Of a stretch of DNA of 21,940 nucleotides, positions 1-21,940 are shown piece by piece. A program made the translations under genes and the position numbers. Under the pieces are notes generated by a model that worked only from the letters and a program-made list of their open reading frames with translations, was not told the DNA's origin and searched no databases. Each line of letters opens with the position of its first letter. Within the stretch, counting starts at the first letter, position 1. Source of the DNA: a virus. The stretch lies in IMG/VR virus record IMGVR_UViG_3300020433_001289, positions 1 to 21,940 of that record, one strand, 5' to 3'.

Positions 1-854
1 TACTTCTTAAACACAGGAAGATAATCTAATAATTGTATACCTTCAGTATCATACCAAGGATGAGACTCTCCACCAAAGTCTTTTACAGCTTTACTAATCA
101 CACCCCAAGGTGATAACTTCAAAGCTCTTTTACTCATCTGGTATTCTTCATATTGTCTCTTCTTACCATTCCAAAACTTCTTAGGTGTTCCATCATTGAA
201 TACATTAATGAATCTATTGATAAGATAGTTCCAATCAAACAAAGTACTATTCCATCCAGTTACAACATCAGGATAATTAGTTTGCCATTGAGTTAAGAAC
301 TTATCTAATAAATCTTTCTCACTAAAACATCTTATATAAGAAATAGATTCTTCACCAGTTAGTTTAACTTCACTCTTATAATCATCCCAAGGACCAAGAG
401 CCCAAACATAATAAACATGATCTATATTGTTCTTTATTGTGATAGCAGTTATAGGATAACTTGCAAACTTAGGATCAGGAAATCCATGATCAGATTGAAC
501 CTCAATATCTATAGTTGTAACATTAATTAAGTCACGATCCCAATACATTCCAGCATCTCTAAAATGATCTGCAATGAATTGGTTCTCATATCTTTCATTA
601 CCATAGACACTAGAGTTAGAAAACTCTTTATACTTTCGTATAAACTTATCACAGTCTCTCATAGTACCAGGATTGTACTTCTTGAGACTTTCTCCTTGTA
701 AAGATTTTATTGGTGTGATCTCACCTTTGTTAGCAGGAAGAAAGAAGGTAGGTTTATATTCAATATTAGCCTTCTTTCGTTTACCATTTACATAACCACG
801 AAATCGTATAGCATTACCATGCCTATCTACACTTGTATAAAACGCATCTTTCAT
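1..854 (-). CDS. 43: DNA polymerase gp43 (family B), N-terminal part, cut by window edge
   Basis: This is the replicative family B DNA polymerase. Only the first 284 codons are present; the gene runs off the left edge, so the polymerase palm, fingers and thumb are not visible. The visible part covers the N-terminal domain and the start of the 3'-5' proofreading exonuclease. Exo I is a TTIDIEV segment (D116, E118) and Exo II is GWNSTLFDWNYLINR (N202, D207), both aligned with T4 gp43. A following segment ending in LLDYLPVFKKY matches the T4 sequence ILDYLDLYKKF. The ATG at 854 is the first in frame. It has no Shine-Dalgarno sequence, and a -10 box ends 7 nt upstream of it (see the promoter at 862-890). 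It is the last gene of the replication block here, separated from regA by inserted accessory genes, whereas in T4 the two genes are adjacent. Confidence 0.95.
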   Translation of the reverse strand, partial: MKDAFYTSVDRHGNAIRFRGYVNGKRKKANIEYKPTFFLPANKGEITPIKSLQGESLKKYNPGTMRDCDKFIRKYKEFSNSSVYGNERYENQFIADHFRDAGMYWDRDLINVTTIDIEVQSDHGFPDPKFASYPITAITIKNNIDHVYYVWALGPWDDYKSEVKLTGEESISYIRCFSEKDLLDKFLTQWQTNYPDVVTGWNSTLFDWNYLINRFINVFNDGTPKKFWNGKKRQYEEYQMSKRALKLSPWGVISKAVKDFGGESHPWYDTEGIQLLDYLPVFKK

Positions 855-861
855 TAAGTGA

Positions 862-890
862 ATTATACACTATCTTTTAAGATTAGGCAA
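862..890 (-). promoter_or_regulatory. Sigma70-like promoter for gp43
   Basis: Read on the minus strand, TTGCCT (890-885) and TATAAT (867-862) are separated by exactly 17 nt. The -35 box lies in the end of the upstream 115-codon gene. The expected transcription start, 7-8 nt past the -10 box, falls at or next to the A of the gp43 ATG at 854. The transcript would be leaderless, which fits the absence of a Shine-Dalgarno sequence. Confidence 0.55.
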
Positions 891-1217
891 CGGTCCTGTT
901 GGTTTAATTAATCCAGAACCAAGAGTTTGTTGATATGCATTTGAAATATCAGTCTTAGGTGTGTATGTCATTGTCACTTTATCAGTTCTAATCTTTACAT
1001 CTTTACTTGTTCCGAATGGACTAAAAGGTGCAAACCCAACCATTGGTTGTTTTGTTTTCTCATCCATCCTCATAGATATCACAGCTGCATTAGTTAATTC
1101 TACAAATGATTTTTCATGAAAAGTATCTTCACAAAAATGTTTTACTGTTCCAAATACATCTTCACCACTTATTAATCTAAATGCTTTTACTCCATTATAA
1201 TTTGACAAATCAGCCAT
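870..1217 (-). CDS. Small beta-rich phage protein, candidate Sm-like fold
   Basis: The product has 115 residues and I do not recognise it with certainty. The pattern is that of a short beta-barrel protein: an opening strand FRLISGEDVFGTV, a second block AAVISM, a loop with FAPFSPFG, then KVTMTYTPKTDISNAYQQTLGSG. The 'RLISGEDVFG' opening resembles Sm/LSm (Hfq-like) strands seen in short proteins of marine T4-like phages, so an RNA-binding Sm-like role is a reasonable guess. It starts at an ATG behind GAGGAAAGTGA and overlaps the end of the lysozyme gene by 8 nt, so the two are translationally coupled. Its 3' end carries the -35 box of the gp43 promoter. The existence of the gene is secure; the fold is inference from pattern only. 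Confidence 0.75.
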   Translation of the reverse strand: MADLSNYNGVKAFRLISGEDVFGTVKHFCEDTFHEKSFVELTNAAVISMRMDEKTKQPMVGFAPFSPFGTSKDVKIRTDKVTMTYTPKTDISNAYQQTLGSGLIKPTGPLPNLKR

Positions 1218-1656
1218 TCACTTTCCTCATTCTTTCTACTAATCTATTAGCTCTGTTTGTTACTTGACGATACCATCTACTATCAACCATCTCATCTGCT
1301 GCCTTATTCCAATCCTTAGAATCAACACCAGCTTTCATTCCTTTAAACTTATACATTCTTGTAAGTCCCATATTGAACATCATATTAGCTACAATATGTT
1401 GAACTTCTTCTGGAAGATCATCAAAATCTTTATATAAGGATTTACAATCTCCAAGTACAGTATCTAGATCTTTTTCTAAACACTCAAGTACTCTTTCTTC
1501 ACTTACTTCTGTTTTATCTGGTTTACCATATTCTGGATCTGATTCTAGAATAAGATGTCCTACACCAAAAGTAGGATAACCTAAATGATCCTTATAGATG
1601 TGTTTCACCATTCCTTCATCAGCAATTATTTCTTTCTTTAATTGTGATCTGTTCAT
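1210..1656 (-). CDS. e: T4-type lysozyme (endolysin, GH24)
   Basis: This is a 148-residue muramidase of the T4 lysozyme family, which cleaves the MurNAc-GlcNAc bond of peptidoglycan. The catalytic triad is intact with exactly T4 spacing: E14 (in ADEG), D23 (in YKDHLGYPTFGVGH) and T29; T4 has E11, D20 and T26. The C-terminal lobe shows NMMFNMGLTRMYKFKGM and the SRWYRQVTNRANRLVERM block, corresponding to 'WYNQTPNRAKRVITTFRTG' in T4. No signal peptide or membrane segment is seen, so export would need a holin, which is not in this window. It starts behind AGGAATATT, directly after a UUCG hairpin that separates it from hsp20. Lysis genes are normally late, yet this one sits among early-type genes. 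Confidence 0.95.
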   Translation of the reverse strand: MNRSQLKKEIIADEGMVKHIYKDHLGYPTFGVGHLILESDPEYGKPDKTEVSEERVLECLEKDLDTVLGDCKSLYKDFDDLPEEVQHIVANMMFNMGLTRMYKFKGMKAGVDSKDWNKAADEMVDSRWYRQVTNRANRLVERMRKVNG

Positions 1657-1672
1657 AATATTCCTATAGTAG

Positions 1673-1690
1673 GGGGCTCCGAAGAGCCCC
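1673..1690 (-). terminator. GC-rich UUCG tetraloop hairpin after hsp20
   Basis: A perfect 7-bp stem, GGGGCTC and GAGCCCC, closes a TTCG loop on the minus strand, 5 nt after the hsp20 stop codon. It is strikingly GC-rich for this AT-rich genome. UUCG hairpins are a hallmark of T4-like terminators and mRNA-stabilising structures. No T-run follows; the tail is CTACTATAGG. It may therefore be a partial terminator or a 3'-end stabiliser between hsp20 and the lysozyme gene. Confidence 0.7.
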
Positions 1691-1695
1691 TGTTG

Positions 1696-2181
1696 TTATT
1701 TGTCTTCCAACAATAGTTGAGGTTTAGATGCACCTATCTTAATTGTTTTAGGTTTATCTTCCTCTGGAATAACATTCTCAAGTTCAATATAGAGAATACC
1801 ATTCACTATGTTAGCTCCTTTTACTTTAATTGTATCTGCTAAAGTAAACTGTCTTGTGAAACTTCTTTGACTGATACCTTTGTGTATGTATTCAGCATCA
1901 GCTTTAACAGCTCCAGCACCTTTTACTGTTAGCACTTGTTTCTCAACTGTTACATCTATACTATCCATAGTATGTCCAGCAACAGCCATTTCTATTACAT
2001 ATTTGTAGTCTCCTTTACCTACCTTAACAATGTTGTAAGGTGGATAATTAGAGTTTGCTACTACTTGTTGTTGTGTTTGTTTGAATTGATCAAAGATTCT
2101 ATCAATTCCAATCAATCCTGTATTGAATTGATCTAGTTCTTGAGCTTTCCAATTAGCCCAATCAAAGTCTACGCTTACCAT
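1696..2181 (-). CDS. hsp20: Small heat shock protein Hsp20/IbpA-like
   Basis: This 161-residue alpha-crystallin-domain protein is an ATP-independent holdase chaperone for unfolded proteins. The crystallin domain covers about residues 45-150: YPPYNIVKVGKGDYKYVIEM, then VEKQVLTVKGAG, the conserved strand block KGISQRSFTRQFTLAD, and VNGILYIELENVIPEEDKPKTIKI with the typical GIL-type motif. IbpA-like Hsp20 genes are common in marine T4-like phages and are thought to help virion protein folding. It starts behind AAAGGAGGAACAAC, a strong Shine-Dalgarno. A CATAAATA element at 2246-2253, one mismatch from the T4 late box TATAAATA, lies about 65 nt upstream and could give it late expression; that is weak. 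A UUCG hairpin follows the gene. Confidence 0.95.
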   Translation of the reverse strand: MVSVDFDWANWKAQELDQFNTGLIGIDRIFDQFKQTQQQVVANSNYPPYNIVKVGKGDYKYVIEMAVAGHTMDSIDVTVEKQVLTVKGAGAVKADAEYIHKGISQRSFTRQFTLADTIKVKGANIVNGILYIELENVIPEEDKPKTIKIGASKPQLLLEDK

Positions 2182-2212
2182 GTTGTTCCTCCTTTAATAA
2201 GCAAGGTTATCA

Positions 2213-2446
2213 TTATTGAACACCCGTAATGGCATGTTCATTTTTATTTATGCTCTCAGCCCTAAGTTTTTGAATTAACTTAATATGGTTGATCACATTT
2301 TTCTTAGTCCGGTGCTTCAATGTATATCGCTCAAACTTGCCAACATACAAATTCCTACCTTCCTTCGTTATGGTTGCAAGACGACCTTCGTCGTCCCACA
2401 TTTCCCAATAAACATTTCCAGTATCTTCTCTGATCTGTTTAATCAT
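2213..2446 (-). CDS. Small unknown protein, basic C-terminal half
   Basis: This 77-residue protein is not recognised. The N-terminal half looks beta-rich (NVYWEMWDDEGRLATITKEGRNLYVGKFERYTL), and the second half is helical and lysine/arginine-rich (KHRTKKNVINHIKLIQKLRAE). The ATG at 2446 has no Shine-Dalgarno and sits 6 nt after a TATAAT box with a good -35, so it may be translated from a leaderless mRNA. It lies 31 nt upstream of hsp20 and begins its own transcription unit. A methionine at residue 16 is an alternative start but has no better ribosome-binding site. Confidence 0.65.
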   Translation of the reverse strand: MIKQIREDTGNVYWEMWDDEGRLATITKEGRNLYVGKFERYTLKHRTKKNVINHIKLIQKLRAESINKNEHAITGVQ

Positions 2447-2452
2447 AATTTA

Positions 2453-2481
2453 ATTATATACCAAAGTGTAATTAAATACAA
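2453..2481 (-). promoter_or_regulatory. Sigma70-like promoter with leaderless geometry (77-aa gene)
   Basis: On the minus strand, TTGTAT (2481-2476) and TATAAT (2458-2453) are 17 nt apart. The -10 box ends 6 nt before the ATG at 2446, so the predicted start site coincides with the start codon. The -35 overlaps the end of the upstream CDS. It has the same geometry as the gp43 and dpdA promoters. Confidence 0.55.
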
Positions 2482-2684
2482 CTGCCAGGTGGATATTCTC
2501 CATTTTCTTCTGGAGACTTTCCATGCTTTAAATAATAATCTCTAGCTTTTCTGACATTAGCACCGTGATGATTTGACATTTCACACCACTTCTTAATATA
2601 TTCATTCTCTGGATCCAAACGTAAAACTTCTTTAATTAAAGTTTCTTGTATTCTCCAATCCCATGCTTGTTTAGTGCTTTGCAT
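2472..2684 (-). CDS. Small unknown protein
   Basis: This 70-residue protein is not recognised. It opens MQSTKQAWDWRIQETLIKEVLRLDPENEYIKKWCEMSNHHG and ends with a helical segment, YYLKHGKSPEENGEYPPGSC. The composition is charged, and no membrane segment or signal peptide is seen. I chose the ATG at 2684 because GAGGAG lies 6 nt upstream. An ATG at 2723 is in frame but lacks a ribosome-binding site and would overlap the upstream gene by 53 nt. With the chosen start the overlap with the upstream membrane-protein gene is 14 nt. It is the last gene of the small-gene run that begins at 3345. Confidence 0.7.
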   Translation of the reverse strand: MQSTKQAWDWRIQETLIKEVLRLDPENEYIKKWCEMSNHHGANVRKARDYYLKHGKSPEENGEYPPGSCI

Positions 2685-2886
2685 TCTTATCTCCTCTCTT
2701 TTTAGTTCCTGCAAATATATCATTACCGATCATTTCAACTACATGATCTTGTTGTAATTCTCTTAACATTTTATCAATAATCTTAGCATGTATTTCATGC
2801 TCTCTTCTTCGTCTACCTGTATACTCTCCAACAGCATATGCAAGAGCTACAAGAAAACCTAATACAAAACTAGTAAAAAAATCCAT
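2671..2886 (-). CDS. Small single-pass membrane protein
   Basis: This 71-residue protein has one hydrophobic N-terminal segment (FFTSFVLGFLVALAYAV, about residues 3-19), followed by an arginine cluster (GRRRREHE) and a charged helical tail. The positive cluster directly after the segment predicts a cytoplasmic tail. No family is recognised. The ATG at 2886 sits behind AAGGAG and shares its A with the stop codon of the upstream gene (TAATG junction), so translation is coupled. It is adjacent to another tiny membrane protein, which suggests the two may act together at the inner membrane; that is inference. Confidence 0.75.
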   Translation of the reverse strand: MDFFTSFVLGFLVALAYAVGEYTGRRRREHEIHAKIIDKMLRELQQDHVVEMIGNDIFAGTKKRGDKNAKH

Positions 2887-3038
2887 TAATCATCTCCTTG
2901 TTTGAGGATACCAATCCACATTAATATTATACCTATAAGTCCACATATTCCAACCCAAATAGGTCCTGCTGATCCATCAACAGCACCTGCTGCTGCAATC
3001 ATAAACATAAAACCTGTCATCAAATAAAATATACTCAT
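2886..3038 (-). CDS. Tiny two-segment membrane protein (50 aa)
   Basis: This short gene encodes 50 residues with two hydrophobic stretches, FYLMTGFMFMIAAAGAV and IWVGICGLIGIILMWIGIL, joined by DGSAGP, and a charged KQGDD end. It is a likely two-pass inner-membrane micropeptide. The ATG at 3038 follows GGAGAGGAGGA with 10 nt spacing and overlaps the upstream stop by 4 nt (ATGA); its own stop overlaps the next ATG (TAATG). Coupling on both sides strongly supports a real gene. Membrane micropeptides of this kind in phages can be superinfection-exclusion or host-takeover factors, but nothing here fixes the role. A holin is possible in principle, but there is no adjacent lysin. Confidence 0.7.
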   Translation of the reverse strand: MSIFYLMTGFMFMIAAAGAVDGSAGPIWVGICGLIGIILMWIGILKQGDD

Positions 3039-3190
3039 GATATTAGATCCTCCTCTCCTAGAATTTCTTCAAACGCAGCATCAGCTTTTTTGATTGCTAC
3101 TAAATCTGTTACACCTGAAGGTAAATCTTTTCTCTTATAACTATCATAAAGATTACCCCACAAAGTTACTTCCATACTTGGTTTCCACAT
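3035..3190 (-). CDS. Small unknown protein (51 aa)
   Basis: The gene encodes 51 residues, MWKPSMEVTLWGNLYDSYKR at the N terminus and an acidic helical end, KKADAAFEEILGEEDLIS. No family is recognised. It starts behind GAGGAGG with 7 nt spacing. Its ATG overlaps the upstream stop (TAATG), and its stop overlaps the downstream ATG (ATGA). These junctions and the Shine-Dalgarno are the evidence that it is translated. Confidence 0.65.
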   Translation of the reverse strand: MWKPSMEVTLWGNLYDSYKRKDLPSGVTDLVAIKKADAAFEEILGEEDLIS

Positions 3191-3345
3191 TACTGAGCCT
3201 CCTCGAAAGCAGTCTCAATAGAAACGTTTTCTACTTCACAGAAAAGTTTAATAAGATCTTCTTGTTTCTGAATCTCATCATCAGAAGCTCTAGTGTTAAT
3301 AATATTGTATTTCTCAATCGCTTGTCTTAGTTGTTTAGATATCAT
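3190..3345 (-). CDS. Small unknown protein (51 aa), first gene of a unit
   Basis: The gene encodes 51 residues, MISKQLRQAIEKYNIINTRA then an acidic helical remainder (SDDEIQKQEDLIKLFCEVEN...). It is probably all-helical. It starts behind AAGGAGTGAGC in the conserved promoter-leader repeat (copy 1) and heads a run of five overlapping small genes down to 2472. No family is recognised. The promoter repeat upstream, the strong ribosome-binding site and the TAATG junction to the next gene support it. Confidence 0.65.
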   Translation of the reverse strand: MISKQLRQAIEKYNIINTRASDDEIQKQEDLIKLFCEVENVSIETAFEEAQ

Positions 3346-3410
3346 GCTCACTCCTTGTTAAAATTAATATCTCTTATTATATTCCCATACTATTGTAATT
3401 AGGTCAACAG
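3346..3410 (-). repeat. Promoter-leader repeat, copy 1
   Basis: First of three near-identical intergenic cassettes. Read on the minus strand: CTGTTGAC (3410-3403), then TATAAT (3381-3376) 20 nt after the TTGACC hexamer, then the conserved leader AGAGATATTAATTTTAACAAGGAGTGA up to the ATG, of which the core is GAGATATTAATTTT followed by AAGGAGTGA. The CTGTTGAC abuts the stop codon of the upstream 62-codon gene. It probably acts as a shared promoter plus 5' UTR. Confidence 0.75.
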
Positions 3411-3599
3411 TTATTTTAACCATCTTATTTGACTCTCTATCATATCAGCATAATGATTTAAGTATGAATTAGGTCCTGCTGTCTTGTCTCTCATCCAACC
3501 GACAATTGTCTCTAGTTGTTCAACAGCAAGATCTCTATTAGTTTTGACTTTTTTTAAGTCTTCAACTGGTAAAGTAATTCCAAGTTTTTCTAAGCTCAT
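3411..3599 (-). CDS. Small unknown protein (62 aa)
   Basis: This 62-residue protein is predicted helical: MSLEKLGITLPVEDLKKVKT, then AVEQLETIVGWMRDK and HYADMIESQIRWLK. No family is recognised. It starts behind GGAGGTCAAGTA at an ATG that shares a base with the stop of the ArdC-N-like gene (TAATG), so the two form a translationally coupled pair under promoter-leader copy 2. Coupling suggests a partner role for the upstream protein, but this is inference. Its stop codon abuts promoter-leader copy 1. Confidence 0.7.
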   Translation of the reverse strand: MSLEKLGITLPVEDLKKVKTNRDLAVEQLETIVGWMRDKTAGPNSYLNHYADMIESQIRWLK

Positions 3600-3898
3600 T
3601 ACTTGACCTCCTTGATAGAAGGTCTTTTACCTATTTTTTTCTCGATATCTTCGAGATCAAAAACTGAAAACGGGATAGGTTTCAATTCAACCTTACCAGT
3701 TTCTTCGTTAGTTTCTTTTTTATATCTATACAAAGTAGCAGCCTTAGTAAGACCTTTCATAGTAGAACCAGAAACACCTTCTAGGTACTTGATAGCTTGT
3801 TTAAAAGTAACAAAATAGCAAGATTCGTCAAAACCTTCAGAACCTAGGATGTCCCAGTTCTTACCAGTATATGTTTGTTTTGTAATGTAATTTATCAT
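3599..3898 (-). CDS. ArdC N-terminal-like ssDNA-binding domain protein
   Basis: The product has 99 residues. The pattern TYTGKNWDILGSEGFDESCYFVTFKQAI, a loop with a short hydrophobic strand AATLYRYKKE, and the ending IPFSVFDLEDIE matches the N-terminal domain of ArdC antirestriction proteins ('Y.G.N..L... yfvTFkQa ... V.y ... pf.vFn..qi'), which binds single-stranded DNA. The C-terminal HExxH metallopeptidase domain of full ArdC is absent, so this is a stand-alone N domain. It could protect or coat incoming or replicating DNA. I start it at the ATG at 3898, 5 nt after AAGGAG; a GTG at 3904 overlaps the Shine-Dalgarno itself and is unlikely. It is transcribed from promoter-leader copy 2. The family call is from pattern memory and is moderately sure. 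Confidence 0.6.
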   Translation of the reverse strand: MINYITKQTYTGKNWDILGSEGFDESCYFVTFKQAIKYLEGVSGSTMKGLTKAATLYRYKKETNEETGKVELKPIPFSVFDLEDIEKKIGKRPSIKEVK

Positions 3899-3971
3899 AA
3901 TCACTCCTTATTTTAAAATTAATATCTCTCTATTATACTATTGTCTCACAATATCTTTATAAAGTCAACAG
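3899..3971 (-). repeat. Promoter-leader repeat, copy 2
   Basis: Second copy of the cassette. On the minus strand: CTGTTGAC (3971-3964), TATAAT (3937-3932) and the leader core GAGATATTAATTTT followed by AAGGAGTGA, leading to the ATG at 3898. It differs from the other copies by an extra 5 nt or so before the TATAAT, giving 25 nt between hexamers instead of 20. A classical sigma70 17-nt spacer is therefore not conserved, while the CTGTTGAC and the leader are. Confidence 0.75.
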
Positions 3972-3995
3972 GGAAACTAAAAAAAAGTTCCCTGT
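3968..3995 (-). terminator. Hairpin downstream of the 99-codon gene
   Basis: The inverted repeat ACAGGGAA / TTCCCTGT (8 bp) encloses a 12-nt loop that contains a T8 run on the minus strand. It lies 8 nt after the stop codon of the gene at 4004 and runs straight into the CTGTTGAC of promoter-leader copy 2. It could terminate or insulate the upstream unit; there is no T-run after the stem, so efficiency is uncertain. Confidence 0.4.
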
Positions 3996-4003
3996 AAAAT
4001 CAA

Positions 4004-4303
4004 CTAGATATAATTACTCCAATATTCATTCCACATCCAACTTACATGGATGATTAGTCTTTGTCCAGTAATTTCTGTATTATACTGATCTAACTTTACG
4101 TCTTCAGTAATATAACAAACACTATTGTAAGTCTCTAGGAAATCTTTAATGTATCCTTTCCATTCTTCTATGCTCTCACACTCACCAATAGATTGCTCAG
4201 CAAAATGCATGAAGTTTTCATAATCAGCATTATAAAGACCAAGTGCGTTATCAACTTGCTTAGGCTTCATTTCATAAGGTTTTTTTGGATCAATTTTCAT
4301 CAT
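4004..4303 (-). CDS. Small acidic unknown protein (99 aa)
   Basis: The 99-residue product is acidic and aromatic-rich, with ENFMHFAEQSIGECESIEEWKGYIKDFLETYNSV in the middle and IIHVSWMWNEYWSNYI at the end. No family or catalytic motif is recognised. It starts behind AAGGAGTGAGAAT in promoter-leader copy 3 and is followed by a hairpin, so it appears to be a single-gene unit. Its promoter architecture is shared with the ArdC-N-like gene and with the small-gene run, so it is probably expressed at the same time as they are. A host-takeover or antidefence role is possible but unproven. Confidence 0.7.
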   Translation of the reverse strand: MMKIDPKKPYEMKPKQVDNALGLYNADYENFMHFAEQSIGECESIEEWKGYIKDFLETYNSVCYITEDVKLDQYNTEITGQRLIIHVSWMWNEYWSNYI

Positions 4304-4374
4304 ATTCTCACTCCTTGTTAAAAAATTAATATCTCTCTTATTATAGTCTCATATTATCGAAATAAAGTCAACAG
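4304..4374 (-). repeat. Promoter-leader repeat, copy 3
   Basis: Third copy. On the minus strand: CTGTTGAC (4374-4367), TATAAT (4345-4340) 20 nt after TTGACT, then the leader core GAGATATTAATTTT and AAGGAGTGA before the ATG at 4303. The TGA inside CTGTTGAC is the stop codon of the agmatinase gene, so the promoter overlaps the end of the polyamine cassette. Confidence 0.75.
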
Positions 4375-5159
4375 CTATTTGAAATTTTTCTTAATATTTC
4401 ATAACAAAGTTTAGCTACTACAAAATCATATGCTTCTATACCTTTTATTGGTGCAAACTCAACTATATCAACTGCAACTATTTCATTATATTTAATTAAG
4501 CTATCTAATAAATGCATAGTTTCATTCCACATATAACCACCAGGCTCTGGTGTTCCTGTAGCTGGCATTAAAGATATATCAAATGCATCTACATCAAATG
4601 TTAAATATAACTTTTTGTTTTCTGGTATAGTATGTCTGAATATTCTGTGTGAATTTTTCTTTATATATTGTTCTTCCTCTTTACTTGTGTTTCTTATTCC
4701 AAATCTATACAAGTTTGTTTTATTATTCATTTCTAAACATCTTCTCATAGCACATGCATGACTATCTTTGGTTCCATCATATTCATCTCTAAGATCACTA
4801 TGTGCATCAAACTGAAGTATGTCAACACCTTCATTAGCCCAAGGTTCAAATAGTGTTGGAGTTAAACTATGATCACCACCTAATGTCATAATAAATTTAC
4901 CTTCATCTTTACCTGCTTTAACCATTCTTGATAACTCAGGTAATCCTGTAGCATATGCTTGACCTATAAGACTAGTAAATGTATGTATTTTTAAGTTGTC
5001 AGGATATGGATGAAGTTCAACTTGTTGACTTGCTTTTAGAATAGCTCTTGGACCATTTCTTGTTCCTCTTCCATAAGATACTCCAGCTTCTTTTGGATAT
5101 GGTATTATAAGAGTATTAGACTCATTATATTTGTATTTTTTAACTCCTAAAAAGTTCAT
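4368..5159 (-). CDS. speB: Agmatinase / arginase-family ureohydrolase
   Basis: This 263-residue ureohydrolase most likely hydrolyses agmatine to putrescine and urea. The binuclear manganese site is complete: H97 in GGDHS, D118, H120 and D122 in DAHSD, and D189/D191 in FDVDAFD, followed by MPATGTPEPGG, which is conserved in the family. DSHACAMRR (132-140) supplies the substrate-side histidine block. The length is a little shorter than bacterial agmatinases (about 300), with a short N terminus. The ATG at 5159 lies behind GAGGAGG and 20 nt inside the end of the deoxyhypusine-synthase-like gene. It is the third gene of a polyamine cassette, which favours agmatinase over arginase or formimidoylglutamase. 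Its stop codon lies within promoter-leader copy 3. Confidence 0.9.
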   Translation of the reverse strand: MNFLGVKKYKYNESNTLIIPYPKEAGVSYGRGTRNGPRAILKASQQVELHPYPDNLKIHTFTSLIGQAYATGLPELSRMVKAGKDEGKFIMTLGGDHSLTPTLFEPWANEGVDILQFDAHSDLRDEYDGTKDSHACAMRRCLEMNNKTNLYRFGIRNTSKEEEQYIKKNSHRIFRHTIPENKKLYLTFDVDAFDISLMPATGTPEPGGYMWNETMHLLDSLIKYNEIVAVDIVEFAPIKGIEAYDFVVAKLCYEILRKISNSC

Positions 5160-6147
5160 GTAGTTTCCTCCTCTTCCTATTTTTTAAATCAGAATTATGA
5201 TATGCATAATTTGCTATAATAGGTAGAGTGCTTGTAGCTTCTCCATAAACCATTTGAGTATTACTGTTATCAACCTTTCCCCATGAAGTTGCTTCATCTA
5301 AAGTAGAACTTGAACAAGCTCCATCTCTTACATCTGCAACTGTAAGTTGTATTGCGTATTGATGCATTGGTACTCTATGACCAATTGCTTCTGCAGCTAC
5401 AACTACATCTTGAGCAAAGTTTTTAGGTACACCACCACCTACCATAAACAAACCTGTATTTTGAGATTCAACTTTCAAATAAGTCAACTCTCGTAAATCT
5501 TTAATGCTATCTATAACAACACAACCATCTGGATTATCTGTTTGATGCATAAGTAAACCAATTCCAGCTGCACTATCATTCAATGCTGGACAAAATATTG
5601 GTACATCTTCTTTATAGCATTCTTGAACTAAACTATTACTTGTTCTTGTATGCCAACCTAATAAATTTAAAAACTCTCTTGAACTTTGTATCTTCCATGA
5701 ACAATTTTTATCTGCAAAGTCTTTAATAAAATTATCAACTTGTTTTAAGTCATCTTCAGAAATATAAGTATCGTATATTCTATCAATATATTCTTCTCTT
5801 AAAATATTATCATCTGCTTTACTAGAACCTATATAATGTTTGTTACCTAAACCTTCAAATAAATCCATATCTATAATAGATGCACCTGTAGCTACTATAA
5901 CATCTACCATATTATACTTAACTAAGTCTCTATATAATTGTAAACATCCAGCTGCTTGTGTTGAACCTGCAATAGTTAATATTATAGATAAATTATCATC
6001 TTCTAACATTTCCTTGTATAACTGACAACTGTTATATATTTCTCTTGAAGTAAATGAGGTTGACTCCATTTGATCAACCATATCTGTAACATTAAACTTA
6101 GAAATGTCTATATGTTTAACTATCTTTTTTAATGAATGGTCTATCAA
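5140..6147 (-). CDS. Deoxyhypusine-synthase-family protein (probable homospermidine-type synthase)
   Basis: This 335-residue member of the deoxyhypusine synthase family is NAD-dependent and transfers an aminobutyl group from a polyamine to an acceptor amine. Family blocks are present: STSFTSREIYNSCQLYKEML, LTIAGSTQAAG, VDVIVATGASI, GWHTRTSNSLVQECYKEDVPIFCPALNDSAAG, GGGVPKN (237-243), and the active-site lysine K291 in SWGKVDN, matching SWGK of the eukaryotic enzyme. Bacteria and phages have no eIF5A, so the acceptor is more likely a free amine such as putrescine, giving homospermidine or a related polyamine. It starts at TTG (6147) behind AAGGA with 8 nt spacing, because no ATG occurs before residue 23, and overlaps the SpeD-like gene by 32 nt. 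Family assignment is firm; the exact reaction is inference. Confidence 0.88.
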   Translation of the reverse strand: MIDHSLKKIVKHIDISKFNVTDMVDQMESTSFTSREIYNSCQLYKEMLEDDNLSIILTIAGSTQAAGCLQLYRDLVKYNMVDVIVATGASIIDMDLFEGLGNKHYIGSSKADDNILREEYIDRIYDTYISEDDLKQVDNFIKDFADKNCSWKIQSSREFLNLLGWHTRTSNSLVQECYKEDVPIFCPALNDSAAGIGLLMHQTDNPDGCVVIDSIKDLRELTYLKVESQNTGLFMVGGGVPKNFAQDVVVAAEAIGHRVPMHQYAIQLTVADVRDGACSSSTLDEATSWGKVDNSNTQMVYGEATSTLPIIANYAYHNSDLKNRKRRKLHELFRS

Positions 6148-6481
6148 TTAACTGTTCCTTTTTACTATAGAAGTTATGTTTCTTTAACACTTCTAAAACT
6201 GTATCTACATTATACTTCTTACAACTATAAATGTCAAGCTGAAAATGACCATTATCCCAAGTATGTAATATTATATGACTTGTTGTTATAGCTGTCATCA
6301 TAGTATAACCTTCGTTTCCTTCATCATCACATCTTGATGTATATGGACCACTTAATATTTTCATATCAAGCTCTTTTATGAGATCATCATTCATATCATT
6401 AAGTCTTGGCCAAGGCCAACACATTTTATTGATCTCGTCAAAATGTCCTGTAATAATTAGATGTTTATGTAGAAGATCCAT
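6116..6481 (-). CDS. speD: SpeD-family pyruvoyl-dependent decarboxylase
   Basis: The 121-residue product belongs to the prokaryotic S-adenosylmethionine decarboxylase (SpeD) family, which self-cleaves to make a pyruvoyl cofactor. The core ITTSHIILHTWDNGHFQLDIYSC carries the three catalytic residues: S68 (pyruvoyl precursor), H73 and C87; the spacing from S to H matches SpeD of Thermotoga. The residue before the cleaved serine is T67 instead of the usual Glu. Some SpeD homologues are known to have become arginine or ornithine decarboxylases, and the agmatinase two genes downstream with no spermidine synthase in view makes arginine decarboxylation attractive here. I choose the ATG at 6481 (opening MDLLHKHLIITGH, as in SpeD) with AAGGA upstream; an upstream ATG at 6550 would overlap the glycosyltransferase by 86 nt. 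Confidence 0.85.
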   Translation of the reverse strand: MDLLHKHLIITGHFDEINKMCWPWPRLNDMNDDLIKELDMKILSGPYTSRCDDEGNEGYTMMTAITTSHIILHTWDNGHFQLDIYSCKKYNVDTVLEVLKKHNFYSKKEQLIDRPFIKKDS

Positions 6482-7490
6482 CCTTTGATAATCCTTGTAA
6501 TAATAATTCCCATTCCTTTGCTCTAAAGTTCCAACTATAGAAGTTATCAAAATAGTTCTTTTGAACTTCCAACTGGTTTTGCCAGTTTTGTTGTTCTTTC
6601 ATTATATTGATAGTATTATTTAAAATACTTGCAAACCTATTAACATGTTTTTGACCATCTTCTGTATATTGATACATGCTTGCAAAGTTAGCACACGTTT
6701 CTGGTAATGCACCTAAATTATTTGTAACAGTTAAACATTTTGCACTCATAGCTTCTATTGCTGCTATACAAGATGTTTCAACCCATATACTTGGAAATGC
6801 AAATATATGAGCTCTACCTAGTGCTTCCATAACTTTATCATGTTGTTGAAAACCATGATAAGTTATCTGTGGATGATTATTACAAGTTTCAAAAACTTGC
6901 TTATATTGTTCGTCTCTATGTTTCCATCCATAGATTTCAAAACTACTGAATACATCTAAGTGAATATTTTTATGTTCTTTACATAAGTATTCAAATACTG
7001 GTATAAGTAATTCTAAACCTCTATGTGGAGTTGTATGATAAATTAATCTGATTTCGTCTTTAACATTTGGTTTATCTATAAGGTTTGCAGGTATTGGATC
7101 TATAGCATTTTTCATAACTATACCTTTATCAAAAGGAACACCTAAACCTAAATGAAAAGTATGCATTTGATAGTTACTAACAAAAACTAATTTTTCAAAT
7201 CTTGATAAAGAACTATCATCTTTAAGATGTTGATTCTCTGGATCATTCCATAAGTCATGTAACCATAAGATTCTTTTCTTATCTTCTAAGTCTCTTACTC
7301 TACTACAAATTAATTGAAAATTATCTAACAGTTTTGGATCCAACTCTTTTTTGAGTCTATCAAACATTCTCTCAGTACCACCTTGACTCTTAGACCAGGT
7401 ACCACTGTTAGTCATTTTATTATCACCTAAAGAAAACTCTTCTTCTTTCTGTGCTTCTTCTAATCCAGTTATGTTAAGCTGTGTTGCCAT
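6465..7490 (-). CDS. GT4-family glycosyltransferase (group 1)
   Basis: This is a 341-residue GT-B fold glycosyltransferase. The C-terminal nucleotide-sugar domain shows RLIYHTTPHRGLELLIPVF (149-167), YHGFQQHDKVMEALGRAHIFAFPSIW (211-236) and the E-x7-E motif, E238 to E246 in ETSCIAAIEA. The N-terminal acceptor domain is short; WLHDLWND and LVFVSNYQMHTF are family-typical. The first 30 residues look disordered. The donor and acceptor are unknown; phage DNA bases, host surface glycans or virion proteins are all possible. It starts behind AAGGAGATAGTAA and overlaps the end of regA by 17 nt and the SpeD-like gene by 17 nt, so it is part of the same polycistron. Confidence 0.88.
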   Translation of the reverse strand: MATQLNITGLEEAQKEEEFSLGDNKMTNSGTWSKSQGGTERMFDRLKKELDPKLLDNFQLICSRVRDLEDKKRILWLHDLWNDPENQHLKDDSSLSRFEKLVFVSNYQMHTFHLGLGVPFDKGIVMKNAIDPIPANLIDKPNVKDEIRLIYHTTPHRGLELLIPVFEYLCKEHKNIHLDVFSSFEIYGWKHRDEQYKQVFETCNNHPQITYHGFQQHDKVMEALGRAHIFAFPSIWVETSCIAAIEAMSAKCLTVTNNLGALPETCANFASMYQYTEDGQKHVNRFASILNNTINIMKEQQNWQNQLEVQKNYFDNFYSWNFRAKEWELLLQGLSKDGSST

Positions 7491-7905
7491 TTACTATCTC
7501 CTTTTCACCATTTTTTTTACCAATATTATACTTTGCAGTTAAGTTCCATTGATCCTTTTCTTTGAAAGGTAAGACCTTAATCTGACTTATAGGAGCGATA
7601 GGTTGTTTAGATAAATCTGGTGTTACCAGTTTAAGTAATCCCCATTCTGCTAATAAATTTGCTATTGTGTTTCTTCTTGAGATATCACTTTCAGAAAAGT
7701 TAGAAGGTTTACCATCAAGGGCAAACAACTCTTTGAAATGTACTATGAAGTATCTTCCTTGTTTATGTAATATGTGACATGATTGATATAATGTCTTATC
7801 TTTTCTTGATGCAACTCCAATCCTTGTTAGAGTCTCTCTGACTTTTAGAAAATCATCACCTTCGTTAAGTTTCACTTCAATCATATTGTCTGTGTCAATT
7901 GTCAT
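7474..7905 (-). CDS. regA: RegA translational repressor
   Basis: This is the T4 RegA homologue, an RNA-binding protein that represses early phage mRNAs by covering their translation initiation regions, including its own and clamp and loader genes in T4. The sequence from MIEVKLNEGDDFLKVRETL through IGVASRKDKTLYQSCHILHK, YFIVHFKELFALDGK and RRNTIANLLAEWGL aligns throughout with T4 RegA. It is longer than T4 RegA (143 versus 122 residues), with a lysine- and asparagine-rich C-terminal extension and 7 extra residues at the start. The ATG at 7905 has AAAGGTGG upstream and overlaps the gp62 stop (ATGA); residue 8 is where T4 RegA begins but it has no ribosome-binding site. It lies directly after gp62 as in T4. 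Confidence 0.95.
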   Translation of the reverse strand: MTIDTDNMIEVKLNEGDDFLKVRETLTRIGVASRKDKTLYQSCHILHKQGRYFIVHFKELFALDGKPSNFSESDISRRNTIANLLAEWGLLKLVTPDLSKQPIAPISQIKVLPFKEKDQWNLTAKYNIGKKNGEKEIVNGNTA

Positions 7906-8276
7906 TTCACACCACCTTTATTTAATTTCTTTCTAATAATATTTAAATGTTGTTCTGATAATAATGATAGAGCAACTCTTGCCTTATCGTTATTACAACT
8001 ATAATATTCTTTAATCAGTTGTATATCTTCATTATCTTGTTTCTTATCCCATTTCTTAAATCTCTTTCTGGGACGTATTCTATTTATCAAATAGTCATAT
8101 TGTAATTTATTATCTACGTGATGTCTTGTATTCATCTCATTAGCTAACAAAATACAATCTATAAACTGAGACAAAGCTCTGTTAGTTATAAATGGACTAT
8201 ACATTCCTTCTATAGTACCATCCATAGATATATTTTTCTTATATGTTATACTGTTAATAAAGTCAAAAGGTTTCAT
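7902..8276 (-). CDS. 62: Clamp loader small subunit gp62
   Basis: The 124-residue protein sits exactly where T4 gene 62 lies, between gp44 and regA, and shows the family pattern: ITNRALSQFIDCILLANEMN in the middle (T4 MVENALSQFPECMPAVYAMN) followed by DYLINRIRPRKRFKKWDK (T4 NYLMAAVPRGKRYGKWAK). It is shorter than T4 gp62 (187 residues), as is usual in marine T4-like phages. It forms a complex with four gp44 subunits and loads gp45 onto primer-template junctions. The ATG at 8276 follows AAGGTAG and overlaps the upstream stop by 4 nt. Confidence 0.88.
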   Translation of the reverse strand: MKPFDFINSITYKKNISMDGTIEGMYSPFITNRALSQFIDCILLANEMNTRHHVDNKLQYDYLINRIRPRKRFKKWDKKQDNEDIQLIKEYYSCNNDKARVALSLLSEQHLNIIRKKLNKGGVK

Positions 8277-8419
8277 CTACCTTGCCTTCTGTATTTCTTA
8301 AAAGATCTTTTTTTATGTTTGTTCATAGTTGCCATCTTTACTTTTCCTCTACCAATAGATGTTCTCTTTTTAGTAGGTTCAAATACAGATGTAATATATG
8401 ATTTTGCTTTCCTTGCCAT
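8273..8419 (-). CDS. Small highly basic protein between gp44 and gp62 (48 aa)
   Basis: This 48-residue reading frame opens MARKAKSYITSVFEPTKKRT and ends NKHKKRSFKKYRRQGR, with about 18 Lys/Arg and very few acidic residues. Its ATG shares a base with the gp44 stop (TAATG) and its stop overlaps the gp62 start (ATGA), so the three genes are coupled. I recall similar short basic proteins ending in KxYRxQGR at this place in marine T4-like phages, but no function is known to me. A nucleic-acid or loader-associated role is plausible from charge and context only. Confidence 0.8.
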   Translation of the reverse strand: MARKAKSYITSVFEPTKKRTSIGRGKVKMATMNKHKKRSFKKYRRQGR

Positions 8420-9354
8420 TATTTAAACTCACATTCTATCATTATAGTTGTCAAACATGCAACCAGGTTAATCTCTTGATCTGCAACAAAAGCACTTTTA
8501 TATTGATAGTCAGCTATAGTAGTAACTAAGATAGGTATAGTTTGTTCCTTCATATTACTATTACAACTATCATATAACCTTCTGTATATTGTTGTTGGAT
8601 CGTTGTCTAAGTTCTCTGCCACCCATTTCCTCATCTGATTAAATTCTTTTTTCTTTAGAGCTTGTATTAAAGTATTGAAGGATCCATCACTCATATGAGT
8701 TAAGATACCAACATCTATCTTTCCATTACTACTATATCTCTGTAACTCATTAATAACTCTTCTCCAGTCAGGAAAATGTTTCATAATAAGTTCAGCTATA
8801 ACATTATCTGTATACTGTATATTCTCTTTCGTAAGAATATCTTTAACTCTTTTCATAAACTGACTTGCAAGTTTAGGTTTATCTTGTTTAGATATATTGA
8901 ACTCTACCATACTACATCTACTATGTAAAGGTTCTATAATTCTATTCTTATAGTTTGCAGTTAAAATAAATCCACAGTTCTTACTATATTCTTCCATAAA
9001 GTTTCTCAAAGCAGGTTGAGTACTTTGAGGATTAAGATAATCAGCTTCATCTAAGATAACAAACTTTCTACTACCATTTAAACTAACTGTACTTGCATAA
9101 CTCTTTATATCATTTCGTAAAGTATCAATACCACCATTCATACTTCCGTTAATAATCATAAAGTCAGATCCTACTTCATCTAACATAGCTTTAGCAGCTG
9201 TTGTTTTTCCAACACCAGGACCACCAGATAAAAGTAAATTAGGTATACCATTATCAATAAAGTTTTGAAATGTAGATTTTAAATCAGCAGGTAAGACAGT
9301 ATCGTCTATCTTCTTAGGTCTATATTTTTCTGTCCAAAGAAAGTTATCTTTCAT
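8419..9354 (-). CDS. 44: Clamp loader ATPase subunit gp44
   Basis: This 311-residue AAA+ ATPase powers loading of the gp45 sliding clamp. It opens with the typical FLWTEKYRPKKIDD, has Walker A GGPGVGKTT (44-52), Walker B VILDEAD (99-105), sensor 1 ILTANYKNRI, and the SRC motif carrying the arginine finger (SRC, 145-147). The C-terminal collar domain follows from about residue 225. The length matches T4 gp44 (319). The ATG at 9354 has AAGGAAGTAATT upstream and overlaps the gp45 stop by 11 nt. In T4 this initiation region is a RegA target. Confidence 0.97.
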   Translation of the reverse strand: MKDNFLWTEKYRPKKIDDTVLPADLKSTFQNFIDNGIPNLLLSGGPGVGKTTAAKAMLDEVGSDFMIINGSMNGGIDTLRNDIKSYASTVSLNGSRKFVILDEADYLNPQSTQPALRNFMEEYSKNCGFILTANYKNRIIEPLHSRCSMVEFNISKQDKPKLASQFMKRVKDILTKENIQYTDNVIAELIMKHFPDWRRVINELQRYSSNGKIDVGILTHMSDGSFNTLIQALKKKEFNQMRKWVAENLDNDPTTIYRRLYDSCNSNMKEQTIPILVTTIADYQYKSAFVADQEINLVACLTTIMIECEFK

Positions 9355-10024
9355 AATTACTTCCTTGTTCTACAGGAGCCCAATATTTAATTTTATTGTA
9401 CTTGCTCGAGAACTCAACAATCATACCTGGATCAGATATAATAGAAACATCATAACTATGTGGAAGTAATTTTATATTGTCAACTGATAAGATATACTTA
9501 AAGCTAGTATCCAACATTGTTTCTCCTACTTTCTTTGTAAAGTTATTACTTGTAGGATTCTTTGGATCTCTTGCTGTTATAACTATCTCTTGTTTATCAG
9601 CTTCACTTTCAACAACAATATTAGGTAGCTGCATTACACTTGCAGCTTGTATCAAACTCTTAACATCACTTTCTGTTAAGTTAAAACCTAATGACTTTTG
9701 AAACTCAGGTGTAACATCTTTAGGTGCAACTATCATATCTTTATCAGTATAATAATAGTTACTAGAGCTTTCACCACTACTAATCGTTACATGATTTTCT
9801 TGAAAGTCAAAATCAGGATCTTCAAATAAACTTACAACACTTAAAAATTGGTTCAAGTCATAGATCCCAAACTCAAAAGGAAACATCTCATCTACAACAG
9901 CTTGTGCAGCTATCGTACTAAGAGGACTCTTTGTTCTTATTGTACTACCAGTTCTAAATAATATTGACTGGTTTATACTACTAAAATTTTTAAGAATCTT
10001 AATAGTATTATCACTAATTTTCAT
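9344..10024 (-). CDS. 45: Sliding clamp gp45
   Basis: This 226-residue DNA polymerase processivity factor has the length of T4 gp45 (228). It forms a trimeric ring on DNA, tethers gp43, and in T4 also activates late transcription through gp33 and gp55. Recognisable segments are the N-terminal NTIKILKNFSSINQSILFRTG, FPFEFGIYDLNQFLSVVSLF (T4 FGIYDLNGFLGILSLV), and the C-terminal KYWAPVEQ (T4 FYFAPA-like end). It starts behind GGAGTTATATT and begins the classic block 45-44-62-regA. A 15-nt gap separates it from the upstream glycosyltransferase gene. Confidence 0.96.
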   Translation of the reverse strand: MKISDNTIKILKNFSSINQSILFRTGSTIRTKSPLSTIAAQAVVDEMFPFEFGIYDLNQFLSVVSLFEDPDFDFQENHVTISSGESSSNYYYTDKDMIVAPKDVTPEFQKSLGFNLTESDVKSLIQAASVMQLPNIVVESEADKQEIVITARDPKNPTSNNFTKKVGETMLDTSFKYILSVDNIKLLPHSYDVSIISDPGMIVEFSSKYNKIKYWAPVEQGSNYER

Positions 10025-10039
10025 AATATAACTCCATAC

Positions 10040-10909
10040 TTACTTTTGCTCAGGTGCTAAAGTTTTTTTATTTCCAGCTATCGCAGCTGGATCAGCTGTA
10101 GCAGCTGCACCAATCTGAGCTAAGTCAGTTAGACTACCACCAAACATATATGCACCTTGGTGAGTCAATTTCATCCATGGACACATCCATATCTTTAGTC
10201 CAATCTTTCTTCCCCATTGACAGAACATATAATCTTCTGACAAATATCTATTAGAATCAGGACATATAACAGTATCAAAGAAAGCAGTTATCTGTCTTGT
10301 TCCATCAAAATGTTTAGTTCTAATATGATCAGGTTTATATAATAACTCCGGATATGCTTTTGCATACTTTTCGAGAGCACTTCTTTGTACCATCATAAAA
10401 CCTGTACCACCTTCTAACACTTCTGCAGGTTCGTTAACTCTAATCTCAGTTACACCTTCAACAGGATTGAATACATAATCACCTACATACTTTTCTAACT
10501 TGTTAGGATTCTCATCAGCAAAACCTCTATCAACAGCTCTCTTAATCTTTTCCCAAGATATAGTTTTCTTAGGATAAGGACCACATACTATATCTTTATC
10601 TGTTCCAGGTTCAGCTAGAGCAGCTAAAGCTAAAACATCTTGTGGATCAAAACCAATATCACTATCAATAAACATCAAGTGTGTAGCTTTAGATCTCAAG
10701 AATTCATCTACAAGATAATTTCTTGCTCTTGTTATTAGACTTTCGTTAAACAAATAAAAGAAAGATATCTCTAAACCATACTTAGCTCCAAGTGCAGATA
10801 GATCTGCAGTGGACTTACAATATTGACCACCACACATTCCTCCATACATTGGAGTGGCAACAAAGATTTTTCTTTCTCTTAACTTTTTTATATCAATGCT
10901 TATTTCCAC
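10040..10909 (-). CDS. GT-A type glycosyltransferase-like protein
   Basis: The 289-residue product looks like a GT-A fold glycosyltransferase. Residues 14-24 (KIFVATPMYGG) form the first strand, ITRARNYLVDEFL precedes a DSD metal and nucleotide-sugar motif at 82-84 (LMFIDSDIGFD), VLEGGTGFMMVQR is the middle GG-strand, and YLSEDYMFCQWGRKIG carries the catalytic-type acidic pair. The C-terminal 30 residues are alanine-rich and probably disordered. Donor and acceptor are unknown; modified phage DNA or host glycans are both possible. It uses a GTG start at 10909 behind GGAGAAATAA, and overlaps the dUTPase-family gene by 17 nt. The following gene is gp45. Confidence 0.8.
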   Translation of the reverse strand: MEISIDIKKLRERKIFVATPMYGGMCGGQYCKSTADLSALGAKYGLEISFFYLFNESLITRARNYLVDEFLRSKATHLMFIDSDIGFDPQDVLALAALAEPGTDKDIVCGPYPKKTISWEKIKRAVDRGFADENPNKLEKYVGDYVFNPVEGVTEIRVNEPAEVLEGGTGFMMVQRSALEKYAKAYPELLYKPDHIRTKHFDGTRQITAFFDTVICPDSNRYLSEDYMFCQWGRKIGLKIWMCPWMKLTHQGAYMFGGSLTDLAQIGAAATADPAAIAGNKKTLAPEQK

Positions 10910-11408
10910 TTATTTCTCCATATTTGTTATCGTGTTGTTTTCCTATACCATAGCTGCCATCATACATTGATAAAGTCTCTGCTTCAAACAATATAAACTG
11001 ACCGACTCTAGTTCCTTTTTTTATTTTAGCTGGACCGACTCGTACATGTAAACAACCAGCCATCACTCCGTGATAACCACTATCATATAGTCCGCTTGTA
11101 ATAAATAATCCGTTTCTGTTTAACGTTGATCTTGTGATTACATAACCAGCATACCCTTCACCAACGCTTACAATATTTTCCATAACAATCTCATAAGTAC
11201 CTCTTGCAAGATTAAACCATCCTTCTTCGTCAGGTTGTACTTCTACAGATCCTCTATGTGTTTTAGTTTCTTCGCTTATGATGAAAGGTTCTTTTTTATT
11301 GATCTCAAAGATCTTATTGATCCTCAAGTCGACAGCATTAGGTTGACTGTCTCCTTCCTGAACATTTGTTAACTCACAATCATTTGTCTTGCTCAGTATA
11401 TGTTTCAC
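10893..11408 (-). CDS. dUTPase / dCTP deaminase family protein
   Basis: This 171-residue protein of the trimeric dUTPase/Dcd superfamily would keep dUTP low and supply dUMP for thymidylate synthesis. The Dcd-like N-terminal QPNAVDLRINKIFEI, the RSTLNRNGL phosphate-binding loop and YDSGYHGVM (dUTPase motif III, with the catalytic-type Asp) are present, followed by IKKGTRVGQFILFEAET. Which of the two reactions it performs cannot be settled by eye; motif III favours dUTPase. I start it at GTG 11408, which has GGAGG 5 nt upstream; the ATG at 11420 has no ribosome-binding site. It overlaps the DUF3310 gene by 29 nt. T4 uses an unrelated all-alpha dCTPase-dUTPase (gp56). Confidence 0.82.
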   Translation of the reverse strand: MKHILSKTNDCELTNVQEGDSQPNAVDLRINKIFEINKKEPFIISEETKTHRGSVEVQPDEEGWFNLARGTYEIVMENIVSVGEGYAGYVITRSTLNRNGLFITSGLYDSGYHGVMAGCLHVRVGPAKIKKGTRVGQFILFEAETLSMYDGSYGIGKQHDNKYGEISGNKH

Positions 11409-11676
11409 CGTGTCCTCCATAATGTAATGCTAATATAGCATAATGTATAATCTTTAGTAAGTCTTTTTTATTCTTACCATCTTTCTTTCCATATCTCATA
11501 GCATACTTAACGATAGTACCTAAGCACATCTCTTCTGCTATACCCATAGATTCCCAAACATCTAATGTTTGAGTCTCTTTCTTACCAACATAATGTTGAC
11601 CATATGTACTCTTTATATAATCAAAACTATCGTCTAGTAAATTATCTTCATTGTATTTAAACTTATGCGACTTCAC
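11380..11676 (-). CDS. DUF3310-family protein
   Basis: The 98-residue protein has the DUF3310 pattern: YVGKKETQTLDVWESMGI, then LGTIVKYAMRYGKKDGKNKKDLLKIIHYAILALHY. Members are common in phages and sometimes fused to nucleotide-metabolism proteins, but their function is unknown; an association with nucleotide kinases has been suggested. It begins at GTG 11676 directly after a stop codon in its own frame, overlapping the dpdA-like gene end by 14 nt. No good Shine-Dalgarno is at the usual distance (AAGGAG is 15 nt away), so translational coupling is likely. Confidence 0.8.
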   Translation of the reverse strand: MKSHKFKYNEDNLLDDSFDYIKSTYGQHYVGKKETQTLDVWESMGIAEEMCLGTIVKYAMRYGKKDGKNKKDLLKIIHYAILALHYGGHGETYTEQDK

Positions 11677-12580
11677 TTATTTGATCTTCCACTCCTTGTT
11701 TCGCTTCTAAGCCCCAGAGATATGCATATACTAACTTGTCAATATAATCCATATTCTCTTTAGCTAGATTAATAAAAAAATCATTATCTTCTTTATCTTG
11801 CTCTGGATTGTGATTAAAGTCAACAGGTACATGAAATTTTCCATGAAGTAATCCACCTGGTGTATCATCATATCCATAACCATTTAATCCATGCCAGATA
11901 GCACTACTACTATCCCATGTATCAACAAATCTTTTGAAAGGAGCCATAAACTGTATCTCATTAGGACCATCAACCATTCCTAAGAAATGTAACTTCTGAT
12001 TATTCTTTTTTATACCTCCTAGCAAACCATACTCTGCTAGTTTGTACATCATGTGTAATCTTGAATTGAATCTATGTAATGAAGGTTCGTGTCCAAACGG
12101 TTCAATGCCATATGCATTAGGCACAGCAAGAATACTATAGCCAATATAATCAACCAACCCTGGATTTTCAGTAGCCCATCTAAAACATTCAATATAATCT
12201 TCTTTATCATTCTTCTTTCCTTGAGGTACAAAGAAAGTCTTTATACCTGCTTGTTTAAATATAGGTGCTTGTTCTTTAGCTGCTTCAATAGTTTTCTCAG
12301 AAGACTCACCTGGATAATCTGTCATAACAGCATAGTCAGCATCTATTCGTTTCGCATAATGAACTATCTCTTCACCAGTAAGATAGCCTTTACCTTCTTG
12401 TGTAAATTCAAAGGCACTGTTATCCATAATGATAATGGATCCATTCTTTTTTTCTTCTTTATAAAAATTAGTGTATTGCTGATTATCTACAAGATGTGCA
12501 AGAGTCAAATGGACTTCTCTACCTTTAGTAAGGTGTAGATAATTTATTGGTGCTATGTGACAGAAATGTGTCTTCGACAT
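11663..12580 (-). CDS. dpdA: TGT/DpdA-like enzyme (7-deazaguanine insertion into DNA)
   Basis: The 305-residue TIM-barrel-type protein resembles tRNA-guanine transglycosylases and their phage DNA paralogue DpdA, which swap guanine in DNA for a 7-deazaguanine base. Visible blocks are IIIMDNSAFEF (D53, the TGT general-base position), DADYAVMTDYPGESSEKTIE, VDYIGYSILAVPNAYG, LHFLGMVDGPNEI (198 onward) and FVDTWDSSSAIWHG (D220, D223, candidate nucleophile region). It lacks the C-terminal zinc-binding motif of tRNA enzymes. FolE, QueD and QueE are encoded upstream, which strongly supports the DpdA reading. I place the start at ATG 12580: a TTGACA-17-TATTAT promoter lies so close that upstream ATGs at 12616 and 12589 would be at or before the transcription start. 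Confidence 0.75.
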   Translation of the reverse strand: MSKTHFCHIAPINYLHLTKGREVHLTLAHLVDNQQYTNFYKEEKKNGSIIIMDNSAFEFTQEGKGYLTGEEIVHYAKRIDADYAVMTDYPGESSEKTIEAAKEQAPIFKQAGIKTFFVPQGKKNDKEDYIECFRWATENPGLVDYIGYSILAVPNAYGIEPFGHEPSLHRFNSRLHMMYKLAEYGLLGGIKKNNQKLHFLGMVDGPNEIQFMAPFKRFVDTWDSSSAIWHGLNGYGYDDTPGGLLHGKFHVPVDFNHNPEQDKEDNDFFINLAKENMDYIDKLVYAYLWGLEAKQGVEDQISEVA

Positions 12581-12587
12581 ATAATTC

Positions 12588-12619
12588 ATAATATACCTTT
12601 CAAATGTTAATGTCAACAG
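12588..12619 (-). promoter_or_regulatory. Consensus sigma70 promoter for dpdA-like gene
   Basis: On the minus strand, TTGACA (12616-12611) and TATTAT (12593-12588) are exactly 17 nt apart, a near-perfect sigma70 promoter. The -10 ends 7 nt before ATG 12580, so the transcript should start on the ATG. The CTGTTGAC octamer shared with the three promoter-leader repeats spans 12619-12612, overlapping the -35. Confidence 0.7.
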
Positions 12620-12623
12620 TTAA

Positions 12624-12884
12624 TTATACATTCACTGTACGAATGTCTGGTAACGGTACTGTCGACATATAGCCTTTACCAGGTTCTTGTATCTTTGCAT
12701 AAGTAAAACCATGCATTTGCATTAAGCCTTGAAACTCACCAGATAAAACTTTATTAGTTTTTTTATCATGGTATCCAACTTTAGGCTTCCTACCTAATCG
12801 CTTTGATTTAGCCATAGCTAGTTTGAGTTTTCTTCTAATAGAAGTTTCTGTTTGTTCTTCTATAAACTCAGCATAGCCTTTCAT
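12624..12884 (-). CDS. Small basic unknown protein (86 aa)
   Basis: This 86-residue protein is not recognised. It opens MKGYAEFIEEQTETSIRRKL and is lysine-rich through KLKLAMAKSKRLGRKPKVGYHDKKTNK, followed by a more beta-like half ending in MSTVPLPDIRTVNV. The N-terminal acidic/hydrophobic motif (AEFIEEQ) resembles that of the upstream 92-residue protein (KEFLETPEEE), perhaps a shared tag. The ATG overlaps the upstream stop (TAATG) with only a weak GGTGAAG ribosome-binding site, so coupling is likely. It precedes the dpdA-like gene but is separated from it by a promoter. Confidence 0.7.
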   Translation of the reverse strand: MKGYAEFIEEQTETSIRRKLKLAMAKSKRLGRKPKVGYHDKKTNKVLSGEFQGLMQMHGFTYAKIQEPGKGYMSTVPLPDIRTVNV

Positions 12885-13162
12885 TACTTCACCATTTTTT
12901 TAGCTTCTGGATCATATTGATCTAACAGATTACTTACATGCTTATCAAAATGTTTTACATTATGTGCACCAAACTTTTTAATAAACATTCTTTTTATAGT
13001 TGGATGATCCTTTTCTGTATTTTGTACATGATGATAAGTAAAGTCTCTCATCTTTTTATGATCAGCTGAACTAGGTGCTTGTTCATCAATATCGTGTTTA
13101 TACATCATTTCTTCTTCTGGAGTTTCAAGAAACTCTTTGAATGATTTGAATACTGTTTTCAT
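12884..13162 (-). CDS. Small histidine- and lysine-rich unknown protein (92 aa)
   Basis: The 92-residue product is helical and charged. It opens MKTVFKSFKEFLETPEEEMM, an N-terminal pattern that I have seen at the start of several unrelated T4-like phage proteins, and continues with DFTYHHVQNTEKDHPTIKRMFIKKFGAHNVKHFDKHV, which is rich in His and Lys. No enzyme motif is seen. It starts at ATG 13162, 5 nt after GGAG, and its stop overlaps the next start (TAATG). No function can be proposed. Confidence 0.7.
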   Translation of the reverse strand: MKTVFKSFKEFLETPEEEMMYKHDIDEQAPSSADHKKMRDFTYHHVQNTEKDHPTIKRMFIKKFGAHNVKHFDKHVSNLLDQYDPEAKKMVK

Positions 13163-13170
13163 TTATACTC

Positions 13171-13239
13171 CTAAATTATTTTATTAGACAACATCATCAT
13201 AGAAAGCCAAAACAATGTGTGAAGTAATAGTCTCCACAT
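13171..13239 (-). CDS. Possible 22-aa hydrophobic micropeptide
   Basis: A 22-codon reading frame (MWRLLLHTLFWLSMMMLSNK then II) fills the gap between two genes. Its ATG shares a base with the stop of the upstream gene (TAATG) and AAGGGA lies 7 nt upstream. Its stop codon is 1 nt before the GGAG of the next gene. The hydrophobic core is long enough for a membrane segment. It is very short, so chance is a real possibility; the exact fit with the neighbours' signals is the only support. Confidence 0.3.
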   Translation of the reverse strand: MWRLLLHTLFWLSMMMLSNKII

Positions 13240-13670
13240 TAATATTCCCTTGGATATTCGGTATGACTACCATTTTCTCCATCTTCACTTACATCAATGG
13301 CTAACCATCTTTGAGGGTATTTATCTTTTATTTGTCTTGCAAGTTCATCAGATATCATTTCACAACTCTTATAGTCTAACTGTATTATATTATCAGCATA
13401 CAAACTTTCTAGCCATCTCTTAAATATGAAGAATTCAATATCTCTATCACCATGAAATACTTCTATCTGTACCTTAAACTTAAATATATGTCTGTGAGGA
13501 TATCGTAAAAAATCTACTTCATCAGGTGCATCAGGATACTTATGGATCCCTTCCTTCTGAAACGTAACCCATATACTTTTCTTTACCTGACGTTCTATTT
13601 GTTCTCGTGATTGCTCACGAATAGTATCTCTAATAAACTCATCATAACTTTGGTGACTTTCATCTAACAT
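13239..13670 (-). CDS. Unknown protein, probable diverged QueD/PTPS-like T-fold
   Basis: The 143-residue protein is not obviously named, but its layout fits the T-fold of 6-pyruvoyltetrahydropterin synthase/QueD. A first histidine (H43, in TFQKEGIH) is followed by an HxH pair (H59, H61, in YPHRHIFKFKVQIEV), the usual three-His zinc site. Then come DRDIEFFIFKRWLESLY (compare VDFG.LK), SCEMISDELARQIKDKYP (compare PTSENLA..I) and IDVSEDGENG near the end, where QueD has its substrate-binding Glu. The catalytic Cys before HGH is replaced, so the classic QueD reaction is doubtful. The N-terminal 35 residues are a charged helix. It starts behind GAGGAGGACTA. It lies between the folE-queD-queE block and the dpdA-like gene. 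The fold is inference. Confidence 0.55.
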   Translation of the reverse strand: MLDESHQSYDEFIRDTIREQSREQIERQVKKSIWVTFQKEGIHKYPDAPDEVDFLRYPHRHIFKFKVQIEVFHGDRDIEFFIFKRWLESLYADNIIQLDYKSCEMISDELARQIKDKYPQRWLAIDVSEDGENGSHTEYPREY

Positions 13671-13885
13671 TAGTCCTCCTCAGGTAAACCTTTGAGCTGT
13701 CTTACTCTATGTTCTAACCAACTCTTGGCTGTAATCATATGACCACAATCCTGTGGTTCAATTATAGAATCAAGATGCTTAATCTCTTGTTCAATAACTT
13801 CAATCTTTTTATCAAGTTTCATTTTAAGTTCCTCTCTTTCAGACTCCTCATATAATTCTTCCATATCAAAATACCACCCACACAT
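13670..13885 (-). CDS. Small coiled-coil-like unknown protein (71 aa)
   Basis: The 71-residue protein is predicted helical, with EELYEESEREELKMKLDKKIEVIEQEIKHLDSII giving heptad-like spacing of hydrophobics (probable coiled coil), then CGHMITAKSWLEHRVRQLKG. No family is recognised. The ATG at 13885 has AGGATAGTAATT upstream, and its stop overlaps the next start. It is the first gene after the non-coding gap that follows folE. Confidence 0.65.
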   Translation of the reverse strand: MCGWYFDMEELYEESEREELKMKLDKKIEVIEQEIKHLDSIIEPQDCGHMITAKSWLEHRVRQLKGLPEED

Positions 13886-13896
13886 AATTACTATCC

Positions 13897-13904
13897 TATA
13901 AATA
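13897..13904 (+). promoter_or_regulatory. TATAAATA octamer, candidate T4-type late promoter on the plus strand
   Basis: The exact T4 late promoter octamer TATAAATA occurs on the plus strand, opposite to all genes here. T4 late promoters need only this box. A transcript would begin about 13910 with GGGATTG, immediately entering the 13907-13953 hairpin, and run antisense to folE. It is a single octamer in AT-rich DNA, so chance is possible. Confidence 0.35.
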
Positions 13905-13906
13905 CA

Positions 13907-13953
13907 ACAGGGATTGAAGTTGCGAGTGAGAGAGGAGTGAGTCCAATCCCTGT
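13907..13953 (-). terminator. Long-loop hairpin downstream of folE
   Basis: A perfect 10-bp inverted repeat, ACAGGGATTG and CAATCCCTGT, flanks a 27-nt loop. The loop holds two direct copies of GAGTGAG (13924-13930, 13935-13941). On the minus strand the stem is followed by TTGTATTTAT, a T-rich tail compatible with termination after folE. The loop is longer than in usual terminators. The stem base ACAGGGA...TCCCTGTTG resembles the hairpin at 3968-3995. Confidence 0.45.
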
Positions 13954-13964
13954 CGATTTAAACA

Positions 13965-14003
13965 TTTATGCATGCTCACATTATAAATTACAAAATGCAT
14001 AAA
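13965..14003 (-). repeat. AT-rich inverted repeat downstream of folE
   Basis: TTTATGCAT (13965-13973) and ATGCATAAA (13995-14003) form a perfect 9-bp inverted repeat with a 21-nt AT-rich spacer. Each arm carries the palindrome ATGCAT. It lies 12 nt after the folE stop codon and next to the longer hairpin. It could be a transcript-end structure or a protein-binding site. Confidence 0.4.
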
Positions 14004-14014
14004 CGATCCTTACC

Positions 14015-14695
14015 TTAACCACTTCTAGCTAAGTTTAAGAATTCTTTTCTAGTCTCAGAATTTTGAGTAGCAAATACACCACCAACAGATAATGTAACTG
14101 TACTACTATTCTGATCTTGTATACCTCTACTTTTAACACAAAAGTGTTTAGCATCAATATACACTGCTACATCATTAGTCTGTGTTACATACTGAATGGT
14201 AGCTCTAATCTGTTCTGTTAATCTTTCTTGTACTTGAGGTCTCTTACTAAAGAACTGAACTATTCTATTCAGTTTAGATAAACCCAATAGTTTTCTATCT
14301 GGTAAGTAAGCTACTGTAGCTAAACCATCAATAACAATATTATGGTGCTCACAGGTACTTTGTACATTAATATTTTTCTCTAATAAAAAAGATCCATTAT
14401 TCTTCATCTTATTCTCTATAGCTGTACACTTAGGAAAGTTAGCATAGTTTAAACCAGAAAAGATCTCATTTACATACATCTTAGCAACACGACTAGGTGT
14501 ATCACATAATGAATCATCTGTTCTATCTAAACCTAATATATCCATAATCTCAGCATGATGTTTTGTAATCTTTTCTATCTTAACATCACTTGACTCCTTA
14601 ACAGCTTCTGTTGTAGGTGTCTCCAATCCTTCTTTAATTAAGAACTGATGTACTTCTTTTCCTAAACTAGGATCTGATTTATAACTTGGGTGCAT
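14015..14695 (-). CDS. folE: GTP cyclohydrolase I (FolE)
   Basis: This 226-residue enzyme converts GTP to 7,8-dihydroneopterin triphosphate, the first step toward both folate and 7-deazaguanines. Zinc ligands are intact: C115 and H118 in TCEHH, and C186 in HFCVKSRG; H117 and H184 complete the active-site histidines. LLGLSKLNRIV and RPQVQERLTEQI are conserved blocks. The length is close to E. coli FolE (222). The first 35 residues are a variable extension. The ATG at 14695 has AAAGGAGGAG upstream and overlaps the queD stop by 17 nt. Downstream is the non-coding gap with two inverted repeats. Confidence 0.96.
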   Translation of the reverse strand: MHPSYKSDPSLGKEVHQFLIKEGLETPTTEAVKESSDVKIEKITKHHAEIMDILGLDRTDDSLCDTPSRVAKMYVNEIFSGLNYANFPKCTAIENKMKNNGSFLLEKNINVQSTCEHHNIVIDGLATVAYLPDRKLLGLSKLNRIVQFFSKRPQVQERLTEQIRATIQYVTQTNDVAVYIDAKHFCVKSRGIQDQNSSTVTLSVGGVFATQNSETRKEFLNLARSG

Positions 14696-15149
14696 ATAAC
14701 TCCTCCTTTTCTACGATAGCACTATTGGCACCATGTTCAGCACACACAACTCGTGTAACCCAACATCTATTGTTTGTTTGTTGTCTTATAAGTTTATCTG
14801 CATAGTTAAATGCATGCTCTGCAAACTTTTCTGCACCAACACCATCAAAGATTCTAACTTCTGCAAGGTCTAACTTTTCTAATTCTCTAAACTTATCCAA
14901 GAAAGGATCATTCATATCTAAACACACTTTATGATCAAACATATCTTCTAACCAACCCTTCAAAGGTCTAAGACTTCCAAAATCTACAGCCCAGTTCCTA
15001 TCATCTAGTTTCTCACAGGCAAAAGTAAAAGTAAAAGCTAAACTATAACCATGTAAAAAACGACAATGTGAATGACTTGCATTAGGTTGTCTAAACACTG
15101 CGCTTAGTCCAATGTGATGTCCATAGTGTTTCGTACTTGTGTATATCAT
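14679..15149 (-). CDS. queD: 6-carboxy-5,6,7,8-tetrahydropterin synthase (QueD)
   Basis: This 156-residue T-fold enzyme converts dihydroneopterin triphosphate to 6-carboxytetrahydropterin. The catalytic Cys (C29) and following histidine lie in HSHCRFLHGYSLAFTF; H26 or H28 and H33 are likely zinc ligands. The usual HGH motif is HGY here. RNWAVDFGSLRPLKGWLEDMFDH and the final CAEHGANSA supply the substrate-binding Asp/His and Glu positions. The pattern is that of phage QueD proteins. The ATG at 15149 has GGGAGA upstream and overlaps the phosphoribosyltransferase stop by 4 nt; a TTG at 15161 lies before the ribosome-binding site. It sits between folE and queE, as expected for the pathway. Confidence 0.9.
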   Translation of the reverse strand: MIYTSTKHYGHHIGLSAVFRQPNASHSHCRFLHGYSLAFTFTFACEKLDDRNWAVDFGSLRPLKGWLEDMFDHKVCLDMNDPFLDKFRELEKLDLAEVRIFDGVGAEKFAEHAFNYADKLIRQQTNNRCWVTRVVCAEHGANSAIVEKEELYAPKL

Positions 15150-15577
15150 TTTTTCTCCCAAGGAAAGTTTATCCAGTCATCATCATAGAACATTTCGCCA
15201 TATAAGTCAACATTAAAATGACTACTTTTTTTATTAATTAAAGCTGCTGTTCTATGAGACAACCTTCTGTTTTTAAAAATATCTGTTACAACCTTAAATG
15301 TAGTACCACTATCGTTGATATCATCTACAATAAGATACCTTGCATCATCTATAGGTTTAAATTTTGTATGATGTGTTGCTTTTTTATCTCTGAATGAGAC
15401 ACCTAATGTTTCCATAGGAAGATCTAATAAATGAGATAACATTACAGCAGGTATTAATCCACCTCTTGTAATTCCAACTATATGAGTAGGATCAAAAGAT
15501 CTTGCTCTATTATATACCTCATATACAAGATCATCAATCTTGTTCCATGAATAATTTATCTTAGACTCCGACAACAT
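15146..15577 (-). CDS. Purine-type phosphoribosyltransferase
   Basis: This 143-residue type I phosphoribosyltransferase carries the PRPP-binding motif YLIVDDINDSGTTF (about 84-97) and the N-terminal IVGITRGGLIPAVMLSHLL loop. Its size and pattern are closest to xanthine/guanine/hypoxanthine phosphoribosyltransferases (Gpt-like). A function in salvaging guanine or a related base to its nucleotide is likely. It is embedded between queE and queD, so it may supply GMP, and thus GTP, for FolE or handle guanine released by the DpdA-like base exchange. The ATG at 15577 overlaps queE by 17 nt; the ribosome-binding site (GGGGGA) is unusually close. Confidence 0.88.
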   Translation of the reverse strand: MLSESKINYSWNKIDDLVYEVYNRARSFDPTHIVGITRGGLIPAVMLSHLLDLPMETLGVSFRDKKATHHTKFKPIDDARYLIVDDINDSGTTFKVVTDIFKNRRLSHRTAALINKKSSHFNVDLYGEMFYDDDWINFPWEKK

Positions 15578-16454
15578 TCCCCCATAAGTAACAGTGAACT
15601 CTTGCCGATACTTTGTATCCTCTTTTTAAAGCCTGGGTAGCGATCTTACCCGCGACCTCTTCTTGCCCTTCCTTAGTAGCAGATACAGGCATAATCCAAA
15701 TAGGAAAGTTAATCCCATGAGCCCTAAAAGATCTAATAACATCTTCAACTTCCTCCCAACATTCTTTGGTTCCATTGACAACAAATTTAAGTTGCCCATT
15801 CTTACTTAGGTCATAATAGTTTTTGACATGCTCAGGTTTTATAGCTTTTTCTTTCTTTTCACCAGATACAGTCCTTAACTTAGGACTTACACTCCAAAAA
15901 AGCTCACCATTAACATCATTATAGTTATCTATCATAGTTACAAACCCAGCATCAAAATTAAGATCTTGTGTACCATTAGTTTCAATAGTTATACTAGGAG
16001 GTACATTTCTCTCAGCCATAAACTGGTTCATTACATCTATTATAGCTTCTTGATTATGAGCTAACATAGGTTCACCACCAGTAAAACACATATGATTATC
16101 TTTAAGTAAACCATGGTGATTAGGTCCATCTTTCATCATACATTCTACTAATCGATCGTAAATAACTTTAGCAGTTCCCTTATGTTGTAATCCTTTGAAC
16201 TTTCTTGACCAACTATAACTACTATCACAACCAAACTCAAACACAGGCAAGTCTTCTAATCTATTGAACTTTGTAGGATCAATGTCTTTAAATGGTAACT
16301 TATAAGTTGACTCATCTGTTGGATCCTTCTGTCCAAAACCATGACATTGAAGATTGCAAGCCCATAATCTCAACCACAAAGTAGGATATCCTGTATAAAA
16401 TCCTTCGCCTTGTATACTATGAAATATCTCACTATAGAGATGTTCTTTTTGCAT
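15561..16454 (-). CDS. queE: 7-carboxy-7-deazaguanine synthase (QueE, radical SAM)
   Basis: This 297-residue radical SAM enzyme converts 6-carboxytetrahydropterin to 7-carboxy-7-deazaguanine. The N terminus SEIFHSIQGEGFYTGYPTLWLRLWACNLQC is typical. The 4Fe-4S cysteines are C33, C37 and C76 (GCDSSYSW): a 38-residue insert separates the second and third Cys, where canonical radical SAM enzymes have two residues. The SAM-binding GGEP motif is in CFTGGEPML, and ETNGTQ follows. The long insert (HGFGQKDPTDES...) recurs in phage QueE proteins as I recall. The ATG at 16454 follows GAGGAGAAAGA and overlaps the deformylase gene by 23 nt. Confidence 0.92.
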   Translation of the reverse strand: MQKEHLYSEIFHSIQGEGFYTGYPTLWLRLWACNLQCHGFGQKDPTDESTYKLPFKDIDPTKFNRLEDLPVFEFGCDSSYSWSRKFKGLQHKGTAKVIYDRLVECMMKDGPNHHGLLKDNHMCFTGGEPMLAHNQEAIIDVMNQFMAERNVPPSITIETNGTQDLNFDAGFVTMIDNYNDVNGELFWSVSPKLRTVSGEKKEKAIKPEHVKNYYDLSKNGQLKFVVNGTKECWEEVEDVIRSFRAHGINFPIWIMPVSATKEGQEEVAGKIATQALKRGYKVSARVHCYLWGNVVGV

Positions 16455-16962
16455 TCTTTCTCCTCAACCTATCTAACTTCAACTTCTGTCTCTTTGCTTG
16501 ATCTAAATGAACTCTATGAGCTCTTGATGTAAAGTTTACACCTTGTAAATGATCATACTCATGTTGAAATATCCTCGCAGTTAATCCTGTTAATTTAAAT
16601 GTATCAATATTCTTTTGCCAATCAGTTATCCTTGTTCTTATCTCAACAGGTCTCTTTATCTTAATAAACAAACCAGGAAAACTTAAACAACCTTCTTCAC
16701 CATACTCTAAACCAGATGAAAAGTCAACGATCTTTGGATTGAAAGCTCCTACTATACTTTCTGGTTCACTAGGATTACCAAATACAAACATACTATATTG
16801 CAGTCCAACTTGATTACAAGATAATCCTAATCCTTTGTGTTTAATCATAGTAGCTGCCATTCTATCATATAACTCTTTTGGATCCATTGGTGGATTCTCA
16901 AAGTCAAAAGGAATAGTCTTTTGTTTTAAATATGTGTCTACTAACTTAAATGGTTCTGCCAT
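16432..16962 (-). CDS. def: Peptide deformylase
   Basis: This 176-residue metallopeptidase removes the N-formyl group from nascent proteins. All three family motifs are present: GLGLSCNQVG (44-53, usual GxGLAAxQ), EGCLSFPG with metal ligand C92, and QHEYDHLQG with ligands H134 and H138 and catalytic E135. Phage-encoded deformylases are frequent in marine T4-like phages, where they are thought to act on proteins with high turnover such as photosystem D1 in cyanophages, or generally on phage proteins. It overlaps gmd by 22 nt. Upstream of ATG 16962 only a weak GAAAG is seen, so it probably depends on coupling. Confidence 0.95.
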   Translation of the reverse strand: MAEPFKLVDTYLKQKTIPFDFENPPMDPKELYDRMAATMIKHKGLGLSCNQVGLQYSMFVFGNPSEPESIVGAFNPKIVDFSSGLEYGEEGCLSFPGLFIKIKRPVEIRTRITDWQKNIDTFKLTGLTARIFQHEYDHLQGVNFTSRAHRVHLDQAKRQKLKLDRLRRKNAKRTSL

Positions 16963-17909
16963 CTTTCTATCATTTCATCTAACATTGTTTCAAAAGTATA
17001 CTCTGGTTTCCATTTCAGAATCTTTCTTGTTTCTGAACTATCACCACATAAGTATTTTAATTCTTCGGGTCTCATAAACTTAGGGTTTTGAGTAACATAT
17101 TTATCAGGATCCAAGTCTAGCTTTTTGAATACATAAGTAACTAAATCTCTTACACTATGACTTTTTCCTGTAGCTATAACCCAGTTTCTTGCTTCTTTAT
17201 AATCCATCATTTTAATTATAGCTTTCATATAATCTTTACTATGACCCCAATCTCTTTTACTATCTAAGTTTCCAAGAACAAGTTTATCAGCTTTACCTAA
17301 TGATATCTCCACAGCTCTTTTAACAACTTTATTAGTTACAAAGTTGGATCCTCTTCTTGGACTTTCATGGTTAAATAATATACCATTTACAACAAACATC
17401 TTATATGCATTTCTGTAATGGTTTGCAATATTATATCCTAATACCTTTGCACAACCATAAGGACTAACAGGATTCATTGGTGTTGTTAATCTTTGATGGT
17501 TGTCCTTATCAACACTGTTACCAAACATTTCACTACTACTTGCTTGATAGAACTTTGCTTGTGGTGCTAAGTTTCTTGTAGCTTCTAACATATTCAATAC
17601 ACCAAGTGCATTTGTTTGTATTGTAAATGATGGTACATCAAAACTAATTCTAACATGACTCATAGCTGCTAAGTTAAATATATGAGTTGGTCTAACCTCT
17701 TTCATTATTCTATACAAAGAATGTTCATCTAACAAATCACCATAATGTGTTTTTATTTTACTATTGATATGTTCGTATCTTGTACTTTGGTTTTCTGGGG
17801 TACTTTGTCTTCTAATAATACCATGTACTTGATAATCTAAATCTAATAATAGTTCTGCCAGATAACTTCCATCCTGTCCACCTAATCCTGTAATTAATGC
17901 TCTATTCAT
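16941..17909 (-). CDS. gmd: GDP-mannose 4,6-dehydratase
   Basis: This 322-residue short-chain dehydrogenase converts GDP-mannose to GDP-4-keto-6-deoxymannose. The Rossmann NADP motif is GLGGQDG (8-14), followed by HGIIRRQSTPENQSTRYEHI, typical of Gmd. The catalytic set is S124-S126 region (ASSSEMFG) with Y151 and K155 (YGCAK). NHESPRRGSNFVTNKV and LGNLDSKRDWGHSKDYM are Gmd signatures. The ATG at 17909 has AAGGATATTCA upstream; in-frame starts further upstream have no ribosome-binding site and run into the aminotransferase gene. Its product feeds rhamnose, fucose or perosamine branches; the DegT enzyme and a fucosyltransferase-like protein are adjacent. Confidence 0.94.
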   Translation of the reverse strand: MNRALITGLGGQDGSYLAELLLDLDYQVHGIIRRQSTPENQSTRYEHINSKIKTHYGDLLDEHSLYRIMKEVRPTHIFNLAAMSHVRISFDVPSFTIQTNALGVLNMLEATRNLAPQAKFYQASSSEMFGNSVDKDNHQRLTTPMNPVSPYGCAKVLGYNIANHYRNAYKMFVVNGILFNHESPRRGSNFVTNKVVKRAVEISLGKADKLVLGNLDSKRDWGHSKDYMKAIIKMMDYKEARNWVIATGKSHSVRDLVTYVFKKLDLDPDKYVTQNPKFMRPEELKYLCGDSSETRKILKWKPEYTFETMLDEMIERWQNHLS

Positions 17910-18603
17910 TGAATATCCTTTTTGTTGATAAGTCACTATACGTTCTATTGTTTCCAGAGTCAAGGTTTTTTTTCGGTACTTGATCCATTAACAATATACC
18001 TCTTGCTGCATCTTCTGGTGTCATGTAGTAATGATAACCACAATATTCAAAATCATCTTCCATATAACCTATAGTTAAATCTCTACCATCATATGTCATT
18101 TTTCTAAACCATTCTGATGCACCTAATTCATCTGTTAATATCATACCACCTCTTCCAATTGGTATTCTTTTCTTTAACTGAAAACTTACAACATGAAAAC
18201 CACTCTTATACATTCCTTTAGTCCACCTTACAGCACCATCCCAAATATCAAATGGTTTTAGTTGATACATTCCTGACCATTGTATATTCTCAAACTTTGG
18301 TTTAAAACCAGCGTGTTTAATTTGCATGGGAACACTACAATAAGTATATGATGGAATTTTTATATACTCATTAGTCATTTTCATAACATCTTTATAATAT
18401 TTCAATGCTAAAAATAATCCATGAGAGCAACAATCAATAGCAACTGCATATTTTGATCCTGCAAACTCTGCTACTTTATTTTCAAACATAGTAACAACTT
18501 CTCTTGGATCACTAAACTTATATCCAGCTTTCTTCAATTGTTTTAATTCTGGTCGTTGAAACTCAGGTGGTAACTGACCTAATGGCCAACTTTTATAACT
18601 CAT
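17902..18603 (-). CDS. Short DegT/DnrJ/EryC1-family aminotransferase-like protein
   Basis: The 233-residue protein resembles the N-terminal PLP-binding domain of DegT/DnrJ/EryC1/StrS sugar aminotransferases: FENKVAEFAGSKYAVAIDCCSHGLFLAL, IPSYTYCSVPMQI, DIWDGAVRWTKGM (cofactor Asp region) and HVVSFQLKKRIPIGRGGMI with the Schiff-base Lys at 144 or 145. Full enzymes are about 370 residues; the C-terminal domain is missing here. I have seen such short versions repeatedly in marine T4-like phages, and the frame ends cleanly and overlaps gmd by 8 nt, so this is probably a stable short form and not a pseudogene. With gmd upstream of the reaction, GDP-perosamine-type sugar formation is a possibility. 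It starts behind AAGGTATTTTTAG. Confidence 0.82.
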   Translation of the reverse strand: MSYKSWPLGQLPPEFQRPELKQLKKAGYKFSDPREVVTMFENKVAEFAGSKYAVAIDCCSHGLFLALKYYKDVMKMTNEYIKIPSYTYCSVPMQIKHAGFKPKFENIQWSGMYQLKPFDIWDGAVRWTKGMYKSGFHVVSFQLKKRIPIGRGGMILTDELGASEWFRKMTYDGRDLTIGYMEDDFEYCGYHYYMTPEDAARGILLMDQVPKKNLDSGNNRTYSDLSTKRIFNE

Positions 18604-19012
18604 CTAAAAATACCTTATCTAATTTTTGTCCTTTATATGGTCCTGTTTTATATTCATAAACTTTAGTATTATCTTCCATACTTAAATAAGTATGTCCTCC
18701 TTGTAGTGTTATAGAACTATCTCCTGGATGTAAAAATTCTTCTTGTAATGACTTACCATCTGTATCAAAGAAAAATACTTTAACCTTTCCTTGTATAACT
18801 ACCCAACTTTCTTGAGCTATACATTCTTTTTCTCCAGGTTTCCAAATATGTTTATGAGGTCTAAATGTTTTTCCTTTGGGCATATTTAAAGTAGATAACT
18901 GTAAAAAATTATCTGCATCAATTATATCTGTTCTTTCTTCAACTATCTCTTCATTTCTTAAAACCATATGACATAATACTTTTGGATCCACTTTGGAATA
19001 TATCCTAATCAT
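18593..19012 (-). CDS. Cupin-domain protein
   Basis: The 139-residue protein has a single cupin barrel: a first motif FRPHKHIWKPGEKECIAQESWVVIQG (metal-type H53, H55 and E68, then E-x6-G) and a second motif PGDSSITLQGGHTYL with H107. Such small cupins in sugar loci are often nucleotide-sugar isomerases or epimerases, so a sugar-modifying role is likely given the neighbours. The exact reaction cannot be read. I chose ATG 19012, 7 nt after GGAG; ATG 19018, two codons earlier, is only 1 nt from GGAG. It overlaps both neighbours, consistent with one operon. Confidence 0.8.
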   Translation of the reverse strand: MIRIYSKVDPKVLCHMVLRNEEIVEERTDIIDADNFLQLSTLNMPKGKTFRPHKHIWKPGEKECIAQESWVVIQGKVKVFFFDTDGKSLQEEFLHPGDSSITLQGGHTYLSMEDNTKVYEYKTGPYKGQKLDKVFLDEL

Positions 19013-19724
19013 TTTCATACTCCATCCATTCTATATTATCAAATAGTTCTGTAAATAAGTCAAGGCATTTCCAATCATTATCAGTTATCATTCCTTCTTC
19101 ACAACTTTTTCTATCTAACATATGATAACTTAAATTAGGATTAAGTAATGCTGCAGATAAAATATAGCTACTAAAACCACCTAAAACAACCGAGCTATTA
19201 TAAACCATAAACCATTCTTCAACACTATCATTATTATATGGGCTAGTTATAGTATCCAATGATGCTCCTTCACCAGCACTTAATATTCTACTTACAGCTT
19301 CAAAATCATCTCCAATCACCATACTTCTTGGAAAATGACAAACCATATTTTTATAGGTTTGAACAGGAACTAAAGGTCTATCTATTTGCCTTACATGAAT
19401 AATTGGACGGCCTGATGGTTCTTGATTAGTATTTTTAACAGGCATCTTTTTTCTAATCTTATCAATAAATTTATGTACTGTTTTAATTCTTTCTTGGTTA
19501 AATATAGGAAACTTATTTGTTCCATCTGTTGTATCAATCTTTATTTCAGTATTGATTACCTTACTTATAAAGTCTATGTTGATTTCTCTTAAACCTTTTG
19601 GATAATTAAAAAAGTTCAATACTATCTTTTCAATATCATTATCCTTATCAAACGCATCTCCATATGCTGCCATTAAGTTAAGTAGTTGTGTTCCTAAGCC
19701 ACCTCTTATATTATAAGTTAACAT
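19005..19724 (-). CDS. Fucosyltransferase-like glycosyltransferase (GT11-type pattern)
   Basis: The 239-residue protein begins with NIRGGLGTQLLNLMAAYGDAF, the GGLGNQLF-type nucleotide-binding loop of alpha-1,2-fucosyltransferases (GT11), and has IIHVRQID (108-115), the HxRxGD-like donor motif, followed later by FMVYNSSVVLGGFSSYILSAALLNP, which matches the GT11 'S.FSwW.A.L' block. Donor could be GDP-fucose or another GDP-deoxysugar made through Gmd. It starts behind AGGATAGC and overlaps gp46 by 7 nt. The family call is moderate; an O-fucosyltransferase-related fold is an alternative. Confidence 0.7.
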   Translation of the reverse strand: MLTYNIRGGLGTQLLNLMAAYGDAFDKDNDIEKIVLNFFNYPKGLREINIDFISKVINTEIKIDTTDGTNKFPIFNQERIKTVHKFIDKIRKKMPVKNTNQEPSGRPIIHVRQIDRPLVPVQTYKNMVCHFPRSMVIGDDFEAVSRILSAGEGASLDTITSPYNNDSVEEWFMVYNSSVVLGGFSSYILSAALLNPNLSYHMLDRKSCEEGMITDNDWKCLDLFTELFDNIEWMEYEND

Positions 19725-21442
19725 GCTATCCTACTAAAGTTCTTATGTTTCTCAAAACGAATAGTTGAGAAGAACTTATCTTGTAACAGATCACCTTTGT
19801 GACTTATAACAAACACATTTTGTTCTCCACCTAACTGATGAATAAGTTTTAAGAACTCATCACAACCATTATTATCTAAACTTGCATCAAACACTTCATC
19901 AAGTATAAGTAAATTTGTATTAGTACTATTTTTCATTCTTGCTATAGCTCTCCAAGTAAATAATAATGCAAGATCTATTCTCATCTTTTCACCTTCACTA
20001 AAACTATCATATGTAAACTCATCTCTATGTCTTGACTTTATATTCTCTGAGAAGTTTTCATCTAACTCAAAATTAACAAAAAAGTCCATAGCTGCAAGAT
20101 ATTTGTTGACTAATTTATTAATAATAGGCACATATTGTTTAATGATCTTTGTTTTTATTCCTTGATCTTTCAACAACACTCCAGCAACTTCATATAAAGT
20201 CTTTTCGTGTACTAAGTCTTCTTGTTTATGTTTACCATCTGTAAGTTGTCTTGTCAATGTAGCTAACTTTTTATTCTCTTTGCTAACATCTTTCCTATCA
20301 CTACTAAGTGATATATTTTCTTCATTAAGTTTTGTTATATAACTATTCAACGCAGTTATGTTTGCACTCTCTTTAGAATGTTCTGTTTGTTTACTGTTTA
20401 TAAGATCTGTAAGGTTTAATGCGTTCGCTACCTTTTCGTTTACTTCTTGATACTTCTTACCAAGATCTTCTAAGCCTTGTTGTATTTGTTTTATCTTAAC
20501 TTCTTTTTTACTAACATTCTCTTCTTTTAGTTGCTTACTTATAGACTGATGACAAGTTGGACATTCATCATGCTTTTCATAAAACTCTATATCTTTTTTT
20601 AACTGCTTTACTTTAGCTTCCATATTTTCTTCCATAGCAGTTATACCACCAAGTTTACTTTGCAATGAGTTTTTATCTTTTATCTTTTCTCTTAACTCTT
20701 TAACTTGTTCTTCTAATGTTTCAGTTTTCTGTCTTGATCTAAGAATAGTTGCTTGTGTCTTTTCTATCTCTTCTTTATTCTTATCAATCTTCTCATTATT
20801 AGTTTGTTTAACTTCATCTATGAACTGTCTTTGTACTTGTATCTTTTCTTTAATAAGATTAATCTGATACTTGAGTTCAGTTATTCTTGTTTTATTATCT
20901 GTAACCTTATCTTTCAATATAAGATTCATTGACGAGAAGATTTTTATGTCTAATAAGTCTTCAATGATCTCTCTTCTTTGTGGTCCACTAAGTTGCATGA
21001 ACGGAATAAAACTACTTGATCCAAGTATAACTATTTGTGTAAATGACTTGAAGTTTAGTTTTAGAATATTAGTTTCTAAATGTTCTTGATAATCTTTACT
21101 ATCACCAGTTTGGTTTATCATCTCACCATTAACATATATCTCAAATGGTTGTGATCCCCAAGTCTTTATACTTCTATGAACTTTGTAACTATTCTTACCA
21201 ACACTGAACTCTACTTCAATACTTGTACCTTTTGTATTGACACTGTTAACTAATTGTTTCTTTGTTACTCTTCTAAATGGTCTACTAAACAAAACATAAC
21301 ATAAGGCATCTAAGATAGTACTCTTACCGGATCCATTCTCTCCAACGATCAAAGTATTTGGTGATCTCTTGAGATTAACTTCAGTCCATACGTTCCCATA
21401 TGAAAGTAAATTCTTCCATCTTATCTTTTCAAATATTATCAA
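19718..21442 (-). CDS. 46: Recombination endonuclease subunit gp46 (Rad50/SbcC-like)
   Basis: This 574-residue SMC-type ATPase is the partner of nuclease gp47 in processing DNA ends for recombination-dependent replication and host DNA degradation. Walker A is GENGSGKS (34-41), the zinc hook CPTC is at 294-297 between two long coiled coils, the signature motif FSEGEKMR is at 481-488, and Walker B LLILDE is at 511-516. VILGSSSFIPFMQLSGPQRREIIEDLL matches the T4 Q-loop region. The start is TTG 21442 with AGGTAGAG upstream; the second codon context and the T4 alignment support it since no ATG occurs before the Walker A. It begins 7 nt after the gp47 stop. Confidence 0.96.
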   Translation of the reverse strand: MIIFEKIRWKNLLSYGNVWTEVNLKRSPNTLIVGENGSGKSTILDALCYVLFSRPFRRVTKKQLVNSVNTKGTSIEVEFSVGKNSYKVHRSIKTWGSQPFEIYVNGEMINQTGDSKDYQEHLETNILKLNFKSFTQIVILGSSSFIPFMQLSGPQRREIIEDLLDIKIFSSMNLILKDKVTDNKTRITELKYQINLIKEKIQVQRQFIDEVKQTNNEKIDKNKEEIEKTQATILRSRQKTETLEEQVKELREKIKDKNSLQSKLGGITAMEENMEAKVKQLKKDIEFYEKHDECPTCHQSISKQLKEENVSKKEVKIKQIQQGLEDLGKKYQEVNEKVANALNLTDLINSKQTEHSKESANITALNSYITKLNEENISLSSDRKDVSKENKKLATLTRQLTDGKHKQEDLVHEKTLYEVAGVLLKDQGIKTKIIKQYVPIINKLVNKYLAAMDFFVNFELDENFSENIKSRHRDEFTYDSFSEGEKMRIDLALLFTWRAIARMKNSTNTNLLILDEVFDASLDNNGCDEFLKLIHQLGGEQNVFVISHKGDLLQDKFFSTIRFEKHKNFSRIAC

Positions 21443-21449
21443 ACTCTAC

Positions 21450-21940
21450 CTATACGTCAATATGCAACGCTTCATTATACAATGTACCCATGAGAGAAGT
21501 CAACTTCTTTTTGTCTACATCAGTATCAATCTTATCAATATACTTTGTTAAGATCGTCATTGTATCTTCAGCTTCATCAATTAAATCTTCTTCGCTAGTC
21601 TGATCCATATGTTTATGGTCATCTACTAATGATATATTCTCTGGATTTGATTTGTATAGTTTATCTAAGAAAACATCAAACCAATATGGATTCTCTTTAT
21701 GTATAGTTACAACCTTTACATATGAACCTTTGAATGAGTCAAAGTCATAATCTGTAAGTTGTTCTAATGTTTTATCTTTATCATTATAAAATATTTTATG
21801 AAACATCTTGTATGGATTAACTATTCTTTCTAACTCTCTTGTTTCTAAATCAAGTATATGAAAACCTTTTGGATCATTATAATCACTCCAAGTTATTTCA
21901 TATTGTGTTCCTAGGTAATGTATGTTGTCTTGATTAGATT
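21450..21940 (-). CDS. 47: Recombination nuclease subunit gp47 (Mre11/SbcD-like), C-terminal part, cut by window edge
   Basis: The gene enters from the right edge; the N-terminal nuclease domain is outside the window. The visible 163 codons include DNIHYLGTQYEITWSDYNDPKGFHIL then LERIVNPYKMFHKIFY, matching T4 gp47 'INYIGSPYQMDWSDWNDPRGYWIFDTETGELEFIENPYEMFVKI'. This is the end of the Mre11-type phosphoesterase domain and the capping region. The order gp47 then gp46 is as in T4. The reading frame continues unbroken to base 21940. Confidence 0.93.
   Translation of the reverse strand, partial: SNQDNIHYLGTQYEITWSDYNDPKGFHILDLETRELERIVNPYKMFHKIFYNDKDKTLEQLTDYDFDSFKGSYVKVVTIHKENPYWFDVFLDKLYKSNPENISLVDDHKHMDQTSEEDLIDEAEDTMTILTKYIDKIDTDVDKKKLTSLMGTLYNEALHIDV

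Follow-up and report, generated by a model that had tools for sequence, protein, structure and literature searches.

A three-gene polyamine cassette in T4-like marine phage DNA, predicted to lead from arginine to homospermidine through agmatine

Introduction

Polyamine gene clusters that combine an arginine-decarboxylating SpeD homologue (SpeDA) with SpeB and a homologue of deoxyhypusine synthase (DHS) are known from cells. Such speDA-speB-speY clusters have been described in "Ca. Marinimicrobia," marine group II/III archaea, and others, and their DHS homologue is called SpeY and is taken to use putrescine (PMC10407285). In the thermophile T. thermophilus, the chromosomally encoded caldomycin synthase CdmS couples agmatine with itself, after which urea is removed by the ureohydrolase TtSpeBap (PMC10981699). 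In SAR11, a cluster of PLP-dependent decarboxylase (PLP-ADC), dhs, and agmatinase genes has been described, the PLP enzyme being an arginine decarboxylase (PMC9992855), and the role of a dhs gene present in two SAR11 strains was left open (PMC8437039).

Among viruses, the SpeD homologue of pelagiphage HTVC201P was assayed as an arginine-specific decarboxylase, and chlorovirus PBCV-1 encodes a whole route from arginine to homospermidine (PMC9992855). In a 2023 survey of the virosphere by BLASTP, neither a SpeY homologue nor DHS was detected in viruses, and its example of more than one polyamine enzyme in a phage is a single genome with AdoMetDC and SpdSyn (PMC9992855). Microcystis phage MaAM05 carries a speB-speE-speD-speD cluster (MW495066.1). 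We presume that PhiMa05 is a phage related to MaAM05. The accessible text of the PhiMa05 paper mentions only SpeD (PMC8093824).

Here, we describe a cassette of speD-like, dhs-like, and speB-like genes in a stretch of viral DNA of 21,940 nucleotides (IMG/VR record IMGVR_UViG_3300020433_001289), referred to below as the window. The cassette shares with the cellular speDA-speB-speY clusters, with which it was compared by description, the same three enzyme types and a SpeD predicted to decarboxylate arginine, but those clusters are non-viral. With T. thermophilus it shares, by prediction, the homocoupling of agmatine followed by urea removal, although the window protein scored below the cut-off of the CdmS family and the likeness is drawn through a family model and published residues. 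Unlike the window, HTVC201P has no dhs or speB annotated within 4.3 kb around its speD. PBCV-1 differs in being a eukaryotic virus with a non-homologous HSS and with AIH and NCPAH where the cassette has an agmatinase (PMC9992855). The MaAM05 cluster likewise contains an agmatinase and SpeD homologues but includes an annotated spermidine synthase and lacks dhs within 12 kb, so that by annotation its route leads to spermidine.

Results

A sliding clamp, a clamp loader, and an SbcC-like subunit (by PHROGs), together with RegA and a clamp loader A subunit (by Pfam), identify the window as a piece of a T4-like marine phage genome. The cassette lies on the minus strand, downstream of regA and a glycosyltransferase gene. 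The features are as follows.

6116 to 6481, minus strand: SpeD-like pyruvoyl decarboxylase, a predicted arginine decarboxylase of the SpeDA type (ATG start, 121 amino acids; Pfam AdoMet_dc)
5140 to 6147, minus strand: DHS-family enzyme, predicted either to couple agmatine with itself (caldomycin synthase-like) or to be a homospermidine synthase (TTG start, 335 amino acids; Pfam DS)
4368 to 5159, minus strand: agmatinase-like ureohydrolase, speB (ATG start, 263 amino acids; Pfam Arginase)
6465 to 7490, minus strand: glycosyltransferase, the upstream neighbor of the cassette and outside the pathway (Pfam Glycos_transf_1, phrog_2170)
7474 to 7905, minus strand: RegA translational repressor, a T4 core landmark upstream of the island (Pfam Translat_reg, 150.7 bits)
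7902 to 8276, minus strand: clamp loader A subunit (gp62-like), a T4 core landmark (Pfam Phage_clamp_A, 56.1 bits)
8419 to 9354, minus strand: clamp loader (gp44-like), a T4 core landmark (phrog_168, 417.9 bits)
9344 to 10024, minus strand: sliding clamp (gp45-like), a T4 core landmark (phrog_223, 223.8 bits)

Pfam E-values for the cassette proteins were 8.6e-11 (AdoMet_dc), 5.6e-89 (DS), and 2.2e-50 (Arginase); a longer form of the speD-like open reading frame (ORF), starting from an upstream TTG (6116 to 6550, 144 amino acids), was used in profile scans. The three minus-strand ORFs overlap just as a first reading of the sequence had noticed, speD and dhs by 32 nt (6116 to 6147) and dhs and speB by 20 nt (5140 to 5159), and the glycosyltransferase gene overlaps the start of speD by 17 nt. 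In a related contig (L011), the cassette is followed by hsp20 and lysozyme homologues and then by DNA polymerase. Since the gap between regA and the DNA polymerase gene holds only one small gene in pelagiphage HTVC008M, the polyamine island has the appearance of having been inserted into the replication module.

A candidate promoter inside speD, with a 12/12 match to the sigma-70 consensus (6237 to 6209, coding strand), was set aside, with 45 matches in an AT-rich stretch for which 31 would be expected. The SbcC-like protein matched those of Methylophilales phage Melnitz, Stenotrophomonas phage DLP_6, HTVC008M, and cyanophages, all at 46 to 50%, with no single host indicated.

Close relatives of the window dhs gene (82 to 100%) were found in 12 IMG/VR contigs, one of which (L001) is almost identical to the window. 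The adjacency of speD and dhs with the 32-nt overlap was present in all 12 contigs, and that of dhs and speB with the 20-nt overlap in all 10 that extend past dhs; speB consists of two ORFs in L011 and reaches the contig end in L005. The clustering of the three genes, recurring with its overlaps in related contigs, is thus more than chance. The TTG start codon of dhs was kept in 12/12 sequences checked (the window and 11 contigs), and the motif aaggaac was found just upstream of it in 10 of these, being absent from L003 and L004. In chosen subsets of sequences, the median pairwise dN/dS was 0.22 for speD (45 pairs, 10 sequences), 0.15 for dhs (52 of 55 pairs with finite dS, 11 sequences), and 0.22 for speB (45 pairs, 10 sequences), and it was 0.15 for the clamp loader, taken for comparison (15 pairs, 6 sequences). 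These low values, comparable with those of the clamp loader, point to working genes under purifying selection.

Judging from gene content, order, conservation, predicted folds, catalytic residues, and family affinities, we consider it on balance probable that the cassette encodes a phage pathway from arginine through agmatine and a bis-guanidino intermediate to homospermidine, with the agmatinase acting last. The SpeD-fold protein would cleave itself before Ser68, form a pyruvoyl group, and decarboxylate arginine to agmatine; the DHS-like enzyme would couple agmatine with itself, yielding the bis-guanidino intermediate ahead of the agmatinase and with no requirement for putrescine; and the agmatinase-family enzyme would remove two ureas to give sym-homospermidine. 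The sequence-only reading had also proposed a complete three-gene set from arginine to homospermidine; set and product type hold, but its order via putrescine is probably wrong, as the DHS-like protein resembles CdmS. Homospermidine is the end product of both orders.

Among family models, the window DHS-like protein was nearest to NF002699, the agmatine-coupling caldomycin synthase family, with a score of 469 bits that is below the curated cut-off of 500; the next best was a deoxyhypusine synthase model (285 bits), and the homospermidine biosynthesis model NF001980/PRK00770 reached 176.6 bits (cut-off, 450). The latter model presumably represents the cyanobacterial, putrescine-using SpeY. NF002699 scores were 450 and 446, also below the cut-off, for the homologues from two further viral contigs (L093 and L094; see below) and were above it for two SAR11 proteins (573 each) and two Bacteroidales proteins (580 and 591). 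In a control with 14 genomes, the model found a match in 7 (Thermus composti among them) and the cut-off was passed in 3. The name of this family corresponds to the reaction reported for T. thermophilus CdmS, for which agmatine was the sole substrate used and whose product is then converted to homospermidine by the ureohydrolase (PMC10981699).

The pocket residues published for CdmS are matched in the window by S62, E131, D138, E285, and K291, under an inferred correspondence of numbering, as the CdmS sequence stands outside our alignment; under the same correspondence, Asp243 and Asp316 of human DHS are replaced in the window by I196 and C278 and in CdmS by the nonpolar residues F204 and L286 (PMC10981699). 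In the other 28 family rows that have a residue at position 196, it is Phe. Absence of both aspartates is no proof of agmatine use, because the haloarchaeal DHS L106 and, by the printed alignment, the DHS of 8put lack them too, and this absence was dropped as a mark specific to CdmS. The organism of 8put is, we assume, archaeal. The active-site lysine, noticed earlier as intact, is Lys291 (Lys329 of human DHS) and is invariant. The predicted structure (pLDDT 88.9) matched DHS structures with a TM score of about 0.78, with residues 271 to 278, C278 included, being poorly modeled (pLDDT below 50).

Because the DHS-like protein is nearest to NF002699 and has CdmS-like pocket residues, the order of the pathway is probably agmatine-first and not via putrescine. 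An order in which SpeB converts the agmatine made by the SpeD-like protein to putrescine, and a SpeY-type DHS homologue then makes homospermidine from two putrescines, would need the same gene content, and the DHS homologues of SAR11 and of the speDA clusters are called SpeY, with homospermidine formed from putrescine (PMC9992855, PMC10407285). We nevertheless regard this order, the main rival, as rather unlikely, since the agmatine-coupling model was far better than PRK00770 both for the window (469 versus 177 bits) and for the protein of SAR11 contig L013 (573 versus 198 bits), and since CdmS used agmatine only (PMC10981699).

The agmatinase-like protein scored 172 bits with the Pfam Arginase family and 167.1 bits with the agmatinase model TIGR01230, the latter below its cut-off of 174.3; among its homologues, that of L010 passed (187.8 bits) and that of L093 fell below (142.7 bits). 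Scores for agmatinase were higher than those for arginase in all three, and an arginase identity of the window protein (77 bits) was disfavored. H97, D118, H120, D122, D189, and D191, which we take to be metal ligands, were invariant in 8/8 aligned agmatinase-like proteins, in agreement with the manganese ligands and the agmatinase identity first proposed.

The AlphaFold model of the SpeD-like protein (pLDDT 87.7) had T. maritima AdoMetDC (1vr7) as its best PDB match, and because of this match (TM 0.70) the predicted fold is assigned to class 1b SpeD; together with the Pfam AdoMet_dc score (42.6 bits), it bears out the SpeD family membership. By sequence, a PDB search with the SpeD alignment profile gave a weak AdoMetDC match (E value of 0.5) ranked below two unrelated hits, and a search with the single SpeD-like sequence gave no match. 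S68, H73, and C87 were invariant in 12/12 aligned cassette SpeD-like proteins and correspond to T. maritima S63, H68, and C83; S68 is the predicted self-processing serine, acting with H73 and C87.

True AdoMetDCs keep a proline that is absent from SpeD-derived arginine decarboxylases (PMC10407285), and we infer that this diagnostic proline (Fig. 8 of that paper) is the proline of HTWP. All 12 aligned cassette SpeD-like proteins have HTWD and not HTWP, and the proline after HTW is also absent from L093, L094, and HTVC201P. HTWP is present in the phage proteins Syn1 and MaAM05_2, which are not known to have been assayed but which both pass the AdoMetDC model TIGR03330 (129 and 144 bits; cut-off, 75.65), and the scores of the window and of HTVC201P were 26.3 and 38.4 bits, respectively. 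The window protein is 32% identical to the assayed HTVC201P SpeD. A tree built from 18 phage SpeDs placed the group of the window protein together with those of pelagiphages (13 rows, 98/99) and separated it from three cyanophage proteins (99/97); its closest neighbors were HTVC103P and HTVC115P (86/83, short of what the program counts as firm support), and the branch leading to the window group was long (2.61 changes per column). Near the active site, T66 replaces the Glu of HTVC201P and three residues are missing. In view of the long branch, this replacement, and the missing residues, the substrate may have changed, and because the branch is long arginine specificity stands as a prediction. 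From the missing proline and the grouping with pelagiphage proteins that include HTVC201P, the SpeD-like protein probably decarboxylates arginine, as the first reading had envisaged.

A route through ornithine, with SpeB as an arginase, the SpeD-like protein as an ornithine decarboxylase (SpeDC), and the DHS-like protein coupling putrescine, is in our judgment improbable. Ornithine is the substrate of five SpeD homologues from freshwater phages (PMC9992855), and HTVC201P has been placed beside the ornithine decarboxylases, which are marked at four positions by Gln, Thr, Phe, and Tyr (PMC10407285). At the presumed positions, as read from the alignment, the window has Thr67 and Tyr85 and seems to lack the Gln (T63) and the Phe (L72), but HTVC201P, an assayed arginine enzyme, seems to have all four, so that this residue test is weak; the scores of SpeB (167 bits as an agmatinase versus 77 as an arginase) argue against the ornithine route.

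More improbable still is an AdoMet decarboxylase that, alongside other amine enzymes, boosts spermidine via a SpeE of the host or one encoded outside the record. The SpeD-like protein does belong to Pfam AdoMet_dc, the SpeDs of S-PM2, phiYs40, phiN3, and P2559s restored spermidine in E. coli (PMC9992855), and the records are fragments. However, the proline after HTW is missing, the TIGR03330 score (26 bits) is far from those of Syn1 and MaAM05_2, and speE had no match in 7/7 viral records searched, all possibly fragments. This search extends beyond the window, as the sequence-only reading had suggested, its observation that no spermidine synthase is present; with the proline absent as well, a spermidine pathway is probably lacking. 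A true deoxyhypusine synthase acting on an eIF5A-like protein, although compatible with the DHS fold and catalytic lysine, can virtually be dismissed, since no eIF-5a match was found in 8 records (7 viral and 1 SAR11 genome), with a control matching in three archaea, and since Asn243, aligned with His288 of the human enzyme (in what we take to be human numbering), is Asn in 38/38 family rows with a letter there, the window type included, and His in haloarchaeal DHS.

A wider scan yielded three further viral loci. L093 and L094, on contigs of 71 and 39 kb, share the gene order dhs-speB-speD and represent a second phage lineage; identities to the window were 66 to 67% for dhs, 57 to 58% for speB, and 32 to 35% for speD, and the dhs/speB overlap is 20 nt, as in the window. 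On L095, a 4.6-kb contig one of whose proteins belongs to phrog_455, a partial dhs follows the C-terminal portion of a PLP decarboxylase that is 77% identical to that of SAR11 contig L013. In a DHS tree of 34 rows, ten window-type sequences formed a clade (97/98), which joined L093 and L094 in a larger clade (100/99), and L095, which fills only 37% of the columns, grouped with SAR11 (96/92). The phage clade fell outside SAR11 and Bacteroidales, so that no donor can be named; its deeper position is unsure, the tree program warning that long branches meet. The donor search was a genome scan with two short patterns in which the best 80 of 234 relatives were kept, and further donors may have escaped it. 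A tblastn search of 50,697 named phage records with the window dhs gave no match at E values up to 1e-5.

We see as evenly balanced the broader proposal that marine phages of at least two lineages have an agmatine-first, putrescine-free homospermidine pathway that passes through a bis-guanidino polyamine, and that their DHS-fold enzyme is the first to be reported from a virus; in this proposal the phage DHS would be one old viral clade moved between phage lineages together with its agmatinase, and a third phage fragment would have separately captured a SAR11-type PLP-ADC/DHS pair.

Discussion

Each of the enzyme types, and clusters of this kind, are already known in cells, and novelty is lowered by the cellular speDA-speB-speY clusters, pelagiphage SpeDA, the homospermidine pathway of PBCV-1, and the MaAM05 cluster. 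Literature searches limited to openly licensed papers, preprints excluded, listed no report of a phage DHS or a viral caldomycin synthase. If the proposed pathway is correct, the cassette would give a bacteriophage the whole route from arginine to a triamine and would include a viral member of the DHS/SpeY/CdmS family, which a dedicated virosphere survey had not detected. It suggests that the supply of a homospermidine-type polyamine matters in marine phage infection, for which neutralization of DNA and recycling of arginine were put forward in the first reading as candidate roles, and the small phage genes would offer a handle on the use of agmatine versus putrescine by SAR11-type DHS homologues.

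The phage cassette parallels the SAR11 ADC-DHS-agmatinase cluster, which has the same pathway logic and a DHS homologue 55 to 58% identical to that of the phage, but in which the first enzyme is an unrelated PLP-dependent decarboxylase; a pyruvoyl enzyme of 121 residues thus replaces a PLP-ADC of about 390. This parallel is no proof of a SAR11 host. A protein over the NF002699 cut-off was found in 90/147 genomes of the order of SAR11 genome G007. In a subset of 20 of these loci (L128 to L147), taken with flanks of about 4 kb, no SpeD homologue was found and 3 had no agmatinase within the stretch; PLP-decarboxylase, dhs, and agmatinase genes stood together in the other 17, and the same triad was present in 3/3 SAR11 contigs (L013, L019, and L023).

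Variation around speD and speB

In 5 of the 12 related contigs with the cassette (L004, L005, L006, L007, and L012), an extra 90-amino-acid ORF, which by eye appears MazG-like, was located between the glycosyltransferase gene and speD. At the same site, an overlapping ORF of 119 amino acids in L008 may contain the gene of the 90-amino-acid ORF. In L011 (10282-11138), speB was broken into two overlapping ORFs and was a single frame in the similar contig L010; the split is either an error or a real loss.

Related genes in other phages and on a plasmid

Polyamine genes were found in a short viral contig (L095) and, by annotation, in Microcystis phage MaAM05 (L118):

L095, 3531-4560: C-terminal ORF of a PLP decarboxylase, followed directly by a dhs fragment
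MW495066.1, 246315-249093: speB, speE, and two SpeD homologues, consecutive

The L095 decarboxylase ORF matched SAR11 at 77%, and the dhs fragment was of the SAR11 type; either the host pathway was captured independently here, or the contig is chimeric. In a sequence comparison of phage SpeDs, HTWP was present in one MaAM05 homologue and absent from the other, and because true AdoMet decarboxylases keep this proline whereas SpeD-derived arginine decarboxylases do not (PMC10407285; residue position inferred), the four genes may constitute an arginine-to-spermidine route.

A protein matching the caldomycin synthase model NF002699 (591 bits; cut-off, 500) is encoded on a cyanobacterial conjugative plasmid (L105), near iron-transport genes. 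Neither an arginine decarboxylase nor an agmatinase was annotated within 4 kb of this gene in the plasmid's incomplete gene table. A second match on the same plasmid (NC_007410.1, 159462-159605) was short and partial.

Other gene groups in the window

14015-16454 and 11663-12616: FolE-like, PTPS/QueD-like, phosphoribosyltransferase, and QueE-like genes
16941-19724: GDP-mannose dehydratase, DegT-like aminotransferase (Pfam), and two further genes

In the first group, PTPS and Pribosyltran were Pfam matches, and two genes are, from sequence reading, presumably FolE-like and QueE-like; a nearby 317-amino-acid protein had no match in Pfam. On the same basis, these genes possibly form a 7-deazaguanine DNA modification pathway. 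The second group, in which the two further genes had no Pfam match, is possibly a phage surface-sugar module.

Follow-up and report, generated by a model that had tools for sequence, protein, structure and literature searches.

A T-fold relative of QueD encoded beside DpdA-type genes in viruses without full-length QueC

The window, a virus record of 21,940 bases, encodes a 143-residue protein on its minus strand (13239..13670) that is a distant, remodelled cousin of QueD. It is almost beyond doubt that the family to which this protein belongs is a T-fold related to QueD, and we are hardly less sure that the family serves the deazaguanine DNA-modification pathway. The T-fold, the conservation of a zinc triad, the loss of those residues on which QueD catalysis depends, the linkage to DpdA and the absence of full-length QueC were all computed here. 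We propose, at just short of an even chance, that the protein is a zinc T-fold enzyme of a QueC-independent branch that converts 7-carboxy-7-deazaguanine (CDG) into the base used by DpdA, most likely by decarboxylation. A "hypothetical protein" of hundreds of viruses thus becomes a testable enzyme candidate.

The reading frame is intact with an ATG start, and its core domain spans approximately residues 30–139; the plus-strand reading of the same interval is interrupted by many stops. The product matches PHROG 17812 ("unknown function") with an E value of 3.7e-33. Searches of Pfam and NCBIfam gave no assignment, including no match to PF01242 or TIGR03367, and phmmer with the single sequence against the PDB returned noise only. 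Homologues were found in 27 records of isolated phages, where the ORF is labelled just hypothetical, among IMG/VR records (at least 596 relatives) and on 21 contigs of bacterial or archaeal genomes, several of them short or virus-like; a search of plasmids at E 1e-5 found the gene on none. The domain also occurs in longer proteins, encoded at L086 4251-5402 and L090 4431-5312 and represented in BFVD by A0A8S5V119 and A0A6J5LEZ6 (one annotated as AAA, the other 459 aa long). The homologue of Vibrio phage Bakedbeans is extended at its N terminus by 260 aa, a segment that weakly matches a winged helix, and in Chryseobacterium phage MA9V-3 the domain is fused to one resembling endonuclease VII.

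Fold and conserved residues

A structure of the family protein was predicted with AlphaFold2 from a 27-member alignment whose members came only from the window and the fetched loci. The model (mean pLDDT 93.2) has strands at residues 32–43, 59–70, 95–99, 123–129 and 133–139 and helices at residues 50–56, 76–89 and 103–117, which is the β-β-α-α-β-β order of a T-fold with a short insert helix and strand. When the model was compared with the PDB using Foldseek, ranks 1–23 were all QueD or PTPS structures, with target-normalised TM scores mostly of 0.67–0.78. The top matches include E. coli QueD (4ntk, 4ntm), PH0634 (2dj6), SCO6650 and P. aeruginosa PTPS; other T-folds (QueF-like, DHNA and GTP cyclohydrolase I) appear at lower ranks. 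The T-fold claimed in the preliminary description is therefore borne out by the predicted structure, whose nearest solved relatives are QueD and PTPS.

The best match of the family profile among PDB sequences was the PTPS homologue PH0634 (E 0.05), colinear across the HxH, TxE and C-terminal Glu motifs. Alignment by hhalign to a QueD reference of nine sequences had a probability of 89.7 (P 1.8e-6) over 111 colinear columns, while the negative controls (FolE, GT, large DpdA, PRTase and small DpdA) all stayed at background, with probabilities of at most 0.5%. Structure prediction and profile-profile comparison with QueD, both suggested at the outset, thus support the relationship. Family size, conservation, profile and fold confirm a resemblance beyond chance, and chance resemblance is ruled out by the fold, profile and conservation tests.

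The hhalign alignment pairs His43 with His16 of QueD, His59 and His61 with His31 and His33, Glu79-Phe80 with Asp-Phe, Glu104 with the Glu of PTSE and Glu129 with Glu110. The motifs listed in the preliminary description (His43, His59-x-His61, I78-EFFIFKRWL, S102-CEMISDELARQI and S128-EDGENG) are all at the residues given there. Conservation was assessed over 140 family members, with invariance counted over the rows that have a letter at a position. By this measure H43, L55, H59, H61, R76, E79, E104 and E129 never change; position 103 is Cys in 138 of the 140 and position 73 is His in 132. The His triad, Arg76, Glu79, Glu104 and Glu129 are still unchanged in members with as little as 27% identity. 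On the minus strand, the predicted zinc ligands are His43 (codon 13542..13544; 139/139) and the two His of His59-Arg-His61 (13488..13496; both 139/139), the latter corresponding to His31-Gly-His33 of QueD. Cys103-Glu104 (13359..13364, minus; E104 140/140, C103 138/140) starts the second helix at the position of the QueD PT-S-E motif, and Glu129 (13284..13286, minus; 139/139) is the counterpart of the substrate-anchoring Glu110. Judged from the alignment with the QueD triad, His43, His59 and His61 should cluster in space and would be expected to bind zinc.

The position of the QueD catalytic Cys (the equivalent of Cys27) is Leu55 in 139/139 members, in agreement with the Cys loss noted previously. 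To this we add the loss of the Asp-His pair (D70-H71 in E. coli), which is absent from a region that is shortened and not conserved. The family protein is not QueD because both the Cys and the Asp-His pair are absent; its earlier designation as a "second, diverged QueD" holds for the fold but not for the chemistry, as the QueD catalytic triad is missing. The conservation pattern therefore indicates that a metal site and a purine/pterin anchor were kept, that QueD chemistry was lost and that an invariant Arg was gained.

Gene neighbourhood, QueC and the proposed reaction

The gene order in the window is queE, a phosphoribosyltransferase gene, queD, folE, a 71-aa ORF, the family gene, two small ORFs and dpdA. 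The placement of the gene between a folE-queD-queE block and a dpdA-like gene was thus correct, as judged by ORFs, domain searches and a structure match. On the minus strand, the block comprises folE, for GTP cyclohydrolase I (14015..14695; PF01227, E 2.3e-55), queD (14679..15161; PF01242, E 3.2e-13) and queE, for the radical SAM CDG synthase (15561..16454; Radical_SAM, E 0.015), and the last of these matches QueE-type genes of 169 phages by tblastn at identities of up to 50%. Motif comparison places the QueD in a phage-type C-x3-HGY class; it keeps the Cys, lacks the first zinc His and has HGY, so that two of its three zinc His are apparently missing. The same variant is seen in the QueDs of many other phages. 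The phosphoribosyltransferase-domain protein between queD and queE (15146..15577, minus; PF00156, E 2.3e-16) has counterparts near the family gene in 51/139 loci and could salvage a deazaguanine base or the released guanine.

The dpdA-like gene (11663..12616, minus) encodes a small DpdA-type protein that matches TIGR00432 (arcTGT) with an E value of 0.003. A profile search against PDB sequences returned antibody noise only, and identity was settled by structure comparison: the AlphaFold2 model (pLDDT 86) has archaeosine TGT and bacterial TGTs as its top Foldseek matches, and the DNA preQ0 insertase DpdA (7ui4) is also matched (E 6e-5). The modelled structure confirms a TGT fold for this neighbour, which carries an IMDNSAFE motif where DSGGFQ is expected. 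Elsewhere in the window are overlapping polyamine-type genes (4368-6550, minus; PF00491, arginase/agmatinase; PF01916, deoxyhypusine synthase; PF02675, S-adenosylmethionine decarboxylase), nucleotide-sugar genes (16941-19018; GDP-mannose 4,6-dehydratase, a DegT-type aminotransferase and a protein that may be cupin-like) and a separate, different glycosyltransferase gene (6465-7490).

Context was counted within 6 kb of the family gene in 139 loci. A DpdA-type transglycosylase gene was present in 122/139, folE in 72, queE in 51 and queD in 26; these counts are lower bounds because many of the loci are fragments. QueC was found within this distance in none of the 139, and the 571 annotated module genes share the strand of the family gene without exception.

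The absence of QueC was pursued in 12 phage isolates of diverse kinds that carry the gene, each searched over its whole genome. Searches found FolE in 11, QueD (PF01242) in 10 and QueE in 10, with a local match in Rhizobium phage RHph_I1_18 (locus L093) supplying an eleventh QueE. Full-length QueC (PF06508) was found in none of the 12, which gave two partial PP-loop hits. The controls were 14 QueE-bearing phages in which a profile confirmed the absence of the family gene; QueE-bearing isolates were chosen because FolE-based sampling of IMG/VR yielded just three control loci. All 14 had a match to the QueC model above the cut-off, spanning most of the model in 12. The difference in full-length QueC (0/12 versus 12/14) has a Fisher p of 9.5e-6, which ignores phylogeny and is only indicative, since some of the control phages are related to each other. 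Likewise, none of 41 IMG/VR viral records carrying the family gene had full-length QueC. Bacterial and archaeal genomes with the gene had QueC elsewhere in 6/6 cases, as expected if it serves queuosine or archaeosine formation in the tRNA of these cells. Partial PP-loop matches to the QueC model occur in phages both with and without the gene (W07, W11, W16, W17, G001, G007).

The FolE-QueD-QueE pathway stops at CDG (PMC13329287). With full-length QueC missing beyond this point, we infer that the family protein handles CDG. A step after CDG fits the pattern because gene-bearing viruses lack full-length QueC and usually have a QueD of their own. Gene context thus narrows the preliminary suggestion, that the protein might process a pterin or bind a deazaguanine intermediate, to a post-CDG step, for which a candidate reaction can be drawn.

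That the protein is an enzyme acting on CDG or on a CDG-derived base is reasonably probable; that it is specifically a CDG decarboxylase is a more tentative assignment, which we place somewhat below an even chance. Such an enzyme would derive from QueD/PTPS stock and depend on zinc, with QueD chemistry lost: the missing Cys, Asp and His would abolish QueD side-chain cleavage. FolE, QueD and QueE would make CDG, which the family protein would take in place of the QueC step from CDG to preQ0. Glu129 may anchor the guanine-like edge of CDG while zinc, held by His43, His59 and His61, and the invariant Arg76 hold the 7-carboxylate. Removal of the carboxylate would yield 7-deazaguanine, the adjacent DpdA would swap this product for guanine in phage DNA, and the modified DNA would be shielded from host nucleases.

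Partner DpdA types, glycosyltransferases and alternative readings

The family gene is partnered by at least four DpdA types, of which the large type contains a DSGGFQ motif. A GT4-type glycosyltransferase adjoins the gene in 104/139 loci, and its presence follows the DpdA type: 89/92 loci with large DpdA and 4/4 with the ACP17-type, compared with 0/22 with the small type found in the window and 0/4 with the Roos-type. These neighbours were assigned by Pfam to GT4 (Glycos_transf_1, Glyco_trans_1_4) and TGT, mostly below curated cut-offs. The GT4 neighbour has an E-x-RYTxQ-like start (L007, L083, L084, L092, L097, L127 and approximately 100 other loci). Two module architectures thus emerge, one of small DpdA without a GT and the other of large or ACP17-type DpdA with one. 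From its architecture one can predict the guanine replacement that a phage bears and, in turn, the host nucleases that it should resist.

Two observations fit decarboxylation least well, the GT4 association and the Roos-type phages. Decarboxylation alone leaves the GT4 branch unexplained because bare 7-deazaguanine has no hydroxyl to glycosylate. The family protein might instead turn CDG into a hydroxyl-bearing or otherwise glycosylatable 7-deazaguanine, to which the adjacent GT4 would add a sugar before or after insertion by DpdA. The frequency of the GT beside the gene, its GT4 identity by Pfam and its strict coupling to DpdA type favour this alternative, as does the absence of a GT of this kind from the que loci of the 14 controls, covered over just 2 kb on either side. 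Against it, no GT of this kind lies close to the gene in the branch to which the window belongs, the GT could have another substrate, and we know of no T-fold enzyme that hydroxylates or hydroxymethylates. On balance we consider it unlikely. Marginally less likely still is the fuller version, in which the gene marks a widespread branch that does without QueC: CDG would receive a new 7-substituent from the T-fold enzyme, and a dedicated GT4 would attach a sugar to that group in most phages as well as in Magnetospirillum, so that the DNA carries a glycosylated 7-deazaguanine; to our knowledge, no such base in DNA has been described. If the GT does act on a deazaguanine, it would define a new class of DNA hypermodification.

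Roos-type loci (L091, L094-L096) combine the family gene with a TGT-like gene and a YhhQ-type transporter (Vut_1). A search of Faecalibacterium phage Roos found no FolE, QueD, QueE or QueC, so CDG may not be the substrate in Roos; the arrangement suggests that Roos-type phages salvage an imported base. Two further settings were also observed. Magnetospirillum contigs of up to 1.4 Mb (L127, L128, L132, L133) have the order GT, family gene, large DpdA, QueD, which suggests a cellular or prophage-borne DNA modification island. In Methanoperedens-type archaea (L135, L136), queD-queE-folE is followed by a gene similar to linalool dehydratase/isomerase (PF18566), the family gene and a methyltransferase gene; no DpdA was found near the family gene in these two loci, and the cluster is possibly another use of the CDG branch.

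A different view is that the T-fold has no catalytic role: the protein would bind a deazaguanine (or free guanine) and either pass it to DpdA or help DpdA in some other way. DpdA is the tightest neighbour of the family gene (where the partner is a small DpdA, the two genes mostly overlap or are separated by no more than 0.6 kb), the QueD catalytic Cys, Asp and His are gone, and the MA9V-3 fusion and the Bakedbeans extension also favour a binding role. However, the residues that are invariant to 27% identity (the zinc triad, Arg76, Glu79, Glu104 and Glu129) are typical of a catalytic site. Furthermore, the partner DpdA type switches repeatedly on the family tree (11 changes for the large type and nine for the small), in which the deep forks are poorly resolved. 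The family gene is therefore the constant element and the DpdA/GT set the variable one. Such switching is more easily reconciled with a step in making the base than with a subunit tailored to a single DpdA, and it counts against a DpdA-type-specific subunit. We regard the non-catalytic reading as improbable, to much the same degree as a glycosylatable product.

Least probable, and very unlikely in our judgment, is that the protein is a second QueD. It would then be either another CPH4 synthase or the part that brings zinc to a split, heteromeric enzyme and so completes the phage QueD. In favour, T-fold active sites sit at subunit interfaces, as in the PTPS family, and the window pair shows complementary residue loss (QueD keeps the Cys, the family protein the zinc His). 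Against it, several phages that lack the gene have an HGY-type QueD (phi38:2, PhiXhv-16, Ep032, pf16 and BUCT608), and the gene is accompanied by a canonical HGH QueD in Bakedbeans, PA5oct, Magnetospirillum and Methanoperedens. Roos carries the gene without QueD, and the gene correlates with the absence of QueC and not with QueD type. Comparison of QueD across phages thus does not support a split or heteromeric enzyme.

Comparison with known systems

QueD/PTPS (PF01242; 4ntk, 2dj6) shares with the family the T-fold, the order and spacing of the zinc His triad, the Asp/Glu-Phe block at the first helix, the Glu at the start of the second helix (E104), the C-terminal Glu anchor (E129) and location in the same operons. 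The family differs in having an invariant Leu for the catalytic Cys and no Asp-His pair, in the new residues Arg76 (invariant) and Cys103 (near-invariant), in matching neither PF01242 nor the NCBIfam QueD models and in occurring beside the phage's own QueD.

Cui et al., writing in NAR in 2023, are said to have reported dDG and dCDG in phages and to have predicted a CDG decarboxylase, DpdL. DpdL would occupy the pathway place expected here, acting on CDG in phages without QueC to give dDG. The family gene has this context (with FolE/QueD/QueE/DpdA and without QueC), the Roos-type phages being the exception. The citing papers that were examined give no description of DpdL, and the family may or may not be DpdL.

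QueC (PF06508), which converts CDG to ADG and preQ0, acts at the same point of the pathway, after CDG. It is ATP-dependent and has an unrelated Rossmann/PP-loop fold, and full-length QueC and the family gene never occurred together in the phages examined. QueF and the QueF-like proteins (nitrile reductase and amidinotransferase) resemble the family as T-folds that act on 7-deazaguanines, and they appear among the weaker Foldseek matches (5jyx, 5k0p). However, a phage without QueC makes no preQ0 on which a QueF-type reaction could act, and the family has its closest fold in QueD, with the zinc-type His triad conserved.
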